A DNA stretch of 64,000 bases from positions 124,001-188,000 of the forward strand of contig NZ_WMDQ01000005.1 of the NCBI RefSeq assembly GCF_009707955.1, given 5' to 3'. The position numbers were made by a program, and so were the translations under genes. Source of the DNA: Flavobacterium sp. LC2016-13. Its GTDB lineage: Bacteria > Bacteroidota > Bacteroidia > Flavobacteriales > Flavobacteriaceae. The notes under the pieces were generated by a model. It was given only the letters and a program-made list of their open reading frames with translations, was not told the origin of the DNA and made no database searches. Below, one piece after another: positions 1 through 64,000 of the stretch (position 1 is the first letter of the stretch; every line of letters begins with the position of its first letter).

Positions 1-2
1 GA

Positions 3-521
3 AACGGTATAATTGATCAGGGTGTAAAAAGTCCGGATCGTCATTATGCAGGTTCAGCATTGCCAACGTACACATTTGCTTTCAATCCATCTTACCGCTA
101 CAAAAACTTTGATGCTTCGATGTTAGTAAGAGGTTCCGGAGGAAATAAAGTTTACAACGCATTGAATCAAAACTTAAGCATGCTTGAAAACACCGGTAAA
201 TCAAACATTTTAGAAAGCGCTGTAGACAAAGGAATTCACTCTTCTCCATACGGATCTGATTTATGGTTAGAAGATGGCTCATTCGTGCGTTTAGAAAATC
301 TAACAGTAGGCTATACTTTCCGTTTTACTGATAAGTATATAGACAATGTTCGACTTTCTCTTACAGGAAACAATTTACTGCTAATTACAGATTACACAGG
401 TGTAGATCCTGAATTGAACATAAGCGGAAGTGGTGATCCTAATGATAATTTCGGTGGAGATAGAGGAATTTATCCGCGTACCAGAAGTATTGCATTTGGT
501 TTGACTGTAAAATTTAAATAG
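3..521 (+). CDS. SusC/RagA-type TonB-linked outer membrane protein, C-terminal end (partial)
   Basis: The reading frame is open from the first bases of the window, so this is the 3' end of a larger gene and the first in-frame TTG at 60 is not a real start. The roughly 172 residues seen are beta-strand rich with alternating aromatic residues (YRYKNFDASMLVRG, FVRLENLTVGYTF, VRLSLTGNNLLLITDYTGVDPE) and end in a hydrophobic strand with terminal FK, as in the last strands of SusC barrels. A SusD gene follows 9 bases downstream, the usual pairing. SusC proteins import oligosaccharides, here presumably maltooligosaccharides given the amylase and GH97 genes that follow. The N-terminal plug and CarboxypepD_reg domain lie outside the window. 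Confidence 0.93.
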   Translation, partial: NGIIDQGVKSPDRHYAGSALPTYTFAFNPSYRYKNFDASMLVRGSGGNKVYNALNQNLSMLENTGKSNILESAVDKGIHSSPYGSDLWLEDGSFVRLENLTVGYTFRFTDKYIDNVRLSLTGNNLLLITDYTGVDPELNISGSGDPNDNFGGDRGIYPRTRSIAFGLTVKFK

Positions 522-530
522 TAAAAAGAA

Positions 531-2042
531 ATGAAAATTAAAAATATAGTAATAGCAGGAAGCGCATGTTTCCTTACACTTTTTAGCTGTACAGATATCA
601 ACGAAAATATATACGACAAATATCAGCCGGACAGCTTTTATGGAACTCCGGAAGGGGCAGATATTGCTCTTGCCAGTGTTTATGCAGAAATTCCCGGAGA
701 CTTTGTGCGCAATAATGTGCCGGGTGTTGGTTACGCAGGAGCAGATAACGGCTGGTATGACATGAACTGTATGTCATCAGATGAGCAGGTAATTCCGCAT
801 AGAAATACTGGTGACTGGCAACAAGATTTTGCCCGTTTGCACAAACATGAATGGCTGCCATCAGACTTTATTATTAATAATACATGGAACTGGTTATACA
901 AATCTATTTTCAATGCCAATTTAGCCATTCAATTATTAGAAAAATCAAATGCAGAAGCTTCAAAAATTGCAGAAGCCAAAGTATTACGTGCTTTCTTTTA
1001 TTACTTATTGATTGATGATTTTGGTGATGTTCCTTTTTTTACTGATAATGATATTACAGTAGATAAAATTCCGCAAGCAAAGCGTAAAGATGTTTATGAT
1101 TTTATTGTAAAAGAAATCACTGAAAACGCAGATATGCTTTCTATAACAAAAGGAGGAAATTATTACGGAAGATTCAATAGATGGGCTGCTTATACATTAC
1201 TGGCAAAAGTATATTTGAATGCAGAAGTATATACCGGAGTATCAAAATGGAACGAATGTTTAGCCGCTTGTAATAAAGTTAGCGAAGGTGGATATACGCT
1301 TCACTCAGGTGAAAAAAATGATGCCAGCCCATTAGGATATAAATATTATGAATTGTTCGGAGATGTACTTCCGGACGATGAAACTATCTTACCTATTTAT
1401 GCAACTCTTGATGTCGTTTCCCGTAACATCTACGCAACTCGTAGTTTATACGGTCCGCATGCTAAAAATTTATTTGGATATGATGGCTGGAACGGAACTA
1501 TTGTTCCTAAAGATTTCTTCCTGAAATATGATGCAAATGATATTCGAATAAAACAATTTTTAGTGGGAGAACAAACAGGCGGATTTAATTACACACTAGA
1601 TGTTGCTTCTTTAGACAATCCCGGAGCTGCGCCTCAGGCTGGTGTTCGTAATGTAAAATTTTATCCTGCAACACCAAGAAGTGGCGGAGGAGCTTCAAAC
1701 GATTTTCCAATTTTCAGATATGCTGATGTAATTTTAATGAAAGCAGAATGTAATGTTCGTTTAGGAAATCCAGGCGCAGCAAAACCTTTTATAGATCAAA
1801 TCAGAGTACGTGCGGGATTAAACGGATTAGCCGCAAACCCAACGCTGGATGATGTTTACAACGAAAGAGGATTTGAATTAAACTGGGAAGGTCACAGAAG
1901 ACAAGACATGATTCGTTTTGATAAATTTTTACTGGCAAGCGAGTTCAGGCCAGCATCTCCTGCTTATAGAAAATTGTTTCCAATTCCAACATCTGCTTTA
2001 GATGCAAACAGAGGATTAAAACAAAACGAGGGTTATTACTAA
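531..2042 (+). CDS. SusD/RagB-family starch-binding outer membrane lipoprotein
   Basis: 503 residues. An N-terminal lipoprotein signal ends in LFSC with the lipidated Cys at residue 20. The rest shows the SusD layout: an N-terminal TPR-like part (NWLYKSIFNANLAIQLLEKS, AKVLRAFFYYLLIDDFGDVPFF) and the conserved C-terminal block ending NERGFELNWEGHRRQDMIRF. SusD caps the SusC barrel at the cell surface and binds the glycan. It lies 9 bases after the SusC stop and 13 bases before the SusE-like gene, so co-transcription is almost certain. The starch assignment is inferred from the downstream enzymes; the binding residues cannot be matched to B. thetaiotaomicron SusD by eye. Confidence 0.95.
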   Translation: MKIKNIVIAGSACFLTLFSCTDINENIYDKYQPDSFYGTPEGADIALASVYAEIPGDFVRNNVPGVGYAGADNGWYDMNCMSSDEQVIPHRNTGDWQQDFARLHKHEWLPSDFIINNTWNWLYKSIFNANLAIQLLEKSNAEASKIAEAKVLRAFFYYLLIDDFGDVPFFTDNDITVDKIPQAKRKDVYDFIVKEITENADMLSITKGGNYYGRFNRWAAYTLLAKVYLNAEVYTGVSKWNECLAACNKVSEGGYTLHSGEKNDASPLGYKYYELFGDVLPDDETILPIYATLDVVSRNIYATRSLYGPHAKNLFGYDGWNGTIVPKDFFLKYDANDIRIKQFLVGEQTGGFNYTLDVASLDNPGAAPQAGVRNVKFYPATPRSGGGASNDFPIFRYADVILMKAECNVRLGNPGAAKPFIDQIRVRAGLNGLAANPTLDDVYNERGFELNWEGHRRQDMIRFDKFLLASEFRPASPAYRKLFPIPTSALDANRGLKQNEGYY

Positions 2043-2055
2043 AAACAAAACTATC

Positions 2056-3150
2056 ATGAAAAAATATATAAATAAATTACTCTTGCTAAGCGGCTTACTT
2101 TTTTTAGGTTCATCCTGCGAAAGTGACGGTCAATTAACATCTTTAAAAGAAGTAAGTTTTACATCTGCAATCGAAGTGTCAACAAGTACAATAGTACTTA
2201 CAGAAGATACTGCAGATGATCAGGCTTTGCTTATTTCGTGGCCGGCAGTTACGTATCCAATTGCCGCACCCGTTACTTACGCCCTGCAATTTGATTTAGT
2301 TCCCGATATCAGCGGAAGTCAGGCATGGCAAAAAGCCAAACGAATTGAAGTTGGTGCTGATGTTTTAAGTAAAGCATTTTCAGATCAGGAATTAAACAAA
2401 ATAGCAGCAGATTTAGGTCTTCCAATTGAGGTTGCGGGAAAATTAGCCGTTCGTGTAGAAGCGACAATGGATCATAGAACCTATTCAAATGTTGTTACAT
2501 TAACTGTTACACCGTATGAAAGAAGCGTTGTTTTTGGCGAAATTTATATGCCTGGAGCATATCAGGGAGCCTGGAATATAGATACTGCTTTAGCTTTAAC
2601 TGCAATTTCAAAAGGTGTTTACCAAGGTTATGTAACCGTTCTTCCTGGGTATGGTCCTGTATTTAAATTAAATACTGCCAGAGGCTGGGATCAATTCTAT
2701 GGTGCGGGAGCTACAAACAATGACATGAAAAACATGAGCACTACAGATTTTGCACTTCCGGGAGAAGGCTCATATCAGGTAAAAGTAAATTTAAATACTT
2801 TAAAATGGAGTTCTGTTGCCTATTCGTGGGGAATTGTTGGTGACGGAACTGCCGGAAGCTGGAACACCAGCACACCAATGAACTATGATTATCAAACAAA
2901 AACCTGGAAAATAACAGCAGATTTAGTACCCGGAAATGTAAAATTCAGACTAAATAATGAATGGACAATTAACTACGGTTCTAAAAACACAACAGACGGA
3001 ATTGCATATCTTGATGATCAGGGTGCACATTATGTTGGTGAAGCCGGTACTTATGAAATCACATTTCAAATAAACGATGTTGATCCTTCTGGTCTTGGAT
3101 ATCCTGCAACTGCAAATTATACTATTGTTAAAAAAGTAGTACAACCCTAA
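2056..3150 (+). CDS. SusE/SusF-like outer membrane starch-binding lipoprotein
   Basis: 364 residues with a lipoprotein signal (lipobox LGSSC, Cys21). The first part (residues about 25-150) reads as the SusE N-terminal immunoglobulin-like domain (ALLISWPAVTYPIAAPVTYALQFD, ... NKIAADLGLPIEVAGKLAVRVEA). Two beta-sandwich modules follow, rich in Trp and Tyr (VFGEIYMPGAYQGAWNID, WGIVGDGTAGSWNTSTPMNYDYQTKTWKIT), typical of the SusE/SusF carbohydrate-binding modules. The position right after SusD fits. It probably holds starch near the cell surface for the amylase. SusE and SusF differ in number of binding modules; two are visible here, which fits SusE better. Confidence 0.88.
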   Translation: MKKYINKLLLLSGLLFLGSSCESDGQLTSLKEVSFTSAIEVSTSTIVLTEDTADDQALLISWPAVTYPIAAPVTYALQFDLVPDISGSQAWQKAKRIEVGADVLSKAFSDQELNKIAADLGLPIEVAGKLAVRVEATMDHRTYSNVVTLTVTPYERSVVFGEIYMPGAYQGAWNIDTALALTAISKGVYQGYVTVLPGYGPVFKLNTARGWDQFYGAGATNNDMKNMSTTDFALPGEGSYQVKVNLNTLKWSSVAYSWGIVGDGTAGSWNTSTPMNYDYQTKTWKITADLVPGNVKFRLNNEWTINYGSKNTTDGIAYLDDQGAHYVGEAGTYEITFQINDVDPSGLGYPATANYTIVKKVVQP

Positions 3151-3181
3151 TAAAATTAAAATCTGAAAATTAGTTTGGTTT

Positions 3182-3226
3182 GAGTAATTTCTGTCTTTCA
3201 TTTCATACGTGAAAGGCAGGTTACTC
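3182..3226 (+). promoter_or_regulatory. Intercistronic stem-loop in the sus operon
   Basis: GAGTAA-ttt-CTGTCTTTCA is followed after 9 bases by TGAAAGGCAG-g-TTACTC, giving a two-part imperfect hairpin between the SusE-like and amylase genes. No T run follows, so it is not an ordinary intrinsic terminator. It may be an RNA-processing or stability element that sets the ratio of binding proteins to enzymes; that role is inference. Confidence 0.45.
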
Positions 3227-3271
3227 TAACAAATGAAAACCGGGTTTATTAAAAACTAAAATTCAAAAAAT

Positions 3272-4651
3272 ATGAAATTCAATATAAACATCGTCTATTC
3301 ATTACTCCTTACGCTTGCGTTTGTTTCGTGCAGTTCTTCAGATGACGATTCAAATACAAATCCTGCATATCCGCAATACGGTACTTCATTTGAAAAAATG
3401 CCAAATAAAGCCGATGCCATAATATATCAGGTAAATATTCGTGCTTTTAGTCAAGCCGGAACCTTAAAAGGTGTTCAGGACAGACTTACCCAAATTCAGG
3501 AATTAGGCGCAAATGTTATTTATTTAATGCCAATTTATCCTGTCGGAAAAATAAAAGCTTCGGGAGAATTAGGTTCACCTTACGCCGTACAAGATTATAA
3601 AGCCGTAAATCCAGATTTCGGTACTTTAGAAGATCTTCGCACTTTGGTCGATGAAGCACATAAAAAAAATATGGCTGTAGTTTTAGACTGGGTTGCCAAT
3701 CATACTTCTTGGGATAATGCATGGATTACCGATCATAAAAATTGGTACCAACAAGACGACAAAGGAAACATTATTATTCCGCCAGGGACCAATTATACTG
3801 ATGTAGCGCAATTAAATTTCAATAATGCTGAGATGAAAGCAGCCATGATCGATGCCATGTCATACTGGATTTACACAGCAAACGTAGATGGTTTTAGATG
3901 CGATTATGCTGATTTTGTTCCGCAAACCTTTTGGTCAGAAGCAATCACAAAACTAAGAAGCATCAAAAAAAATCAAACCATATTAATGTTAGCCGAAGGA
4001 TCTAAAACAGACCATTTTGCTTCAGGTTTTGATTATACTTTTGGTTTCAATTTCTTCAGTACTTTAGAGAAAGTATTTAAAGAAAGTAAACCTGCAACTA
4101 CAATTCAGGATTCGAACACGACGGAATATGCAAACAATTATAATCAGGAAAACAGAATTGTAAGATACACCAGCAATCATGATGTAAACTTTACAGATGG
4201 AACTCCATTGGAACTTTTTGGAGGTAAACAAGGATCTGTCGCAACTTTTGTAGTAGCAGCTTACATGAAATCTGTTCCGATGATTTACAACGGACAAGAA
4301 ATTGGATATAACAAAAGACTAAATTATTTTGCCAAAACTCCAATCGACTGGTCTACTGCTGATGCCTCTGTATTAGCAGAATACAAAAAAATAATTGCTT
4401 TTAGAAACACCAGCAATGCCATCAAAAGAGGAACTTATACAGGATATAGCAATAATGTAGTAAGTGCTTTTACAATGGTAAAAGATGCTGAAAAAGTTCT
4501 TGTACTTTCTAATTTAACTAATAATGCTGCAAAATATCTTGTTTCTCCCGCCTTAAAAGGAACTTGGAAAGATGCTTTTACAGGAACAGCTGTAACGGTT
4601 GGTGCAGAAATAACATTAGAACCTTTTCAATATTTAGTATTGAAAAACTAA
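3272..4651 (+). CDS. Cell-surface alpha-amylase lipoprotein, GH13 (SusG-like)
   Basis: 459 residues. The lipoprotein signal ends at Cys20, followed by SSSDDDSN, a Ser/Asp run like the lipoprotein export signal that sends Bacteroidota lipoproteins to the outer face of the outer membrane. The GH13 barrel shows all four conserved regions: DWVANH (from Asp139), GFRCDYADF with nucleophile Asp211, LMLAEGSK with acid/base Glu242, and TSNHDVNF with Asp304. It should cut alpha-1,4 bonds of starch at the cell surface for SusC/D uptake. It lacks the large inserted CBM58 of B. thetaiotaomicron SusG (that protein is near 690 residues). It lies 120 bases after the SusE-like gene behind a stem-loop and 46 bases before the GH97 gene. 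Confidence 0.94.
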   Translation: MKFNINIVYSLLLTLAFVSCSSSDDDSNTNPAYPQYGTSFEKMPNKADAIIYQVNIRAFSQAGTLKGVQDRLTQIQELGANVIYLMPIYPVGKIKASGELGSPYAVQDYKAVNPDFGTLEDLRTLVDEAHKKNMAVVLDWVANHTSWDNAWITDHKNWYQQDDKGNIIIPPGTNYTDVAQLNFNNAEMKAAMIDAMSYWIYTANVDGFRCDYADFVPQTFWSEAITKLRSIKKNQTILMLAEGSKTDHFASGFDYTFGFNFFSTLEKVFKESKPATTIQDSNTTEYANNYNQENRIVRYTSNHDVNFTDGTPLELFGGKQGSVATFVVAAYMKSVPMIYNGQEIGYNKRLNYFAKTPIDWSTADASVLAEYKKIIAFRNTSNAIKRGTYTGYSNNVVSAFTMVKDAEKVLVLSNLTNNAAKYLVSPALKGTWKDAFTGTAVTVGAEITLEPFQYLVLKN

Positions 4652-4691
4652 TATAAAAGCACTTTAAAAAATTAGATTTGCAAAAAACTAA

Positions 4692-6878
<2,187 letters not shown>

Positions 6879-6894
6879 ATTACTAAGTTTTTTT

Positions 6895-6960
6895 GCCACG
6901 AATTCACGAATTTTTCAAATTAAGATTTTAAAATAAATACTTAATTCGTGAATTCGTGGC
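6895..6960. repeat. GCCACGAATT-family palindromic intergenic repeat, copy 1
   Basis: GCCACGAATTCACGAATT and its exact reverse complement (6943-6960) flank a 30-base AT-rich spacer in the gap between the GH97 and second amylase genes. Related palindromes lie at 10539, 14693 and 44314. It can fold as a long stem and may also end transcription. Confidence 0.8.
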
Positions 6961-7105
6961 AGAAACTTACGCTCATTTCTGAGCGAAAAATAAAATTTTA
7001 CTACTTGAAAACTATTAACCACAAAATGTTTGTCAAATTTAAAACAATGCGAGTGAGAATGAATTTTAGTTAGAGATGCTGACAAGCATGCAAAAAACAA
7101 AAATT

Positions 7106-10100
7106 ATGAAAATCAACATTACCACTAGATTTTTTCATATCACAAAAACATTAATTTGTTTTCTGATATTATTTGCAAGTTCCGTTTATGCACAAGATCC
7201 GCCTCAATACGGAACTCCATTTGCAGGCGTACCAGATACACGAGATGTAAACATGTATCAGGTTCATATTCGCCCGTTTAGTGCTAACGGAGATTTAGCC
7301 GGAGTAACCGCCCGATTAGACAATATAAAAGCACTCGGCACTAACGTTATTTATTTAATGCCTATTTACCCGCATGGTACCGATTCCAGAAGTTCGGCTT
7401 CGCCTTATTGCATTAAAGATTTTAAAGCGGTAGGATCAGAATATGGTTCGCTTTCAGATTTAAGAACTTTAGTTGATGGAGCGCATAGCCGTGGAATGGC
7501 GGTTATTTTAGATATTGCCATTAACGGAACTTCATGGGATAATGTCTGGACAGTTTCGCATCCGGAATATTATAAGCGAACCGGAACAACAATTCAGCAA
7601 TTAGGAAACTTCTCTGATATTGCAGCGCTTGATCTTAATAGTTCAGCCACACGAGCAGCTATAAAAGATGCAATGCGTTACTGGATTTTCGCTGCCAACA
7701 TTGACGGATACCGTTGCGATTATGCGAATAATCCACCTTTAGATTTTTGGTCAGAAGTGAATTCAAACCTTAGAGGTATTTCTTCTCATAATTTATTAAT
7801 GTTGGCCGAAGGAGACAGACAAGAAAACTTTCAGGTTGGTTTCGACATGAATTATGGTGACAGATGGTTTCACAACGGTTTATATGATATTGCTGGTGGA
7901 GGACCTGTTTCTCAAAGGCTTCAGGATCAATCTACTTATGAATATGCTAAAGCAACTGGGAATCAGCAAATAGTTAGATACACTGGTAACCATGATACTT
8001 ATACAAATGATGATGGCGTAAGAAGACCAATTATCGTATTCAAAAGCCACAATGGAGTTGTTGCTAATTTCTTAGTTTCGGCTTATATGAAAGGTGTTCC
8101 TTTTTTAATGAGCGGACAGGAAATCGACTACGAACCAAAAACAGACTGGCCTTGGACGAACTTTAAATTCAACTGGTCTCAAAATCCAACTGCGGCAGCA
8201 GATTTCGCCAAAATCTTAAACTTCAGAACCACAAGTGCAGCCATTAGACGTGGAGATTTAACCACGTATGCAAATGATGATATTAGCATTTTTACCAAAA
8301 CATTGGGTACTGAAAAAGTAATCGTAATGTCGAATTTAAGAAATGCTTCAAAATCGTATATAATTCCGGCTGCTTTAGCAGGAACTTATGTAAATCCGTA
8401 TAATAACAATGCTTCAGTAACTTTAACGACAGGTGCTACAAGAACATTTGCGGCTTATGAATATTTGGTTTTAACCAATACAAATGCACCGGTTGTAGCC
8501 GTTACAGGAGTTTCTGTAAGTCCAACAACAGTAACCGTAGGTTTAGGATCTACACAACAATTAAATCCAACAATTGCACCGGCAAATGCAACAAACCAAA
8601 ACGTAACATGGACATCAAGTAATACAGCGGTTGCAACAGTAAATGCTTCAGGATTAGTTACAGCTGTTGCGGCAGGAACAACAACTATTACGGTTAAAAC
8701 AGTTGACGGAAACAAAACAGCAACTTCGGCTGTAACTGTAGCGGCTATTCCTGTTTCTTCTGTAGCGGTTTCACCAACAACAGCAAGTTTGTATGCAGGA
8801 AATACACAACAACTTTCAGCGACAATTTCGCCAGCAAATGCAACTAATAAAACCGTTACCTGGTCTTCAAGTAATACTGCAATTGCAACCGTAAATTCAA
8901 GCGGACTTGTTAGTGCAATTTCAGCAGGAACGGCAAATATTACTGTAACAACACAAGACGGAAGTAAAACTGCAATTGCAACAATTACAGTAAATCCAAA
9001 TACTAATTTCACCGTTTATTTCTATAAACCATCAAATTGGGGAACCGGAATTAAAATTTATTACTGGAGTGCTTTACCAGCAGGAGTTTTGGCAAATGCT
9101 ACATGGCCGGGCGTAAACATGACCGATGCCGGAAATGGCTGGTACAGTTATACGTTTACAAATGTAACCTCAACTAATTTAATTTTTAATGATGGAACAA
9201 GTCAAACGGCCGATTTAAGCAGAAACAAAACAGGTTGGTATATGAATACAACTTGGTATGATTCGAATCCGGGAACTGTTGTTGCTGTTACAAGCGTAAC
9301 TTTATCACCAACAACTTCAACGTTATTAGTTGGAGCAACACTGCAATTAATACCAACGGTTAATCCTTCAAACGCAACAAATAAAGCGGTTACTTATAGT
9401 TCAAGTAATACTGCTGTTGCAACTGTAAATACGTCTGGTTTAATAACTGCTGTCGCTGCGGGTTCTTCAACAATAACCGTTACAACCCAAGACGGAGCAA
9501 AAACGGCAACTTGTGCCGTTACGGTAAATGCATCAAATGTTGCCGTTACAAGTGTGAGTTTGAGTCCAAATTCAACATCATTAGCTGTTGGTGGAACACA
9601 ACAATTAACACCAACTATTTTACCTTCAAATGCTACTAACAAATCTGTAAATTATAGTTCGAGCAATACAGCTGTTGCAACTGTAAATAGTTCAGGTTTG
9701 GTAACTGCTGTTGCAAACGGAATTGCAACTATTACGGTTACAACTGTTGATGGAAGTAAAACAAGTACAGCTTCTGTAACCGTTTCAACTGCAACGGGAA
9801 CTTATTATACAATTAAAAACAGATGGACTGGCGCTTATTTATCTGATGCCGGAGCCAATGTTGGTTATGGAACAACGGTTGCAAACAACAATTATAAATG
9901 GCAAAAAATCGCTATTGATGCCACTTATTTTGTGCTAAAAAATGTAGCAACCGGCGAACTTATAAATATCGAAAGTCAAACCGGAAATGTTCAGTGTAAT
10001 ATTACAGATACGACTTTCTGGAGCGCACAATGGTCTAGCGATTATATTGACGGAACTTGGGTTCGCTTAAGAAACAGATGGCAATCTGGAAACATTATTC

Positions 10101-10471
10101 ATGTTGAAAACCAAACGGGTTCTGCACAATATGGAAATTCTCAAGATGGCTGGTTTAGCGCACAATGGCAATTGGAAACTACTACGGTTGGAACAGGTAA
10201 ATCGGCTATAAAAATTGAAGAAGTTTCAGAAACTGAAAAAGTAATCGGAATTTATCCTAATCCTTCAACAGATAATTTTAATGTTTTATTACCTGAATTA
10301 GAAACTGGAGATATCGCATCGATTACAGTTTCAAATATGAATGGAAGAACGGTTTTAACTGAAAAACTTTCAACTTCAGGACAAATTAATCATCATTTGT
10401 CTTCTGGAATTTATATTGTAACTATTAATTCTGCAGCTTTAAATGTTACTAAAAAACTGATCGTTAAATAA
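7106..10471 (+). CDS. Multidomain secreted alpha-amylase (GH13) with Ig-like, starch-binding and T9SS sorting domains
   Basis: 1121 residues from the chosen ATG at 7106, which directly precedes a typical signal peptide (KINITT...FASSVYAQ); in-frame ATGs at 7076 and 7088 would add 10 or 6 residues. Order: signal peptide, GH13 barrel (nucleophile Asp205 in GYRCDYANN, Glu235 in LMLAEGDR, Asp297 in TGNHDTY), two bacterial Ig-like (Big_2) domains, a CBM26-like module (FTVYFYKPSNWG...KIYYW...WPGVNM), two more Big_2 domains, a module with two related halves (YYTIKNRWTGAYLSD, WVRLRNRWQSGNIIHVE), and a type IX sorting domain (IGIYPNPSTDNF ... YIVTINS). Region I reads DIAINGTSW: the usual His after Asn is Gly. 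The protein probably digests extracellular starch; the barrel is close to that of the lipoprotein amylase upstream. Confidence 0.93.
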   Translation: MKINITTRFFHITKTLICFLILFASSVYAQDPPQYGTPFAGVPDTRDVNMYQVHIRPFSANGDLAGVTARLDNIKALGTNVIYLMPIYPHGTDSRSSASPYCIKDFKAVGSEYGSLSDLRTLVDGAHSRGMAVILDIAINGTSWDNVWTVSHPEYYKRTGTTIQQLGNFSDIAALDLNSSATRAAIKDAMRYWIFAANIDGYRCDYANNPPLDFWSEVNSNLRGISSHNLLMLAEGDRQENFQVGFDMNYGDRWFHNGLYDIAGGGPVSQRLQDQSTYEYAKATGNQQIVRYTGNHDTYTNDDGVRRPIIVFKSHNGVVANFLVSAYMKGVPFLMSGQEIDYEPKTDWPWTNFKFNWSQNPTAAADFAKILNFRTTSAAIRRGDLTTYANDDISIFTKTLGTEKVIVMSNLRNASKSYIIPAALAGTYVNPYNNNASVTLTTGATRTFAAYEYLVLTNTNAPVVAVTGVSVSPTTVTVGLGSTQQLNPTIAPANATNQNVTWTSSNTAVATVNASGLVTAVAAGTTTITVKTVDGNKTATSAVTVAAIPVSSVAVSPTTASLYAGNTQQLSATISPANATNKTVTWSSSNTAIATVNSSGLVSAISAGTANITVTTQDGSKTAIATITVNPNTNFTVYFYKPSNWGTGIKIYYWSALPAGVLANATWPGVNMTDAGNGWYSYTFTNVTSTNLIFNDGTSQTADLSRNKTGWYMNTTWYDSNPGTVVAVTSVTLSPTTSTLLVGATLQLIPTVNPSNATNKAVTYSSSNTAVATVNTSGLITAVAAGSSTITVTTQDGAKTATCAVTVNASNVAVTSVSLSPNSTSLAVGGTQQLTPTILPSNATNKSVNYSSSNTAVATVNSSGLVTAVANGIATITVTTVDGSKTSTASVTVSTATGTYYTIKNRWTGAYLSDAGANVGYGTTVANNNYKWQKIAIDATYFVLKNVATGELINIESQTGNVQCNITDTTFWSAQWSSDYIDGTWVRLRNRWQSGNIIHVENQTGSAQYGNSQDGWFSAQWQLETTTVGTGKSAIKIEEVSETEKVIGIYPNPSTDNFNVLLPELETGDIASITVSNMNGRTVLTEKLSTSGQINHHLSSGIYIVTINSAALNVTKKLIVK

Positions 10472-10495
10472 TTCTATTTCTTTAGAAAAAAGTAA

Positions 10496-10530
10496 ATGCC
10501 GTATGAGATTTTCATACGGCATTTTTTATT
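10496..10530 (+). terminator. Rho-independent terminator after the second amylase
   Basis: ATGCCGTATGA pairs with TCATACGGCAT (10512-10522) and is followed by a T-rich tail. It ends the sus locus transcript. Confidence 0.85.
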
Positions 10531-10538
10531 TTTTATTT

Positions 10539-10620
10539 TGCCACGAATTGCACTAATTAGCACGAATTTTTATTTTTCATAACTAACTTTAATTTTTGGA
10601 AATTGGTGTAATTCGTGGCA
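10539..10620. repeat. GCCACGAATT-family palindromic repeat, copy 2 (imperfect)
   Basis: TGCCACGAATTGCACTAATT at the left end and GTGTAATTCGTGGCA at the right end form imperfect inverted arms around an AT-rich centre. It sits between the convergent amylase and mfd genes. The arms have drifted more than in the other copies. Confidence 0.7.
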
Positions 10621-10632
10621 ACTTTTTTTAAA

Positions 10633-13600
10633 TTATTCCCCCAATAATTCCATCAATTCCAAAGCTCTTTTGGTCGATTTTACATTCTCAAAAGTCAATA
10701 AAAGTCGTAAACCGTTTGGCGTTTGTTTTTCTTTCATTTGACAAAGTGAACTATATTTTTGTACAAACTGTAAAACCTTTCTAAATTTTGAAGATTGATA
10801 ATAATCAGATTGTTGATCTGAAACGAAATAGCCAATCATTTTGCCTTTTTTCATCACCAGTTTTTCAATTCCTATATTTGTAGCAATCCATTTGATGCGA
10901 ATACTATTCATCAATGCATTGGCACGCGGAGGCATTGGACCAAAACGGTCAATTAATTTGTTTTGGAAGATAACTAATTCTGCTTCATTCTTTACAGAAC
11001 CTAACTCGTTGTACAAACTCAAACGCTCAGTAACATTGTTGATATATTCATCAGAAAATAACAATTCAAAATCAGTATCGATTTGTAAATCTTTTACGTA
11101 TTCTTTGGTTTCAATATCGTTTTCTTCCGGATATAAATCTTTGAATTCATTTTCTTTTAATTCTTCGATGGCTTCGTTCATGATTTTTTGGTACGTATCA
11201 AAACCAATTTCATTAATGAAACCGCTTTGTTCACCACCTAATAAATCTCCTGCACCACGAATTTCAAGATCTTTCATGGCGATATTAAAACCGCTTCCCA
11301 GTTCACTGAATTGTTCCAAAGCCTGAATACGCTTTCTCGCATCTTCGGTCATTGACGAATACGGCGGACAGATGAAATAACAAAATGCTTTCTTATTGCT
11401 TCGCCCTACACGCCCGCGCATTTGGTGCAAATCTGATAATCCAAAATTATTCGCATTATTGATGAAAATCGTGTTGGCATTTGGAACGTCCAACCCACTT
11501 TCGATAATTGTTGTCGCTACCAAAACATCAAAATCTCCGTTCATAAAACCTAACATCAAATCCTCGAGTTTGGCGCCGTCCATTTGTCCGTGACCAATTC
11601 CGACTCTTGCATTTGGAACCAAACGCTGAATCATTCCTGCAACTTCTTTTATATTTTCGATTCGGTTATTGATGAAGAAAACCTGTCCGTTTCGCTGAAT
11701 TTCATACGAAATGGCATCACGAATAATTTCTTCATTAAACCCAACAACATTTGTTTCTATTGGATAACGGTTTGGCGGAGGCGTTGTAATTACGGATAAA
11801 TCACGCGCTGCCATTAACGAAAACTGAAGCGTTCTCGGAATTGGTGTTGCTGTTAATGTCAGCGTATCAACATTTGCAGCAATGGTTTTTAATTTATCTT
11901 TTACGTTAACTCCAAATTTTTGTTCCTCATCAACAATCAATAAACCTAAGTCTTTAAAAACTACATTTTTGTTTACCAATTGATGCGTTCCAATTACGAT
12001 ATCAAGTTTTCCTTCTGCTAAATCTTTTAAAGTTTGTGCTTTTTGTTTTGCAGTTCTAAATCGGTTTAAATAACCAACAGAAACAGGCATATCTTTTAGT
12101 CTTTCAGTAAAAGTTCTGTAATGTTGGTACGCCAAAATCGTAGTCGGAACCAAAACAGCAACTTGTTTGCTATTGTCTACGGCTTTGAAAGCGGCACGAA
12201 TCGCAACTTCTGTTTTTCCAAAACCAACGTCACCACAAACCAAACGATCCATTGGGCGATCGCTTTCCATATCGGCTTTTACTTCTGCCGTCGATTTGGT
12301 TTGATCAGGCGTATCTTCATAAATAAACGAACTTTCTAATTCGTTTTGCAAATAACTATCTGGCGCAAATTGAAAACCTTTTTCTAAACGGCGTTTTGCA
12401 TACAATTGAATCAAATTGAATGCAATATGTTTGACACGCGCTTTGGTTTTTTGTTTTAAAATTTTCCAGGCGTTCGATCCTAATTTATAGATTTTCGGCG
12501 GAGTTCCGTCTTTTCCGTTGTATTTGGAAATTTTATGAAGCGAGTGAATGCTTACATACACAATATCATTATCAGCATAAACCAGTTTTATGGCTTCCTG
12601 CGTTTTTCCTTCCACCTGAATTTTCTGTAAACCGCCAAACTTTCCAATTCCGTGATCGATATGCGTTACATAATCGCCAACAGAAAGTGCCGTTAATTCT
12701 TTAAGCGTAATATTCTGTTTTTTCGAATATCCATTTTTGATATTGAATTTATGATAACGCTCAAAAATCTGGTGATCTGTATAAGCTGTTATTTGATTTT
12801 CTTCGTCAATAAAACCCTGGTATAAAGGCAATACAATGGTATTATATTGCTTTCTGATATTTTCAGAATTGGCTTCATCTAAAGATTCAAAAATATCATG
12901 AAAACGTTTCGCCTGCGTTTCATTCGAACAGAACAAATAATTCTTGTATCCGTTAAAATGATTGTCACTCAGATTATTCAGCAATAAATCAAATTGTTTA
13001 TTGAAAGAGGGTTGAGGCTGAATATGAAATTCGAATTTTTTAGTCGTTTTGAAAATTGGTTTTGAAGTCAATTCGACAATCGAAAAATCTAAAGCGCGTT
13101 TTATAAAGGATCTCTGGTTTAAAAATAACTGCTCTGGTTCGGCGTGTTTTATTTCTCCTGAAAGTTTTTGGAAAGCTTCTTCAGCTCTTGCAAATTGTTT
13201 GTCTAATTGACTAAAAAGTCCATCAGTATTTTGAATAAATAGTACTGTTTTTTCGGCAATATAATCTAAGAAACTTTCGCGGTTTTCCTGAAATATCTTG
13301 TTTTCGACATTCGGGATAATCGTGATTTTTTTATGCGTTTCTACAGATAATTGCGTTTCTACATCAAAGCTTCTGATGCTGTCTACTTCATTTCCAAAAA
13401 ATTCAATTCTATACGGATGATCGTTTGAAAAAGAGAATACATCGACGATTCCTCCACGAACCGAAAATTCACCGGGCTCTGTAATAAAATCAACTCTTTT
13501 AAATTCGTATTCAAACAAAACTTCGTTGATAAAATCAATCGAAATTTTATCGTTTAAAGCTACTTTTAAAGTGTTTTTGTCTAATTGTTGGCGTGTCACA

Positions 13601-13998
13601 ACCTTCTCAAAAAGAGCTTCAGGATACGTAACAATTATGGCTGGTTTTTTTCGGGAATTAATTCTGTTTAAAACCTCAGCACGAAGTAAAACATTGGCAT
13701 TATCTGTTTCATCAACCTGATACGGACGACGAAATGAAGCGGGATAAAACAAAACATCCTGTTCGCCAATCATTTGTTCGAGATCGTTCAGGTAATACGC
13801 AGCCTCTTCTTTATTGTCTAAAACAACTAAAAAAGGGAGTTCGGTTTTCTTAAAAACAGATCGAATTACAAATGAAACTGCTGATCCTAACAATCCGTTA
13901 AGATGCATTTTTATTTGATTTCCTTCCAGCAAATTTGTTGCAATCTGCTGCGTTTTTGGCAGATTGTCGTAGATTGTATATAAGGCGTTTTTACTCAA
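10633..13998 (-). CDS. mfd: Transcription-repair coupling factor Mfd
   Basis: 1121 residues, usual for Mfd. Order: UvrB-like N-terminal modules (VLFYPASFRRPYQVDETDNANVLLRAEVL; FSVRGGIVDVFSF), the CarD-like RNA polymerase interaction domain near residue 440 (VGDYVTHIDHGIGKFGGLQ), a RecG-type motor with Walker A GDVGFGKTEVA near residue 590, DEEQKFG near 690, SLMAARDLSV and the QMRGRVGRS motif VI, and the TRCF C-terminal domain. Mfd moves stalled RNA polymerase off lesions and recruits UvrA. The start codon overlaps the stop of the upstream lipoprotein gene by 8 bases, so the two are probably co-transcribed. Confidence 0.98.
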   Translation of the reverse strand: MSKNALYTIYDNLPKTQQIATNLLEGNQIKMHLNGLLGSAVSFVIRSVFKKTELPFLVVLDNKEEAAYYLNDLEQMIGEQDVLFYPASFRRPYQVDETDNANVLLRAEVLNRINSRKKPAIIVTYPEALFEKVVTRQQLDKNTLKVALNDKISIDFINEVLFEYEFKRVDFITEPGEFSVRGGIVDVFSFSNDHPYRIEFFGNEVDSIRSFDVETQLSVETHKKITIIPNVENKIFQENRESFLDYIAEKTVLFIQNTDGLFSQLDKQFARAEEAFQKLSGEIKHAEPEQLFLNQRSFIKRALDFSIVELTSKPIFKTTKKFEFHIQPQPSFNKQFDLLLNNLSDNHFNGYKNYLFCSNETQAKRFHDIFESLDEANSENIRKQYNTIVLPLYQGFIDEENQITAYTDHQIFERYHKFNIKNGYSKKQNITLKELTALSVGDYVTHIDHGIGKFGGLQKIQVEGKTQEAIKLVYADNDIVYVSIHSLHKISKYNGKDGTPPKIYKLGSNAWKILKQKTKARVKHIAFNLIQLYAKRRLEKGFQFAPDSYLQNELESSFIYEDTPDQTKSTAEVKADMESDRPMDRLVCGDVGFGKTEVAIRAAFKAVDNSKQVAVLVPTTILAYQHYRTFTERLKDMPVSVGYLNRFRTAKQKAQTLKDLAEGKLDIVIGTHQLVNKNVVFKDLGLLIVDEEQKFGVNVKDKLKTIAANVDTLTLTATPIPRTLQFSLMAARDLSVITTPPPNRYPIETNVVGFNEEIIRDAISYEIQRNGQVFFINNRIENIKEVAGMIQRLVPNARVGIGHGQMDGAKLEDLMLGFMNGDFDVLVATTIIESGLDVPNANTIFINNANNFGLSDLHQMRGRVGRSNKKAFCYFICPPYSSMTEDARKRIQALEQFSELGSGFNIAMKDLEIRGAGDLLGGEQSGFINEIGFDTYQKIMNEAIEELKENEFKDLYPEENDIETKEYVKDLQIDTDFELLFSDEYINNVTERLSLYNELGSVKNEAELVIFQNKLIDRFGPMPPRANALMNSIRIKWIATNIGIEKLVMKKGKMIGYFVSDQQSDYYQSSKFRKVLQFVQKYSSLCQMKEKQTPNGLRLLLTFENVKSTKRALELMELLGE

Positions 13999-14599
13999 TT
14001 CTAGGTTTATTTTGATCGATTGGCGGTGCCGAATTCGGGATCGCTCTTGTTGTATCTAACATTTTTAGGAAATCAGCTTCTCCTTCTTCTTTCGGAATCT
14101 TGGCTTTTTCGACAATTTTGTCCATTTGTCTTTGTAAAGACACGAGTTCCTTATTAATGTCCCCAATTAAAAAAGTAACTTTTTCATCCGGAATTTGATT
14201 CAAATGAATATACAAATCCATCATTTTGACTTTGGTTATCAAAATTGAAATTCGGGCTTTTATTTGTGGCTGATTGAATTGCGTTGGAATATTACTATTT
14301 AACGCCATTGCTTTTTTTGAAATTGCTGCTGATTTTTTTTGAAATGCACCAATTGTTTTTCTCGGTTTTTCTCCAATTTCTTTTAGAAAATCACGCCATT
14401 CTGTCCAGGCTCTTACATTTTGCTCTGAAACTTCATTGATTGGCTCATCAATAAAAATCCATGCTTTATTAATATTATCGAAGATTTTCTCTTTCTTTTT
14501 CGCTTCTTTTTTGTTTTCAGCAAGACGTTTTTCATTTTCATTTTGACATGAATTCAGCACAAAAATCAAAAGCAGAAAAAGAGATATTTTATATTTCAT
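13991..14599 (-). CDS. Small charged lipoprotein of unknown function
   Basis: 202 residues from the ATG at 14599 (an in-frame ATG at 14611 would add 4 residues before the signal). The signal MKYKISLFLLLIFVLNSC ends in a lipobox, followed by a Lys/Glu-rich helix (NEKRLAENKKEAKKKEKIFD) and further mostly helical, charged sequence. No catalytic motif is visible and I do not recognise the family. It overlaps mfd by 8 bases, which points to co-transcription but not to a shared function, since the product is exported and Mfd is cytoplasmic. Confidence 0.85.
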   Translation of the reverse strand: MKYKISLFLLLIFVLNSCQNENEKRLAENKKEAKKKEKIFDNINKAWIFIDEPINEVSEQNVRAWTEWRDFLKEIGEKPRKTIGAFQKKSAAISKKAMALNSNIPTQFNQPQIKARISILITKVKMMDLYIHLNQIPDEKVTFLIGDINKELVSLQRQMDKIVEKAKIPKEEGEADFLKMLDTTRAIPNSAPPIDQNKPRIE

Positions 14600-14692
14600 T
14601 TGGTAAAACATTAAGCTACAAAGTTACAAAGTAAATTTACAATTCCGAATTCTGATTTTCATTACAAAACGTAAAATTTAACGACTATTTAA

Positions 14693-14764
14693 TAGCCACG
14701 AATTCACGAATTTTATTGATTTATTAATCAATCAGGAAAAAGAAAATTCGTGAATTCGTGGCTA
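14693..14764. repeat. GCCACGAATT-family palindromic repeat, copy 3
   Basis: TAGCCACGAATTCACGAATT and two more bases (14693-14714) are matched exactly by the inverted arm at 14743-14764 across a 28-base spacer. It lies between the divergent lipoprotein and epimerase-like genes. Confidence 0.8.
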
Positions 14765-14865
14765 ATGTACCTCAGCAGGTTCAGCGAATAATCCAAAAAA
14801 CAAACTTCATTGTTATTAATTTTATAATTTAGTGCTGCAAAAAATAAAATTATTTGCGAAAACGT

Positions 14866-14873
14866 TATATTTG
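14866..14873 (+). promoter_or_regulatory. Putative -7 promoter element (TATATTTG) of the threonine dehydrogenase gene
   Basis: TATATTTG fits the Bacteroidota -7 consensus TAnnTTTG and lies 20 bases before the ATG at 14894. No TTG is well placed for the -33 element. Confidence 0.5.
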
Positions 14874-14893
14874 CAATACTAAAATCTACATAA

Positions 14894-15832
14894 ATGAATC
14901 CAAAAATATTGATCATTGGCGCTTGCGGTCAGATTGGGACAGAGTTGACTCAAAAACTGCGTAAGTTATACGGAACAGAAAATGTAATTGCTTCTGATAT
15001 TCGAAAATTAAATACTGATGTTGTTAATTCAGGACCTTTTGAAGTGGTCAATGCTTTAGATTTTAATCAAATTGAACATCTTGTTGAAGTACATCAAATC
15101 ACGGATATTTATCTGATGGCGGCTCTTTTATCAGCTACAGCTGAAAAAAATCCGGCTTTTGCATGGGATTTAAATATGAATTCTCTTTTTCATGTTTTGA
15201 ATTTAGCGAAAGCAAAAAAAATTAAAAAGATTTTCTGGCCTTCAAGTATTGCCGTTTTTGGACCAACAACTCCAAAAGAAAATACGCCTCAATACACCAT
15301 TATGGAACCTTCTACGGTTTACGGAATCAGTAAACAAGCCGGTGAAAGATGGTGCGAATACTATCATAATATTTATGGTGTTGATATTCGCAGTATTCGT
15401 TATCCTGGTTTAATCAGTTGGTCAACTCCTCCGGGCGGCGGAACTACAGATTATGCTGTTGATATTTTCTATAAGGCTATTGCCGATAAAAAATACGAAT
15501 GCTTTTTATCTTCAGAAACTAAAATGCCAATGATGTATATGGATGATGCAATTGAAGCAACTATAAACATTATGCAGGCTCCTGCTGAAGATATTAAAAT
15601 TCATTCTTCTTATAATTTAGCGGCTATGAGTTTTACTCCTACTGAAATTGCTGCTGAAATTAAAAAACATATTCCTGAATTTACGATTACTTATAATCCT
15701 GATTTCCGCCAGAAAATTGCGGATAGCTGGCCGGCAAGTATCGATGATGCATCTGCCAGAAAAGACTGGGGATGGAATCATAAATTCGATTTAGAATCGA
15801 TGACAAAAGATATGCTGGAGCATTTGAGCTAA
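14894..15832 (+). CDS. L-threonine 3-dehydrogenase, extended-SDR (epimerase-like) type
   Basis: 312 residues with the nucleotide-binding Gly motif GACGQIG at residues 9-15, the Ser of WPSSIAVFG near 117-118 and the active-site Tyr143-x3-Lys147 (YGISK). The sequence reads as NAD-dependent epimerase/dehydratase, and WPSSIAVFGP, TVYGISK and ISWSTPPGGGTTDYAVDIF match the SDR-type L-threonine dehydrogenases such as that of Flavobacterium frigidimaris, also close to 312 residues in my memory. It would oxidise L-threonine to 2-amino-3-oxobutyrate with NAD. A sugar-nucleotide epimerase is the alternative, but the SWSTPPGGGTTDY segment argues against it. Single gene, own promoter and terminator. Confidence 0.85.
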   Translation: MNPKILIIGACGQIGTELTQKLRKLYGTENVIASDIRKLNTDVVNSGPFEVVNALDFNQIEHLVEVHQITDIYLMAALLSATAEKNPAFAWDLNMNSLFHVLNLAKAKKIKKIFWPSSIAVFGPTTPKENTPQYTIMEPSTVYGISKQAGERWCEYYHNIYGVDIRSIRYPGLISWSTPPGGGTTDYAVDIFYKAIADKKYECFLSSETKMPMMYMDDAIEATINIMQAPAEDIKIHSSYNLAAMSFTPTEIAAEIKKHIPEFTITYNPDFRQKIADSWPASIDDASARKDWGWNHKFDLESMTKDMLEHLS

Positions 15833-15853
15833 TCTGAATATACGTAATATTAA

Positions 15854-15899
15854 ACGTGCTATTTTAAAAGAAATACTTTTAGAATAGCACGTTTTTTTT
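15854..15899 (+). terminator. Terminator after the threonine dehydrogenase gene
   Basis: ACGTGCTATT and AATAGCACGT form a stem with an AT-rich loop that can pair further (TTAAAAG/CTTTTAG), followed by eight T residues. Confidence 0.85.
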
Positions 15900-15922
15900 A
15901 TGAAAATATTTTAGATACCGTT

Positions 15923-15951
15923 TTGACGGTTACATAATTTTCTTACTTTTG
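15923..15951 (+). promoter_or_regulatory. Promoter of the DUF418 gene (TTG-N18-TACTTTTG)
   Basis: TTG at 15923-15925 and TACTTTTG at 15944-15951 are 18 bases apart, a close match to the flavobacterial promoter consensus. The leader before the ATG at 16018 is about 60 bases. Confidence 0.7.
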
Positions 15952-16017
15952 AGCAATCAGAATAATTTTAAATTTATCTAAAATCATCAATCAAATCACA
16001 ACAAAAACGTTAATCAA

Positions 16018-17220
16018 ATGACAAATTCTTATCATCCTCTCGAACAAAGCAAAAGAACTGCTATTGTCGATATTCTTCGTGGTTGGGCTATATTAGGCGT
16101 TGCCATTGGCAATTATTCCGGCTTTCAACTCATCGGTATACCACACGAAATCAAGAATAGTATTTTATCAGACATACTATCTAATTTTGATCAGTATTTT
16201 TTAGCTGGAAAATCCTGGACTTTATTAACCATTTTATTTGGCTATGGCTTTGCCATTTTAATTAACAATGTCGCTGCAAAAGGCAAAAACCCTGTTACTT
16301 TTTTTAGCTGGCGAATGCTATTGCTTTTTGGTTTGGCTTTTATTGATTCGTCTTTTTGGTTTGGCGACATCTTAAAAGATTATGCGTTTTTAGGACTTAT
16401 ATTGTTGTTATTTTATAAAAGTTCAGCAAGAACCTTAGCTATTACTTGTGCTATTCTTATTCTTGCCACTCCTTTTATAATGGCTTATATCAAAGGCCTG
16501 AATATAGAAAGAATAGCGATTACCACAGATCCTGAATATTTAAAATTATATCATTCGGGAAACTGGCTGGACTTCTTTAAATTTAATCTCGTAGCTTCTT
16601 TTTATCAGCAAATTATTGTTCCCGGTTACGCCATTACGGCACATATTGTAATGCTTGCTTGTATGCTTTTTGGGGTTTTGCTGCAAAAAATAAATTTTTT
16701 CAATCGTTTAAACGAAATGAAAAAACTTTTAATCTATGTACTTATAAGCAGCTTTTTTATTTCTGTTATGATGGGTATTGGTTTTTATTTTGCCATTGAA
16801 AATAAAGCTGGCTTTCTTAAATTCTTTCATCCTTATTTCTGGTTTATTTTAAGCACAATGATTTTTGTTGCAACCGGCATTTGTTTATTATATAACAACG
16901 GCAAGCTTAAAACGATATTCAACTATTTTAGTGCCGGAGGAAAAATGACACTAACCAATTATATGATTCAAAATATTTTAGGTGCATTTATCTTCTCCGG
17001 AATTGGTTTAGGAATTGCGGATACTATGCCGTATTGGTTTTACTTTTCGTTAGCGGTTTTTATCTTTATTGTTCAATTATTTATAAGTAAATGGTGGCTT
17101 TCAAAATACAATTATGGCCCTGTTGAATGGTTATGGAGAGTTTTAAGTTACAGAAAGATGTTTCCTTTAAAAAAGACGATACAAAACAATATTGTAACTG
17201 ATATAAAACCTGTTTTATAG
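16018..17220 (+). CDS. DUF418-family integral membrane protein
   Basis: 400 residues with around ten hydrophobic segments. The N-terminus (RTAIVDILRGWAILGVAIGNYSGF) carries the start typical of DUF418 and acyltransferase-3/HGSNAT-like membrane proteins. The C-terminal DUF418 signature is visible (FNYFSAGGKMTLTNYMIQNILGAFIFSG ... FISKWWLSKYNYGPVEWLWR). Members are thought to act as transporters or transacylases, but no substrate is established. Monocistronic, with its own promoter and a shared terminator with the convergent M1 peptidase gene. Confidence 0.9.
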   Translation: MTNSYHPLEQSKRTAIVDILRGWAILGVAIGNYSGFQLIGIPHEIKNSILSDILSNFDQYFLAGKSWTLLTILFGYGFAILINNVAAKGKNPVTFFSWRMLLLFGLAFIDSSFWFGDILKDYAFLGLILLLFYKSSARTLAITCAILILATPFIMAYIKGLNIERIAITTDPEYLKLYHSGNWLDFFKFNLVASFYQQIIVPGYAITAHIVMLACMLFGVLLQKINFFNRLNEMKKLLIYVLISSFFISVMMGIGFYFAIENKAGFLKFFHPYFWFILSTMIFVATGICLLYNNGKLKTIFNYFSAGGKMTLTNYMIQNILGAFIFSGIGLGIADTMPYWFYFSLAVFIFIVQLFISKWWLSKYNYGPVEWLWRVLSYRKMFPLKKTIQNNIVTDIKPVL

Positions 17221-17236
17221 ATTTATTACTAAATAG

Positions 17237-17274
17237 AAAAGCCCTTAAAAAATTAATTTTAAGGGCTTTTTTTA
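17237..17274. terminator. Bidirectional terminator
   Basis: AAAAGCCCTTAAAA pairs with TTTTAAGGGCTTTT, with A and T runs on both sides. It serves both the DUF418 gene and the convergent M1 peptidase gene. Confidence 0.88.
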
Positions 17275-17288
17275 TTTTATAAGGTAAA

Positions 17289-19169
17289 TTATTTCACTTC
17301 AAAAACATTATTTGCTGGTTTTACATCAGCCATTAATCCGCTTGGATCAATTGTGATTTTTTTGATTGCTGTTTTGTTCTTGTCAATTGTAAAACTGTAG
17401 TTTGACATTGCCCAAGCCCAATCTTCTACAACTGTTCTTTTTTCGTTTGAATTTGGATTCGGTTTAATGAAATTCATCATTCTTAACGGAATGTAGAAGT
17501 TTTCAGAAGTTCCGTCTGTATAATCCACTTTTAAATCGATTGGCATTGGCATTCTTCCAATTCTTTCTAAAGAAATTGTTGTTTTTCCTGCATTGTCAGC
17601 GACATCTTTAATTCCGTAATCAATTGTATTAGCAGTTTGTGCCCAGTCAATTAAATACCAATCTAGCTCTGCTCCGGAAACTCTTTCTGCAGTTCTTTTG
17701 ATGTCGTTTGGAGTTGGATGTTTGAATTTAAAATCGTTGAAATATCTTTTTAAAGTGGCATCCAGATTTTCTTTTCCAATTACATATTCTAATTGTGCTA
17801 AGAAAATGCATCCTTTTACATAAGATGAAATACTATAAGGACGATTTTCATCATAACGATCTCCGTGTGTTGTTTGAGGCTGTTCTTTTCCAGAATTAAC
17901 TAAACTGTAATATGCTGCGTAAGTTCCTTTAAACGGATTTGCTTCTTTTTTATCTCCTTTTAATTCATTCAAAGCACTGTCTTCGATGTAAGTTGTAAAA
18001 CCTTCGTCCATCCAAGGATGTTTTGATTCGTTTGAAGCTAAAATATGCTGAAACCAAGAGTGTCCTAATTCGTGAGTTGCAGTTCCTAGAATTCCTTCAA
18101 GAGTTCCGTTTCCTAACATCAAAGTACACATTGCGTATTCCATTCCGCCATCTCCACCCTGAATAAATGAATATTGTTTATACGGATATGCTCCAACTCT
18201 ATGGTTGTAATAATCCATCACTTTTACCATTAATGGCTCTAACTGTTTCCAGTTTGCAGTTGTTTTTTCATTGTTTTTGTAGAAGAAATGCAAATCAACA
18301 TCATTTGGTCCTTTTACAATATCGTGTGTATATTCTTTATCTGCTGCCCAAGTAAAATCGTGCACGTTTGGCGCAATAAAATGCCAGGTTAATGTTTTTG
18401 CTTTTTTTGGATAAACTACTGTTGTACCGGCATCTTCGTAACCGTGACCAATTGTATTTTTGTCTTGTAAATATCCTGAACCTCCAAGAGTGTATTCTTT
18501 ATCAATCGTAATTTTTACATCAAAATTACCCCAAACACCGTGAAATTCTCTCGCGATGTACGGATCTGCGTGCCATCCTTCGAAATCAAATTCGGCTAAT
18601 TTTGGGTACCATTGTGACATTGATAATTCAACTCCTTCAGAATTATTTCTTCCTGAACGACGTACCTGAACCGGAACTTGTCCGTCAAAATCTAATGTAA
18701 AAGTCGATTTAGAATTTGGTAAAATTGGTTTAACCAAAGTAATTTCTAAAATTGTTCCTGAAGTTCTGGTTTGAGCCGTTACGCCGTCTTGCTTAAAATC
18801 AGAAATTTTCAAAAATCCAATTTCATTTGGTTTCAAAGTTTCAATTCGGCTTTGTTTTACTTCTTTCCCATCAGCTCCTTTTATTTTATTTACCATTCTT
18901 CCGTCAGGATCTTTGATGAAATGCAAACGAGCATCCATTTCACTTCCCGGCTGAAAAGCATTTGGAAATAAGTGATAAAACACTTTTCTTAAAGTATCAG
19001 GAGAATTATTGGTATAAACCAATTCTTGTTTCCCTTTGTATTGATAGTTTTTCACATCCATCGAAACCTCCATTTTATAATCGGCATGTTGTTGCCAATA
19101 CGGAGCACTTTGTGCAAAAGCTGAGTTTAAACCAAAACTCAAAAAAGAAAGTAGAATAATTTTACGCAT
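17289..19169 (-). CDS. M1-family metallopeptidase, exported
   Basis: 626 residues with a signal peptide (MRKIILLSFLSFGLNSAFAQ). The zinc motif HELGH near residue 365 is followed by Glu in WMDEGFTTYIED, the HExxH-x18-E pattern of gluzincin aminopeptidases. GGDGGMEYAMCT lies just upstream, in the place of the GxMEN exopeptidase motif (here GGMEY). The N-terminal half is the beta-sandwich that precedes the M1 catalytic domain. Its likely role is trimming peptides in the periplasm or outside the cell. It follows the S8 peptidase gene on the same strand, but a hairpin between them suggests separate transcripts. Confidence 0.93.
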   Translation of the reverse strand: MRKIILLSFLSFGLNSAFAQSAPYWQQHADYKMEVSMDVKNYQYKGKQELVYTNNSPDTLRKVFYHLFPNAFQPGSEMDARLHFIKDPDGRMVNKIKGADGKEVKQSRIETLKPNEIGFLKISDFKQDGVTAQTRTSGTILEITLVKPILPNSKSTFTLDFDGQVPVQVRRSGRNNSEGVELSMSQWYPKLAEFDFEGWHADPYIAREFHGVWGNFDVKITIDKEYTLGGSGYLQDKNTIGHGYEDAGTTVVYPKKAKTLTWHFIAPNVHDFTWAADKEYTHDIVKGPNDVDLHFFYKNNEKTTANWKQLEPLMVKVMDYYNHRVGAYPYKQYSFIQGGDGGMEYAMCTLMLGNGTLEGILGTATHELGHSWFQHILASNESKHPWMDEGFTTYIEDSALNELKGDKKEANPFKGTYAAYYSLVNSGKEQPQTTHGDRYDENRPYSISSYVKGCIFLAQLEYVIGKENLDATLKRYFNDFKFKHPTPNDIKRTAERVSGAELDWYLIDWAQTANTIDYGIKDVADNAGKTTISLERIGRMPMPIDLKVDYTDGTSENFYIPLRMMNFIKPNPNSNEKRTVVEDWAWAMSNYSFTIDKNKTAIKKITIDPSGLMADVKPANNVFEVK

Positions 19170-19179
19170 GTTGGTATAA

Positions 19180-19209
19180 ATAAAAATGGAAGAGTTTCCA
19201 CTCTTCCAT
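19180..19209 (-). terminator. Terminator after the S8 peptidase gene
   Basis: ATGGAAGAGT-ttcc-ACTCTTCCAT is a perfect 10-bp stem; on the minus strand it is followed by a T-rich stretch. It lies between the S8 gene and the downstream M1 gene. Confidence 0.75.
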
Positions 19210-19230
19210 TGGATTAGTACTTTATGTTTT

Positions 19231-20865
19231 TTATTTCTTAGACATTTTTTCAGCCATTAATAAAGCATTATAAGCGTTTACTATTTTTGCTGTTTTTGAT
19301 GATTCTGCAGAAGAAACTGCTACAGGCTCTTTATTAGGATCTTCACTTTCTCCTAAAACTACCTTTGCAGGAAGCGCAACTCCAGAATCCATTAAAATTT
19401 GTTTTACCTGAGATGCTTTCAATTTTGGATAGTATGAACGAATTAATGCTGCAACACCTGCCGCATTTGGAGACGCCATTGAAGTTCCCTGCAAATATTT
19501 GTATTTATTGTTTGGAACTGTTGCGTAAATTTCTTCACCCGGAGCAAAAACGTCTACATTTATTTTACCGAAGTTTGAAAATCCTGCTACAACTGTTTCT
19601 CCGTATTGTTTATTTATTGCACCAATTGTAATCACGTTATCAGCAAATTCTTTGATGTTATCCTGAGAATCGTTTGGATAATTGATGTTTTTTGTTTCGT
19701 CGATATTATAACCGTCGTTACCAGCCGCGTGAACAATTAAAACATCTTTTTTCGCTGCATATTTTATGGCATCATAAACCCATTGTTTGTGCGGAGAAAA
19801 GCTTTTTCCGAAACTTCCGTTGATTACTTTTGCTCCATTATCAACTGCATAACGAATTGCTAATGCAATATCTTTATCATATTCATCTCCATCAGGAACA
19901 GCTCTTACGGTTAATATTTCAACATTATTTGTAATTCCGTCTCCACCTAAATTATTTCCACGAACTTGTGCAATAATTCCGGCAACGTGAGTTCCGTGCA
20001 ATGCTTTTTCTTTATCAGGACCAAAAACAATATTGTTTCCGTAATAATTGTTTTTTATATCATCAGGATTATCTCCAACTACTTTTCTTCCGTCAAATTC
20101 TTTGTTTAAATTGTAATTTAACTGATCGTAAACTTGCTCTCTGTAATCTTCTAATTCTGCTTCTGGATCAAATTTTGAACCTGCATTGGTAAAAATCTGA
20201 GTCATGATCATTTTATCTCTTGTCACTTTTGGATCTGTAGAGGTAATGGTGCTTAAATCTTCAATTTTATAAGTTGTTTTATTTAGCTCTTTTTTGATTG
20301 TATTGTGAACATTCAATAAAAAATCAACTTGTTCTTTGTCTTTTAATGCTTTCTCGTATTTCTCATTATATTGCGCTAAAGCATTTTTATATTCTGCAGA
20401 ACCGTCATCTTTTTTCTTAATGATTCGGGTCATTTCAAGATTTTCTGCTACAGCATTTCCAAGGAAATTCCATCCGTGAACATCATCAATAAAACCGTTT
20501 TTATCGTCATCAATTCCATTACCAGCAATTTCTTTAGGATTTGTCCAGATCATTCCTTTCAAATCTTCATGCTCGATATCAACACCAGAATCTACAATTC
20601 CAACAATTACTTTTTGACCTGTTTTTCCTTGTAGCAATTCAGCGTAAGCCTTATCAACGCTCATTCCCGGAATAGAATCTTTAATTAAATCAAGATGACT
20701 CCATCTTTTTAGATCATTCTCAGAAAGTGGGGCTTTTTTGACAACAGCCAAAGGAGCTATAATTAATTCTTTTGAAGTTGAAACTTGTGCTTGCATAGTA
20801 GCACTGCAACCTGCTAAAACAAGTAATGCAAAAGCAGATAATTTGAGAGGTTTTATATGACTCAT
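19231..20865 (-). CDS. S8-family subtilisin-like serine protease, lipoprotein
   Basis: 544 residues. The signal ends LVLAGC with Cys20 in a lipobox. The subtilase triad is present: Asp92 in GIVDSGVD, His in LHGTHVAGI (near 290) and Ser in QGTSMASPNAAG (near 465), with the oxyanion Asn region AAGNDGYN. A Lys/Glu-rich stretch of about 130 residues between the Asp and His motifs is an insert compared with short subtilisins and is common in Bacteroidota enzymes of this kind. It is probably anchored in the envelope and degrades or matures exported proteins. It lies beside the double-glycine peptide gene, but a terminator separates them. Confidence 0.94.
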   Translation of the reverse strand: MSHIKPLKLSAFALLVLAGCSATMQAQVSTSKELIIAPLAVVKKAPLSENDLKRWSHLDLIKDSIPGMSVDKAYAELLQGKTGQKVIVGIVDSGVDIEHEDLKGMIWTNPKEIAGNGIDDDKNGFIDDVHGWNFLGNAVAENLEMTRIIKKKDDGSAEYKNALAQYNEKYEKALKDKEQVDFLLNVHNTIKKELNKTTYKIEDLSTITSTDPKVTRDKMIMTQIFTNAGSKFDPEAELEDYREQVYDQLNYNLNKEFDGRKVVGDNPDDIKNNYYGNNIVFGPDKEKALHGTHVAGIIAQVRGNNLGGDGITNNVEILTVRAVPDGDEYDKDIALAIRYAVDNGAKVINGSFGKSFSPHKQWVYDAIKYAAKKDVLIVHAAGNDGYNIDETKNINYPNDSQDNIKEFADNVITIGAINKQYGETVVAGFSNFGKINVDVFAPGEEIYATVPNNKYKYLQGTSMASPNAAGVAALIRSYYPKLKASQVKQILMDSGVALPAKVVLGESEDPNKEPVAVSSAESSKTAKIVNAYNALLMAEKMSKK

Positions 20866-20974
20866 GTATCTATATTATAAATGTAAAAGTTAAAAGATGG
20901 GTCTAAATTATACTTTTTTGTTATAATATACCAACCATTAACAGTCAATTATGATTATCCACATAAAGTTCTTA

Positions 20975-21003
20975 TTAAAAAAACCGAGTTAAAAACTCGG
21001 TTT
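20975..21003 (-). terminator. Terminator after the double-glycine peptide gene
   Basis: AAACCGAGTT-aaa-AACTCGGTTT is a perfect 10-bp stem. On the minus strand a T run follows directly, so it ends the small peptide transcript before the S8 gene. Confidence 0.88.
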
Positions 21004-21021
21004 AATAATTAAATTCATCAT

Positions 21022-21186
21022 CTAATTTGGATAATATCTTATGAGATATGCATCTTCCGCAGTTTCCTGATAAACAATTCTTGGAACTGGTCGGCCAATT
21101 CCACCATTAATTTCTTTCAATTGTTTAGACTCAAGTGCTACTACATCTAATCCATTTGCATTTTCAATAAAATCTTCTAAATTCAT
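21022..21186 (-). CDS. Small double-glycine leader peptide (bacteriocin- or pheromone-like precursor)
   Basis: 54 residues, ATG at 21186 and TAG at 21022. The N-terminal part (MNLEDFIENANGLDVVALES, then KQLKEINGG) has the acidic/aliphatic pattern of a double-glycine leader with Gly28-Gly29 as the cleavage site, as recognised by C39-peptidase ABC transporters. The 25-residue remainder begins IGRPVPRIVYQ and ends LIRYYPN; it has no Cys, so disulphides or thioether rings are excluded. The gene has its own terminator and sits alone between two terminators. No transporter, modification enzyme or immunity gene is nearby, so export would need machinery encoded elsewhere. Bacteriocin, signal peptide or inert relic are all possible. 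Confidence 0.7.
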   Translation of the reverse strand: MNLEDFIENANGLDVVALESKQLKEINGGIGRPVPRIVYQETAEDAYLIRYYPN

Positions 21187-21337
21187 AATAATTAATTTTT
21201 ATTTTCACCTACTCATTAGCTTTTCGGCTTCCGCTATTTTGCTAATATATAAAACAATACCTATATTACTATTGTAAATAGTATATTATTTCTTACAAAT
21301 TATTATTTTGTTAAATATTACTTATATAACCAAACTA

Positions 21338-21374
21338 AATTTTAAAACGAAAATGGGATTTTCGTTTTAAAATT
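21338..21374 (-). terminator. Terminator after the MBL-fold hydrolase gene
   Basis: AATTTTAAAACGAAAAT-ggg-ATTTTCGTTTTAAAATT is a 17-bp stem with a three-base loop just past the MBL gene stop on the minus strand. It separates that gene from the downstream small peptide gene. Confidence 0.8.
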
Positions 21375-21376
21375 CT

Positions 21377-22234
21377 TTACAAAATATCTTCACAAGTAAA
21401 AACCTCTTTCAATCTCACACCTTTTTCAGTATGTTCAACCGTTATAATTTGGTTGTGTGCATCGTGCTCTAAAAACAAATAATAATTATGATCTGCTGCG
21501 GCATTTAAGAATTTTGCTTTCTCCGGCATTGTTAATAAAGGTCTTGTGTCATAACCCATAACATATGGCAACGGAATATGTCCGGCAGTTGCCAATAAAT
21601 CGGCACAAAAAATTATGGTTTTGTCTTTATATTGAATATGTGGAATCATTTGTTTTTCGGTATGGCCGTCAACGTAAAAAATATCAAATCCTAATTCTTT
21701 TGATGCTCCAAAATCTCCCTCCGGTCTATCAATAAAATTCAATTGCCCGCTTTCCTGCATTGGCAAAATATTCTCTGAGAGAAAAGAAGCTTTTTCACGA
21801 GGGTTGGGTTTTGTTGCCCATTCCCAATGATTTTCGTTACTCCAATATTTGGCATTTTTAAACGCTGGTTCGTATCCTGTTTTATCAGAATTCCATTGTA
21901 CACTTCCTCCACAATGATCAAAATGCAAATGTGTCATAAAAACATCGGTAATATCATCTCGGTGAAAACCATACTTTGCCAATGATTTATCTATAGAATG
22001 TGATCCCCAAAGTGAATAATATCCAAAAAACTTTTCTGATTGTTTATCTCCCATTCCGGTATCAATCAGAATTAATCGGTTTTGATCTTCAATAAGCAAG
22101 CAACGTGCTGCAATATCAATTAAATTATTGGCATCTGCCGGATTGGTTTTGTTCCAAATTGTTTTTGGCACAACGCCAAACATAGCGCCTCCATCTAATT
22201 TAAAATTTCCTGATTCTATTGGATAAAGTTTCAT
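21377..22234 (-). CDS. MBL-fold metallo-hydrolase
   Basis: 285 residues with the metallo-beta-lactamase signature THLHFDHCGG (His102, His104, Asp106, His107), an upstream LIDTGMGDK strand, a distal DGHTEKQMIPH and a terminal EHDAHN. This layout is shared with quorum-quenching lactonases (AiiA-like) and glyoxalase II relatives; the substrate cannot be told from the sequence. No signal peptide, so cytoplasmic. A single gene between its own terminator and the suf promoter region. Confidence 0.9.
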   Translation of the reverse strand: MKLYPIESGNFKLDGGAMFGVVPKTIWNKTNPADANNLIDIAARCLLIEDQNRLILIDTGMGDKQSEKFFGYYSLWGSHSIDKSLAKYGFHRDDITDVFMTHLHFDHCGGSVQWNSDKTGYEPAFKNAKYWSNENHWEWATKPNPREKASFLSENILPMQESGQLNFIDRPEGDFGASKELGFDIFYVDGHTEKQMIPHIQYKDKTIIFCADLLATAGHIPLPYVMGYDTRPLLTMPEKAKFLNAAADHNYYLFLEHDAHNQIITVEHTEKGVRLKEVFTCEDIL

Positions 22235-22258
22235 TTGTATAAATTTCTAATGTTGAAA

Positions 22259-22266
22259 CAAAGCTA
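22259..22266 (-). promoter_or_regulatory. Putative -7 element (TAGCTTTG) for the MBL gene
   Basis: CAAAGCTA on the plus strand reads TAGCTTTG leftward, 25 bases before the MBL start. No clear -33 TTG. Confidence 0.45.
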
Positions 22267-22492
22267 GGAAATTGGATTTCCTTATACTAAAATTTTCCAT
22301 TTAAAAAACTTTCAACTCTTTATTATTAAACTAAAAAGCCTCGTTTTACGCAACGTCAAAGTTGGTTTTAAAGTTTCATTTTTGGCTCGCTATCTTCTGA
22401 GAGATTAAAGGTTTATTTCTTAAAATAAATATTATCTATTTTAACATTTGTTATAATAATGTGAACCGTTATGGAAAAAGGTTTTTAAGTCG

Positions 22493-22500
22493 TATCTTTG
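22493..22500 (+). promoter_or_regulatory. Putative -7 element (TATCTTTG) of the suf operon
   Basis: TATCTTTG followed by CAG fits the Bacteroidota TAnnTTTG consensus and lies about 107 bases before sufA. No TTG at ideal spacing, so an activator may help. No Fur or IscR site could be recognised by eye. Confidence 0.55.
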
Positions 22501-22607
22501 CAGATAATTTAATTTCAACATTGAAATACAGCGTTTTAAAATGTAATAATTTCATTACTATTTTTTTAATGTGAATGAAATGGAAGAAAAACTAAATACC
22601 ATAAACA

Positions 22608-22937
22608 ATGATAAAAGTTTCTGATACAGCCAAAAAGAAAATCATCGATTTGATGAGTGATGATGGTTTTGATGCAGCACATGACTACGTACGTGTGGGC
22701 GTGAAAAGTGGCGGATGCTCTGGTTTGTCATATGATTTAAAATTTGACAAAACGAAAGGCGACGACGATAAAATATTTGTAGACAACGACATAACAATTG
22801 CAGTTGAAAAAAAATCATTTCTATACCTAGCCGGAACAATTTTAGAATTCTCTGGCGGATTAAACGGAAAAGGTTTTGTTTTTAATAATCCAAATGCAAG
22901 CAGAACTTGTGGTTGCGGAGAATCATTCTCTCTATAA
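22608..22937 (+). CDS. sufA: Iron-sulfur cluster assembly scaffold/carrier, SufA/IscA type
   Basis: 109 residues, HesB/IscA family. The three conserved cysteines are present: Cys37 in KSGGCSGL and Cys101 and Cys103 in the C-terminal CGCGESF. A-type carriers pass [2Fe-2S] and [4Fe-4S] clusters from the SufBCD scaffold to target proteins. It is the first gene of the suf operon, followed by sufB after a 96-base gap that holds a palindromic repeat. Confidence 0.95.
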   Translation: MIKVSDTAKKKIIDLMSDDGFDAAHDYVRVGVKSGGCSGLSYDLKFDKTKGDDDKIFVDNDITIAVEKKSFLYLAGTILEFSGGLNGKGFVFNNPNASRTCGCGESFSL

Positions 22938-22949
22938 ATAATAAATGAT

Positions 22950-23024
22950 TGCAAAATTTAAAGATTTAAAAATTACAGAAACATTCTTAAAATTTAAATC
23001 TTTGAATTTTTTAAATCTTTCAAC
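22950..23024. repeat. Palindromic AAAGATTTAAAAATT repeat between sufA and sufB
   Basis: Copies of AAAGATTTAAA on the left and TTTAAATCTTT on the right make an imperfect inverted repeat that fills the sufA-sufB gap. It is one of several sequence-unrelated palindromes at suf gene junctions. Confidence 0.6.
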
Positions 23025-23033
23025 ATAAAAAAA

Positions 23034-24482
23034 ATGTCAAAATATACAGAAGACGATTTAAAAATCGAACTCGAAACTAAAGAATATGAATACGGATTCT
23101 ATACTGATATTGAATCTGAGACGTTTCCTATTGGTTTAAACGAAGATATCGTTAGAGCTATTTCTCTTAAAAAGGGAGAGCCGGAATGGATGACCGATTG
23201 GCGTATAGAAGCTTTTCGTGCATGGAAAGAAATGATTGAACCGGAATGGGCAAATGTTCATTATCAAAAACCGGATTTTCAGGCTATTTCTTATTATTCT
23301 GCTCCTAAACAAGTAGATCCTAACAAAACTTTAGATGATGTAGATCCTGAACTTTTAGAGATGTACAAAAAGTTAGGTATCTCTGTTGATGAACAAAAAA
23401 TGATGAACAATGTCGCTATGGATATTGTTGTCGATTCTGTTTCTGTGGCTACTACTTTCAAAAAAACATTGGGAGAAAAAGGAATTATTTTCTGCCCGAT
23501 TTCTGAAGCTATAAAAGAACACCCGGAATTAGTTCGTAAATATTTAGGAACTGTTGTACCTCAAAAAGACAACTTCTACGCAGCATTAAACTCAGCAGTT
23601 TTCTCTGACGGAAGTTTCTGTTATATTCCAAAAGGCGTTCGTTGCCCAATGGAACTTTCAACTTACTTTAGAATCAATCAGGCAGGAACAGGTCAATTCG
23701 AAAGAACTCTTGTTATTGCAGATGAAGGAAGTTATGTTTCTTATCTTGAAGGATGTACTGCTCCAAGTCGTGACGAAAATCAATTACACGCTGCTGTTGT
23801 TGAATTAATCGCTTTGGATGATGCAGAAATTAAATATTCTACCGTTCAAAACTGGTTCCCTGGAAACAAAGAAGGAAAAGGTGGAGTTTATAACTTCGTA
23901 ACTAAAAGAGGTTTATGCGAAACAAACGCTAAAATTTCTTGGACACAAGTTGAAACTGGTTCAGCTGTGACCTGGAAATATCCTTCTTGCGTACTTAAAG
24001 GAGATAATTCAGTAGGAGAATTTTATTCAATTGCTGTTACTAATAATCATCAACAAGCTGATACCGGAACTAAAATGATCCATTTAGGTAAAAACACTAA
24101 ATCGACTATTATTTCTAAAGGTATATCTGCTGGAAAATCACAAAATAGTTACCGTGGATTAGTGCAAATTAGCCCAAGAGCTGAAAATGCAAGGAACTTT
24201 TCTCAATGTGATTCTCTTTTAATGGGGAATAATTGTGGTGCACATACTTTTCCTTATATCGAAAGTAAAAATCCATCGGCTAAAATAGAACACGAAGCAA
24301 CTACAAGTAAAATTGGAGAAGATCAGGTATTTTATTGCAACCAAAGAGGTATTCCGACTGAAAAAGCGATTGCCTTAATTGTGAACGGTTTCAGTAAAGA
24401 TGTATTGAACAAACTACCAATGGAATTTGCGGTTGAAGCGCAAAAATTATTAGAGATTTCTTTAGAAGGTTCTGTAGGATAA
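23034..24482 (+). CDS. sufB: Fe-S cluster scaffold subunit SufB
   Basis: 482 residues, the usual SufB length. Typical blocks: [69 protein letters not shown] and [24 protein letters not shown]. SufB forms the SufB-SufC2-SufD complex on which clusters are built from persulfide sulfur. It is separated from sufC by a flavodoxin-like gene that begins 7 bases after the sufB stop. Confidence 0.98.
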
Positions 24483-24489
24483 TTACAAG

Positions 24490-24978
24490 ATGGAAGGAAA
24501 AAAAGTAATCATTTTAGGTTCATCAAGAAAAAACGGAAACACAACAAAAATTGTGGACGAAATTTCTAAAGAACACGGAATAGAGGTGATTAATTTAAGT
24601 GATTTTAATATTTCTTATTATGATTACGAAAGCAAAAACAGAGAAGACGATTTTTTCCCTTTAATAAAAGGAATCATCGAAAATTACGACACTTTAATTT
24701 TTGCAACGCCTGTATATTGGTATAATATGAGTGGAATCCTGAAGGTTTTCTTTGATCGTTTTTCGGATTTAATCCGAATTGAAAAAGAAACCGGACGAAA
24801 ACTTAGAGGAAAGAAAATTGGCGTGATATCAAATTCACACGATAATGAGATCGAAGAAAGTTTTTACATTCCGTTCAAAAAAACAGCCGATTATTTAGGC
24901 ATGGAATATTTAGGACACGCGCATTTTAATGCCAACATCTTAAACCAAACAACAAAAATAGAATTGACATTTATATAA
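24490..24978 (+). CDS. Flavodoxin-like NAD(P)H-dependent FMN oxidoreductase inside the suf operon
   Basis: 162 residues. The phosphate-binding loop GSSRKNGNTTKI (residues 10-21) and the flavin-contact segment FATPVYWYNMSGILKVFFDR mark the NADPH-dependent FMN reductase/flavodoxin-like fold family. It lies 7 bases after sufB and 14 before sufC, so it is translated from the suf transcript. SufBCD needs reducing power and SufB-SufC2-SufD binds reduced flavin in E. coli, so a role as electron donor is attractive but is inference. It could also be an unrelated gene that joined the operon. Confidence 0.9.
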   Translation: MEGKKVIILGSSRKNGNTTKIVDEISKEHGIEVINLSDFNISYYDYESKNREDDFFPLIKGIIENYDTLIFATPVYWYNMSGILKVFFDRFSDLIRIEKETGRKLRGKKIGVISNSHDNEIEESFYIPFKKTADYLGMEYLGHAHFNANILNQTTKIELTFI

Positions 24979-24992
24979 AATAAAAAAAAACA

Positions 24993-25739
24993 ATGTTATC
25001 AATAAAAAACCTTCACGCCTCAATTGGTGATAAAGAAATCCTGAAAGGAATTAATATAGAAGTTAAAGCTGGCGAAGTACACGCTATCATGGGACCAAAC
25101 GGTTCTGGAAAAAGTACACTTTCGGCTGTAATCGCTGGAAACGAAAATTATGAAGTTACTGATGGAGAAGTTTTTCTTGACGGAGAAGATCTTGCTGATT
25201 TAGCTCCTGAAGAAAGAGCGCATAAAGGTGTTTTTCTTTCTTTTCAATATCCTGTAGAAATTCCTGGAGTAAGTGTAACAAACTTCATGAAAACAGCGAT
25301 CAACGAAACTCGTAAAGCAAATGGTCAGGAAGAAATGCCTGCAAACGAAATGCTAAAAGTAATTCGTGAGAAATCTGAATTGTTAGAAATCGATCGTAAA
25401 TTTTTATCTCGTTCTTTAAACGAAGGTTTTTCCGGAGGAGAGAAAAAAAGAAATGAAATTTTTCAAATGGCAATGTTAGAGCCAAAATTAGCAATCCTTG
25501 ATGAAACGGATTCTGGTCTTGATATCGATGCTTTAAGAATCGTTGCTAATGGTGTAAACAAATTAAAAAGCGAGAAAAACGCAATTATAGTAATCACGCA
25601 CTACCAACGTTTGTTAGATTATATCGTTCCGGATTTCGTTCACGTTCTTTACAACGGAAGAATCGTAAAATCTGGCGGAAAAGAATTAGCTTACGAGTTA
25701 GAAGAAAAAGGATACGACTGGATTAAAGCGGAGAATTAG
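24993..25739 (+). CDS. sufC: Fe-S assembly ATPase SufC
   Basis: 248 residues. Walker [10 protein letters not shown] at 34-42, the SufC-type signature [13 protein letters not shown], Walker [13 protein letters not shown] and the switch His in [12 protein letters not shown] are all present. SufC is the ABC ATPase that drives conformational change of SufBCD during cluster building. The following sufD is displaced by about 530 bases because a repeat-framed four-helix-bundle gene lies between them. Confidence 0.98.
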
Positions 25740-25741
25740 TC

Positions 25742-25779
25742 AGTCATAAAGTCGAAAGTCAAAAGTCATAAAGTCGAAA
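25742..25779. repeat. Left repeat array (AGTCATAAAGTCGAAA) of the four-helix-bundle cassette
   Basis: Two tandem copies of a 19-base unit, AGTCATAAAGTCGAAAGTC and AAAAGTCATAAAGTCGAAA, begin right after the sufC stop and end 7 bases before the four-helix-bundle ATG. The same unit recurs after that gene in both orientations. Confidence 0.85.
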
Positions 25780-25786
25780 ATACAAT

Positions 25787-26155
25787 ATGAGTAAATTCAA
25801 ATCTTTTGAGGAAATAAATTCTTGGCAAAAATCTCGAATCTTCAATAAAAAAATATATTTGATTACTGAAAATTCTAATTTTAAAAAAGACTTTGATTTT
25901 GTTAGACAAATAAGACGTGCATCACTTTCTATATCGTCAAATATAGCCGAAGGCTTTGAAAGAAATACTGATAAAGAGTTTGTTTACTTTTTATATGTTG
26001 CCAAAGCATCCGCAGGAGAAGTTAGATCTCAATTATATTTAGCTTTTGATTTAGAATACATTATAAAAGAAGAATTTGAAATGCTTTTAGAATCGATAAC
26101 AGAAATATCGAAATTATTAAGCGGTTTCATTAAATATTTGAGCCCAAAGTCATAA
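25787..26155 (+). CDS. Four-helix-bundle protein (23S rRNA intervening-sequence protein family)
   Basis: 122 residues, all helical, with the family signature IRRASLSISSNIAEGFERN and KEFVYFLYVAKASAGEVRSQLYLA. The family was first seen in intervening sequences inside 23S rRNA genes; its role is unknown, possibly binding nucleic acid. Here it lies between sufC and sufD in the same direction. The last codons (PKS and stop) lie inside the right-hand repeat, and the left repeat ends 7 bases before the ATG, so gene and repeats look like one inserted unit. No evident link to Fe-S assembly. Confidence 0.92.
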   Translation: MSKFKSFEEINSWQKSRIFNKKIYLITENSNFKKDFDFVRQIRRASLSISSNIAEGFERNTDKEFVYFLYVAKASAGEVRSQLYLAFDLEYIIKEEFEMLLESITEISKLLSGFIKYLSPKS

Positions 26156-26263
26156 AGTCGAAAGTCATAAAGTCTCAACCTTTATGCTTTAAATTTTTAA
26201 CCTTTTGGCAAAAACAGTCGGCAATCCTAAGTCTTTCGACTTTCGACTTTCGACTTTAAGACT
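26146..26263. repeat. Right repeat array of the four-helix-bundle cassette (direct and inverted)
   Basis: AAAGTCATAAAGTCGAAAGTC repeats at 26146-26174 in direct orientation, and the inverse AGTCTTTCGACTTTCGACTTT runs across 26229-26263, ending 10 bases before the sufD start. With the array at 25742 these form an inverted pair around the four-helix-bundle gene. Confidence 0.85.
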
Positions 26264-26273
26264 AAACAAAAAA

Positions 26274-27590
26274 ATGGATTTAAAAGAAAAATTAGTATCG
26301 TCTTTTATGGCTTTTGAAGAGCGTGTTGATGTACATTCAGATTTACACGACATACGTACAAACGCCTTAAAGAACTTCGAAAATAAAGGTTTCCCAACCA
26401 AAAAAGAAGAAGCTTGGAAATATACATCGTTAAACGCCATCTTAAAAAATGACTTTACGGTTTTTCCAAAGCAGGAAAATGCAATTGAATTTAATCAGGT
26501 AAAAAAATACTTTTTACACGAAATCGACACTTATAAATTAGTGTTTATCGATGGCGTTTTTAGTTCGCATTTGTCTTCTACAACACATGACGGAATTGAT
26601 GTTTGCTTAATGTCATCGGCATTGACCAAACCAAAATATAAAATGATTATTGATACGTATTTCAATCAAATCGCAAGTAAAGATGATAGTTTGACTTCAT
26701 TAAATACTGCATTTGCAAGTGAAGGCGCTTTCATTAATATTCCGAAGAAAAAAGTAGCTGATAAACCAATTGAGATTATGTATTTCTCAACTGGAAATGA
26801 AACTGCATTAATGGTTCAGCCAAGAAATTTGGTTATTGTGGGTGAAAATTCACATGTTCAAATTATCGAGCGTCACCAAAGTTTGAACGAAAATCCGGTT
26901 TTAACCAATTCCGTTACGGAAATTTTTGCTCAAAAACGTGCTATTGTTGATTATTATAAAATTCAAAACGATAATAGCGAAGCGAATTTAGTTGACAATA
27001 CTTATGTTTCTCAACAACAGGAAAGTCACGCTTATGTTCATACATTCTCGTTTGGAGGAAATCTAACGCGTAACAACTTAAACTTTTATCACTTTGGTGA
27101 AAGATTAACAAGTACGCTTAACGGAATCTCAATTCTAAACGACAAACAACACGTTGATCATTATACTTTGGTAAACCATGCGCAGCCAAACTGTGAGAGT
27201 TTCCAGGATTATAAAGGAATTTTTTCTGATCGCTCAACAGGAGTTTTCAACGGAAAAATTCTAGTAAACAAAGAAGCTCAAAAAACAAATGCTTTCCAAA
27301 AAAGCAACAACATTTTATTGAGTGACAAAGCAACTATCAATGCAAAACCACAATTAGAGATTTTTGCTGACGACGTAAAATGTTCTCACGGTTGTACTGT
27401 TGGGCAACTAGATGAAACTGCAATGTTCTACATGCAATCTCGTGGAATCCCGAAAAAAGAAGCAAAAGCTTTATTGATGTACGCATTCTCAAATGCCGTT
27501 ATCGAAAGCATCAAAATACCAGAATTAAAACAAAGAATTACTAAAATCATTGCCATGAAATTAGGCGTGAATTTAGGATTTGATTTGTAA
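26274..27590 (+). CDS. sufD: Fe-S cluster assembly protein SufD
   Basis: 438 residues from the ATG at 26274 (MDLKEKLVSSFMAFEERV). A longer frame reaches back to 26205, but those 23 codons are repeat sequence, so the later start is chosen. SufD features: RNNLNFYHFGE, VNHAQPNCESFQDYKGIFSDRSTGVFNGKI, KPQLEIFADDVKCSHGCTVGQLDETAMFYMQSRGI. SufD partners SufB in the scaffold and is needed for iron entry. A terminator follows, so sufS downstream is transcribed from a separate promoter. Confidence 0.97.
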   Translation: MDLKEKLVSSFMAFEERVDVHSDLHDIRTNALKNFENKGFPTKKEEAWKYTSLNAILKNDFTVFPKQENAIEFNQVKKYFLHEIDTYKLVFIDGVFSSHLSSTTHDGIDVCLMSSALTKPKYKMIIDTYFNQIASKDDSLTSLNTAFASEGAFINIPKKKVADKPIEIMYFSTGNETALMVQPRNLVIVGENSHVQIIERHQSLNENPVLTNSVTEIFAQKRAIVDYYKIQNDNSEANLVDNTYVSQQQESHAYVHTFSFGGNLTRNNLNFYHFGERLTSTLNGISILNDKQHVDHYTLVNHAQPNCESFQDYKGIFSDRSTGVFNGKILVNKEAQKTNAFQKSNNILLSDKATINAKPQLEIFADDVKCSHGCTVGQLDETAMFYMQSRGIPKKEAKALLMYAFSNAVIESIKIPELKQRITKIIAMKLGVNLGFDL

Positions 27591-27612
27591 AAAATTCTAT
27601 TTAATAAAAATG

Positions 27613-27649
27613 AAAACCGATAAGCTTTAAAAAGTTTATCGGTTTTTTT
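27613..27649 (+). terminator. Terminator after sufD
   Basis: AAAACCGATAAGCTTT and AAGTTTATCGGTTTT form a strong stem followed by a T run. It ends the sufA-sufD transcript. Confidence 0.88.
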
Positions 27650-27663
27650 ATTTGCTACTCCTG

Positions 27664-27740
27664 TCCTGCAAGGTTTCCAAAACCTTGTAGGTATTATGTT
27701 TATGTTTCTATACCTACAAGGTTTTGGAAACCTTGCAGGA
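27664..27740. repeat. Perfect 30-bp inverted repeat between convergent sufD and serine hydrolase genes
   Basis: TCCTGCAAGGTTTCCAAAAC and the ten bases after it (27664-27693) have an exact reverse complement at 27711-27740 across a 17-base spacer. Each arm also holds a shorter palindrome (AAGGTTTCCAAAACCTT). There is no gene inside. The length and perfection suggest recent insertion or active conservation. Confidence 0.88.
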
Positions 27741-27750
27741 AGAGAACAAC

Positions 27751-29100
27751 CTATTTCTTCACACTATCAATTATCCCCTTCAAAAACCCATTAAAATCAA
27801 AACTTTTATCACCTTCTCTCACTCCCATTCTCACAATAACCATATCCAGAGAAGGAATAATCGCTACCATTTGCCCTTGATATCCGCTGCAATAAAACAT
27901 ATCACGAGGCACATCCGGAAATTTACCTCCGGCGTTTAGCCAGAATTGCGCACCATATTTTCCTTCAGAAGTATTGGTTGGTGTTGCTGTATATTTTACC
28001 CAGCTTTCATCCAAAATTTGTTCTCCGTTCCAGTTTCCTTTGTGAAGATATAATAAGCCAAATTTAGACCAATCACGCGGTGTTGCCCATCCGTAAGAAG
28101 AACCAACAAAAGTTCCGGACATATCTTGTTCGACAATCATCGAATTCATTCCGATTTTATCAATTACGGCACTGTACCAAAAATCAAGATATTCTTGTTG
28201 TGTTTTAAATTGGTTTCTCAAAATTCTTGATAACAAATTTGTAGTTCCTGACGAATAATACCAATGTGTATTTGGTTTAAATTGAGCAGGTTTATCCATT
28301 TGTACTTTTCCCATATCTTCGGCCTGGAAAAGCATTTTTGTTGCGTCGCAAATTGTACTGTAATTCTCTTCCCATTCTAAACCGGAATTCATGTGAAGCA
28401 AATCATTAATCGTAATAATTTTACGATCATCCTTTTGCCATTCTTTGATTGGAGCAGGTTTATAAATATCAATTTTTCCTTGTTTGGCTAAAACTCCAAA
28501 AGCAGAACTTGTAATACTTTTTGTCATCGACCAGCCCAGGATTTTACTGTCTTTATTAAATCCTGTATCGTATTTTTCAGCAATTAATTTATCCTTATAT
28601 AAAACTACAACTGCACGTGTTCTTTTAATTCTTCCACTGGTTTTATCAAAAGCATTTTCAACAGCATTCTTCAATTTTGAATAATCAACATTAGCAAAAA
28701 CTGTATCTTTTGGTTCATTATTCCCGTAAGGAAAAGCAAGATTATTTGTCAATTTTGTTCTTTTCGGAAGTAAATAAGGTTTTGAAATATCAAAATCATC
28801 ATTAATTAAAACAGCACCTAAACCTTCTCTATAAATCGCTTTTCGCTCTTTTAATCCGTAAACAGCCGAAGTTGCGTATTTTCCTGCATCATCAATTGTA
28901 TTCGAAGCCAGATCAATCATTTTGATATCGTTGTCGGTTTTTTCAATTAACTCTTTCGAACGATTGTCAATAAAATGTCCAGAGGCAATACTTTTGGCAG
29001 AGAAACCTGAAATTAAATCCAATTTTGGATAAGTAGTGAATCCGAAATATAAAAAGGCAAGAATTAAAACAAGCGCAAGTAATTTTAGAATTTTTTTCAT
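27751..29100 (-). CDS. Serine hydrolase of the beta-lactamase/penicillin-binding class C family
   Basis: 449 residues with an N-terminal membrane anchor (MKKILKLLALVLILAFLYFGF). The catalytic SxxK is in ILGWSMTKSITSS (near residue 190) and YYSSGTTNLL provides the Tyr-containing second motif; GYQGQMVAIIPSLDMVIVRMG is the C-terminal KTG-like region. Such proteins are periplasmic esterases, DD-peptidases or amidases; substrate unknown. It lies in opposite orientation between sufD and sufS, splitting the suf genes into two transcripts. Confidence 0.92.
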   Translation of the reverse strand: MKKILKLLALVLILAFLYFGFTTYPKLDLISGFSAKSIASGHFIDNRSKELIEKTDNDIKMIDLASNTIDDAGKYATSAVYGLKERKAIYREGLGAVLINDDFDISKPYLLPKRTKLTNNLAFPYGNNEPKDTVFANVDYSKLKNAVENAFDKTSGRIKRTRAVVVLYKDKLIAEKYDTGFNKDSKILGWSMTKSITSSAFGVLAKQGKIDIYKPAPIKEWQKDDRKIITINDLLHMNSGLEWEENYSTICDATKMLFQAEDMGKVQMDKPAQFKPNTHWYYSSGTTNLLSRILRNQFKTQQEYLDFWYSAVIDKIGMNSMIVEQDMSGTFVGSSYGWATPRDWSKFGLLYLHKGNWNGEQILDESWVKYTATPTNTSEGKYGAQFWLNAGGKFPDVPRDMFYCSGYQGQMVAIIPSLDMVIVRMGVREGDKSFDFNGFLKGIIDSVKK

Positions 29101-29288
29101 AATACTTAAAGATATTTTTAATGCAATATAATTAATTTATGTTCATGATTTTAGAACCTAATTTAGATTTCCGATTCAGATAATTTATAAAATAGAATTA
29201 AATTTTACGGAATCAGTATTTAAGCCTTCTCTTGATGGCACCATAAAAGGAAATTATAGTTTTCATGGATAAACCAATTTTGTTTTAG

Positions 29289-29296
29289 TACTTTTG
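29289..29296 (+). promoter_or_regulatory. Putative -7 element (TACTTTTG) of the sufS operon
   Basis: TACTTTTG fits TAnnTTTG and lies 25 bases before the sufS ATG. No well-spaced -33 TTG is seen. Confidence 0.5.
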
Positions 29297-29321
29297 TAAA
29301 TAGATTTTTTCTAAATAAGAC

Positions 29322-30533
29322 ATGTTAGATATCCAAAAAATAAGAACCGATTTTCCAATTCTTTCACAAAAAGTAAACGGAAAACCTTTAGTATATTTCG
29401 ACAACGGTGCCACTTCGCAAAAACCACAAATTGTAATTGATGCCGAAGTAAAATACTATCAGGAAATAAATGCCAATATTCACCGTGGCGTTCACTCTTT
29501 AAGCCAATTAGCAACTGATGCTTACGAAATTTCTCGTGGTAAAGTGCAACAACATATTAACGCTAAATTCGCGCACGAAGTACTTTTTACTTCAGGAACA
29601 ACGCACGGAATCAACTTAGTAAGTAATGGTTTTGCATCTATTTTAAAACCAGGCGACGAAGTAATTGTTTCTTCTCTGGAACATCATAGTAATATTGTGC
29701 CTTGGCAAATGTTATGCGAAAAAATAGGAGCTGTTTTAAAAGTTATTCCGATAAACGAAAACGGCGAATTGATTATTGAAGCTTTTGATGCTTTGCTTTC
29801 AGAAAAAACAAAAGTTGTTACCGTAAATCATATTTCAAACGCGCTCGGAATCATAAATCCGATTAAATATATTATTGACAAAGCTCACGAATTTGGTGCT
29901 GCCGTTTTAATTGATGGTGCTCAGGCTGTTCCGCATTTAAAACCAAATGTTCAGGAATTAGATTGTGATTTTTATGCTTTTTCAGGTCATAAAATGTGTG
30001 GTCCAACGGGAACCGGAATTCTATACGGAAAAGAAGAGTGGCTAAATAAACTTCCTCCTTATCAAGGCGGGGGCGAAATGATCAAAGAAGTTACTTTTGA
30101 GAAAACGACTTATGCTGATCTTCCTCATAAATTTGAAGCCGGAACTCCAAACATCGCTGGTGGAATTGTTCTTGGAACTGCAATTGATTATCTAAATGCT
30201 ATTGGTTTTGAAAATATTCAACAATATGAAAATGAATTGTTGGAACACGCAACAAAAGGTTTATTAGAAATTGAAGGTTTAAAAATTTACGGAACCGGAA
30301 AAAAAGCTTCTGTAGTTTCTTTTAATATTGATGGAATTCATCCTTATGACATCGGTTCTATTATCGACAAATTAGGAATCGCTGTTCGTACCGGACACCA
30401 TTGTGCGCAACCTATTATGAACTTTTTCTGTATTCCGGGAACCATTCGCGCTTCTTTCTCTTTTTACAATACTAAAGAAGAAATCGACGTAATGGTCGAA
30501 GCTGTTAAAAAGGCACAAACAATGTTAAGCTAA
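29322..30533 (+). CDS. sufS: Cysteine desulfurase SufS
   Basis: 403 residues, type II cysteine desulfurase. PLP-binding Lys224 is in FSGHKMCGPTG; the persulfide-forming Cys361 is in RTGHHCAQPIM, the SufS form of the motif. LEHHSNIVPWQ and RGVHSLSQLATDAYE are further SufS signatures. It supplies sulfur to SufBCD through SufE. A lipoprotein gene lies between it and sufE, 11 bases after the sufS stop. Confidence 0.98.
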   Translation: MLDIQKIRTDFPILSQKVNGKPLVYFDNGATSQKPQIVIDAEVKYYQEINANIHRGVHSLSQLATDAYEISRGKVQQHINAKFAHEVLFTSGTTHGINLVSNGFASILKPGDEVIVSSLEHHSNIVPWQMLCEKIGAVLKVIPINENGELIIEAFDALLSEKTKVVTVNHISNALGIINPIKYIIDKAHEFGAAVLIDGAQAVPHLKPNVQELDCDFYAFSGHKMCGPTGTGILYGKEEWLNKLPPYQGGGEMIKEVTFEKTTYADLPHKFEAGTPNIAGGIVLGTAIDYLNAIGFENIQQYENELLEHATKGLLEIEGLKIYGTGKKASVVSFNIDGIHPYDIGSIIDKLGIAVRTGHHCAQPIMNFFCIPGTIRASFSFYNTKEEIDVMVEAVKKAQTMLS

Positions 30534-30544
30534 AAAAATACTTT

Positions 30545-30970
30545 ATGAGAATATTATCTTTATTACTATTAGTTATTTGCATCGAAACAGGTTGTTCAAG
30601 CCAAAAAAAAGCAGATATGACTTCAACTCAAATTGAATATTCAGCGCTTTCAAGAGGATATTACAAAAAAATTGTAGTTCAAAACCAAACTGTTTCAGTT
30701 ACAAACGGAAGAGATCAACAGCCTGTTGAAACTAAAATAGATACGGCAAAATGGAACCAAATTGTAACTGAATTTGAAAAAGTAAATTTAGATGGAATTG
30801 CAACTTTAAAAGCTCCAACTGAAAAACGTACTTATGATGGTGCTGCAATTGGAAATTTAAAGATAACTCAGAATCAAAAAACATACGAAACGACAGGTTT
30901 CGACAACGGTTATCCTCCAAAGGAAATCGAAAAATTGGTAAATTTGCTGGTTGATTTTACGAAAGAATAA
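30545..30970 (+). CDS. Small lipoprotein of unknown function between sufS and sufE
   Basis: 141 residues. The signal MRILSLLLLVICIETGC ends at lipidated Cys17. The mature part is beta-rich with charged segments (IEYSALSRGYYKKIVVQNQTVSVTNG, KRTYDGAAIGNLKITQNQKTYETTGFDNGYPPKEI). No catalytic motif is seen. It is 11 bases after sufS and 2 bases before sufE, so it is surely expressed with them; an envelope protein in a cytosolic pathway operon is odd, and its function is unknown. Confidence 0.88.
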   Translation: MRILSLLLLVICIETGCSSQKKADMTSTQIEYSALSRGYYKKIVVQNQTVSVTNGRDQQPVETKIDTAKWNQIVTEFEKVNLDGIATLKAPTEKRTYDGAAIGNLKITQNQKTYETTGFDNGYPPKEIEKLVNLLVDFTKE

Positions 30971-30972
30971 TT

Positions 30973-31398
30973 ATGACAATAAAAGAAATTCAAAACGAAA
31001 TAATAGATGAATTTTCGATGTTTGATGATTGGATGCAACGCTACGAATACATCATCGAACTGGGAAAAAGCCTTCCGTTAATTCAGGAAGAATATAAAAC
31101 AGACGAAAATTTAATAAAAGGCTGCCAATCGAAAGTTTGGTTGCAGGGAGAACAAAAAGACGATAAAATTGTTTTTACTGCAGATAGTGATGCGATTCTA
31201 ACCAAAGGAATAATTGCAATTTTAATTCGTGCATTTTCTAATCAAAAAGCATCAGACATTATAAATGCTGATACTGAGTTTATAGATGAAATTGGTTTAA
31301 AAGAGCATTTATCAGCAACACGCGCAAACGGATTGGTTTCGATGATAAAGAACATCAAAATGTACGCTTTGGCTTTTGATACGAAAAATAAGAATTAA
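30973..31398 (+). CDS. sufE: Sulfur acceptor protein SufE
   Basis: 141 residues with the SufE pattern DDWMQRYEYIIELGKSLP and the sulfur-accepting Cys in LIKGCQSKVWL. SufE takes the persulfide from SufS and passes it to SufB. It starts 2 bases after the lipoprotein stop. The next suf-linked gene (SufT-like) is displaced by a 611-bp cassette. Confidence 0.96.
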   Translation: MTIKEIQNEIIDEFSMFDDWMQRYEYIIELGKSLPLIQEEYKTDENLIKGCQSKVWLQGEQKDDKIVFTADSDAILTKGIIAILIRAFSNQKASDIINADTEFIDEIGLKEHLSATRANGLVSMIKNIKMYALAFDTKNKN

Positions 31399-31407
31399 AA
31401 ATTTTGA

Positions 31408-31448
31408 ACCATATAAGTTATATAAGATAATTTAAGTTTTGACGCTTA
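31408..31448. repeat. Left terminal inverted repeat of the GxxExxY cassette
   Basis: ACCATATAAGTTATATAAG (31408-31426) is the exact reverse complement of 32000-32018. The match continues imperfectly inward and ends with an exact TGACGCTTA. It begins 10 bases after the sufE stop. Confidence 0.88.
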
Positions 31449-31535
31449 AATTATTATGTCAAGAAATGTAAGTAATCTATTTAAAAAGTAGGCTTTATCT
31501 TTTTTTTTTATTTGTTATTATTGCTAAAAAAATAG

Positions 31536-31946
31536 ATGGTAACAAAGAAATATTTGACTGATTTAATTTATCAGGTTAATGGAGCGGCGATTGAAGTTCA
31601 TAAAAGTATTGGGGCGGGGCTTATAGAAAGTATTTATCATCAATGCATGATTAAAGAATTATCTATTAGAGGAATTAGTTTTAAATCTGAATTAGTAATT
31701 CCAGTTGAATATAAAGGCTTGGAATTAGAGTCAGATCTAAGATGTGATTTATTTATTGAAAATTGTTTAGTTCTTGAGTTAAAAGCAGTTGATCAAATTA
31801 TACCTATTCATATTGCAAAACTGATGTCTTATATGAAGCTTTTAAAATCTCCAATAGGATTAATGATAAATTTCAATGTTACAAATATTTATCACGAAGG
31901 TCAAAAAACATACGTCAACGAATTATATCGTTGGTTAGAAGAATAA
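31536..31946 (+). CDS. GxxExxY protein, PD-(D/E)XK nuclease-like
   Basis: 136 residues. The family motif GLIESIY is at 28-34, and a PD-(D/E)XK-type active site can be read as Asp71 (CDLFI) and Glu81-Leu-Lys83 (VLELK). HxAKLMSYMKLLKSPIGLMINF is the family's C-terminal block. Proteins of this kind are found as lone genes, often within inserted sequences, and their role is unknown. Here the gene sits inside a 611-bp unit with 41-base inverted ends placed between sufE and the SufT-like gene. The catalytic residues look intact, so a nuclease that helps the unit spread is possible. Confidence 0.92.
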   Translation: MVTKKYLTDLIYQVNGAAIEVHKSIGAGLIESIYHQCMIKELSIRGISFKSELVIPVEYKGLELESDLRCDLFIENCLVLELKAVDQIIPIHIAKLMSYMKLLKSPIGLMINFNVTNIYHEGQKTYVNELYRWLEE

Positions 31947-31977
31947 AATATAAAAAATAAAGCATCTATATTTTGTA

Positions 31978-32018
31978 TAAGCGTCACGTTTAAAATGAAC
32001 TTATATAACTTATATGGT
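31978..32018. repeat. Right terminal inverted repeat of the GxxExxY cassette
   Basis: TAAGCGTCA at the inner end and CTTATATAACTTATATGGT (32000-32018) at the outer end mirror the left repeat. The SufT-like ATG follows 15 bases later, so the repeat lies in its leader. Confidence 0.88.
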
Positions 32019-32033
32019 GAAAAAACAAAAACA

Positions 32034-32357
32034 ATGGAACAAGAAATAGACACAAACGAATTAGGAGAATCAATTGTAAAAGTTTTAAAGAGCATTTACG
32101 ATCCGGAGATTCCTGTAGATATTTATGAATTAGGATTAATTTATGATGTAATGGTAAATACTGATTACGAAGTAAAAATCTTAATGACGCTTACATCTCC
32201 AAACTGTCCGGTTGCAGAAAGTTTACCGAGGGAAGTTGAAGAAAAAGTGAAGAAGATAGACAACATTAAAGATGTTGATGTTGAAATTACTTTTGATCCG
32301 CCCTGGAGCAAAGATTTAATGAGCGAAGAAGCAAAATTAGAATTAGGAATGCTTTAA
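32034..32357 (+). CDS. MIP18/DUF59-family Fe-S assembly factor (SufT-like)
   Basis: 107 residues from the ATG at 32034 (MEQEIDTNELGESIV). The frame is open back to 31995, but those 13 codons lie in the cassette's inverted repeat, so the later start is preferred. The family blocks are SIYDPEIPVDIYELGLIYDV and MTLTSPNCPVAESLP with its conserved Cys, and a terminal VEITFDPPWSKDLMSEEAKLELG. SufT/MIP18 proteins help mature Fe-S proteins. In flavobacteria this gene normally follows sufE, so the cassette between them is an interruption. Confidence 0.93.
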   Translation: MEQEIDTNELGESIVKVLKSIYDPEIPVDIYELGLIYDVMVNTDYEVKILMTLTSPNCPVAESLPREVEEKVKKIDNIKDVDVEITFDPPWSKDLMSEEAKLELGML

Positions 32358-32366
32358 AAAATATTT

Positions 32367-32433
32367 GTTTCAGGTTCAAAGTTTCAAGTTTCAGGTTACG
32401 TAACTTGAAACTTGAAACCTCAAACTTGAAACC
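32367..32433. repeat. Palindromic AAGTTTCAAGTTTC repeat before the DUF2480 gene
   Basis: AAGTTTCAAGTTTCAGGTTAC and GTAACTTGAAACTTGAAAC meet at the exact centre GTTACGTAAC, making a near-perfect 60-base palindrome. It is empty of genes and occupies nearly all of the gap before the DUF2480 start. Confidence 0.85.
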
Positions 32434-32442
32434 ATTTTTCAT

Positions 32443-32952
32443 ATGGAAGAAATCATCAATAAAGTTGCCAACAGCGCTTTAGAAGTTTTTGATCTTGAAG
32501 ATTATTATCCAAAAGGAATGCGAGTGCAATTAGACATTTCGCAATGGCTTTTAGAAGGATTTCTCTTGAAAGAAAAAGACTTTAGAGAACACTTAAAAAA
32601 TCACGATTGGTCGCAATATCAAGATCAATATGTGGCAATAAATTGCAGTACAGATGCAATTGTTCCTGCTTGGGCATCTATTTTGGTAGCTGTTCAATTG
32701 GCTCCTTTTGCCAAAAAAATAGTCAACGGAACTATCGAAGATTTAGAGGGAAGTTTATACGAAGAAATTTTAAGCAAAATTGATTACTCGGTTTATAAAA
32801 ACAAACCTGTTATTGTTAAAGGCTGTTCCAGAAAACCGGTTCCAATGCGTGCTTACATTTTAGCTACAAACTACTTACAGCCATTTGCAAGAAGTATTAT
32901 GTATGGTGAAGCTTGTTCTGCGGTACCTTTATACAAAGAAACTAAGAAATAA
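32443..32952 (+). CDS. DUF2480-family protein, suf-linked
   Basis: 169 residues, no signal peptide. Readable family features are LDISQWLLEGFLLKEKDFREHLKNHDW, QYVAINCSTDAIVPAWASILVAVQLAPFA and VIVKGCSRKPVPMRAYILATNYLQPFA. Two Cys (in INCSTD and KGCSRK) lie in otherwise conserved-looking contexts and could bind metal. The gene is regularly found after sufE and the DUF59 gene in Bacteroidota, which suggests a supporting role in Fe-S assembly; no function is established. Confidence 0.9.
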   Translation: MEEIINKVANSALEVFDLEDYYPKGMRVQLDISQWLLEGFLLKEKDFREHLKNHDWSQYQDQYVAINCSTDAIVPAWASILVAVQLAPFAKKIVNGTIEDLEGSLYEEILSKIDYSVYKNKPVIVKGCSRKPVPMRAYILATNYLQPFARSIMYGEACSAVPLYKETKK

Positions 32953-32998
32953 CTCTCTTTTTACGCCCAATAAAGCCAAACCTTTTAACGGTTTTTAG

Positions 32999-33006
32999 TA
33001 TATTTG
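32999..33006 (+). promoter_or_regulatory. Putative -7 element (TATATTTG) before the DUF3078 gene
   Basis: TATATTTG fits the consensus and lies 25 bases before the ATG at 33032. It would let this envelope protein be expressed apart from the suf genes. Confidence 0.5.
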
Positions 33007-33031
33007 TTAACATACACTTAAACTAGATACC

Positions 33032-33982
33032 ATGAAAAAGATAACGTTATTACTTTTTATACTAGCTAACTTTACTTTTGTTCAGGCTCAAAATAGCGAA
33101 AAGGAATTAATTCAAAATACTGAAAAAGCAGTTAAAAGAATAAACGATACGATTGAAGACGAAGGCTGGAAAGCAAAAGGAACTGTGTCTCTTTTACTGA
33201 ATCAATCAAGCTTCAATAATTGGATTGCCGGGGGTGAAGACAGCTTTTCAGGAACGTTAGGGATCAATTACGACTTTAATTACAAAAAAGACGACATAAC
33301 CTGGGATAATAAAGTTTTAGCTTCTTACGGGCTTTTACAAACCAAAAATGCTGATTTCGGAAAAAAGACAGATGACCGTCTGGAATTTAATTCCATAGTA
33401 GGAAAAAAAGCTTTCGGGCAATGGTATTATTCTTATTTCCTGAATTTTAGAACCCAATTTTCAACAGGCTATATTTATGGTCAGGATGAAAACGGAAAAG
33501 AAATCAGAACTGAAAATACCAAATTTATGTCACCCGGATATCTTACTACAGGTCCTGGTATTTATTGGACAAAAGATGATAATCTTAAAATAAACTTTGC
33601 TCCACTAACTTCTAAATTCACTTTTGTAGACAGTGCTTACACAAGCGGAATCGATCAAAAAACAGGTTTACCTTATGTCGATGGCGATTATTTTGGAGTA
33701 GATGCCAACAAAAGCATGCGTTACGAATTGGGTTTCTATGCATCTGTTTACTACAAATTGGCTATAATGACAAACGTTACAGCTGAAAATACTTTAAACT
33801 TATATTCTAATTATTTAGAAGATCCGCAAAACGTCGATATTAATTATTCGTTGAACATTATCATGAAGGTAAACAAATACTTATCGGCCAATTTATCGTT
33901 TCAGGCAATTTATGACGACAATGCTTTTAAAGGTTTACAAACCAGAGAAGTATTTGGTTTAGGAATAAATTTCGGATTCTAA
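33032..33982 (+). CDS. DUF3078-family outer membrane-like protein
   Basis: 316 residues with a signal peptide (MKKITLLLFILANFTFVQAQ). The mature part shows alternating beta strands rich in aromatic residues (GWKAKGTVSLLLNQSSFNNWIAGGEDSFSGTLGINYDFNYKKDD, WYYSYFLNFRTQFS) and a final strand ending in F, as in outer membrane beta barrels. SFNNWIAGGE is the DUF3078 hallmark. It commonly follows the suf cluster in flavobacteria. Function unknown. Confidence 0.9.
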   Translation: MKKITLLLFILANFTFVQAQNSEKELIQNTEKAVKRINDTIEDEGWKAKGTVSLLLNQSSFNNWIAGGEDSFSGTLGINYDFNYKKDDITWDNKVLASYGLLQTKNADFGKKTDDRLEFNSIVGKKAFGQWYYSYFLNFRTQFSTGYIYGQDENGKEIRTENTKFMSPGYLTTGPGIYWTKDDNLKINFAPLTSKFTFVDSAYTSGIDQKTGLPYVDGDYFGVDANKSMRYELGFYASVYYKLAIMTNVTAENTLNLYSNYLEDPQNVDINYSLNIIMKVNKYLSANLSFQAIYDDNAFKGLQTREVFGLGINFGF

Positions 33983-34023
33983 TTTAAATAATCAGAAGCA
34001 ATACAAAAGGCATTTCATAAACA

Positions 34024-34101
34024 TGGTTTCCCGCTTTCGGCTATATCTCGCTGTTGCCCGACCTCGGGCCAGCAAGGATACCGCCTTTATCGGGGCTAAA
34101 A
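34024..34101 (-). ncRNA. GC-rich structured intergenic element, possible RNA
   Basis: About 75 bases with well over half G+C stand in a strongly AT-rich gap. On the minus strand it starts AGCCCCGATAAAGGCGG, has a hairpin GCTGG-CCCGA-ggt-CGGGC-aaCAGC, and ends AGCCGAAAGCGGGAAACC. No reading frame fits. I recall similar AGCCCCGAT...AAAGCGGGA blocks between genes in other flavobacteria, which is unverified memory. The strand is a guess from that recollection. Could be a repeat rather than an RNA. Confidence 0.35.
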
Positions 34102-34178
34102 TCAAACAATTGGCTTCTTTTAAAAATTACGCATTGTAATTATCCTAAATTTGAAGCTTGCAGCGAAATAAATTATAC

Positions 34179-34772
34179 ATGAAAAAGATATCCATAATAA
34201 TTTTTACTTATTTCCTTTGTTTTAGCATAACCTGTAAATCTCAATCTATTTTGGCTGATTCTTTGGAAAAGACAGCTCTTGATTATTTAGAAAAAAACAA
34301 GAAGAAGAATACCGCAGATAATGGCTCTGTAAATACCAGCTCAGATATTAATTCTACAGATATAAAGACTTACTCAATAGTTATAAAAACTTACTCTATT
34401 CCTGGCAATAAATATATGATCTGCTTATTTGGACTTGATGTGAAATTGTGTAAAGAAGAAGCATCCTCAGTATATAAAATAGTAACAATCGATAAGCATA
34501 CAAACTTGTATTTTAAGAATGATTTTATTACTCCTATTACATTAAATGAAGAGAATTCTCATTTCTTTCTTACTGACGATGAATGTAAAATTGACAGAGA
34601 AAGCATCATACACGAACCCATTATTACTATGTTATCAGTTGACAACAAATTTTCTATAGTAAAAGAATTTAAATCAATGAATATTCAGAGTTTAACGGAG
34701 GATATATTATGCCCAACATCACCTTCATCTATAGACAGAGCCTATGTAAGGAAAAAGTATGGACATCTCTAA
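34179..34772 (+). CDS. Exported protein of unknown function
   Basis: 197 residues from the ATG at 34179, which directly starts a signal peptide (MKKISIIIFTYFLCFSITCKSQS); an in-frame ATG 21 bases upstream is less likely. The mature part is Asn/Ser/Thr-rich at first (NTADNGSVNTSSDINSTD), then mixed (YMICLFGLDVKLCKEEASSVYKI). I do not recognise the family. A single gene, convergent with hflX, sharing a bidirectional terminator. Confidence 0.75.
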   Translation: MKKISIIIFTYFLCFSITCKSQSILADSLEKTALDYLEKNKKKNTADNGSVNTSSDINSTDIKTYSIVIKTYSIPGNKYMICLFGLDVKLCKEEASSVYKIVTIDKHTNLYFKNDFITPITLNEENSHFFLTDDECKIDRESIIHEPIITMLSVDNKFSIVKEFKSMNIQSLTEDILCPTSPSSIDRAYVRKKYGHL

Positions 34773-34774
34773 AA

Positions 34775-34813
34775 GAAAAAAAGGCTTTTGATAAACTCAA
34801 AAGCCTTTTTTTT
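34775..34813. terminator. Bidirectional terminator between the unknown exported protein and hflX
   Basis: AAAAAAGGCTTTTG pairs with CAAAAGCCTTTTTT around a seven-base loop. It overlaps the hflX stop region. Confidence 0.88.
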
Positions 34814-36056
34814 ATTCCTGATCTTCCAGATCTTCTTCTTTTTCAATTGCATCTTTGTAATCCGGATACAAAAATTTATTATAAGGGAATCGCGTAATAT
34901 GAATTTGTCTTACCGCTTCATAAACTCTTTCTCTAAATTCTTCAAAATTTTCTTTATTGGTTGCCGAAATAAACAAAGCATTATCTTCGCCTAAACGATG
35001 CATCCACGTAGATTTCCACTCTTCAAGTGTGTAATGTCTTGGCGTTTTTTCAGTCATTAAATCATCTTCGTCAATCGTAAGATGTTTGTATGCATCAATT
35101 TTATTAAAAACCATAATAACAGGTTTTTCATGTGCTTTAATATCTTGCAATGTCTGATTTACAGAGGCAATATGATCTTCAAATTCAGGATGTGAAATGT
35201 CGACAATATGCAATAACAAATCGGCTTCACGAACCTCATCAAGCGTACTTTTAAAAGAATCTACCAATTGTGTTGGCAACTTTCTAATAAAACCTACAGT
35301 ATCTGAAAGTAAAAAAGGAAGGTTTTTAATCACCACTTTTCGAACCGTTGTATCTAAAGTTGCGAATAATTTATTCTCAACAAATACATCACTTTTACCA
35401 ATAGCGTTCATCAAAGTCGATTTTCCAACATTGGTATAACCAACCAGCGCCACACGAACCATTGCACCGCGATTGCCACGCTGCACGCCCATTTGCTTAT
35501 CAATTGTTTTAATTTTTTCTTTCAACAACGAGATTCTGTCACGTACAATACGTCTGTCTGTTTCAATCTCCGTTTCACCCGGACCACGCATTCCAATACC
35601 ACCTTTCTGGCGTTCAAGGTGCGTCCACAAACCAGAAAGTCTTGGCAATAAATATTGACATTGTGCCAATTCAACCTGAGTTCTTGCATAAGAACTTTCA
35701 GCTCTTTGCGCAAAAATATCCAGAATTAAATTCGTTCTGTCTAAAATTTTGCAATCTATAATTTTAGAAATATTTTTTTGTTGAGATGGCGATAATTCAT
35801 CATCAAAAATTAAAGTCGATATGTCGTTTTCTTTTACAAAAAGATTGATTTCATCTATTTTCCCTGTACCAACAAAAGTCTTCGGATTTGGGCGTTCCAT
35901 TTTTTGCGTAAAGCGTTTTACAACTTCACCTCCTGCGGTAAAAGTCAAAAACTCTAATTCGTCAAGATATTCGTTTAGTTTTTCTTCACTTTGATTTTGA
36001 GTCACAATACCAACAACGGCTGTTTTTTCAAAATTTATAACTTCTTTTTCTAACAT
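34812..36056 (-). CDS. hflX: Ribosome-associated GTPase HflX
   Basis: 414 residues. The N-terminal HflX domain (ARTQVELAQCQYLLPRLSGLWTHLERQKGGIGMRGPGETEIETDRR) is followed by the GTPase motifs VALVGYTNVGKSTLMN (G1), DTTVR (G2), LLSDTVGFIRKLP (G3) and NKID (G4). HflX splits stalled 70S ribosomes after stress. The terminal Glu/Asp-rich tail (IEKEEDLEDQE) is usual. Own promoter-like element upstream. Confidence 0.97.
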   Translation of the reverse strand: MLEKEVINFEKTAVVGIVTQNQSEEKLNEYLDELEFLTFTAGGEVVKRFTQKMERPNPKTFVGTGKIDEINLFVKENDISTLIFDDELSPSQQKNISKIIDCKILDRTNLILDIFAQRAESSYARTQVELAQCQYLLPRLSGLWTHLERQKGGIGMRGPGETEIETDRRIVRDRISLLKEKIKTIDKQMGVQRGNRGAMVRVALVGYTNVGKSTLMNAIGKSDVFVENKLFATLDTTVRKVVIKNLPFLLSDTVGFIRKLPTQLVDSFKSTLDEVREADLLLHIVDISHPEFEDHIASVNQTLQDIKAHEKPVIMVFNKIDAYKHLTIDEDDLMTEKTPRHYTLEEWKSTWMHRLGEDNALFISATNKENFEEFRERVYEAVRQIHITRFPYNKFLYPDYKDAIEKEEDLEDQE

Positions 36057-36072
36057 AGCTTTGAATAAGGTG

Positions 36073-36080
36073 CAAATTTA
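36073..36080 (-). promoter_or_regulatory. Putative -7 element (TAAATTTG) of hflX
   Basis: CAAATTTA on the plus strand reads TAAATTTG leftward, 17 bases before the hflX start. No clear -33 TTG. Confidence 0.4.
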
Positions 36081-36157
36081 ATGATTTGTAAGACACTAAG
36101 CCTTATAGAATTCTGTTTTTAAGTTCTATTTAAGAATTTGTCTGTTCATTAAAAAAT

Positions 36158-36223
36158 AAACCATTTAGAAATTAAGGTCATTAAGCGTTTATTCTTAATG
36201 AAACTTAATTTTTAAATGGTTTT
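36158..36223. repeat. Imperfect palindrome AACCATTTA...CATTAAG...CTTAATG...TAAATGG
   Basis: An outer stem AAACCATTTA/TAAATGGTTT and an inner stem CATTAAG/CTTAATG enclose an AT-rich loop, in the gap between hflX and the next gene upstream of it. Together with the other palindromes it looks like a small repeat unit; it could also end transcription of the gene at 36247, but it lies downstream of that gene on the minus strand without a strong T run. Confidence 0.55.
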
Positions 36224-36246
36224 AAAAATTAAACTTAAAACTGATA

Positions 36247-37107
36247 TTACTCGTAAATAAAAGTTTTTTCTGTTTTTACAATTCCGTTTTCTTCAAGTTG
36301 AGAACAAGAGATTGGGAAGTTAAGTTTATTGTATTTGTATTTTTTACTGATTCCAACCAAAACCGTAGACGAAGGGCTGAAATTTGTTTCGTTATTATAA
36401 GATATAGATTCAAAAGCAAATTCATCTTCATGATATGAAATCATCGGCACAATTATTTTGTAATTGTCTCCAAATAAATTCTGAACGATTAACTGATCTA
36501 CCGATTTTTTATCATCAAAAGTAAATGTTTTCGATATTTTATCTCCCACAAGTCCTCTGTGTCTTACTACATTATCATTTGTATAAGAGTATTCAATTTT
36601 ACCAATAATCGCTTTATTTCTATCACGAGATGTGCGTCTTACAATGATACCATTTTCAACTATATACTCAATATCTTCAACAATATTTTGGTGATTTGTA
36701 CTTTTCTTAGTGATTACTTTTATTCTTGCTCCTTCATATGTAAAAGTCACCGTTTTAGTGATATAGTCACTACCTTCCTGATATTTTTTAACCAATTTTG
36801 TAATGTTGTTGTCCGCATTATAAGTGTAGTTTACAACTTCTTTCCAGTCGCTTCCTACTTTGTCCTTAACGGTCATGTCTAACAAACCTTTTGGGTTATA
36901 AAAGAAATGCTGTACAACATCTGAAGTTGTTACGGTTTGAATTTTTCCATCTTTAAAAACGACTGTTTTGTTTACAATTTCACCATCTTTAAAATTCTGG
37001 TAATTTGTTTTTACAATATTAATCTGTTTTAATTGAACGGGTTTGTCCTGACTTTGCACTAAGCATGGAAAAACCATCATCATGATGGCAATAAAATAGG
37101 TTTTCAT
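36247..37107 (-). CDS. Exported protein with RHS/YD-like beta repeats, unknown function
   Basis: 286 residues from the ATG at 37107, which starts a signal peptide (MKTYFIAIMMMVFPCLVQSQ). A longer frame reaching 37149 has no reason to be used. The mature part repeats short beta hairpins such as FFYNPKGLLDMTVKDKVGSDWKEVVNYTYNADNNITKLVKK, similar to YD or toxin_2 repeats, and ends with TEKTFIYE. Probably a periplasmic or surface beta-structure. Monocistronic. Confidence 0.8.
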   Translation of the reverse strand: MKTYFIAIMMMVFPCLVQSQDKPVQLKQINIVKTNYQNFKDGEIVNKTVVFKDGKIQTVTTSDVVQHFFYNPKGLLDMTVKDKVGSDWKEVVNYTYNADNNITKLVKKYQEGSDYITKTVTFTYEGARIKVITKKSTNHQNIVEDIEYIVENGIIVRRTSRDRNKAIIGKIEYSYTNDNVVRHRGLVGDKISKTFTFDDKKSVDQLIVQNLFGDNYKIIVPMISYHEDEFAFESISYNNETNFSPSSTVLVGISKKYKYNKLNFPISCSQLEENGIVKTEKTFIYE

Positions 37108-37242
37108 AATTTTTGTATCGATTTGGGATGACCAAAATACAAAATTCAATCAAACTTTAATAATCTGTAGTTTAAAATTTACATACTATTAAATTATCAT
37201 CTAAAAATCAGCACTTTAATTTCGACTTTAAAAAACTACTGC

Positions 37243-38592
37243 CTACTTTTCTCCAAAAATCTTAACGTCATCAACCATAAAAGCACCATTTAGGGTTTTA
37301 TCTTTCCCGGAACCAATATATTTAAATGCAATATGAATGTTGCCTGAATAGGCAGATAAATCTATTCCGCCTGAGCTAATAAATTCACGAGTTGGTGTTA
37401 TTAACGAAGGAAATTTTGCTTCAAGTTTTGTCCATTTTGCTTTAGTAACGCTTGATCCGTCAAAATTTGCAGATACATATACTTCCAGAGAATTTAGCGG
37501 AGAATCAACTTTTAAATCATGTTGTGCACTTCTAAAAGATAATATTGCATTTTTATAACCCGTTAAATTAATTTTAGGTGTTACCAGCCAAGCAATGTTT
37601 TCTACTGCGGTTGTGCTTGTGGTATTAAATTCAGCATATCCGTTGCCGGCATAAACCATGCTTTTCCATAATTTCGTTGCTTTCTCGACAATATTGCTCC
37701 AGCCTGGTAAAGTAAAATTTACATTGTTTTTTACCGATTGAAAATCTTCAGCAAAAAACGGAACATTTCTTTTTCCGTTCATTGCAATATCTTTTTCTGA
37801 TCTCACCATTAACTGATAATCTGATCCAAATTTTGTTACGATTCCTCGAACTTTTCCGCTTCCTTCGGGCACATCACTTGTGGCAAATTTTGCATAAGCA
37901 CTTGTTCTGAAAATAATCTGATTTCCGGTTTTATCACGCAAATTCCAGTTGGTTGAACCGCCAACATTATTTGTTTCTTCAAAATAATGACGTCCAATTG
38001 CTGCTTCTGTAAATTCTACATCATTCAATTCTATCAAAGTATTCAAAATATCATCATTTAAAGCTTCTTCAACAGAAAGTGATTTAACCAATTGATTTTC
38101 ATCAATTACCGTACAAGACGGATTCAACACACTTTTATATTCATTTTGAGAAATTCTACCAATTGTTGGATCTCCTGCATTGCTTACATACAAACTTCCA
38201 ATCCGCAATCCGCCATAATATAAATCTGTAAATTGATTTTTTAGTTTTACATACACTTTATTTCCTAGACGAAAATCGATATAAGTATTTGAGGCATCAA
38301 CCGGAACACTAAAACCAGTTGCGGGAACACCATTTTTTGCTAAAGTTTGAAGAGAAATACTTTTAAAGAAATTTCCTCCTTCATCGCTCGAAACCACATA
38401 AGCTTCAATAATATCGTCATAAACATATTGTTTGGCAACATTACCGGAAAGTTCATGCACCTTTTCGACTGTTTTATTTACTTTTAAATCAGGTTGTGTA
38501 CATTCTAATTGAGGAACTTCAACTTCTTGATTACAACTAAAAAGCAGTAAAAATGAAAATGCAAAAAGTGAGGTAAAAAATCTATTCGTCAT
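37243..38592 (-). CDS. DUF5689 lipoprotein with a C-terminal jelly-roll (choice-of-anchor J) domain
   Basis: 449 residues. Lipobox LLLFSC with Cys20. The first half is DUF5689, an OB-like fold (KVHELSGNVAKQYVYDDIIEAYVVSSDEGGNFFKSISLQ ... GKVYVKLKNQFTDLYYGGLRIGSL). The second half (AEDFQSVKNNVNFTLPGWSNIVEKATKLWKS ... AFMVDDVKIFGEK) reads as an adhesion-type jelly roll. It starts 21 bases after the TonB receptor stop, so the pair is an operon; the lipoprotein probably works on the surface with the receptor. Ligand unknown. Confidence 0.9.
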   Translation of the reverse strand: MTNRFFTSLFAFSFLLLFSCNQEVEVPQLECTQPDLKVNKTVEKVHELSGNVAKQYVYDDIIEAYVVSSDEGGNFFKSISLQTLAKNGVPATGFSVPVDASNTYIDFRLGNKVYVKLKNQFTDLYYGGLRIGSLYVSNAGDPTIGRISQNEYKSVLNPSCTVIDENQLVKSLSVEEALNDDILNTLIELNDVEFTEAAIGRHYFEETNNVGGSTNWNLRDKTGNQIIFRTSAYAKFATSDVPEGSGKVRGIVTKFGSDYQLMVRSEKDIAMNGKRNVPFFAEDFQSVKNNVNFTLPGWSNIVEKATKLWKSMVYAGNGYAEFNTTSTTAVENIAWLVTPKINLTGYKNAILSFRSAQHDLKVDSPLNSLEVYVSANFDGSSVTKAKWTKLEAKFPSLITPTREFISSGGIDLSAYSGNIHIAFKYIGSGKDKTLNGAFMVDDVKIFGEK

Positions 38593-38613
38593 AACAATTC
38601 TATTTTTTAAAGT

Positions 38614-41445
38614 TTACAAACCAATGGTCAGATTGGCGAAATAAGTTCTTCCGTAACCGTAGTAATATTTAGGTCCAAATGATGGAGTTCCACTGGAAAT
38701 ATCCTGATTAAGCGCTCTGAAATTGGCATTTCTGGCCTGTTCGAAACCTCCTGTTTTATAAGTGGTATCAAGAACATTATTTACACTCATAAAAAGTCCC
38801 ACATATTTGCGGTACACGCGCCAGGATTTACCGCCTGAGATATTTAATAATGATACCGGATTGAATTTTTCTTGTTTTAGCAATTCATTTCCACGCTCGC
38901 TTGTCGCTTCTGGAAAAGGAAATTCATTTGCAGGATTAATGTAGAATTGAGGCGTTCTGGCAATAGGAGAAACATCAATATAATTTTCTGTCAGGTAATT
39001 AACATTGGCACCAATCCACCAAAATTTAGGATCTCTGTATTCTAAACCTAACGAAAAAGCTTGTTGCGGCATTCCTGCCTGTTTGTAATTTTTAAGATAA
39101 GCTTTGCCAAAATCAAAGGTAGTTTGCGCATTTTCTTTTGCTGCATTTGCATCGTTCGTTATCGAAACATCAGGATTACTATCGTATGTATAATCTCCGT
39201 ATGCGAGCGATAAAGTTGTTTTTAATATTGGTAAAATTTGATATTCAAAACTCAATTCGCCTCCAATATTTTTCTTGTTTAAATGAGTCAGCGTCTGGCT
39301 TACAAAAGCGTCTGTAGCATCATAACCTGCGCCATTGTCAAAAATTCCTTCGGCATAAAAAAAAGAAGTTTTTGTAGCGTTTTTAATTAAAGCATAATAA
39401 GCTGTTAATCGCAATTTAAGTTTTGGCGAATGGTAAACATAATTGGCTTCGGCACTTGAAATGTTTTCACTTTCGAGTCTATCAACAATGGAGTTATTTA
39501 ATCGGGAATTCGAAAATGTATTTCGCAGAGACGGCGCTCTTGTTAAATGTGCGGCATTAAAAAAGAGTGATTGTTTTCCTGAAATTTTATATGTGAATCC
39601 GCCTTTGAAACCAAAATTTTCGAAGTTTACTTTATCACTTTTACCTAAAGAAGTTGTTGCATAAATTCCGTTTTGATATAATCCGTCTCTTTGATAATTT
39701 GATGCAGAATAAGATTGCGCCAAATAAAAATCTACTTTATTATAGACTAATCTAAACTGTGTAAAAACATCAATTGTATTGGCAAGCAAATTATAATTAT
39801 AACCGTAAATATCGCCTTCTTTTATTTGTCGGTTTGGGTTTTGTAAATCTGATTGTGATTGATCTCCTTTATAAAAAGTATCAATATCCAGAAAATAAGA
39901 GCCTCCAAGTAAATCTAAAAGGTATTGAAAATTATGTGATTTTAGATTTGTATACTTAATTCCTCCATCAAAAAAGATGTTTGGTGCAAGCTGTGAATTT
40001 AAGTTCGAATTGATCGCAAATGTTTTGTCATCGGTTCGGTCTTCGTATACAACATAATGACTTTGCAGGGATTCAAAATGTGTAGTTCCGTCAGAATTTG
40101 TGACTTGTTTCTGGTTTGTTCTATACATTGCCTGCCAATCAATCTGGGAATTTTCTAAAAACAAGGCTTTACTTTTTTCAGCATTTTCATAATCCGGTGT
40201 AAAATCTCCTGAAAATTCCCCTTTATCTTTTGCATAAAGTGAACTAAAATAACTTGGCATTTTTCGGTAATAAACAGGATCCGGACTATTTGCATTTTGA
40301 TAATCTATATTGCTGTTTCCAACTTTTCCAAATTGGTACATAACGCCCGAATTAAGATTGGTAGTTTCATTAATTTTAAAATAATGATTCAGCATCATCA
40401 AAGGCTCTTCTACCGTTTTTACTCTTGCATTTCGTTTTTCACCATTCTGAAAACCCCAATACGAATTGTATTTTTCGTTTGTTAATTGTGTTACTTCAGT
40501 TGTGTTGGCTGAGTTTTTTCCACGTGAATTCGGTGTATAAAATCCTGTGAAATTGAGTGAATTTCTGTTATTCAATTTCTTTTCTACACTAATAAAAAAA
40601 GAATCTGCATTGAAATTTGTTCCTTCAAAATAACCTTCTTGTGACCAGCGTTTTCCGGCAGAAATGGCATACGCCCAACCCCCTGCGTTCATTCCGGAAG
40701 CATACGTACCGATCGCTCGCCAATTATAGGTTGTATTGCTTCCTGAAAAGGTAAGCTGACCTCCTTTTCTGTACATCGAAGCTCTGGTAAAAATTTGTTG
40801 AGTTCCTAAAACTCCTCCAAAAGTATAATTAGACGGTGCAGTGCCAACTGAAAATTCCTGATTTCGCAGTACGTTATTCAAACCTCCCCAATTATTCCAT
40901 TGCGGTCTTCCGTCATAAATTTTATTCATGACCATTCCGTTCAGCATCATCGTGCCATTTTCGCTGTCTAAACCGCGAACTCTAAATCGGGCTTGACCCC
41001 AATTGAAGGCGGCGGCTTGCATAAAAGCATCTTTTGAAGATTGTAAAAGTCCCGAAGTCATTTCTGAAGAACTATTGTCATCAGATAAATCGCTGTCTAA
41101 TAATGTAATTAAAGCTGCAGGAATTTCATCAGAATAAATATCTTCTAATTGTAATATTCCGAGATATATAATCTGGCCAAAATTAGAATGAATTTTGAGC
41201 ATTAAATCTTTACAGCCCTGACTGTGAATCAAAAGCAGTTGTTCGCCTTGTATAGAAGAATGAAATTCAAATTTGCCACTTTTAGAAGTAAGTTTTGTTA
41301 TGGAAGAATTTTGAACACTTACCACAACATTCTCAAGGGGATTTTGTGTTTTAGAATCTACAACAACGCCTCTGAAAATTGTTTCCTGCCCAAGAGCAAG
41401 ATTAAAAAACCATAAAATAAAAAAGACCGCGTATTTTTTTACCAT
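38614..41445 (-). CDS. TonB-dependent receptor with CarboxypepD_reg-like N-terminal domain
   Basis: 943 residues from the ATG at 41445 (MVKKYAVFFILWFFNLALGQ signal peptide); the extension to 41457 begins with TTG and is rejected. After the signal comes FRGVVVDSKTQNPLENVVVSVQNSS, a carboxypeptidase-regulatory-like domain, then a plug (FRVRGLDSENGTMMLNGMVMNKIYDG) and a long barrel with many aromatic strands. The final strand reads YYGYGRTYFANLTIGL. It lacks a SusD neighbour; the partner is the DUF5689 lipoprotein 21 bases downstream. Substrate unknown. Confidence 0.94.
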   Translation of the reverse strand: MVKKYAVFFILWFFNLALGQETIFRGVVVDSKTQNPLENVVVSVQNSSITKLTSKSGKFEFHSSIQGEQLLLIHSQGCKDLMLKIHSNFGQIIYLGILQLEDIYSDEIPAALITLLDSDLSDDNSSSEMTSGLLQSSKDAFMQAAAFNWGQARFRVRGLDSENGTMMLNGMVMNKIYDGRPQWNNWGGLNNVLRNQEFSVGTAPSNYTFGGVLGTQQIFTRASMYRKGGQLTFSGSNTTYNWRAIGTYASGMNAGGWAYAISAGKRWSQEGYFEGTNFNADSFFISVEKKLNNRNSLNFTGFYTPNSRGKNSANTTEVTQLTNEKYNSYWGFQNGEKRNARVKTVEEPLMMLNHYFKINETTNLNSGVMYQFGKVGNSNIDYQNANSPDPVYYRKMPSYFSSLYAKDKGEFSGDFTPDYENAEKSKALFLENSQIDWQAMYRTNQKQVTNSDGTTHFESLQSHYVVYEDRTDDKTFAINSNLNSQLAPNIFFDGGIKYTNLKSHNFQYLLDLLGGSYFLDIDTFYKGDQSQSDLQNPNRQIKEGDIYGYNYNLLANTIDVFTQFRLVYNKVDFYLAQSYSASNYQRDGLYQNGIYATTSLGKSDKVNFENFGFKGGFTYKISGKQSLFFNAAHLTRAPSLRNTFSNSRLNNSIVDRLESENISSAEANYVYHSPKLKLRLTAYYALIKNATKTSFFYAEGIFDNGAGYDATDAFVSQTLTHLNKKNIGGELSFEYQILPILKTTLSLAYGDYTYDSNPDVSITNDANAAKENAQTTFDFGKAYLKNYKQAGMPQQAFSLGLEYRDPKFWWIGANVNYLTENYIDVSPIARTPQFYINPANEFPFPEATSERGNELLKQEKFNPVSLLNISGGKSWRVYRKYVGLFMSVNNVLDTTYKTGGFEQARNANFRALNQDISSGTPSFGPKYYYGYGRTYFANLTIGL

Positions 41446-41556
41446 TAAAAATGCCAATTTACTTTGAAAATTGTTTTCGGAAACTAATCCTTATTCAAAA
41501 GATAAAATTGGTTTTTTGGAAATGAGTATCGATCGTAAGACAAATAACTCAAGGTT

Positions 41557-41564
41557 CAAATGTA
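41557..41564 (-). promoter_or_regulatory. Putative -7 element (TACATTTG) of the TonB receptor operon
   Basis: CAAATGTA on the plus strand reads TACATTTG leftward, about 110 bases before the receptor start. -33 TTG not seen. Confidence 0.4.
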
Positions 41565-41671
41565 TGTATAAAAATAATTAAAAAGAAAATAAATTCTTAC
41601 AAATTTAAAATAGAGAATATAAAAGTCTCTCGTAAATCTTCTAATCGATGCTATTTGCAAAAAATAATTTT

Positions 41672-42889
41672 TTAAGCTGTTGTTCTAATTTTAGAAACCA
41701 TAAAAGCGATCAGAACACCAAAGATTCCGATAAAAGCAAAAGAGAATTGAAGCCCGAAATTTTCAGCAACATGTCCAATTACCGGCGGACCCATTAAGAA
41801 ACCAAGGAAACTTACGCTCGAAACAATTGTTAAAGCTTCACCGGGCGGAACTGTTGGGTTTTTTCCGGCCATACTGTAAACGGTAGGAACAATGGTGGCA
41901 ACTCCTAAACCAACGGCCATAAAAGCAATGGTACACGGAATAATATAAGGAAGAAATACAGCGGTAAAAAGTCCGGCAGAAATCATAACGCCGCTTATTT
42001 GCATGACACGTTCACGACCAAATTTATTGATGAGTCCGTCGCCCAAAAAGCGTCCGCTGGCCATCATAATCATAAATGAAGTATAGCCCAAAATAACTAA
42101 AGGTCCCGGAGCCTGAACAATATCTTTAAAATAAACACCGCTCCAGTCGAACATAACGCCTTCGCTTGCCATACTGCAAAAACCAATTACGCCAAGCCAA
42201 ATCAAAGCGCTATCCGGTTTTACAAATAACTTTTTACCTTCGGTTTTAGGTTTGATTTTTTCTTTGGCTCTCACCAAAAATTTAAAATTAAAGACAACCA
42301 TTAATATGACAACAGCACCAACAATTAGAAAATGATGCAGTGGACTTAAATTTAAAGCTAGCATTCCTAAACCAACCAAAGCACCTGTAAATCCGGCAAA
42401 ACTCCACATGCCGTGAAAAGACGACATGATTGTTTTTTTGAAAAGAACTTCGGTATAAACGCCTTGTGTGTTTACGGCAATGTTGGCTAAGTTTCCAAAC
42501 AATCCAAACATGAATAATCCTAAGGATAATTGTAAAGCGGTTGTTGCCAAACCTAAGTTAGCAAGGCACAAAACGTACATTATTAAGGAGAAAACCAATA
42601 TGCGGTGGCTTCCGAATTTGGTAACCATTTTTCCTGAAAAAGGCATAATAATTAATTGCCCCATTGGAAGCGCAAAAAGTATCGAACCCAAATCGCCTTC
42701 GGTTAAATGCAAGGCTGTTTTGATATCCGGAATCCTACTTGCCCAGGTTGCAAAACTCAAACCCATTCCAAAATAAAACATTCCCACAGCAATACGAATT
42801 CGGTTTAAATAAGAGGCTTTTGCTTCTCTAAAAACTTTCTTGATTTTTCCTTTGGTCTGAAAAAGTGATAATGGATTGAAGTCTATCAA
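41672..42889 (-). CDS. MFS transporter (YbjJ-like)
   Basis: 405 residues if the TTG at 42889 is the start; the first in-frame ATG is 36 codons later, inside the first membrane segment, so a non-ATG start is needed. About twelve hydrophobic segments. GMFYFGMGLSFATWASRIPDIK and MGQLIIMPFSGKMVTKFGSHR (a motif A form) match YbjJ-type major facilitators. Substrate unknown. It is the last gene before the 200-bp palindromic element at 43001. Confidence 0.88.
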   Translation of the reverse strand: MIDFNPLSLFQTKGKIKKVFREAKASYLNRIRIAVGMFYFGMGLSFATWASRIPDIKTALHLTEGDLGSILFALPMGQLIIMPFSGKMVTKFGSHRILVFSLIMYVLCLANLGLATTALQLSLGLFMFGLFGNLANIAVNTQGVYTEVLFKKTIMSSFHGMWSFAGFTGALVGLGMLALNLSPLHHFLIVGAVVILMVVFNFKFLVRAKEKIKPKTEGKKLFVKPDSALIWLGVIGFCSMASEGVMFDWSGVYFKDIVQAPGPLVILGYTSFMIMMASGRFLGDGLINKFGRERVMQISGVMISAGLFTAVFLPYIIPCTIAFMAVGLGVATIVPTVYSMAGKNPTVPPGEALTIVSSVSFLGFLMGPPVIGHVAENFGLQFSFAFIGIFGVLIAFMVSKIRTTA

Positions 42890-43000
42890 AATAAATGCAT
42901 TTTGGGATTATACTATAAAAGTACTAAAAAGCTACTTTATAGACTACCAAACCCGACTAGTTCCTGAATTTATAACGTTATTGTTTATAATTTTTTTTTA
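42890..43000. other. Leader of the MFS gene, part of a 326-base gene-free gap
   Basis: AT-rich. GTACTAAAAAGCTACTTTATAG lies just upstream of the gene, with no recognisable promoter consensus. The rest of the gap to 43215 is the palindromic element. Confidence 0.4.
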
Positions 43001-43200
43001 GGGACTGAGGTTCTGAGGTGCAAAGGGACAAAGGTTTTTTGTACAGGCGTACTTGTAGTACATCTTTTTTATGCCGATTTTATCCATCATAAAAAATAAT
43101 GTAATTGTTGTAACACAGAGGCAAATAGCAACATTGCGTCTTTTTTATGCAAATATACAGGAAACCTTTGTCCCTTTGCACCTCAGAACCTTTGTCCCTT
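43001..43200. repeat. 200-bp element with long inverted ends (AGGTTCTGAGGTGCAAAGGG)
   Basis: The left arm (43001-43037) and right arm (about 43162-43200) are near-perfect inverted copies of an AAAGGTTCTGAGGTGC / AAAGGGACAAAGGTTT sequence, 37-39 bases long. The 124-base interior is AT-rich, has no ORF and contains a small hairpin (GTAC...GTAC). The plan resembles a MITE: a small non-coding unit with inverted ends. Confidence 0.8.
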
Positions 43201-43215
43201 AAAACAAGCAAACTT

Positions 43216-44256
43216 CTACAAATTAATTGCTTTTCGTTGTGCATTACTTGCAATTGCGGCTTCAATAATCTGCATTACTTTTACGCCGTCCTGGGCTGTT
43301 ACAGGTTCTGGCTTGTTGTTTGTAATAGAATCGTAAACGCCATCAAAAAATGAAAAATAATTTCCCTGAAGTGTTGGTATTCTTTCACGAACTAATTCTC
43401 CGTTAATTTCTGTGTGCAAAAGTCCCTGAAAGATTTCCGGTTCTGTTCCCCAGGATTCTAGATTTGGCTTTTTGCCGAGTTTCAATTCATCTTCCTGAAC
43501 ATCGCCGCGAGGTTTTAAGAAAGATCCTTTTTTACCGTGAATCGTATATGCAGGATTTGCTTCTCTCACAAAAAAACTGGCTTTTAAACGTACTCTGAAA
43601 TCTTCATAAATTAATAATAAATCGATCCAGTCATCGACTAAAGAATTTTCTCTGGTGAAACGGATATCTGCAAAAACCGATTTTGGGGAACCAAACAAAC
43701 AAACGGCCTGATCGATTAAATGCGGACCTAAATCTTTCAGGATTCCGGCACCATCATTTATGGTTTCTTTATGTGCTTTCGGGCTCAATAACGGATTGTA
43801 TCTATCGAAATGAAATTCGGCTTCGACCAAATCTCCTAAAGTTCCTTCTTTGATTATTTTTTGAATGGTTTTAAAATCACTGTCCCATCTTCTGTTTTGA
43901 AAAACGGCTAATTTTAATCCTTTTTCTTTAGCAATTTTGGCTAATTCTTCGGCTTCGGCAACGGTTGTGGTAAAAGCTTTTTCGACAACGGCATGTTTGC
44001 CTCCTAAAAGTACTTTTTTTGCGTATTCGTAATGTGTGCCAACGGGCGTGTTTACAATTACTAATTCTACATCGTCTGCTAATAATTCGTCGATTGTAGG
44101 ATAACTTTTTACGGTTGGATAATCTTCCTGAATTAGTTTTTTGCTTCTTTCCCAAGAACCTAATAATTCAAATCCTTCGTGAATGTCTAAAAATGGAGCG
44201 TGAAAAACTTTCCCCGACATTCCGTATGATAATAGTGCTGTTTTTATTTTTTTCAT
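43216..44256 (-). CDS. Gfo/Idh/MocA-family oxidoreductase
   Basis: 346 residues with an N-terminal Rossmann fold (ALLSYGMSGKVFHAPFLDIHEGFEL), the family EKAFTTT (a variant of EKP) and the KDLGPHLIDQAVCLFGSP motif of the C-terminal domain, with the likely catalytic His in it. The KVFHAPF start is typical of the YhhX/YdgJ branch, NAD(P)-dependent sugar oxidoreductases. No signal peptide. It follows the FMN oxidoreductase gene by about 170 bases with a palindromic repeat between. Confidence 0.93.
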   Translation of the reverse strand: MKKIKTALLSYGMSGKVFHAPFLDIHEGFELLGSWERSKKLIQEDYPTVKSYPTIDELLADDVELVIVNTPVGTHYEYAKKVLLGGKHAVVEKAFTTTVAEAEELAKIAKEKGLKLAVFQNRRWDSDFKTIQKIIKEGTLGDLVEAEFHFDRYNPLLSPKAHKETINDGAGILKDLGPHLIDQAVCLFGSPKSVFADIRFTRENSLVDDWIDLLLIYEDFRVRLKASFFVREANPAYTIHGKKGSFLKPRGDVQEDELKLGKKPNLESWGTEPEIFQGLLHTEINGELVRERIPTLQGNYFSFFDGVYDSITNNKPEPVTAQDGVKVMQIIEAAIASNAQRKAINL

Positions 44257-44313
44257 CTTTTATTTTTTATTTTTTGCCACAAATCATTTTGATTAAAATG
44301 ATTTTTTTTAAGG

Positions 44314-44389
44314 TTTGCCACGAATTGCACGAATTTACACAAATCAGTACGCTTAAAATTAATTCGTGTAAATTCGTGCAATTCGTGGC
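44314..44389. repeat. GCCACGAATT-family palindromic repeat, copy 4
   Basis: GCCACGAATTGCACGAATTT and four more bases (44317-44340) have an exact inverted copy at 44366-44389. It lies between the Gfo/Idh/MocA and FMN oxidoreductase genes. A partial, one-armed relative (TTTCACGAATTAACACAAAT) is seen near 54522. Confidence 0.82.
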
Positions 44390-44424
44390 GAAAAATAATC
44401 CTTTTAATCTGTGGCTATATTTCC

Positions 44425-45495
44425 TTAAATTTTAGCTCTTACATATTGGTTTGGCCATTGGGTTTCGTCGTTTAAGTCTTTGGCGAAATCTAAAGGCAAA
44501 TTCGAGTTTCTTAAAGATTCTCTGGCGAACAAAATTAAATCGGCCTGACCTTTTTCTAAAATTTCTTCGGCTTGTTTTGCCTCGGTAATTAAACCAACTG
44601 CGCCTGTTAAAACCGAAGCTTCTTTTTTGATTTTCTCTGCAAACTGAACCTGATAACCTGGTTTTAATTCAATTTTTTGATGTGAAACCAATCCGCCGGA
44701 TGAAACGTCGATTAAGTCAACTCCTTTTTCTTTTAAAATTGCCGAAAGTTTCACAGATTCTTCAGGATTCCATCCGCCTTCTGCCCAATCTGTTGCTGAA
44801 AGTCGAACGATTAAAGGCAAATCTGAAGGCCATTCTGATTGAACTGCTTCTACAACTTCTAATGTAAAACGGATTCTGTTTTCAAAACTTCCTCCATATT
44901 CGTCTGTTCTTGTATTTGTTAAAGGCGATAAAAACTGGTGTAATAAATAGCCGTGTGCTCCGTGAATTTCTACAACCTTATAACCCGCTTCTACAACTCT
45001 TTTTGTGGCTGTTTTAAAATCTGAAATCACTTTCTGGATTCCGTTTTTGTCTAAAGCTTCCGGAAGAAACGGCTCGTTATCGTGATATGCGATTGCACTT
45101 GGCGCAACGGTTTGCCATCCGCCCTGAGCGAAATCTAATTTTTTATTTCCTTCCCACGGAATCGAAACACTTGCTTTTCGACCTGCATGCGCCAATTGAA
45201 TTCCGGGAATGGAGTTTTGTGAAACGATAAATTCGTTGATCGTTTTTAGTTTTTGAATGTGTTCGTCTTTCCAGATTCCAAGATCTGAAGGCGAAATTCT
45301 GGCTTCGGGCGAAACCGCTGTGGCTTCCTGAATGATTAATCCGGCGCCTCCGCTTGCACGGCTTCCTAAATGAACCAAATGCCAATCGTTTGCAAATCCG
45401 TCAACGGCAGAATACTGGCACATTGGCGAAATAACGATTCTGTTTTTGAAGGTAATTTTTTTTATAGTAAGAGGAGAAAATAATAATGAGGCCAT
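44425..45495 (-). CDS. NADH:flavin oxidoreductase, Old Yellow Enzyme family (YqjM-like)
   Basis: 356 residues. The TIM barrel FMN enzyme shows FKNRIVISPMCQYSAVDGFANDWHLVHLGSRA, in which Cys and Tyr of the PMCQYS segment match the YqjM flavin contacts, then IQLAHAGRKA, VEIHGAHGYLLHQFLSP with the substrate His pair, and DLILFARESLRNSNLP. It should reduce activated C=C bonds with NAD(P)H. No signal peptide. Monocistronic or loosely linked with the downstream Gfo/Idh/MocA gene. Confidence 0.94.
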   Translation of the reverse strand: MASLLFSPLTIKKITFKNRIVISPMCQYSAVDGFANDWHLVHLGSRASGGAGLIIQEATAVSPEARISPSDLGIWKDEHIQKLKTINEFIVSQNSIPGIQLAHAGRKASVSIPWEGNKKLDFAQGGWQTVAPSAIAYHDNEPFLPEALDKNGIQKVISDFKTATKRVVEAGYKVVEIHGAHGYLLHQFLSPLTNTRTDEYGGSFENRIRFTLEVVEAVQSEWPSDLPLIVRLSATDWAEGGWNPEESVKLSAILKEKGVDLIDVSSGGLVSHQKIELKPGYQVQFAEKIKKEASVLTGAVGLITEAKQAEEILEKGQADLILFARESLRNSNLPLDFAKDLNDETQWPNQYVRAKI

Positions 45496-45657
45496 AAATG
45501 TAACGTTAAACAGGTTTAAGCTACCTATTGAGTACGATAGCGTTGAAAAAGTAAAGTTAAGGCTTCTAACTAAAACTAGAAATCTAAATGTTTATTAATT
45601 AACAAACATTTAAAACCTTATGTATTATCTTGCACTATCAAATTAAAATAGAAACGT

Positions 45658-45665
45658 TACTTTTG
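45658..45665 (+). promoter_or_regulatory. Putative -7 element (TACTTTTG) of rseP
   Basis: TACTTTTG lies 29 bases before the rseP ATG. A TTG at 45630 is 25 bases upstream, slightly far for the -33 element. Confidence 0.5.
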
Positions 45666-45694
45666 TGCGTTAAATTACGAACTAAAAATACAAA

Positions 45695-47038
45695 ATGGAT
45701 ATAGTTATCAAACTCTCTCAATTTCTATTGAGTTTATCTTTACTTATTATTCTTCACGAATTAGGACATTTTATTCCTGCTAAATTATTTAAAACAAGAG
45801 TCGAAAAATTCTACTTATTTTTTGATGTTAAATATTCTCTGTTAAAAAAGAAAATCGGTGAAACTGAATACGGAATTGGATGGCTGCCTTTGGGAGGTTA
45901 TGTGAAAATTTCAGGAATGATTGACGAAAGTATGGACAAGGAACAACTGGCTTTGCCACCTCAACCTTGGGAATTTCGTACCAAACCGGCATGGCAACGT
46001 TTAATCATCATGTTGGGCGGTGTAACGGTAAACTTTATTCTGGCTTTTATTATATATATAGGAATGGCGTTTGCTTACGGCGATACTTATGTAGCCAATG
46101 CTGACTTGAAAGATGGTGTTTATATCGAAAATCCTGTTATGCTTAAAGCCGGATTTAGAACTGGTGATAAAATCATTTCTATTGATGGTAAAAAAGTAGA
46201 GAATTTCGACAATGATATGAACATGAATGTGATCATGTCTAAACATATTTTAATTGAAAGAAACGGACAACAACAAACCATCGATATTCCGAAGGATTTT
46301 GTTGACCAGTTATCTAAACATGAAAAAGGATTTCTTGTAGGGATCAGAATGCCTTTTGTTGTGGGTAAAATTTCAGAAGAATCTACAAATACAGCTTTAA
46401 AACCAAAAGATTTAATTTTGAGCCTTAATGGTCAGAAAATAAAATATTTTGATGAAGCAAAAGTTATTTTAGATGCCCATAAAGGAAAAACTATTCCTGC
46501 AGTTGTATTGCGTGACCTAAAAGAAACTCCTATTACTGTAAACGTTTCTAAAGACGGAAAACTGGGTATTGCTGTTGGTGGTTTAGACGTTAAATCTTTA
46601 GACAAATTAGGATACTATAAAATAAGCACAAAAGAATATACTTTCTTCGAATCTATTCCGGTTGGATTAGAAAAAGGAAAAGACCAATTAGTAGGTTACG
46701 GAAAACAATTGAAAATGATCTTTAATCCGGAAACAAAAGCATACAAACAAGTAGGTGGTTTTGCGGCGATTTTTAACATTTTTCCGAACACTTGGAGCTG
46801 GGAAACATTCTGGTCGATCACGGCTTTATTATCAATTATGCTTGGAGTTATGAATTTATTGCCAATTCCGGCGCTAGATGGTGGTCATGTTATGTTTTTA
46901 TTATACGAAATAATTAGTGGCCGTAAACCAAGCGATAAATTCTTAGAGAACGCACAAATGGTTGGTTTCGTTCTACTTATAACACTGCTTTTGTTTGCTA
47001 ACGGAAACGATATTTACAAGGCAATTGTAGGCAGGTAA
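45695..47038 (+). CDS. rseP: RIP metalloprotease RseP (site-2 protease)
   Basis: 447 residues, M50 family. The zinc motif HELGH is at residues 21-25 in the first membrane segment. PDZ-type domains occupy the middle (MLKAGFRTGDKIISIDGKKVENFDND; TALKPKDLILSLNGQKIKYFDEA), and the second metal-binding segment LPIPALDGGHVMFLLYE (with the LDG Asp) is near the end, followed by a last membrane helix. It cuts membrane-anchored anti-sigma factors or remnant signal peptides. Usual length for the family. Monocistronic before the tRNA genes. Confidence 0.96.
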   Translation: MDIVIKLSQFLLSLSLLIILHELGHFIPAKLFKTRVEKFYLFFDVKYSLLKKKIGETEYGIGWLPLGGYVKISGMIDESMDKEQLALPPQPWEFRTKPAWQRLIIMLGGVTVNFILAFIIYIGMAFAYGDTYVANADLKDGVYIENPVMLKAGFRTGDKIISIDGKKVENFDNDMNMNVIMSKHILIERNGQQQTIDIPKDFVDQLSKHEKGFLVGIRMPFVVGKISEESTNTALKPKDLILSLNGQKIKYFDEAKVILDAHKGKTIPAVVLRDLKETPITVNVSKDGKLGIAVGGLDVKSLDKLGYYKISTKEYTFFESIPVGLEKGKDQLVGYGKQLKMIFNPETKAYKQVGGFAAIFNIFPNTWSWETFWSITALLSIMLGVMNLLPIPALDGGHVMFLLYEIISGRKPSDKFLENAQMVGFVLLITLLLFANGNDIYKAIVGR

Positions 47039-47068
47039 AAATATTTAATAAAAAGTGTGAAAATATTT

Positions 47069-47097
47069 TTGGGAAATTAAAAATTCGACTATATTTG
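47069..47097 (+). promoter_or_regulatory. Promoter of the tRNA-Asn pair (TTG-N18-TATATTTG)
   Basis: TTG at 47069-47071 and TATATTTG at 47090-47097, 18 bases apart, is a canonical flavobacterial promoter. Transcription should start about 7 bases later, giving a short leader before the first tRNA. Confidence 0.72.
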
Positions 47098-47121
47098 CAC
47101 TCGCTAAAAAGAGCAACAACT

Positions 47122-47195
47122 TCCTCCTTAGCTCAGTTGGTTAGAGCATCTGACTGTTAATCAGAGGGTCCTTGGTTCGAGCCCAAGAGGGGGAG
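47122..47195 (+). tRNA. tRNA-Asn (GTT), copy 1
   Basis: 74 bases. The acceptor TCCTCCT (47122-47128) pairs with AGGGGGA (47188-47194); the D arm GCTC...GAGC, the anticodon arm CTGAC-TGTTAA-TCAG with anticodon GTT at 47156-47158, and the T arm with GGTTCGAG follow. The 3' CCA is not encoded. It is identical to the second copy 112 bases downstream. Confidence 0.96.
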
Positions 47196-47233
47196 CAACT
47201 TTTTTTAGCAAACATATTTACCTTTAAGGTGAT

Positions 47234-47307
47234 TCCTCCTTAGCTCAGTTGGTTAGAGCATCTGACTGTTAATCAGAGGGTCCTTGGTTCGAGCCCAAGA
47301 GGGGGAG
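47234..47307 (+). tRNA. tRNA-Asn (GTT), copy 2
   Basis: The 74-base sequence is identical to copy 1, with the same anticodon GTT. The 38-base spacer before it differs from the leader of copy 1, so the duplication covers little more than the tRNA. A terminator follows directly. Confidence 0.96.
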
Positions 47308-47310
47308 CTT

Positions 47311-47342
47311 AAAAAAAGACGATCAAATGATCGTCTTTTTTT
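47311..47342 (+). terminator. Terminator after the tRNA-Asn pair
   Basis: AAAAAAAGACGATCA-aa-TGATCGTCTTTTTTT is a perfect stem with a T run, 3 bases after the tRNA discriminator. Confidence 0.92.
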
Positions 47343-47356
47343 GTTTATACTGGTTT

Positions 47357-47655
47357 GTCATTTCGACTGAAAGGAGAAATCGCACTAGAAACTCTACAAA
47401 GATTGGTTATTTTGCTTGCAAATGATGGATTAAAATCCATCCCTACAATATAATCTGTTCCTCCGCAACTCTTAATCGATAATCTGTGTCATTCCGAGGA
47501 ACGAGGAATCTCCGCAAGGAACTCTACAAAGATTGGCGATTATGATTACGGAGCTTCTAGTGTGATTTCTCCCTCCGGTCGAAATGACAAAAAAAGTTAA
47601 CCCACAGTCTGTGTCATTTCGAGGAACGAGAAATCTTCGCAAGAAACTCGACAAA
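47357..47655. repeat. GTCATTTCGA-type interspersed repeat block (four copies)
   Basis: Three direct copies, GTCATTTCGACTGAAAGG... (47357), GTCATTCCGAGGAACGAGG... (47488) and GTCATTTCGAGGAACGAG... (47612), are each followed by variants of AAACTCTACAAAGATTGG. One inverted copy (GATTTCTCCCTCCGGTCGAA, near 47563-47588) lies among them. A small palindrome ATGGATTaaAATCCAT is at about 47424. The block fills the gap between the tRNA terminator and the XRE gene; the apparent ORF here is repeat-derived. Confidence 0.82.
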
Positions 47656-47742
47656 AACAAGCAAATTTCAAATACAACACAAAAAGTAAAACTTGCATTA
47701 AACCAAATGGAAAAAAGTAATAATTACCTGTGCGAAAAATTG

Positions 47743-47750
47743 TATTTTTG
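47743..47750 (+). promoter_or_regulatory. Putative -7 element (TATTTTTG) of the XRE gene
   Basis: TATTTTTG lies 118 bases before the ATG. A second match, TATCTTTG at 47856-47863, is only 5 bases from the ATG and would give an almost leaderless message. Confidence 0.4.
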
Positions 47751-47867
47751 TTTAATACAATCGCAATTAACCAAAGCCACAAACACACAAAATTTGTATC
47801 ACACAAATACAACCCCGTATTTTACGGCACCAATAATTTTCTCAGGAATTTTAAATATCTTTGAATT

Positions 47868-48257
47868 ATGAGCACACTAGCAAAACCAAACCATATAGGG
47901 CGAAAAATTAGCCGCATTCGTGAACTTCGAGATATGAAACAAGAAGCATTAGCGCAAGCTTTAGGAACTAACCAACAGGCTATTTCTGCTATTGAAAACA
48001 GTGAAACTATAGATGAAGAAAAACTTAAAGCAATTGCTGAAGTTTTAGGCGTGTCTGTTGAAGGAATTAAAAATTTCTCTGAAGAAGCGGTTTTAAATAT
48101 TATTGGAAATACAATTAATAATCATGACAATGCTTCTTCATTTAATTATGGTTGTACTTTTAATCCTCTTGATAAAGTTGTTGAACTTTATGAGCGTTTA
48201 GTTTTGGCTGAAAAAGAGAAAGTTGAATATTTAGAGAAGTTGTTGAAAGGGAAGTGA
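47868..48257 (+). CDS. XRE-family helix-turn-helix regulator
   Basis: 129 residues. A Cro/CI-type HTH covers residues about 12-68 (IGRKISRIRELRDMKQEALAQALGTNQQAISAIENSETIDEEKLKAIAEVLGVSVEGIKNF). A C-terminal Glu/Lys-rich helix (NPLDKVVELYERLVLAEKEKVEYLEKLL) probably dimerises. In between is NIIGNTINNHDNASSFNYG, an Asn-rich stretch. It is convergent to the ABC-3C operon, 134 bases from its end, so it may regulate that system, but such regulators are also common single genes in flavobacteria. Confidence 0.92.
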   Translation: MSTLAKPNHIGRKISRIRELRDMKQEALAQALGTNQQAISAIENSETIDEEKLKAIAEVLGVSVEGIKNFSEEAVLNIIGNTINNHDNASSFNYGCTFNPLDKVVELYERLVLAEKEKVEYLEKLLKGK

Positions 48258-48391
48258 ATTTTTTGAAAACCTATCATTAAATAAGAAAAAGATCTACCAA
48301 AATATATCTTTCTTATTAACATGATTTTTAGTTCTTTAGAAAGATTTTAAACCCTGAAACAAATAAAACTGATAAATATTTTATCCACTTA

Positions 48392-50164
48392 TTATTGTCC
48401 AAAATCACTGCCAAATAATTTATTTTTAGGAGACAAAATTAAAATTGAATTCTCCTCAATATATTTTGGATCTACATGATCAATATCTCCAAATTTATCA
48501 GCCGTTAAAGTTCCTTCTTCATTTATTGTTGTGATGTATTGTATTTTTTTTCCAACATTTACAAAACCGTCAATAAATTCACAAACAGAAACAAAATGAG
48601 CTTTATCAACACCATCAAAAATACCATCATGAATTAAAAATCGCGGAAAGTTTTCTGTATTGATGATATTTGATATTAAAATTGACAAGTCATAAATTAA
48701 AGTTCTACCTTGGTTTTTCCCTTTTCCAAACATATCAGGTAAAGATATATCAATTTCGATTAAACTATCTTTCTTTAAATTTTGTGTAATGGAAAAACGA
48801 GAAAACTCATTATTACCTATATAAATTGCATTATATACATCATTAAAATTTTTATAAAAATCTGCAATAAGATTACTAATTGAATCTATATAATTTAATG
48901 ATTCATTTTTTAGCTTATTAATTTCGGTTTCTATCTCGTTGAGCTCTCTTGTTAAATCAAATAAAACTTTCGTATTTGATTCTAATTCCGATAGTTTTGT
49001 TTTTTTATCACTTAAATTAAAAAAAGCTTCTGTTAAATCAGAAATAGCTTCTTTTGCTGATAAAAAATAAAACAGTTTTGTTCTTTTTTCCTCTAATTCT
49101 TTTAAAATCTCTTCTCTTTCTTTGATAAATTTTTTCAATCTATCAATTTCATTACTAATAAATTCTTTTCTTGAATTTGACAATTCATTTCTAAAGGCAA
49201 TAGCTTCTTGTATTGTTTTCTTTATCTTAATAGACAAGTCTTCGGAAACTTGCTTATACATTGAAGTAATCCTTCTTATATTAACCTTTTCCGGCAATAA
49301 AAAGCTCTCTTCATAGGATTTAATCTTTTCCCTATCAACGAAACTTTGATACAAATTGCTCTTAATCGATTCAGTAAGTTTGTTTGCTTCAGTTTCAGCA
49401 TCACTATATTGTTCGCCTAATTCAAACCTACTAATTGCTATTTCTAATTTATCAATTTCAACTTTAAGCCTATTTATTTCATTCTGAGTATCTTTAAGAT
49501 TTTTTAAATCATATTTTTCTTCTGCATATCTTTTAATTTCAATTAAAGAGGTTTCCAATCCTTTTTGATCTGTTCTATATTTAAATAATTTAAAAGGTAT
49601 CGAATTGTCTAAACCCAATAAATAAAAATGAAATATGTTTAATTGTACTTCTGATAGTTCTGAAATATATTTGATTGGATCTAAAAACTTAGCTTGTTTA
49701 AATTTTTGAATTTTTATATAAAAAGATATTAGTTGTCTAAACCATTTAATATTAAACTTACCAGGATAATTTTTTGTTTTAAAAATTAATACCGAAAAAA
49801 CCTCTTTTAAATTATCAATTGAATATATCTTAATTTCATCACCAAATTTGCCAAATTCTGCTATGTTTGGATTTTCAACATTCCTCTTGACAATATATTT
49901 AATTTCATTAATAGAAAACTCCAAAACAATATCAAAACCAAGCATTAAATGTTTTGCTGCAAATAACCTAGGATTATGATTTTTTTGGTAAGAAGATAAC
50001 AAGCAAAAATCTATTAAATCTAAAAAAGTAGATTTCCCAATACTATTTAAAGAATCCTTAGGACTTTGCTCTTCTTTTTGACCATAAATGATATTTAGTC
50101 CATTCCTGAACTCAGTCGTTGGAAAAAGGCCTTCTGGCTCAGAATAAATTTTTTCTAAATACAT
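48392..50164 (-). CDS. ABC-three-component (ABC-3C) system ATPase, DUF2326 type
   Basis: 590 residues. The N-terminal half-motor has an extended P-loop, residues 28-46, starting YGQKEEQSPKDSL and ending NSIGKST, the NSIGKS form typical of DUF2326 ATPases. Long coiled coils fill residues about 190-430 (LKNLKDTQNEINRLKVEIDKLEIAI; ELESNTKVLFDLTRELNEIETEINKLKNE), as in SMC/RecN-like motors. The C-terminal Walker B region FPRFLIHDGIFDGVDKAH (near 506-522) has the His-Asp form seen in this family. The motor should act on DNA or a nucleoprotein and switch the system's effector. Its start overlaps the MC6 gene by 10 bases. Confidence 0.88.
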   Translation of the reverse strand: MYLEKIYSEPEGLFPTTEFRNGLNIIYGQKEEQSPKDSLNSIGKSTFLDLIDFCLLSSYQKNHNPRLFAAKHLMLGFDIVLEFSINEIKYIVKRNVENPNIAEFGKFGDEIKIYSIDNLKEVFSVLIFKTKNYPGKFNIKWFRQLISFYIKIQKFKQAKFLDPIKYISELSEVQLNIFHFYLLGLDNSIPFKLFKYRTDQKGLETSLIEIKRYAEEKYDLKNLKDTQNEINRLKVEIDKLEIAISRFELGEQYSDAETEANKLTESIKSNLYQSFVDREKIKSYEESFLLPEKVNIRRITSMYKQVSEDLSIKIKKTIQEAIAFRNELSNSRKEFISNEIDRLKKFIKEREEILKELEEKRTKLFYFLSAKEAISDLTEAFFNLSDKKTKLSELESNTKVLFDLTRELNEIETEINKLKNESLNYIDSISNLIADFYKNFNDVYNAIYIGNNEFSRFSITQNLKKDSLIEIDISLPDMFGKGKNQGRTLIYDLSILISNIINTENFPRFLIHDGIFDGVDKAHFVSVCEFIDGFVNVGKKIQYITTINEEGTLTADKFGDIDHVDPKYIEENSILILSPKNKLFGSDFGQ

Positions 50165-50379
50165 TTAGTGACTTTGTTATCTGTAAAAGTTATTGCTTCA
50201 ATTAACCATAAAAAAGTTAAAGCATCAAATAAATATTCTAAGGTGACATTTTTCTCGTTTTTTAATTTCTGAAAAATTTCCTCAGGAGTGTAACTGTCTT
50301 TCTTTAAAAAATACAGAATATCAGCTCCTAACACTAAAATGTTATTGCTTAAATCTTGATGTTTAGTTGGTAATAACAT
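50155..50379 (-). CDS. ABC-3C system middle component, MC6-like
   Basis: 74 residues. A winged-helix-like small protein: LSNNILVLGADILYFLKKDSYTPEEIFQKLK, then VTLEYLFDALTFLWLIEAITFTDNKV. Length, pattern and place between the C-terminal component and the DUF2326 ATPase match the ABC-3C middle component 6. It would bridge the ATPase and the CTD protein. It begins 2 bases after the CTD gene stop and overlaps the ATPase start by 10 bases, so translation is coupled. Confidence 0.78.
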   Translation of the reverse strand: MLLPTKHQDLSNNILVLGADILYFLKKDSYTPEEIFQKLKNEKNVTLEYLFDALTFLWLIEAITFTDNKVTKCI

Positions 50380-50381
50380 AA

Positions 50382-50948
50382 TTATAAATCTGCAAAAAGA
50401 TCCAGTTGCTCATTTGATTCATCTACTGTTTTTTCAAATATAGTACAATCATCAAAGAAAAAAAGTACAATTGATTGGGCAATACTCACATAAGTAGGAT
50501 TTTTTATACTACTTGGAGGCATAAATATATCTGCTAAATTTTTCAAAATTTCTATTGGTTTCATTTCAGATCGTTTCAAATCAAAATATTTACTTGAAAC
50601 ATAGAAATGAATCGATTGTTGATCATCTTCATTTAGAGCCTGAAAAGATTTTTCAACACTATGTATTTTAGAATATAAATTAGTAAAATATTGTTTTACC
50701 TCAACAATTTCATCTTTTTCACAAAAATTAATACTAATCTTTTTTACTATATGTATAAGCCTATCTGATGTAAATGCTTTTTTGCTTTCATCTAAATCTA
50801 GACATTTTGCTTCTTTAATTACAAAATCAAATATTTCATTTATTACTCCAAGTTCAACTTCTTGGTTAATTGCCTGCATTTGAAATATATTATTAACATC
50901 TCTATTTGCAACAATATTATTTCTGCCTGTAACAGAGTTCTTTTTCAT
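50382..50948 (-). CDS. ABC-3C system C-terminal-component (CTD) protein with short Asn-rich N-terminal motif
   Basis: 188 residues. Residues about 25-188 are alpha-helical and match an ABC-3C C-terminal domain by context and by its tail (YVSIAQSIVLFFFDDCTIFEKTV, ESNEQLDLFADL); the exact CTD subtype is not certain. In most ABC-3C systems a toxin domain precedes the CTD. Here only some 20 residues precede it, with the motif SVTGRNNIVANRDVNN, almost the same as the end of the neighbouring membrane protein. The start ATG overlaps the upstream stop (ATGA type, 4 bases). Confidence 0.75.
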   Translation of the reverse strand: MKKNSVTGRNNIVANRDVNNIFQMQAINQEVELGVINEIFDFVIKEAKCLDLDESKKAFTSDRLIHIVKKISINFCEKDEIVEVKQYFTNLYSKIHSVEKSFQALNEDDQQSIHFYVSSKYFDLKRSEMKPIEILKNLADIFMPPSSIKNPTYVSIAQSIVLFFFDDCTIFEKTVDESNEQLDLFADL

Positions 50949-51133
50949 CTCTTAATATTAGAATCTCTTCCTGAAACAACATTATCGTTTCCTTTTATTG
51001 TATTGTTCTTTTCCTTTTTGCTTTTCTTCATATTTATACTTTTATCAATTTTGTTTACTTTATTGTAAACTAAAATCGATACTATAAATGACAGTATAGT
51101 TGCAAATGCCGCGATAATATTAAGTATATCCAT
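50945..51133 (-). CDS. Small single-pass membrane protein of the ABC-3C operon
   Basis: 62 residues. A transmembrane helix covers residues 4-23 (LNIIAAFATILSFIVSILVY), then a Lys-rich stretch (KIDKSINMKKSKKEK) and a C-terminal motif TIKGNDNVVSGRDSNIKR. The Lys-rich side after the helix would face the cytoplasm. The motif aligns without gaps with residues 5-21 of the CTD protein. First gene of the operon and overlapping the next by 4 bases. I suggest it is a membrane effector or anchor recruited by motif pairing; that is inference, and no family name is known to me. Confidence 0.7.
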   Translation of the reverse strand: MDILNIIAAFATILSFIVSILVYNKVNKIDKSINMKKSKKEKNNTIKGNDNVVSGRDSNIKR

Positions 51134-51191
51134 TTATAAAAATAATTTATTTATAACTCATTTAACAAAATGTAAAATTTCCTTAATTACT

Positions 51192-51217
51192 CAAATGTAT
51201 TAGCAATTAAAAAACAA
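51192..51217 (-). promoter_or_regulatory. Putative promoter of the ABC-3C operon (TTG-N15-TACATTTG)
   Basis: CAAATGTA (51192-51199) reads TACATTTG leftward, and CAA at 51215-51217 reads TTG, 15 bases upstream of it, a little short. The start codon is at 51133, about 60 bases on. Confidence 0.45.
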
Positions 51218-51261
51218 TAAATATAGGTTTTTTTGTGCAAAAAACATTGTATCTATTTTGT

Positions 51262-51297
51262 AAAAAAAAAGCGCCACAATTACTTGTGGCGCTTTTT
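51262..51297 (-). terminator. Terminator after the C1 peptidase gene
   Basis: GCGCCACAA-ttac-TTGTGGCGC is a perfect 9-bp GC-rich stem with a long T run on the minus strand. It isolates the ABC-3C operon from upstream transcription. Confidence 0.92.
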
Positions 51298-51322
51298 CAT
51301 ATCATTAAAGAAAAAATCTATT

Positions 51323-52519
51323 TTAAACCCCTAACTTCTTAGCAATTTCAGTAGGAATTCCACCTTTATTTACCATTAAAGCAGTCGTTTTATATTTTAC
51401 GAAATTTTTGGTTACAAACAAGAAACCTTTGTAGTCGTTTGTTTCTCCCCACGAATTTTTTACGATGTAATATTCTCTTCCCGTTTGATCTTTTGCAAGA
51501 CCAATAATGTGCATTCCGTGGTCGTCTGTAGTTGTGTAATTGTCAAACGCAGCCTGACGCATTTCTGGCGTAATTTCCGGTTCTGGTTTTGGTCCGTTAA
51601 ACATGTCTGCTTTTTCTTCAGCTGTCATGTCGTCGAATTTTTTTGTTGGAACATAAGCTACACCATTTTTCCAGCTAAAGCTTTTTTCACTTACGTCTGT
51701 CGCCCACGCTACAGTATATCCTTTTTTCAAAGCATTGTCGATAACATCTGTCATGTCGTTTACTTTTACATTGTAAACCTGATCAAACGACCAGTTGTCC
51801 GGAACCATCATGGTTGTTTTTTGGTAATAAGGCGATGTTGTAAACGATGACATTTCGATATAATCGTCAGGATTAATTCCTACTACTTCTTTAGCAAACG
51901 ATTGTGGCGTGTAATTTTTTCCTTTGTATGTAAAGTTTTCCGGCACTTTTCCTAAATACGAATCGATAACGGCAGCATACGCTTTTTGCCAGTTTGGCGT
52001 TAATTCTCCATTTGGGTTTTTAACCACAGCAGCCAAAACACCTTCGATAAGCGCTGACATTTCGCCAAATTTATTTTTATCAGTTCCGTAGTTTAATCCT
52101 GTGTAAACTTCTCTTGGTACAGTTCCGTATTTTTTATACATATTAATTACGTCATGCAGCGCACCTCCGTCACCCAAAGTAACAGCGCCATGCATACGCA
52201 CATAATTAATTCCTTTTTCTACATAAACGTTTCTTGCTGAGTAAATCTGAGATAATTCTACAGGCTGTTTTCCTAAACGAATCATTTCTGACTCTAAAAA
52301 TGAGTTTGTAGAATAACTCCAACATGTTCCGGAAGAACCTTGTGTTTTTACCGAAGTTGTACCAAGGTTTATTTGCTCTGTGAATTTAAAGTTCTCTTTA
52401 CTTTTATCACTTGCATTCAGCTTTAGCGAATTCACTAAAATGTCCTGTGCGAAACAGCCGCTAACACCAACCAAAAAAGCAGATGCAACGAAAACTGATT
52501 TCATCGTAATTTTATACAT
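51323..52519 (-). CDS. C1-family cysteine peptidase, exported (bleomycin hydrolase-like)
   Basis: 398 residues from the ATG at 52519; an ATG at 52504 giving MKSVFVASAFLVGVSGCFAQ as signal is also possible, and the extension to 52525 starts with TTG. The papain-fold triad is readable: Cys66 in QGSSGTCWSYST, His in DDHGMHIIG and Asn in YIVKNSWGETN. The N-terminal KTQGSSGTCWS and the large middle part resemble C1B peptidases (aminopeptidase C). Here a signal peptide suggests periplasmic peptide digestion. Monocistronic. Confidence 0.92.
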   Translation of the reverse strand: MYKITMKSVFVASAFLVGVSGCFAQDILVNSLKLNASDKSKENFKFTEQINLGTTSVKTQGSSGTCWSYSTNSFLESEMIRLGKQPVELSQIYSARNVYVEKGINYVRMHGAVTLGDGGALHDVINMYKKYGTVPREVYTGLNYGTDKNKFGEMSALIEGVLAAVVKNPNGELTPNWQKAYAAVIDSYLGKVPENFTYKGKNYTPQSFAKEVVGINPDDYIEMSSFTTSPYYQKTTMMVPDNWSFDQVYNVKVNDMTDVIDNALKKGYTVAWATDVSEKSFSWKNGVAYVPTKKFDDMTAEEKADMFNGPKPEPEITPEMRQAAFDNYTTTDDHGMHIIGLAKDQTGREYYIVKNSWGETNDYKGFLFVTKNFVKYKTTALMVNKGGIPTEIAKKLGV

Positions 52520-52743
52520 AATCAATGATTTAAATAGTTGACTAATTAGTAGCCGCTCCTTTATATTTGTTACAAATCAATTAAATAATAAATAAAAATA
52601 CTAACTATTTGCCGTTAATAATTACATAATGTTTTTATTAATCGATATAACCTTACAAAATATGCAATACTTTATTAATATCTGTAACGAAAATTCAATC
52701 GTGAATCATTATTTGCCAAATAAGTATTATTTTGGTTGCTTAA

Positions 52744-53562
52744 ATGCCACACAATCCATCTGAAATGTACGAACTTCAAAAAGAGAAATACTTAGGCAAT
52801 ACCAAAAGTATCTTTAACAATACGCAGGGAATTGCTGTTGTAGAAACGGAGTATCACAATAAGGTTTACGAAGGCTGGCATTCGCACAATAATGCGCATA
52901 TTACACTTTTTTTGAAAGGCGGAACTTCTGAGAAACGAAAAAACTTTAGCGAAGTTGTTGGTCCGGGTTCGTTATTATTTTACCATAGTGATGAATTGCA
53001 CCTAAATCACAATACGCTTTTTCCATCTAAAAATATCAATATCGAAATTGAGGAAAACTTGCTGAAAGAACTTCAGATTAGTGAAGCTGTTATCGAAAAA
53101 TCGATTCAAAATGCAACACTTACGAAATTTTTAATCCTGAAAATTTTTAAGGAAAGTTTGGTTGCCGATGCTTTTTCGGGCGATACAATCAATATGTTAT
53201 TTGCTCAATTATCGAACACAAACAGTCATTTAGAACGATTTGAAAAGAGTCCGTTTTGGGTAAAAAGTTTAAACGAATTATTGAATGATTGTTGGAATGA
53301 AAACCCGAATTTGCAGGATTTGGCACAGGTTTTAAACCTAAATCCGATTACAATATCAAAGCATTTTCCCAAATATTTCGGTTGTACTTTGGGCGAATAT
53401 ATGCGCCGAATCAAAATAAATCGTTCGCTTTCGCTAATAGAATCCAACAAAAGTAATTTGACAGAAATTGGGTTTCAGTGTGGTTTTGCAGATCAGAGTC
53501 ATTTTATCAGAACTTTTAAAAATCAAACCGGATTTTTACCTAAACAATTTCAAAAATTATAA
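52744..53562 (+). CDS. AraC-family transcriptional regulator
   Basis: 272 residues. An N-terminal cupin-type sensor (HNKVYEGWHSHNNAHITLFLKGGTSEK, GPGSLLFYHSDELHLNHN) is followed by two HTH motifs (NLQDLAQVLNLNPITISKHFPKYFGCTLGEYMRRIKINRSLSLI and LTEIGFQCGFADQSHFIRTFKNQTG). It may regulate the CPBP protease gene 78 bases downstream or an unlinked gene. Ligand not known. Confidence 0.92.
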   Translation: MPHNPSEMYELQKEKYLGNTKSIFNNTQGIAVVETEYHNKVYEGWHSHNNAHITLFLKGGTSEKRKNFSEVVGPGSLLFYHSDELHLNHNTLFPSKNINIEIEENLLKELQISEAVIEKSIQNATLTKFLILKIFKESLVADAFSGDTINMLFAQLSNTNSHLERFEKSPFWVKSLNELLNDCWNENPNLQDLAQVLNLNPITISKHFPKYFGCTLGEYMRRIKINRSLSLIESNKSNLTEIGFQCGFADQSHFIRTFKNQTGFLPKQFQKL

Positions 53563-53640
53563 GACAGGCAAATTTCATTCTATTTTTTGGTTTTGCGACA
53601 ACCTAAATTTGTTTCAGATTAATACTTAAACAAAATCAAA

Positions 53641-54534
53641 ATGGAAGTCCTGACTACAAAACAAAAAATATTTAATTCCCCAGTAATCAAAATTCTTCTT
53701 GCCTTACTGGTTTTTATGGCTGTTGTTATTATCGGACAGCAAATTGCTTCAAAATTACTTGCCTTAACATCTCTTGATAAAGATTACAGAAATCTTCTAA
53801 AAGGTTTTTTTGTTTCGGCATCCTGCATTTTGAGCTACATTGTTTTCTTTAAAAAGTATGATAAAAGAGTGGTAACAGAATTTGCCACAAAAGGACTTGT
53901 TAAAAATCTTTTCATCGGGGCTGCGATTGGTTTTGTTTTGCAATCCTTAACAATTTTAGTAATTTACCTTAACGGAAGTTATAGTGTTGTAAAAATCAAT
54001 CCCATTTCATTTATCCTGATACCATTTGCTATTATGTTTACGGTAGCCATTATCGAAGAAATTTTGGTACGCGGTATTATATTTAGAATTATGGAGGAAA
54101 AACTGGGAAGCTATATTGCGCTGACTTTTTCTGCAGTTCTGTTTGGAGTTCTTCATTTGGCAAATCCTAACGGCACTTTAATTTCGGGAATATGCATCAC
54201 TACAGCAGGCTTTTTATTTGGAGCTATTTTTATTTATAGCCGTAATTTATGGATTCCGATTGCTTTGCATTTTGCATGGAATTTTACACAATCAGGAATT
54301 TTTGGAGCTATCACATCTGGAAACGAAAAAACAAATAGCTTAATAGAAGCCAAAATACAAGGTCCGGAGTTTATTACCGGTGGAGCATTTGGTCCTGAAG
54401 GATCGATACAAGCAATTATTTTTTGTGCATTTGCAACCGTTTTATTATTGGTTTTGATTCATAAAGAAAATAAAATCATTAAACCATATTGGAAAAACGA
54501 TAAAAAAGTTTTAGCTGCCAATTTCACGAATTAA
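53641..54534 (+). CDS. CPBP-family intramembrane metalloprotease
   Basis: 297 residues with about eight hydrophobic segments. The Abi/CPBP motifs are IIEEILVRGIIFR (the EExxxR pair), FGVLHLANP and ALHFAWNFTQ with its His. This is the CAAX-protease-like family, whose bacterial members are linked to membrane protein cleavage or bacteriocin self-protection. Target unknown. It may form an operon with the AraC regulator 78 bases upstream. Confidence 0.93.
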   Translation: MEVLTTKQKIFNSPVIKILLALLVFMAVVIIGQQIASKLLALTSLDKDYRNLLKGFFVSASCILSYIVFFKKYDKRVVTEFATKGLVKNLFIGAAIGFVLQSLTILVIYLNGSYSVVKINPISFILIPFAIMFTVAIIEEILVRGIIFRIMEEKLGSYIALTFSAVLFGVLHLANPNGTLISGICITTAGFLFGAIFIYSRNLWIPIALHFAWNFTQSGIFGAITSGNEKTNSLIEAKIQGPEFITGGAFGPEGSIQAIIFCAFATVLLLVLIHKENKIIKPYWKNDKKVLAANFTN

Positions 54535-54548
54535 CACAAATCAGTTCG

Positions 54549-54579
54549 AATTCCCGATACCAATTATCGGGAATTTTTA
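54549..54579. terminator. Bidirectional terminator between CPBP and BamA-like genes
   Basis: AATTCCCGATA pairs with TATCGGGAATT, with a five-base loop and T runs. It serves the two convergent genes. Confidence 0.85.
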
Positions 54580-54601
54580 TTTTATTTTTCACAATTAATA
54601 A

Positions 54602-55789
54602 TTATCTCATCCAATTACTTCCAAATACAATATAATACGCCCATTCTTCGGGACCTTTTGCAACATCGACACCCATTCTTAATTTGAATTTTCGGGCTAA
54701 TAAATACCTGAAACCGGTTCCGTAACTGTAAACTACAGGTTTGGCAAAAGCTTTGTCCCAATCGTTAAATGCACTTGCTAAGCCGCCGTAACCCATAAGA
54801 CTCCATCTTCTGTATAAATCCCATCGCAATTCAGCTTCGGTAACGATGCTTGTTTTTCCCTGATATCTTGCTGCGGGAATTCCTCTTAAGTTGATTCCCG
54901 GCAAAAGATAAAAAGGCGGACTCCCAAACGCCTGCTCTCCTTCTACCCTAAGCCCGCCAATTAATTTTTTTGTTAAGGGATAAAATCCTATTGCCGATAA
55001 ATTGACGCGCCAGGCATCATAATCGCTCCCAATTGCATTATCTGACCAAAAAAAGTCTGACTGAAGCCGTATTCCTTTATCTGGTGTAAATATATTGTCG
55101 CGCCCGTCAAACTGAATTGCAGCTCCTAGCTGACTTATGGTGCTTTTAATATCTTTTGGCTGTACAAATGGCGGCGGAAGATCAACATCGGGCAGGTTTA
55201 TTTTTGAGTTTAAAAAGAGATATTGTGGGCCTGCGCTCCATTTTGCATTTCGAAATTGTTTGAGCCATTGTGTATAAAAAATAGTCGATCTAAAATTGAG
55301 TTTAAATTCCTGATCTTTTGCGTTTGGGATATTATTGGCGTAAAATGATAAATTCATATCGCCATAACCAGCCATAACACGGTATAAAATTCTGGAATCC
55401 ACTAAGGTTCCAGACCGAAAAGCACCAGCCATCCAGCTTTTATTTTCGGTATACATACCAATTCCTCCCGTTATATCTGGATTTATAAAACGTTTTTTAC
55501 CATTTTCATCTACAACCGGCGGACGTTTTTTAAGAAAAACCGGAACGATTGCGCCGCCAATTCCGCCCAAAGCAGGTTCTGTAATAACGGTTGGAATTAC
55601 AATAAAACCGTGTGCATAAATGATATAATCGCTTAAATCGAAAGCTCCGTCAAGAGAATCTTTGGTCGTAATATGAATTTTTTGCGCTATTGTTGTTTGA
55701 AATGACAAAAAGAACACTACAAACATAAAAACTATTCTTTGAATTAATTTTTTGTTTTTTACGATAGAACCTGAAGATGCATTTCTCAT
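54602..55789 (-). CDS. BamA/TamA-family (Omp85) surface antigen-like outer membrane protein
   Basis: 395 residues. The N-terminus (residues about 16-36) has a signal-like hydrophobic segment ending TTIAQ. The mature part is a 16-strand-type barrel seen as alternating strands, with the typical Omp85 C-terminal region (FNDWDKAFAKPVVYSYGTGFRYLLARKFKLRMGVDVAKGPEEWAYYIVFGSNW). There are no POTRA repeats, so it is too short to be BamA itself; it is closer to the short bacterial surface antigen (patatin-linked FplA-like barrel) type. First or last gene of the minus-strand envelope cluster. Confidence 0.85.
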   Translation of the reverse strand: MRNASSGSIVKNKKLIQRIVFMFVVFFLSFQTTIAQKIHITTKDSLDGAFDLSDYIIYAHGFIVIPTVITEPALGGIGGAIVPVFLKKRPPVVDENGKKRFINPDITGGIGMYTENKSWMAGAFRSGTLVDSRILYRVMAGYGDMNLSFYANNIPNAKDQEFKLNFRSTIFYTQWLKQFRNAKWSAGPQYLFLNSKINLPDVDLPPPFVQPKDIKSTISQLGAAIQFDGRDNIFTPDKGIRLQSDFFWSDNAIGSDYDAWRVNLSAIGFYPLTKKLIGGLRVEGEQAFGSPPFYLLPGINLRGIPAARYQGKTSIVTEAELRWDLYRRWSLMGYGGLASAFNDWDKAFAKPVVYSYGTGFRYLLARKFKLRMGVDVAKGPEEWAYYIVFGSNWMR

Positions 55790-55850
55790 TTAAACTAATT
55801 TAAGATTTATCTTATTCAGCAAAAACATCAATTTTGAAGTACTTCAAAAG

Positions 55851-56828
55851 CTAGTCTTTTATTTCTTTTGCAAGGCTAAACACATGTGCCAGCGTAAGGA
55901 AAAAGGTGTTTCCCTGAAAACGGTTTACGGCTTCAAATTCAGAAACCCAGCGTAATCCCGCAGAAGTTTTAGAACCTATATGAAAATAATTTACCTCAGC
56001 TCCAATTCCTGCAATTCTGTCTTTTGTAGGTTCAAGAACAAAATTACCAACCGGGATTTTATCGTTTGATACTTTACCTTGCAAATAATAAATTACGCCG
56101 GCATTTAATATTCCTTTTAGTCCTGTTTTTTCTGCATTCTTCAAATAAAAAGTTTTTCCCAAGCCTCCTTCAAAACTTAAAATGTCTCCGGTTTTTATAT
56201 CAGTATCTTTCTTTTTACTGTTTATTTCATACGCCGCCAATACCGAAAAATGAAATGTTTTTTTATCGTTGAAGAATACGGTTGTTCCTGCTGAAAATTC
56301 ATTCATAAACATACCTAAACCTGCATTGTCTGAAGCTCCTGCCGTAAATTTTCCGGTTGGGAGATATAATGAATAACCAACAACAAAATCGGCTCTTTTA
56401 TTATGCCAGCCCAATTGTATGGGTTGTATAAACATATCTGTAAAGGCAAGTGAATTTTTGGCATCAATAGAATTTCCCTGAATGGTGTTAGATGCAAAAG
56501 CCAATAAAATAGTCGCGCCATAGTTAGCGCCCAAAATTTTAAAGTCGCTTACATACGAGGCTCCAACTCCTGTTATAAACATTGTAATATCAGGATTTCC
56601 TATTGATTTATCTCCGTTTTCATCGCGTAAAGAACCAGCATCATAAAGATAACCCGGTACATATACGCTTAAAGTATTGGCCGGCGTTTGCGTTCCTGAT
56701 TGTAAACCCATTGCGCCTAATATGTGTCCTCCTTTTAGCTGAGCATTACTAAAAAAGGAAAGAAATAAAAACAATGTTGTTGTTATTAATCTTATGGTTT
56801 GTTTTGGTGTACTATATTCGATTTTCAT
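55851..56828 (-). CDS. Outer membrane channel-like protein, SphA/MetA (phenol degradation) family
   Basis: 325 residues with a signal peptide (LITTTLFLFLSFFSNAQ). The sequence HILGAMGLQSGTQTPANTLSVYVPGYLYDAGSLRDENGD, GLKGILNAGVIYYLQGKVSN and the final strand TFFLTLAHVFSL match SphA/MetA-pathway outer membrane transporters that carry hydrophobic compounds. It lies 61 bases upstream of the BamA-like gene on the same strand. Substrate not known. Confidence 0.85.
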   Translation of the reverse strand: MKIEYSTPKQTIRLITTTLFLFLSFFSNAQLKGGHILGAMGLQSGTQTPANTLSVYVPGYLYDAGSLRDENGDKSIGNPDITMFITGVGASYVSDFKILGANYGATILLAFASNTIQGNSIDAKNSLAFTDMFIQPIQLGWHNKRADFVVGYSLYLPTGKFTAGASDNAGLGMFMNEFSAGTTVFFNDKKTFHFSVLAAYEINSKKKDTDIKTGDILSFEGGLGKTFYLKNAEKTGLKGILNAGVIYYLQGKVSNDKIPVGNFVLEPTKDRIAGIGAEVNYFHIGSKTSAGLRWVSEFEAVNRFQGNTFFLTLAHVFSLAKEIKD

Positions 56829-56842
56829 AACTATATTTTAAA

Positions 56843-56860
56843 AATTGCGATTTCGCAATT
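56843..56860 (-). promoter_or_regulatory. Perfect palindrome AATTGCGA-tt-TCGCAATT before the SphA-like gene
   Basis: It has 8-bp arms and is followed on the minus strand by a T-rich run. It could be a weak terminator for the regulator gene upstream or an operator in the leader of the SphA-like gene, 15 bases before its start. Confidence 0.45.
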
Positions 56861-56897
56861 ACTATTGACATTTGATTTTTTTTGGTTTTGACTTATT

Positions 56898-58076
56898 TTA
56901 AACCGTAAGTGTTGGTTTGTTTGAATTGATCCGAATTACTTTAAAATATTCTGAAGGTGATTTTCCGGTGTGTTTTATAAAAGCTCTAAAACAAGTGGTT
57001 CGTGATTTAAATCCGGATCCCCATGCCATTCCTTCAAGCGACAGATCTTTCCATTTTGGATCGTTTATTTTGTCTTTAAAATATTCTATCCTTTTTAAAT
57101 TCACATAATCCTGAAAATGAAGGTTAAATTCTGAGTTGATTAAATTAGAAAGATGATGTACTGATATTCCTGTTTCTTCTGATAAATCACGAATTACAAA
57201 ATCCTTCTTCAAAAAAAGTTTTTTGGTTATAAAAACAACTTCCAGTTTGGCGAGATATTCTTGTTTTTTATCTGGTGTTAATTCTTTAACGATGGGCAGA
57301 ATATTTCTGGTTTCTTTTGTTTTTATAACTATAGAATCTTCTTCTATATCTGAAACATTAATAGTGGTTTCTACCGGATCATAAAAAAGTTGTGGTTTAA
57401 AATACAGCCATGCTACCGTAAAAATCAAAACTGAAGAAATCATAATATAACAGGAGAAATCGAGCGTATCTAATCCGTTCGTTAAAAAATAATGCACGAA
57501 AAGGGTCGAAAACAAAAACAAAATCACCAGGTTATAAATTCTTATCCAGCCTAAAATTTTTATTTTATGAAATTGATTTCCTTTGATTTTTTTTATGTCA
57601 TAATTTAAAACCATCATTGTTTGGCAAAAAGCATATATTAACCAAACACTTAAACTTAACATAGAAAAAGGGTTATTGATTTTTACTGAAAGGTAATCGA
57701 AGAATCGAAAATCAGTAAAATTTCCAATCCAGGCCATAAAGGTTAAACTAAAGTATATCGCAAAGGGTACGAAATGCAGGTAGTCATGCTTTTTAAATGT
57801 TTTATCTTCAAACAAAACTTTTCTCACGTATAAAAAAGCGCTGGGAGCTACCAGAAAAATAAAAGACTTTGTTACGATAAACATATCGGGAAAATTTTTT
57901 AAAATGTTTGCCGACAAATAAAAATTGTAAATGCTTACAACGGTCAGACTAAACAGGAATAATCCTAAAAAAAAGCATTTTGAAAATTTTTTTTTTGAAA
58001 AGAGAACCATAAAAGATGTTGCTAAACCAATAAAGGTTGCAATAAAAAAGAATAGGGAAAGTATTATATCTATCAT
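56898..58076 (-). CDS. Membrane-anchored AraC-type regulator
   Basis: 392 residues. Residues 1-235 hold about seven membrane helices (IDIILSLFFFIATFIGLATSFMVLF ... ILIFTVAWLYFKPQLF). Residues 285-392 are an AraC HTH_18 domain (FVIRDLSEETGISVHHLSNLINSEFNLHFQDYVNLKRIEYFKD and LSLEGMAWGSGFKSRTTCFRAFIKHTGKSPSEYF). This one-component membrane sensor is common in Bacteroidota. It sits in the envelope cluster, upstream of the SphA-like gene, and probably senses an envelope signal for that cluster. A perfect palindrome lies 80 bases upstream. Confidence 0.93.
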   Translation of the reverse strand: MIDIILSLFFFIATFIGLATSFMVLFSKKKFSKCFFLGLFLFSLTVVSIYNFYLSANILKNFPDMFIVTKSFIFLVAPSAFLYVRKVLFEDKTFKKHDYLHFVPFAIYFSLTFMAWIGNFTDFRFFDYLSVKINNPFSMLSLSVWLIYAFCQTMMVLNYDIKKIKGNQFHKIKILGWIRIYNLVILFLFSTLFVHYFLTNGLDTLDFSCYIMISSVLIFTVAWLYFKPQLFYDPVETTINVSDIEEDSIVIKTKETRNILPIVKELTPDKKQEYLAKLEVVFITKKLFLKKDFVIRDLSEETGISVHHLSNLINSEFNLHFQDYVNLKRIEYFKDKINDPKWKDLSLEGMAWGSGFKSRTTCFRAFIKHTGKSPSEYFKVIRINSNKPTLTV

Positions 58077-58157
58077 GGTTTTTGGTTTAATTATTTTAAA
58101 CGGATTCTCTTTTCAAATAATTTGAAAATGGGGATGTCAGAATTGTATAAAGGCTTA

Positions 58158-58182
58158 TACTTATCCGTAAAACGGATAAGTA
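58158..58182. promoter_or_regulatory. Perfect inverted repeat TACTTATCCGT-aaa-ACGGATAAGTA, candidate operator
   Basis: An 11-bp perfect stem with a three-base loop lies between the end of the DUF4136 gene and the start of the AraC-type regulator, about 80 bases before the latter. No T run follows it on either strand, so it is more likely a protein-binding site than a terminator. Confidence 0.5.
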
Positions 58183-58228
58183 CAAATGCCTTCATTGAAA
58201 GTTTATGGCTTTTTCTTTTTGTACGAGG

Positions 58229-58807
58229 CTATTTTTTTTCTAAGCCAGGAGGGAAACCTTCAAGTATTTTTTTAATTGAATTGGCAATAAATTCTTCAGG
58301 ATTGTCCGGTTTGCTGTCAATTTGTGCATTACCGATTCCTTGCCAAACTAATTTTTGTGATTTTGTAGATACAATATCAATTACCAATGAACCATCAACA
58401 TAGTCATAAGTATTAAATGTTGTTGTAGCGCCGCCCATCATTGCGCCGCCGCCCCAATATCCGTATGGACGATACATTCCTCCATAACCATAAAAATCAG
58501 AGTTTGCGGTTACTGACTGCTTATTTTTTAAAATAGATACAGCATTTACTTTTAAGTCAGGATTACTTGATTCTGTAAAGCCTTTGGCAATCATTTCTGA
58601 TCGAATTGCTTTTGTAACCCGTTCAACATTTAATTGATTAACCTGCCCTTCCTGTGCTTTTAAATCATAAACAGCAAAGGTTTTGAATTCACTAAAATTG
58701 GCTGAATGGTCATAATCACTAGTAACTTTCACAGTAGGAGAACAGCTGTAAATAAAGCCCAGAAATAATAGTGGGATTATGCGAAGAGTGTTTCTTTTCT
58801 TGTTCAT
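58229..58807 (-). CDS. DUF4136 lipoprotein
   Basis: 192 residues. The lipobox is FIYSC, with Cys22 as the lipidated residue after MNKKRNTLRIIPLLFLGFIYS. DUF4136 features are VTSDYDHSANFSEFKTFAVYD, NVERVTKAIRSEMIAKGFTESSNPDLKVNAV and GSLVIDIVSTKSQKLVWQGIGNAQID. The GGMYRPYGYWGGGAMMGGATTT segment is glycine-rich. It is an envelope protein of unknown role in a cluster of outer membrane proteins. Confidence 0.92.
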   Translation of the reverse strand: MNKKRNTLRIIPLLFLGFIYSCSPTVKVTSDYDHSANFSEFKTFAVYDLKAQEGQVNQLNVERVTKAIRSEMIAKGFTESSNPDLKVNAVSILKNKQSVTANSDFYGYGGMYRPYGYWGGGAMMGGATTTFNTYDYVDGSLVIDIVSTKSQKLVWQGIGNAQIDSKPDNPEEFIANSIKKILEGFPPGLEKK

Positions 58808-59112
58808 TTTGCGATGTTTAAATTATTATTAATAGAGTGAAACTTCAACTTATTAAAAAATAAATTTCTTCAAAATTGGCATGAACTGAGGAAAATAATT
58901 CCACTAGGCTTATAATTAATATAACTTACTGCAAAACAACAAATTACATCGAAACAAAGATAATTTATTTTCTTGAATTAACCGAATAATCATAAAAATA
59001 AATAATTTTTTAAAAGTATAAACCTACAAAACGAAATATAATTTGTAAAAATATATTTATGTGCATTTTATATTTTGTAATTATTTATTTATAAAAAAAT
59101 ATTAAAAAATCA
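58808..59112. other. AT-rich intergenic region
   Basis: 305 bases between the DUF2252 and DUF4136 genes, both on the minus strand. Besides one -7 promoter element at 58955 I see no small ORF or repeat. Confidence 0.5.
58955..58962 (-). promoter_or_regulatory. Putative -7 element (TATCTTTG) of the DUF4136 gene
   Basis: CAAAGATA reads TATCTTTG leftward, about 150 bases before the DUF4136 start. No clear -33 TTG. Confidence 0.45.
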
Positions 59113-60504
59113 TTATAATATTTGCAATCTTCCTTCTTTGATTGCCTTCAACATTGTGTTATAATCAGCTTCATTTTGTGCTGTGTATGCAATAGAAAAC
59201 TTCGCTATTGCATTTGCAAACTCATCGCTATTTCCCATATATCCGGATAATAACGAAGCATCTCCAGAACGTGCGTGTGCTCTTGCCAGCGCCCATCCGC
59301 AGGCTTTTGCATAGTCGATAATATTTTTAGGTTTCATAATTTCAAGAACCGGTTTTACTTTTGCATCCCGAAGCTGGCGGATATAAAAAAACTTATTCTG
59401 ACTATCATTGGTCCATCCTAAAAACATGTCTGACGCTGATTGCATTAGTTTTTGTCCCATTACAATTCTTTCGCCCTGATTACTATACTTATTTTCAACT
59501 TTTACATTCGATTCTAAAACACTTTTTCTTGCTTCTTTAAATTGCAAAAAAATGGGTTCGCCCGTTGCCGACATCAGCAAACTAACGCCACAAATAGTCC
59601 CTACACTTCCTACACCTACCACCTTAATCGCCAAATCGTGTAATGAATATCGCTTTAAAAGCACTTTTTTATCATCAGATAATGATTCTATATAACGTTC
59701 ATGAACAATTTGAGCTTCTTTCAAAATTCGCTCACCTAGTTCACCTGTTGGATGATAAATGAGAGGAGGTTCATCTTTTATTCGGGCTCGCGAACCTTCC
59801 TGATAAGTCATTTTTGCAAATTCTTTTTCATGCGCTGTATATTCCGCTGCTTTTTTAATTCGCTTTTGCTGAAACGATTTTAGTTCCTCATCTTCTCCCA
59901 TTTCAATAAGTTCTGCCAGATCAATATCAGCATACCAAATTTGAAGGGCAGATAATTTGCTATATTCCAGCATATGCCTTTTGTAACTGTCAGCCACATG
60001 CCATGCAAATTCTTTACAGGTTTTATCCGAAAATTTTCTCCATTTTCCAGCAATAGAAAAACTTGCGGCCAGTCTTTTTAAATCCCATTCCCACGGACCC
60101 GGAAATGTTTCATCAAAATCATTAATATCAAAAACCAACTTACGCTCAGGAGTTGCAAATCCTCCAAAATTCATTAAATGACAATCGCCACAAAGCTGAA
60201 GATAAATTCCTGTATTGGGCGTTTGTGCCAAATCTGCCGCCATAATTGCTGCTGCGCCTCTAAAAAACGAAAACGGCGACTCCATCATTCTGCTATATCG
60301 TATTGGCAGCAAACTTTCTACTCTTCCAACACTCGTTTCAATCAAAATAGCCACCGGATCTTTTCTGTTTTCGAACGATTTCCATTCTTCATGAACAGAT
60401 CTGGGCATAATTTTTCTAATCGCAACACCTTTTTCAAAACGTTCTGCTTTTGAAGCTATCGGATCAAATACTATCTCACTTTTATTTTCAATTTTGTCAA
60501 ACAT
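59113..60504 (-). CDS. DUF2252-family protein (kinase-like fold)
   Basis: 463 residues, no signal peptide. DUF2252 signatures: MMESPFSFFRGAAAIMAADLA, YLQLCGDCHLMNFGGFATPERKLVFDINDFDETFPGPWEWDLKRLAAS, LQFKEARKSVLE and the late segment YAKACGWALARAHARSGDA. The GDCHLMNFG and VFDINDFDET blocks resemble the catalytic and metal-binding loops of aminoglycoside-kinase-like folds. Function unknown. It starts 8 bases after the end of the DUF1214 remnant. Confidence 0.93.
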   Translation of the reverse strand: MFDKIENKSEIVFDPIASKAERFEKGVAIRKIMPRSVHEEWKSFENRKDPVAILIETSVGRVESLLPIRYSRMMESPFSFFRGAAAIMAADLAQTPNTGIYLQLCGDCHLMNFGGFATPERKLVFDINDFDETFPGPWEWDLKRLAASFSIAGKWRKFSDKTCKEFAWHVADSYKRHMLEYSKLSALQIWYADIDLAELIEMGEDEELKSFQQKRIKKAAEYTAHEKEFAKMTYQEGSRARIKDEPPLIYHPTGELGERILKEAQIVHERYIESLSDDKKVLLKRYSLHDLAIKVVGVGSVGTICGVSLLMSATGEPIFLQFKEARKSVLESNVKVENKYSNQGERIVMGQKLMQSASDMFLGWTNDSQNKFFYIRQLRDAKVKPVLEIMKPKNIIDYAKACGWALARAHARSGDASLLSGYMGNSDEFANAIAKFSIAYTAQNEADYNTMLKAIKEGRLQIL

Positions 60505-60512
60505 ACCTGCTT

Positions 60513-60800
60513 TTACTTTACTTCTTCCAAATCACCCATTTTCCAGGATTTCTCGAAAAATTCTTTTTCGGGTCCATAAAAACGAGCTAATAATTCGAAT
60601 TTTCGTTTTGAATCCGTTGGCAACCAGTTAGATTCTTTTCCTGAAGGCGCTTTTGCACCAAAGTAAATATCTACAAAACCATCGCTGTTTTTTTGAAGTC
60701 CGGGAGTAGTTGAACCACGCCCGGCATATTTCATATTTAAAATAAGAGCGTGTGTTTCGCGGTCATAAGCGGTTAGAATTGGTACACAAAGCCAAACAAC
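60513..60800 (-). pseudogene. Remnant of a DUF1254/DUF1214 protein (C-terminal end only)
   Basis: The open frame from 60800 to 60513 reads ILTAYDRETHALILNMKYAGRG, SDGFVDIYFGAKAPSGKESNWLPTD and KRKFELLARFYGPEKEFFEKSWKMGDLEEV, the typical last part of DUF1254/DUF1214 proteins, where full proteins have 350-480 residues. Upstream there is an in-frame TGA at about 60801-60803 and no start for a full domain, so the gene was truncated at its 5' end. An ATG at 60734 inside the remnant could start a 73-residue protein, but it would lack the fold. Full-length members often lie beside genes like the HAD and outer membrane genes here. Confidence 0.7.
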
Positions 60801-60871
60801 TCATTATTATAATTGATAAAATTTTTGACTTTATATCGTATTTTTTTATGATAAATAAAATTCTAAACAAT

Positions 60872-61699
60872 TTATGATCCTGGAAAAACGAATGCCAAAA
60901 CAGCTCTCAAACCCCAATCAGGTCTAATTTCATGCGGACCAACAATTGGTATTAATGGCATAATTGCAAACTGAACCACCTGATCTCCTAATTTGGTCAC
61001 AGCTCCAATACTTGGACTGATGGTAATCTGGGTTGTCTTACCTTCCCAATTTTGAGTGATTTCTGAACTTATACCTAAACTGGCACCGCTTTTATAACTA
61101 TGAGAAAGAAATATCTGTGTGTAAAACTGACTAAAATCTACACGGTCTTTATTTCCTGCAACTGACCAGATTTGATTGGCGATAAAACCTATCGAAAGCC
61201 CTTTTCCCTGATGCATTACTAATGCACTTGGACCAACTCCAAATTTCTCTGTTCCCAGAAAATCATCTGTAGCGGTTGGAATCAAAAATGCAGGTCCAAT
61301 TCCTAAAATAAGTCCTTTTGTTTTAGGAGCAAAAAAAGCCGTAACTGTTGCATCGCTTAATCCAAATTGATGTGTGTTTTCACCTGTAATATCTCTTTGA
61401 TCTACTACCGGCAATATGTAACGGGTAATTAAATTTAGATTTTCTGTTAATTTAAAAGGAATTACCGGCTGTATATTTATGGTGTATTTTGATCCGTTAA
61501 AAGGCCCGATGCCATAATTTAAATTATTCTGCAAAGGCACACTAATTAAACTTGCAACCGGGTTTGCCAATTTATCGGCTAATTCCTGAGCACTTGCACT
61601 TGTTTTTTGTTCGTCCTGCGCAAAAATCATAAAATTCGAAAGGAAAAAAAATGCAACGAATAGCCATTTGAGATAAATATTTAATCTTGTATTTTTCAT
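60872..61699 (-). CDS. Outer membrane transporter-like beta-barrel protein
   Basis: 275 residues with a signal peptide (LFVAFFFLSNFMIFAQ). The mature part has repeated amphipathic strands (NNLNYGIGPFNGSKYTINIQPVIPFKLTENLNLITRYILPVVDQRD; LSIGFIANQIWSVAG) and ends PDWGLRAVLAFVFPGS, a terminal strand typical of a barrel. It matches the outer membrane proteins annotated as transporter or neuromedin U-like. Beside the HAD gene; substrate unknown. Confidence 0.82.
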   Translation of the reverse strand: MKNTRLNIYLKWLFVAFFFLSNFMIFAQDEQKTSASAQELADKLANPVASLISVPLQNNLNYGIGPFNGSKYTINIQPVIPFKLTENLNLITRYILPVVDQRDITGENTHQFGLSDATVTAFFAPKTKGLILGIGPAFLIPTATDDFLGTEKFGVGPSALVMHQGKGLSIGFIANQIWSVAGNKDRVDFSQFYTQIFLSHSYKSGASLGISSEITQNWEGKTTQITISPSIGAVTKLGDQVVQFAIMPLIPIVGPHEIRPDWGLRAVLAFVFPGS

Positions 61700-61796
61700 A
61701 ATTATTCCATTTAAAGGTTTTAATCATTTCTAAAATCAAAATGAAACAATTTTTAAAAGCTAAAAACTGTTTCATTTCATACTAACTAATTCAAAA

Positions 61797-62813
61797 TCAT
61801 TTATCTGCAAAAACTTTTTTCCAATCGTCTTTTATGCTTACTACATGCCATTTATTTTTTGAAGCAGTATTTAATGACAGGTTATCTTTTTCCTGATAAC
61901 TATATTCTCTAATAGAATCGTTGTGGTTTACCAGCAATTGAAATGATGGATATTTATTACCCTGAGAATATTTTAGCATGGCAATATCTCCGGCGCCACC
62001 CTCGTTTCCGCAGGCAAAAACAGGTCTTTGTCCAATGTGTAATTGTATGCCGACTGGTTTTTCTTCCTTATCATTAAAATGATCTAAAGCAGGCAGTCTT
62101 TGTACTGCATTTTTAGCATCATCATATTTGTATTTGAAAGAAGTTCCCACAACCTGATCTTTTGGAATTCCGTAAAAATCCTGAGATATTGCACGTACAA
62201 CTTCAATTGTACCGCCTGTTACGATGTAAGTTTTAAATCCGTTGGCACGGAGATAATTCAGCAACTCAAGTTGTGGCTGATATCGTATTTGTTTTACAGG
62301 GATATTTTTTCCCGGATATTGCGCTCCTTTAAAAAAATCATTTACTGACTTTTCAAATTCATCTTCGGTCATTCCGGTATGAGTTGCTCCAACAAGTTCC
62401 ATAAGTGCTTTGTCTCCTCCTTTTGCAAAAAAAGTTTTATCTTTTTCTATCACGGCTTTAAAAGGCTGTTTTTGAGCTAAAGCAGGATTTGCTTCGACCA
62501 TTTTTTTTACCTGATAAAAAGCAAATAGTTCCTGAACATAAGGTTTTTCAGCCCATAATGTTCCGTCATTATCAAAAGTAGCTATTCTGTTTTCTATCGG
62601 AATAAAATCCGGAGTTCCTTCTGTTGTTACTTTTTTTACATAAGCAATAATGTCGGTTTTCAAGGCTCCATCATTCCAGCTTGGTAACGGATCTCCGCTA
62701 TTTGCAACAACTGTTGTACTATCTTTAGGATTTATTGTTGTAGCTGTTTCGGCTTTTTTACATGAAACCAGTAAAAATAAAAATACAGACAACATATATA
62801 TTTTTCTATACAT
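61797..62813 (-). CDS. HAD-family hydrolase lipoprotein (phosphoserine phosphatase-like)
   Basis: 338 residues. Lipobox LLVSC with Cys18. The HAD motif I is FDNDGT with nucleophile Asp81 and acid/base Asp83; motif II is YIVTGG; a late region ACGNEGGAGDIAMLKYS carries the Asp of motif IV. The cap between is helical. Phosphatase activity in the periplasm or envelope is likely; substrate unknown. It sits between the arylsulfatase and the barrel gene, all on the minus strand, so probably in one operon. Confidence 0.92.
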   Translation of the reverse strand: MYRKIYMLSVFLFLLVSCKKAETATTINPKDSTTVVANSGDPLPSWNDGALKTDIIAYVKKVTTEGTPDFIPIENRIATFDNDGTLWAEKPYVQELFAFYQVKKMVEANPALAQKQPFKAVIEKDKTFFAKGGDKALMELVGATHTGMTEDEFEKSVNDFFKGAQYPGKNIPVKQIRYQPQLELLNYLRANGFKTYIVTGGTIEVVRAISQDFYGIPKDQVVGTSFKYKYDDAKNAVQRLPALDHFNDKEEKPVGIQLHIGQRPVFACGNEGGAGDIAMLKYSQGNKYPSFQLLVNHNDSIREYSYQEKDNLSLNTASKNKWHVVSIKDDWKKVFADK

Positions 62814-62878
62814 GGTATTGATTTTTAAATTAACAGAGCTTGAAGTATGGGAGATTCAAGCTCTATTTTTTTATTTTG

Positions 62879-63997
62879 CTATTTTTTCTTTGAAGATTGT
62901 ACGTCACTTTGTATTGCTTTTTGCAACTTTATTTGCTCAAGTGTTTCTTCCATAATCGTTACAGGAGAGAAACTTGGCGGGATTGAACGAGGAGGGTATT
63001 CTTTGAATGTTTCTGCAAACTTCATCACTTCAACATTCATTCCGTAAACAGTACCAATGTGATTAACGATCCAGTCCCAATAAGTATTAGAAGTAAAATC
63101 AGCTCTTTCGTAAGGGTCCTGATACAGATTAAATATTTTTTGTAAACGTAACTTAACAAACGGTTCTGCCCAAAGTCCCATTGTTCCTGCCATACGCTGT
63201 TCAGCAAAAACGTATTTGTAATCACCTAAACGCATACCTACAAGCAAACCATCATCATCAGAATAAAAGAATCTATCTCTGGCACTTTTTGGTGTTTTAC
63301 CTTCTAAAAATGTAGATTGATCGTAGCCGTCTAAGTGTACTTTATAAGTATTTCCGTTTGCTTTATATCCTTTTAATAACTTGTTTGTAATATCTGGTTC
63401 TCCTGCAATAGACACTAAAGTTGGAAACCAATCGTTATGGCTCATCATTTCATTAGTTATCTGACCTGGTTTGATTACACCTGGCCAGCGTACCATACAA
63501 GGAACTCTAAAAGCACCTTCCCAATTGGTGTTTTTTTCTGAACGGAAAGAAGTCATTCCTCCATCTGGCCATGTATTCATGTGCGGTCCATTATCCGTAG
63601 AATAAACTACTAATGTATTATCGGCAATTCCTAAATCATCTAATACTTTTAAAAGTTGTCCTACCGTTAAATCATGTTCTATCATACCGTCCATATATTC
63701 ACTGTCTCCATGTGTATACTTACCGCGGTTTTCAGCTCTTACATGCGTACGCAAGTGCATACGGGTGCCATTCCACCATACGAAAAATGGCTTCCCGGCA
63801 GCATTTTGTCTTTTGATAAAATCAATAGCTGCTGCAGATGTTTCATCATCGATAGTTTCCATTCTTTTTTTAGTAAGAGCTCCTGTATCTTCAATTTTTT
63901 GTTTTCCGGTTTTTCCAAAGCGAGCATCAGTTATCGTAGGATCATCAACATTTGTCGCAGTACATTTTAAAACTCCTCTAGGTCCAAATTTTGCCAA
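62879..63997 (-). CDS. Arylsulfatase, C-terminal part (gene runs off the window)
   Basis: The frame is open to the window edge; the first in-frame start candidate at 63997 is a TTG at the boundary, so the real start lies upstream, outside the window. The 372 residues seen match the type I sulfatase C-terminal half: NTLVVYSTDNGPHMNTWPDGGMTSFRSEKNTNWEGAFRVPCMVRWPG holds the DNG and EGG-like Lys/Asn segments, and SARDRFFYSDDDGLLVGMRLGDYKYVF follows. The N-terminal CxPSR/FGly site is not visible. It would release sulfate from sulfated sugars or phenols. First gene of the minus-strand cluster seen here. Confidence 0.9.
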   Translation of the reverse strand: MAKFGPRGVLKCTATNVDDPTITDARFGKTGKQKIEDTGALTKKRMETIDDETSAAAIDFIKRQNAAGKPFFVWWNGTRMHLRTHVRAENRGKYTHGDSEYMDGMIEHDLTVGQLLKVLDDLGIADNTLVVYSTDNGPHMNTWPDGGMTSFRSEKNTNWEGAFRVPCMVRWPGVIKPGQITNEMMSHNDWFPTLVSIAGEPDITNKLLKGYKANGNTYKVHLDGYDQSTFLEGKTPKSARDRFFYSDDDGLLVGMRLGDYKYVFAEQRMAGTMGLWAEPFVKLRLQKIFNLYQDPYERADFTSNTYWDWIVNHIGTVYGMNVEVMKFAETFKEYPPRSIPPSFSPVTIMEETLEQIKLQKAIQSDVQSSKKK

Positions 63998-64000
63998 ATA

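Follow-up and report, generated by a model that had tools for sequence, protein, structure and literature searches.

The 611-bp unit that separates sufE from the SufT-like gene probably belongs to a family of palindromic repeats as its gene-bearing form, with the GxxExxY protein encoded within it as the dedicated enzyme of that family, in the manner of REPIN-RAYT systems. Several features of the sequences point to this reading, 1) the arms consist of phased words in inverted pairs with a variable spacer between them, 2) the ends track the nuclease, 3) gene-less pairs are in the majority, and 4) there is a single gene of this type, under purifying selection. The window (the whole 64,000-nucleotide stretch that was analysed) corresponds to positions 124001-188000 of contig 5 of a 5.9-Mb genome.

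Anatomy of the unit and its protein

The 611-bp unit with 41-nt inverted ends around an intact GxxExxY gene, reported in the first-pass annotation, was reproduced in coordinates and sequence (Table 1). The outer sequence, ACCATATAAGTTATATAAG at 31408-31426, had an exact complement at 32000-32018. The 41-nt ends as a whole formed an imperfect inverted repeat, and the inward matching described earlier was indeed present, closing with an exact TGACGCTTA (31440-31448) that is complementary to 31978-31986. When the A/T-rich flanks were included, the inverted repeat reached 31402-31448 and 31978-32024 (47 nt, 81% complementary). The small local repeat behind the left end may be the leftover inner arm of a full palindrome, as in loci L046, L064 and L070. 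With up to three mismatches, the two unit ends were the sole matches of the degenerate 19-mer in the window, while 100 shuffled windows gave a mean of 0.09 matches.

Table 1. Positions of the unit, its parts and related features in the window
Feature	Position	Strand	Basis
GxxExxY palindromic unit, 611 bp	31408..32018	+	sequence and inverted-repeat search
Left inverted end: outer 19 nt ACCATATAAGTTATATAAG, imperfect inward to TGACGCTTA	31408..31448	+	
Right inverted end, complementary to the left one and exactly so over the outer 19 nt	31978..32018	-	
Small local inverted repeat ATAATTTAAG / CTTAAATTAT behind left end	31427..31454	+	by eye
GxxExxY / PDDEXK_3 nuclease-like gene, 136 aa	31536..31946	+	ORF and profiles
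sufE, upstream neighbour	30973..31398	+	ORF and profile
SufT-like / SUF_assoc gene, downstream neighbour	32034..32357	+	start by eye at ATG of 32034
Sister unit: inverted ends around 23S_rRNA_IVP four-helix-bundle gene (25787-26155)	25742..26263	+	
Gene-less palindrome, CACGAATT family	10538..10621	.	
Gene-less palindrome, CACGAATT family	44314..44392	.	
Gene-less palindrome, other family (GTTTCAAG), next intergenic gap	32360..32439	.	

The upstream flanking protein was SufE (PF02657, 2.7e-47) and the downstream one a SUF_assoc protein (TIGR02945, 9.1e-43). The GxxExxY (PF13366) ORF was the only one of at least 60 aa lying wholly in the unit, and neither an HUH Y1 tyrosine transposase nor any other transposase was found among ORFs of that length, in agreement with the earlier description of a unit devoid of transposase. 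No Rfam match was obtained in 30900-32600 at gathering scores.

The encoded protein matched PF13366 PDDEXK_3 (1.5e-35) and TIGR04256 GxxExxY (2.4e-36) over nearly its full length, and its TIGR04256 score of 124.6 bits, against a curated cut-off of 35, identified it as a family member. The D-ELK active-site pattern previously called intact was present as D71 and E81-L-K83, along with GAGLIESIY. The catalytic set E31, D71, E81 and K83 had its E, D, E and K in 130/130 aligned GxxExxY proteins, and the protein is a predicted nuclease with these residues intact. The QxxxY motif is a mark of the Cas4 / lambda exonuclease branch; the Q was found in 118/130 and the Y in 130/130 aligned proteins, the window protein having K for Q. 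No conserved cysteine cluster was seen by eye in a 12-sequence alignment of the family.

One of five AlphaFold models was good (pLDDT 81, the remaining four 47-57). With this model, the top Foldseek match was Cas4 SSO0001 (E 1.3e-4, TM 0.52), followed by lambda exonuclease, while VIA-align gave Z scores of 8.9 for Cas4 SSO0001, 7.2 for SwaI and 6.4 for Hjc, an archaeal Holliday-junction resolvase; scores under 8 may reflect only a shared arrangement. The closest fold of the protein, as predicted from the one good model of five, would be that of Cas4. By sequence, no convincing relative of solved structure was found (best E 0.27).

Matches to TIGR04256 occurred in 121/150 Flavobacterium genomes. 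Nine close orthologues at the suf site gave a median dN/dS of 0.054 over 36 pairs (dN 0.045, dS 0.84), which argues for strong purifying selection on the CATATAAG-type gene. In-frame stops were present in 7 of the 80 best-matching loci from named genomes (L201, L204, L207, L230, L258, L264, L266), and these seven genes were otherwise well preserved in sequence. No role for the GxxExxY family was found in the open-licence PubMed Central literature.

Inverted ends and the nucleases they enclose

Allowing two mismatches at most, the end motif occurred at 64 sites genome-wide against 0 for the reversed control pattern; this, with none of the 100 shuffled windows having two matches, ruled out a chance repeat. 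The 64 sites fell into 23 convergent pairs, 0 divergent pairs and 1 same-strand neighbour. All but one of the pairs (22/23) spanned 64-295 bp, too short for the gene, and the remaining pair was the suf unit. Gene-less copies of the ends, which the first-pass annotation had suggested looking for, are thus scattered through the genome as 22 pairs, but the gene-bearing form was confined to a single site. The exact motif was found at 22/46 paired sites as opposed to 1/18 single ones (p 0.0013), a single site being one for which no partner was found, which bears on the comparison. In 16 site-bearing stretches inspected by eye, the arms were ACCATATAAGTTATATAAGTTCATTTAA-like wherever both were printed and the loops looked unrelated. 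Longer CATATAAG pairs around other genes were present in genomes G007 (where the enclosed gene, from its translation, is presumably trpS), G015, G006 and G075; by eye, those of G007, G015 and probably G006 were separate gene-less palindromes.

The phasing of the arms was apparent in 206 pooled arms, in which identity at a shift of 9-12 bases was 0.32-0.40, while shuffled arms gave 0.27-0.28; identity was also elevated at shifts of 1 and 2. The left and right arms of the same unit matched each other better than shuffled partners (17.1 vs 16.2 of 19, p 0.001) in the 18/20 units with the motif on both sides, a test uncorrected for genome relatedness.

A second family, CACGAATT, had 81 sites in the same genome with up to one mismatch (control 0). 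The genome contained four GxxExxY genes, all within inverted ends, and the ends, named by eye, were of three classes: CATATAAG at the window gene, which was the only gene of that type, CGCAGATTT-like at L009, the weakest of the four (end score 15-17), and CACGAATT at L011 and L012. Further inverted repeats were seen in the window at 6890-6965 and 14693-14764 (both CACGAATT-like), at 36158-36222 (resembling the ACCATTAAG family), at 42992-43207 (resembling the CTGAG class) and at 47354-47591. Elsewhere in the genome (L189, contig 14, about 16035-16261), a CGCAAAG palindrome was nested within a CATATAAG palindrome. In two gene-less palindromes, L179 and L173, the loop enclosed a terminator-like hairpin, an arrangement that simple insertion downstream of a gene does not readily explain.

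Inverted ends were conserved with the gene elsewhere, around most of the GxxExxY genes tested and in several phyla. In the genus, an end score of at least 16 was reached in 52/63 loci (25/34 and 27/29 further ones). The first scoring of the 34 had given 22, five loci cut by contig ends having been off-centre; when centred, these (L018, L020, L022, L026, L042) scored 33, 22, 18, 23 and 23. None of 183 shifted positions in the same loci scored 16 or more (maximum 15), and the maximum at 30 SufT gene boundaries was 13. Among the named genomes, 57/77 loci scored at least 16, compared with 0/217 shifted controls. This set comprised the best 80 matches to an L013-type query, less 3 with short flanks, so that it represents mostly one nuclease class. 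It included L242 and L268, from metagenome-assembled genomes that bear the labels Pyrinomonadaceae and Kiritimatiellaeota, respectively. Such labels are fallible: L237, labelled Nitrotoga, was identical over 1981 bp to L026 of this genus.

Pooling gave 172 loci, 156 without duplicates and 152 with usable flanks, of which 120 scored at least 16 and 22 below 14. These loci are not independent, as they form 37 site clusters by their flanking proteins, the largest with 47 and 27 loci; a score of 16 was reached or exceeded within 26/37 clusters, and by no locus of the other 11/37. By script, 98 of the 120 units consisted of one palindrome whose loop contained the gene, 20 had an extra palindrome on one side and 2 on both. 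Among eight distant plasmid-borne members, the end scores were 32 in Gemmatirosa, 20 in Bernardetia and 24 in Bacteroides, and 9-13 in Sphingomonas, Fusobacteria, Prevotella, Treponema and Persicobacter (5/8 below 14). The Sphingomonas parapaucimobilis plasmid (L335) carried its GxxExxY gene between fabD and fabG, without clear inverted ends. Carriage by phages was rejected for both queries, since a tblastn search of 50,697 phage records with the L013-type protein returned 0 matches and no relative of the window protein was found in viral contigs.

The ends followed the nuclease rather than the site. Over 130 pooled loci with end scores of at least 14 (7004 pairs at non-homologous sites), end similarity correlated with protein similarity (Mantel rho 0.62; maximum of 300 permutations 0.17), the mean end score rising from 6.4 below 45% protein identity to 14.2 above 80%. 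Conversely, in 24 same-site pairs with proteins less than 45% identical, the ends were unlike (means 7.0 and 7.4). At one site, whose flanking gene we take from its translation to be map, this genome (L012) had a CACGAATT-type gene and ends, while nine relatives (L015, L017, L024, L025, L031, L034, L036, L041, L042) had another gene with CACAGAG/CACAAAG-type ends and flanks matching on both sides; in L015, L024, L025, L031 and L036 the ungapped end score was 9-12 and the ends were read by eye. The L012 and L031 proteins were 38% identical. Since gene and ends differ together here, exchange of the whole cassette is the simplest reading. The earlier view of gene and inverted ends as one unit was borne out: that a gene and its cognate palindrome form such a unit, with gene and ends coupled, appears well supported by the sequences compared. 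From the association of end sequence with nuclease version, repeat families and enzymes would seem to be paired widely, in a manner so far undescribed.

Repeat load was compared with gene presence using classes assigned by hand. Other CATATAAG copies had a median of 9 in the 26 genomes with the gene vs 0 in those without (p 2.6e-6), and the excess was also seen within strata, with p 0.033 for 29 species with large genomes and 1.5e-5 for the remainder. The CGCAAAG family, whose gene was present in 22 genomes, gave p 0.015 overall and non-significant values within strata (0.17 and 0.45). The excess with the gene was clear for CATATAAG and weak for CGCAAAG. Many copy-rich genomes had no close gene (G008 had 94 sites and no match at 1e-25), which suggests that the repeats outlive the enzyme or are served by others. 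In 18 further genomes, picked for having a GxxExxY locus, CRCARAG doublets were found in all, at 1 to 407 sites (control 0-1); the 407, partly overlapping, were in a metagenome-assembled genome labelled Pyrinomonadaceae (control 1).

The same anatomy was found around a second kind of gene. The sister unit lies in the same suf operon, between sufC (24993-25739) and sufD (from 26274), with ends AGTCATAAAGTCGAAAGTC and a gene matching PF05635 (1.3e-34), presumably the S23 family. PF05635 was found in 146/150 genus genomes, and 24/29 of its loci (L073-L102, with 1 of 30 left out because it was cut short) lay in inverted repeats, compared with 1/145 in the control. The ends were of classes of their own (CTAAG, CTGAG and others), unlike the GxxExxY ends. 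Co-divergence of ends and protein gave rho -0.26 for the 23 loci used of 28 read (out of 30), a set with no unlinked pair above 65% identity. As these four-helix-bundle genes are not nucleases and share the anatomy, its common cause may be something other than nuclease activity.

The sufE-sufT junction and competing explanations

The junction was surveyed in 70 of the 145 genomes with a SufT match, namely this genome and the 69 that ranked next in SufT similarity, palindrome families being assigned by eye. The gap held a GxxExxY gene in 20/70, one of them (L120) apparently degenerate, CATATAAG arms without a gene in 9/70, a CACGAATT palindrome in 10/70, a ACCATTAAG palindrome in 8/70, other gene-length sequence in 4/70 and unclassified content in 5/70. 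The first-pass annotation had called sufE and the SufT-like gene normally adjacent and had proposed a search for junctions lacking the unit; such junctions exist, with a gap of 0-9 bp in 14/70 genomes, but the gaps otherwise varied and the statement on adjacency holds only in part. The unit is not fixed in all relatives, its ends have gene-less copies, and the ends are conserved with the gene in relatives, the opposite of what that annotation had held would count against its proposal. The junction occurs in occupied, gene-less and empty form, with no polarity among the three.

Each of the 26 CATATAAG-type genes found in the 150 genomes, a class assigned by hand, was by coordinates within 878 bp of sufT. 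With this shared junction and the dN/dS of 0.054, the gene appears to be vertically inherited. No excision or jump of the gene was seen in the genomes compared, nor was a target-site duplication, the flanks being A/T-rich and the empty sites coming from other species. That the gene was found only beside sufT, while the scattered copies are gene-less palindromes, weakens the case for an insertion sequence and agrees with a RAYT-like reading.

The likeliest mechanism would be one in which the nuclease spreads or maintains its palindromes. A Cas4-like PD-(D/E)XK nuclease would recognise and cut its cognate arms, which might then be folded into a hairpin or cruciform, and host repair or replication would copy the palindrome to new intergenic places, in a REPIN-like spread, or alternatively into existing palindromes. 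Some gene-less pairs may stem from loss of the gene with the ends left behind. The outcome would be a repeat population accompanied by an enzyme that is inherited vertically, a Cas4-like nuclease here standing in for the HUH transposase.

The main rival, which we nevertheless consider unlikely, is homing into existing palindromes: the nuclease would cut gene-less palindromes of its family and its gene would be copied in by recombination, the palindromes spreading otherwise or serving the host. Homing would fit the 98/120 units in which one palindrome encloses the gene in its loop, and the palindromes of three families that occupy the sufE-sufT gap across relatives. It would also fit L072, where a foreign palindrome stands beside an apparent remnant CATATAAG right end, and L064, where the gene has a full palindrome on either side; L061, which lacks the gene, resembles a recombinant built from one half of each, by analogy with a solo LTR (one case, across species). 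However, every family would then need an invasion by a nuclease clade of its own, just 1/23 CATATAAG pairs in this genome has room for the gene, and the gene is at one site only when an active homing gene would be expected in several palindromes. It is distinctly improbable that the palindromes are host repeats (mRNA hairpins, terminators or protein sites) with the gene as settled cargo. Although this would account for their persistence in genomes without the gene, their location between operon genes and the terminator-like hairpins in the L179 and L173 loops, cargo explains neither an end class that tracks the nuclease at unrelated sites nor the joint difference of gene and ends at one site.

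Another enzyme acting in trans, a RAYT or an insertion-sequence transposase, might move the palindromes, with GxxExxY incidental. Y1_Tnp genes, which we take to be RAYT-like, were found in 108/150 genus genomes, and their best 30 loci, 27 of them usable, served both as a positive control and as a rival. Strong inverted ends were present in 12/27, mostly of the short REP type (CCCGTAGGG, TTCCGNNGGAA, GCTTCGGAGAAGC) and by eye REP-type hairpins; two of the 12, L307 and L319, are A/T-rich and may be chance. GxxExxY-class words were merely scattered at these loci (for example, CATATAAG once in L307 and the 6-mer ACATAG on both sides of L325). Ownership of the repeats by RAYT was therefore unsupported in the 27 loci, whose ends are of another type, and as the unit has no further ORF of at least 60 aa wholly inside it, an enzyme of this kind is a very remote candidate. 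The minimal mobile element of the first-pass annotation, in the sense of an insertion-sequence-like element recently transposed to this position, is hardly tenable. What stood of it was one gene within inverted ends, gene-less pairs that share those ends, the lack of a transposase and the 0-9 bp gap in 14/70 genomes. A recent arrival by jumping did not stand, as 26/26 genes adjoin sufT with dN/dS 0.054, the genome has one such gene and no jump or target duplication was seen; moreover, the L013-type protein had 0 phage matches and 8 distant plasmid ones.

Relation to known systems

Three papers (PMC8049555, PMC3116915, PMC8266576) describe REPIN-RAYT systems as inverted doublets with diverse spacers, several families per genome and decaying singlets, each family with a separate enzyme whose single-copy gene is vertically inherited. 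The CATATAAG family resembles these in its inverted doublets with variable spacers (23 convergent pairs, 0 divergent, loops varied by eye), in the presence of several families per genome, in singlets that decay, in the co-variation of enzyme and end sequence by family (Mantel rho 0.62) and in an enzyme gene that appears vertical (26/26 at one junction, dN/dS 0.054). RAYT genes are described as keeping their place as the repeats spread, and the CATATAAG-type gene, too, was found at a single site. The differences are that the RAYT enzyme is an HUH Y1 transposase, whereas here it is a PD-(D/E)XK nuclease with a predicted Cas4-like core, that the arms here are phased words every 9-12 bp, and that the Y1_Tnp genes of Flavobacterium have other ends. 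The unit is not a REPtron because its enzyme is unrelated, though it would work alike.

Unlike a full-length insertion sequence or the element behind a MITE, which has a transposase, the unit has only GxxExxY. The protein agrees with its family (TIGR04256, PF13366) in its near full-length match and intact catalytic residues. It shares with the Cas4 / lambda exonuclease branch the closest predicted fold and, in most GxxExxY members, the QxxxY motif, but differs from Cas4 in that no conserved cysteine cluster was seen and its neighbours are suf genes. No link of GxxExxY, PF13366 or TIGR04256 to repeats was found in the open-licence PubMed Central literature, which is no proof of absence, including passages of PMC8934634 and PMC9756366; nor was any mention of six repeat words found there. 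A 2025 survey (PMC12306157) tabulates REP sequences for two Flavobacterium genomes, and the words RAYT, nuclease and transposase are absent from its main text.

Whether GxxExxY proteins in general are the dedicated enzymes of phylum-spanning mobile palindromic repeats (CGCAAAG, CACAGAG and CACGAATT types) is an evenly balanced proposition; they would then be a second, independently evolved counterpart of REPIN-RAYT that acts by copying or homing without a transposase, with the 23S rRNA intervening sequences as one branch. The family gains a concrete, testable candidate substrate in the palindrome surrounding each gene, and a possible owner is indicated for large intergenic repeat families. If the nuclease moves the palindromes, repeat populations would spread without a transposase, and REPIN-RAYT would no longer be the sole bacterial partnership of enzyme and repeat.

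The 23S rRNA intervening sequences are described as small elements with inverted repeats and one short ORF (PMC4990558). They are located in rRNA and carry a four-helix-bundle ORF, whereas the unit lies between sufE and the SufT-like gene and carries a nuclease-like ORF; the S23/IVP protein family itself occurs here in the same anatomy.
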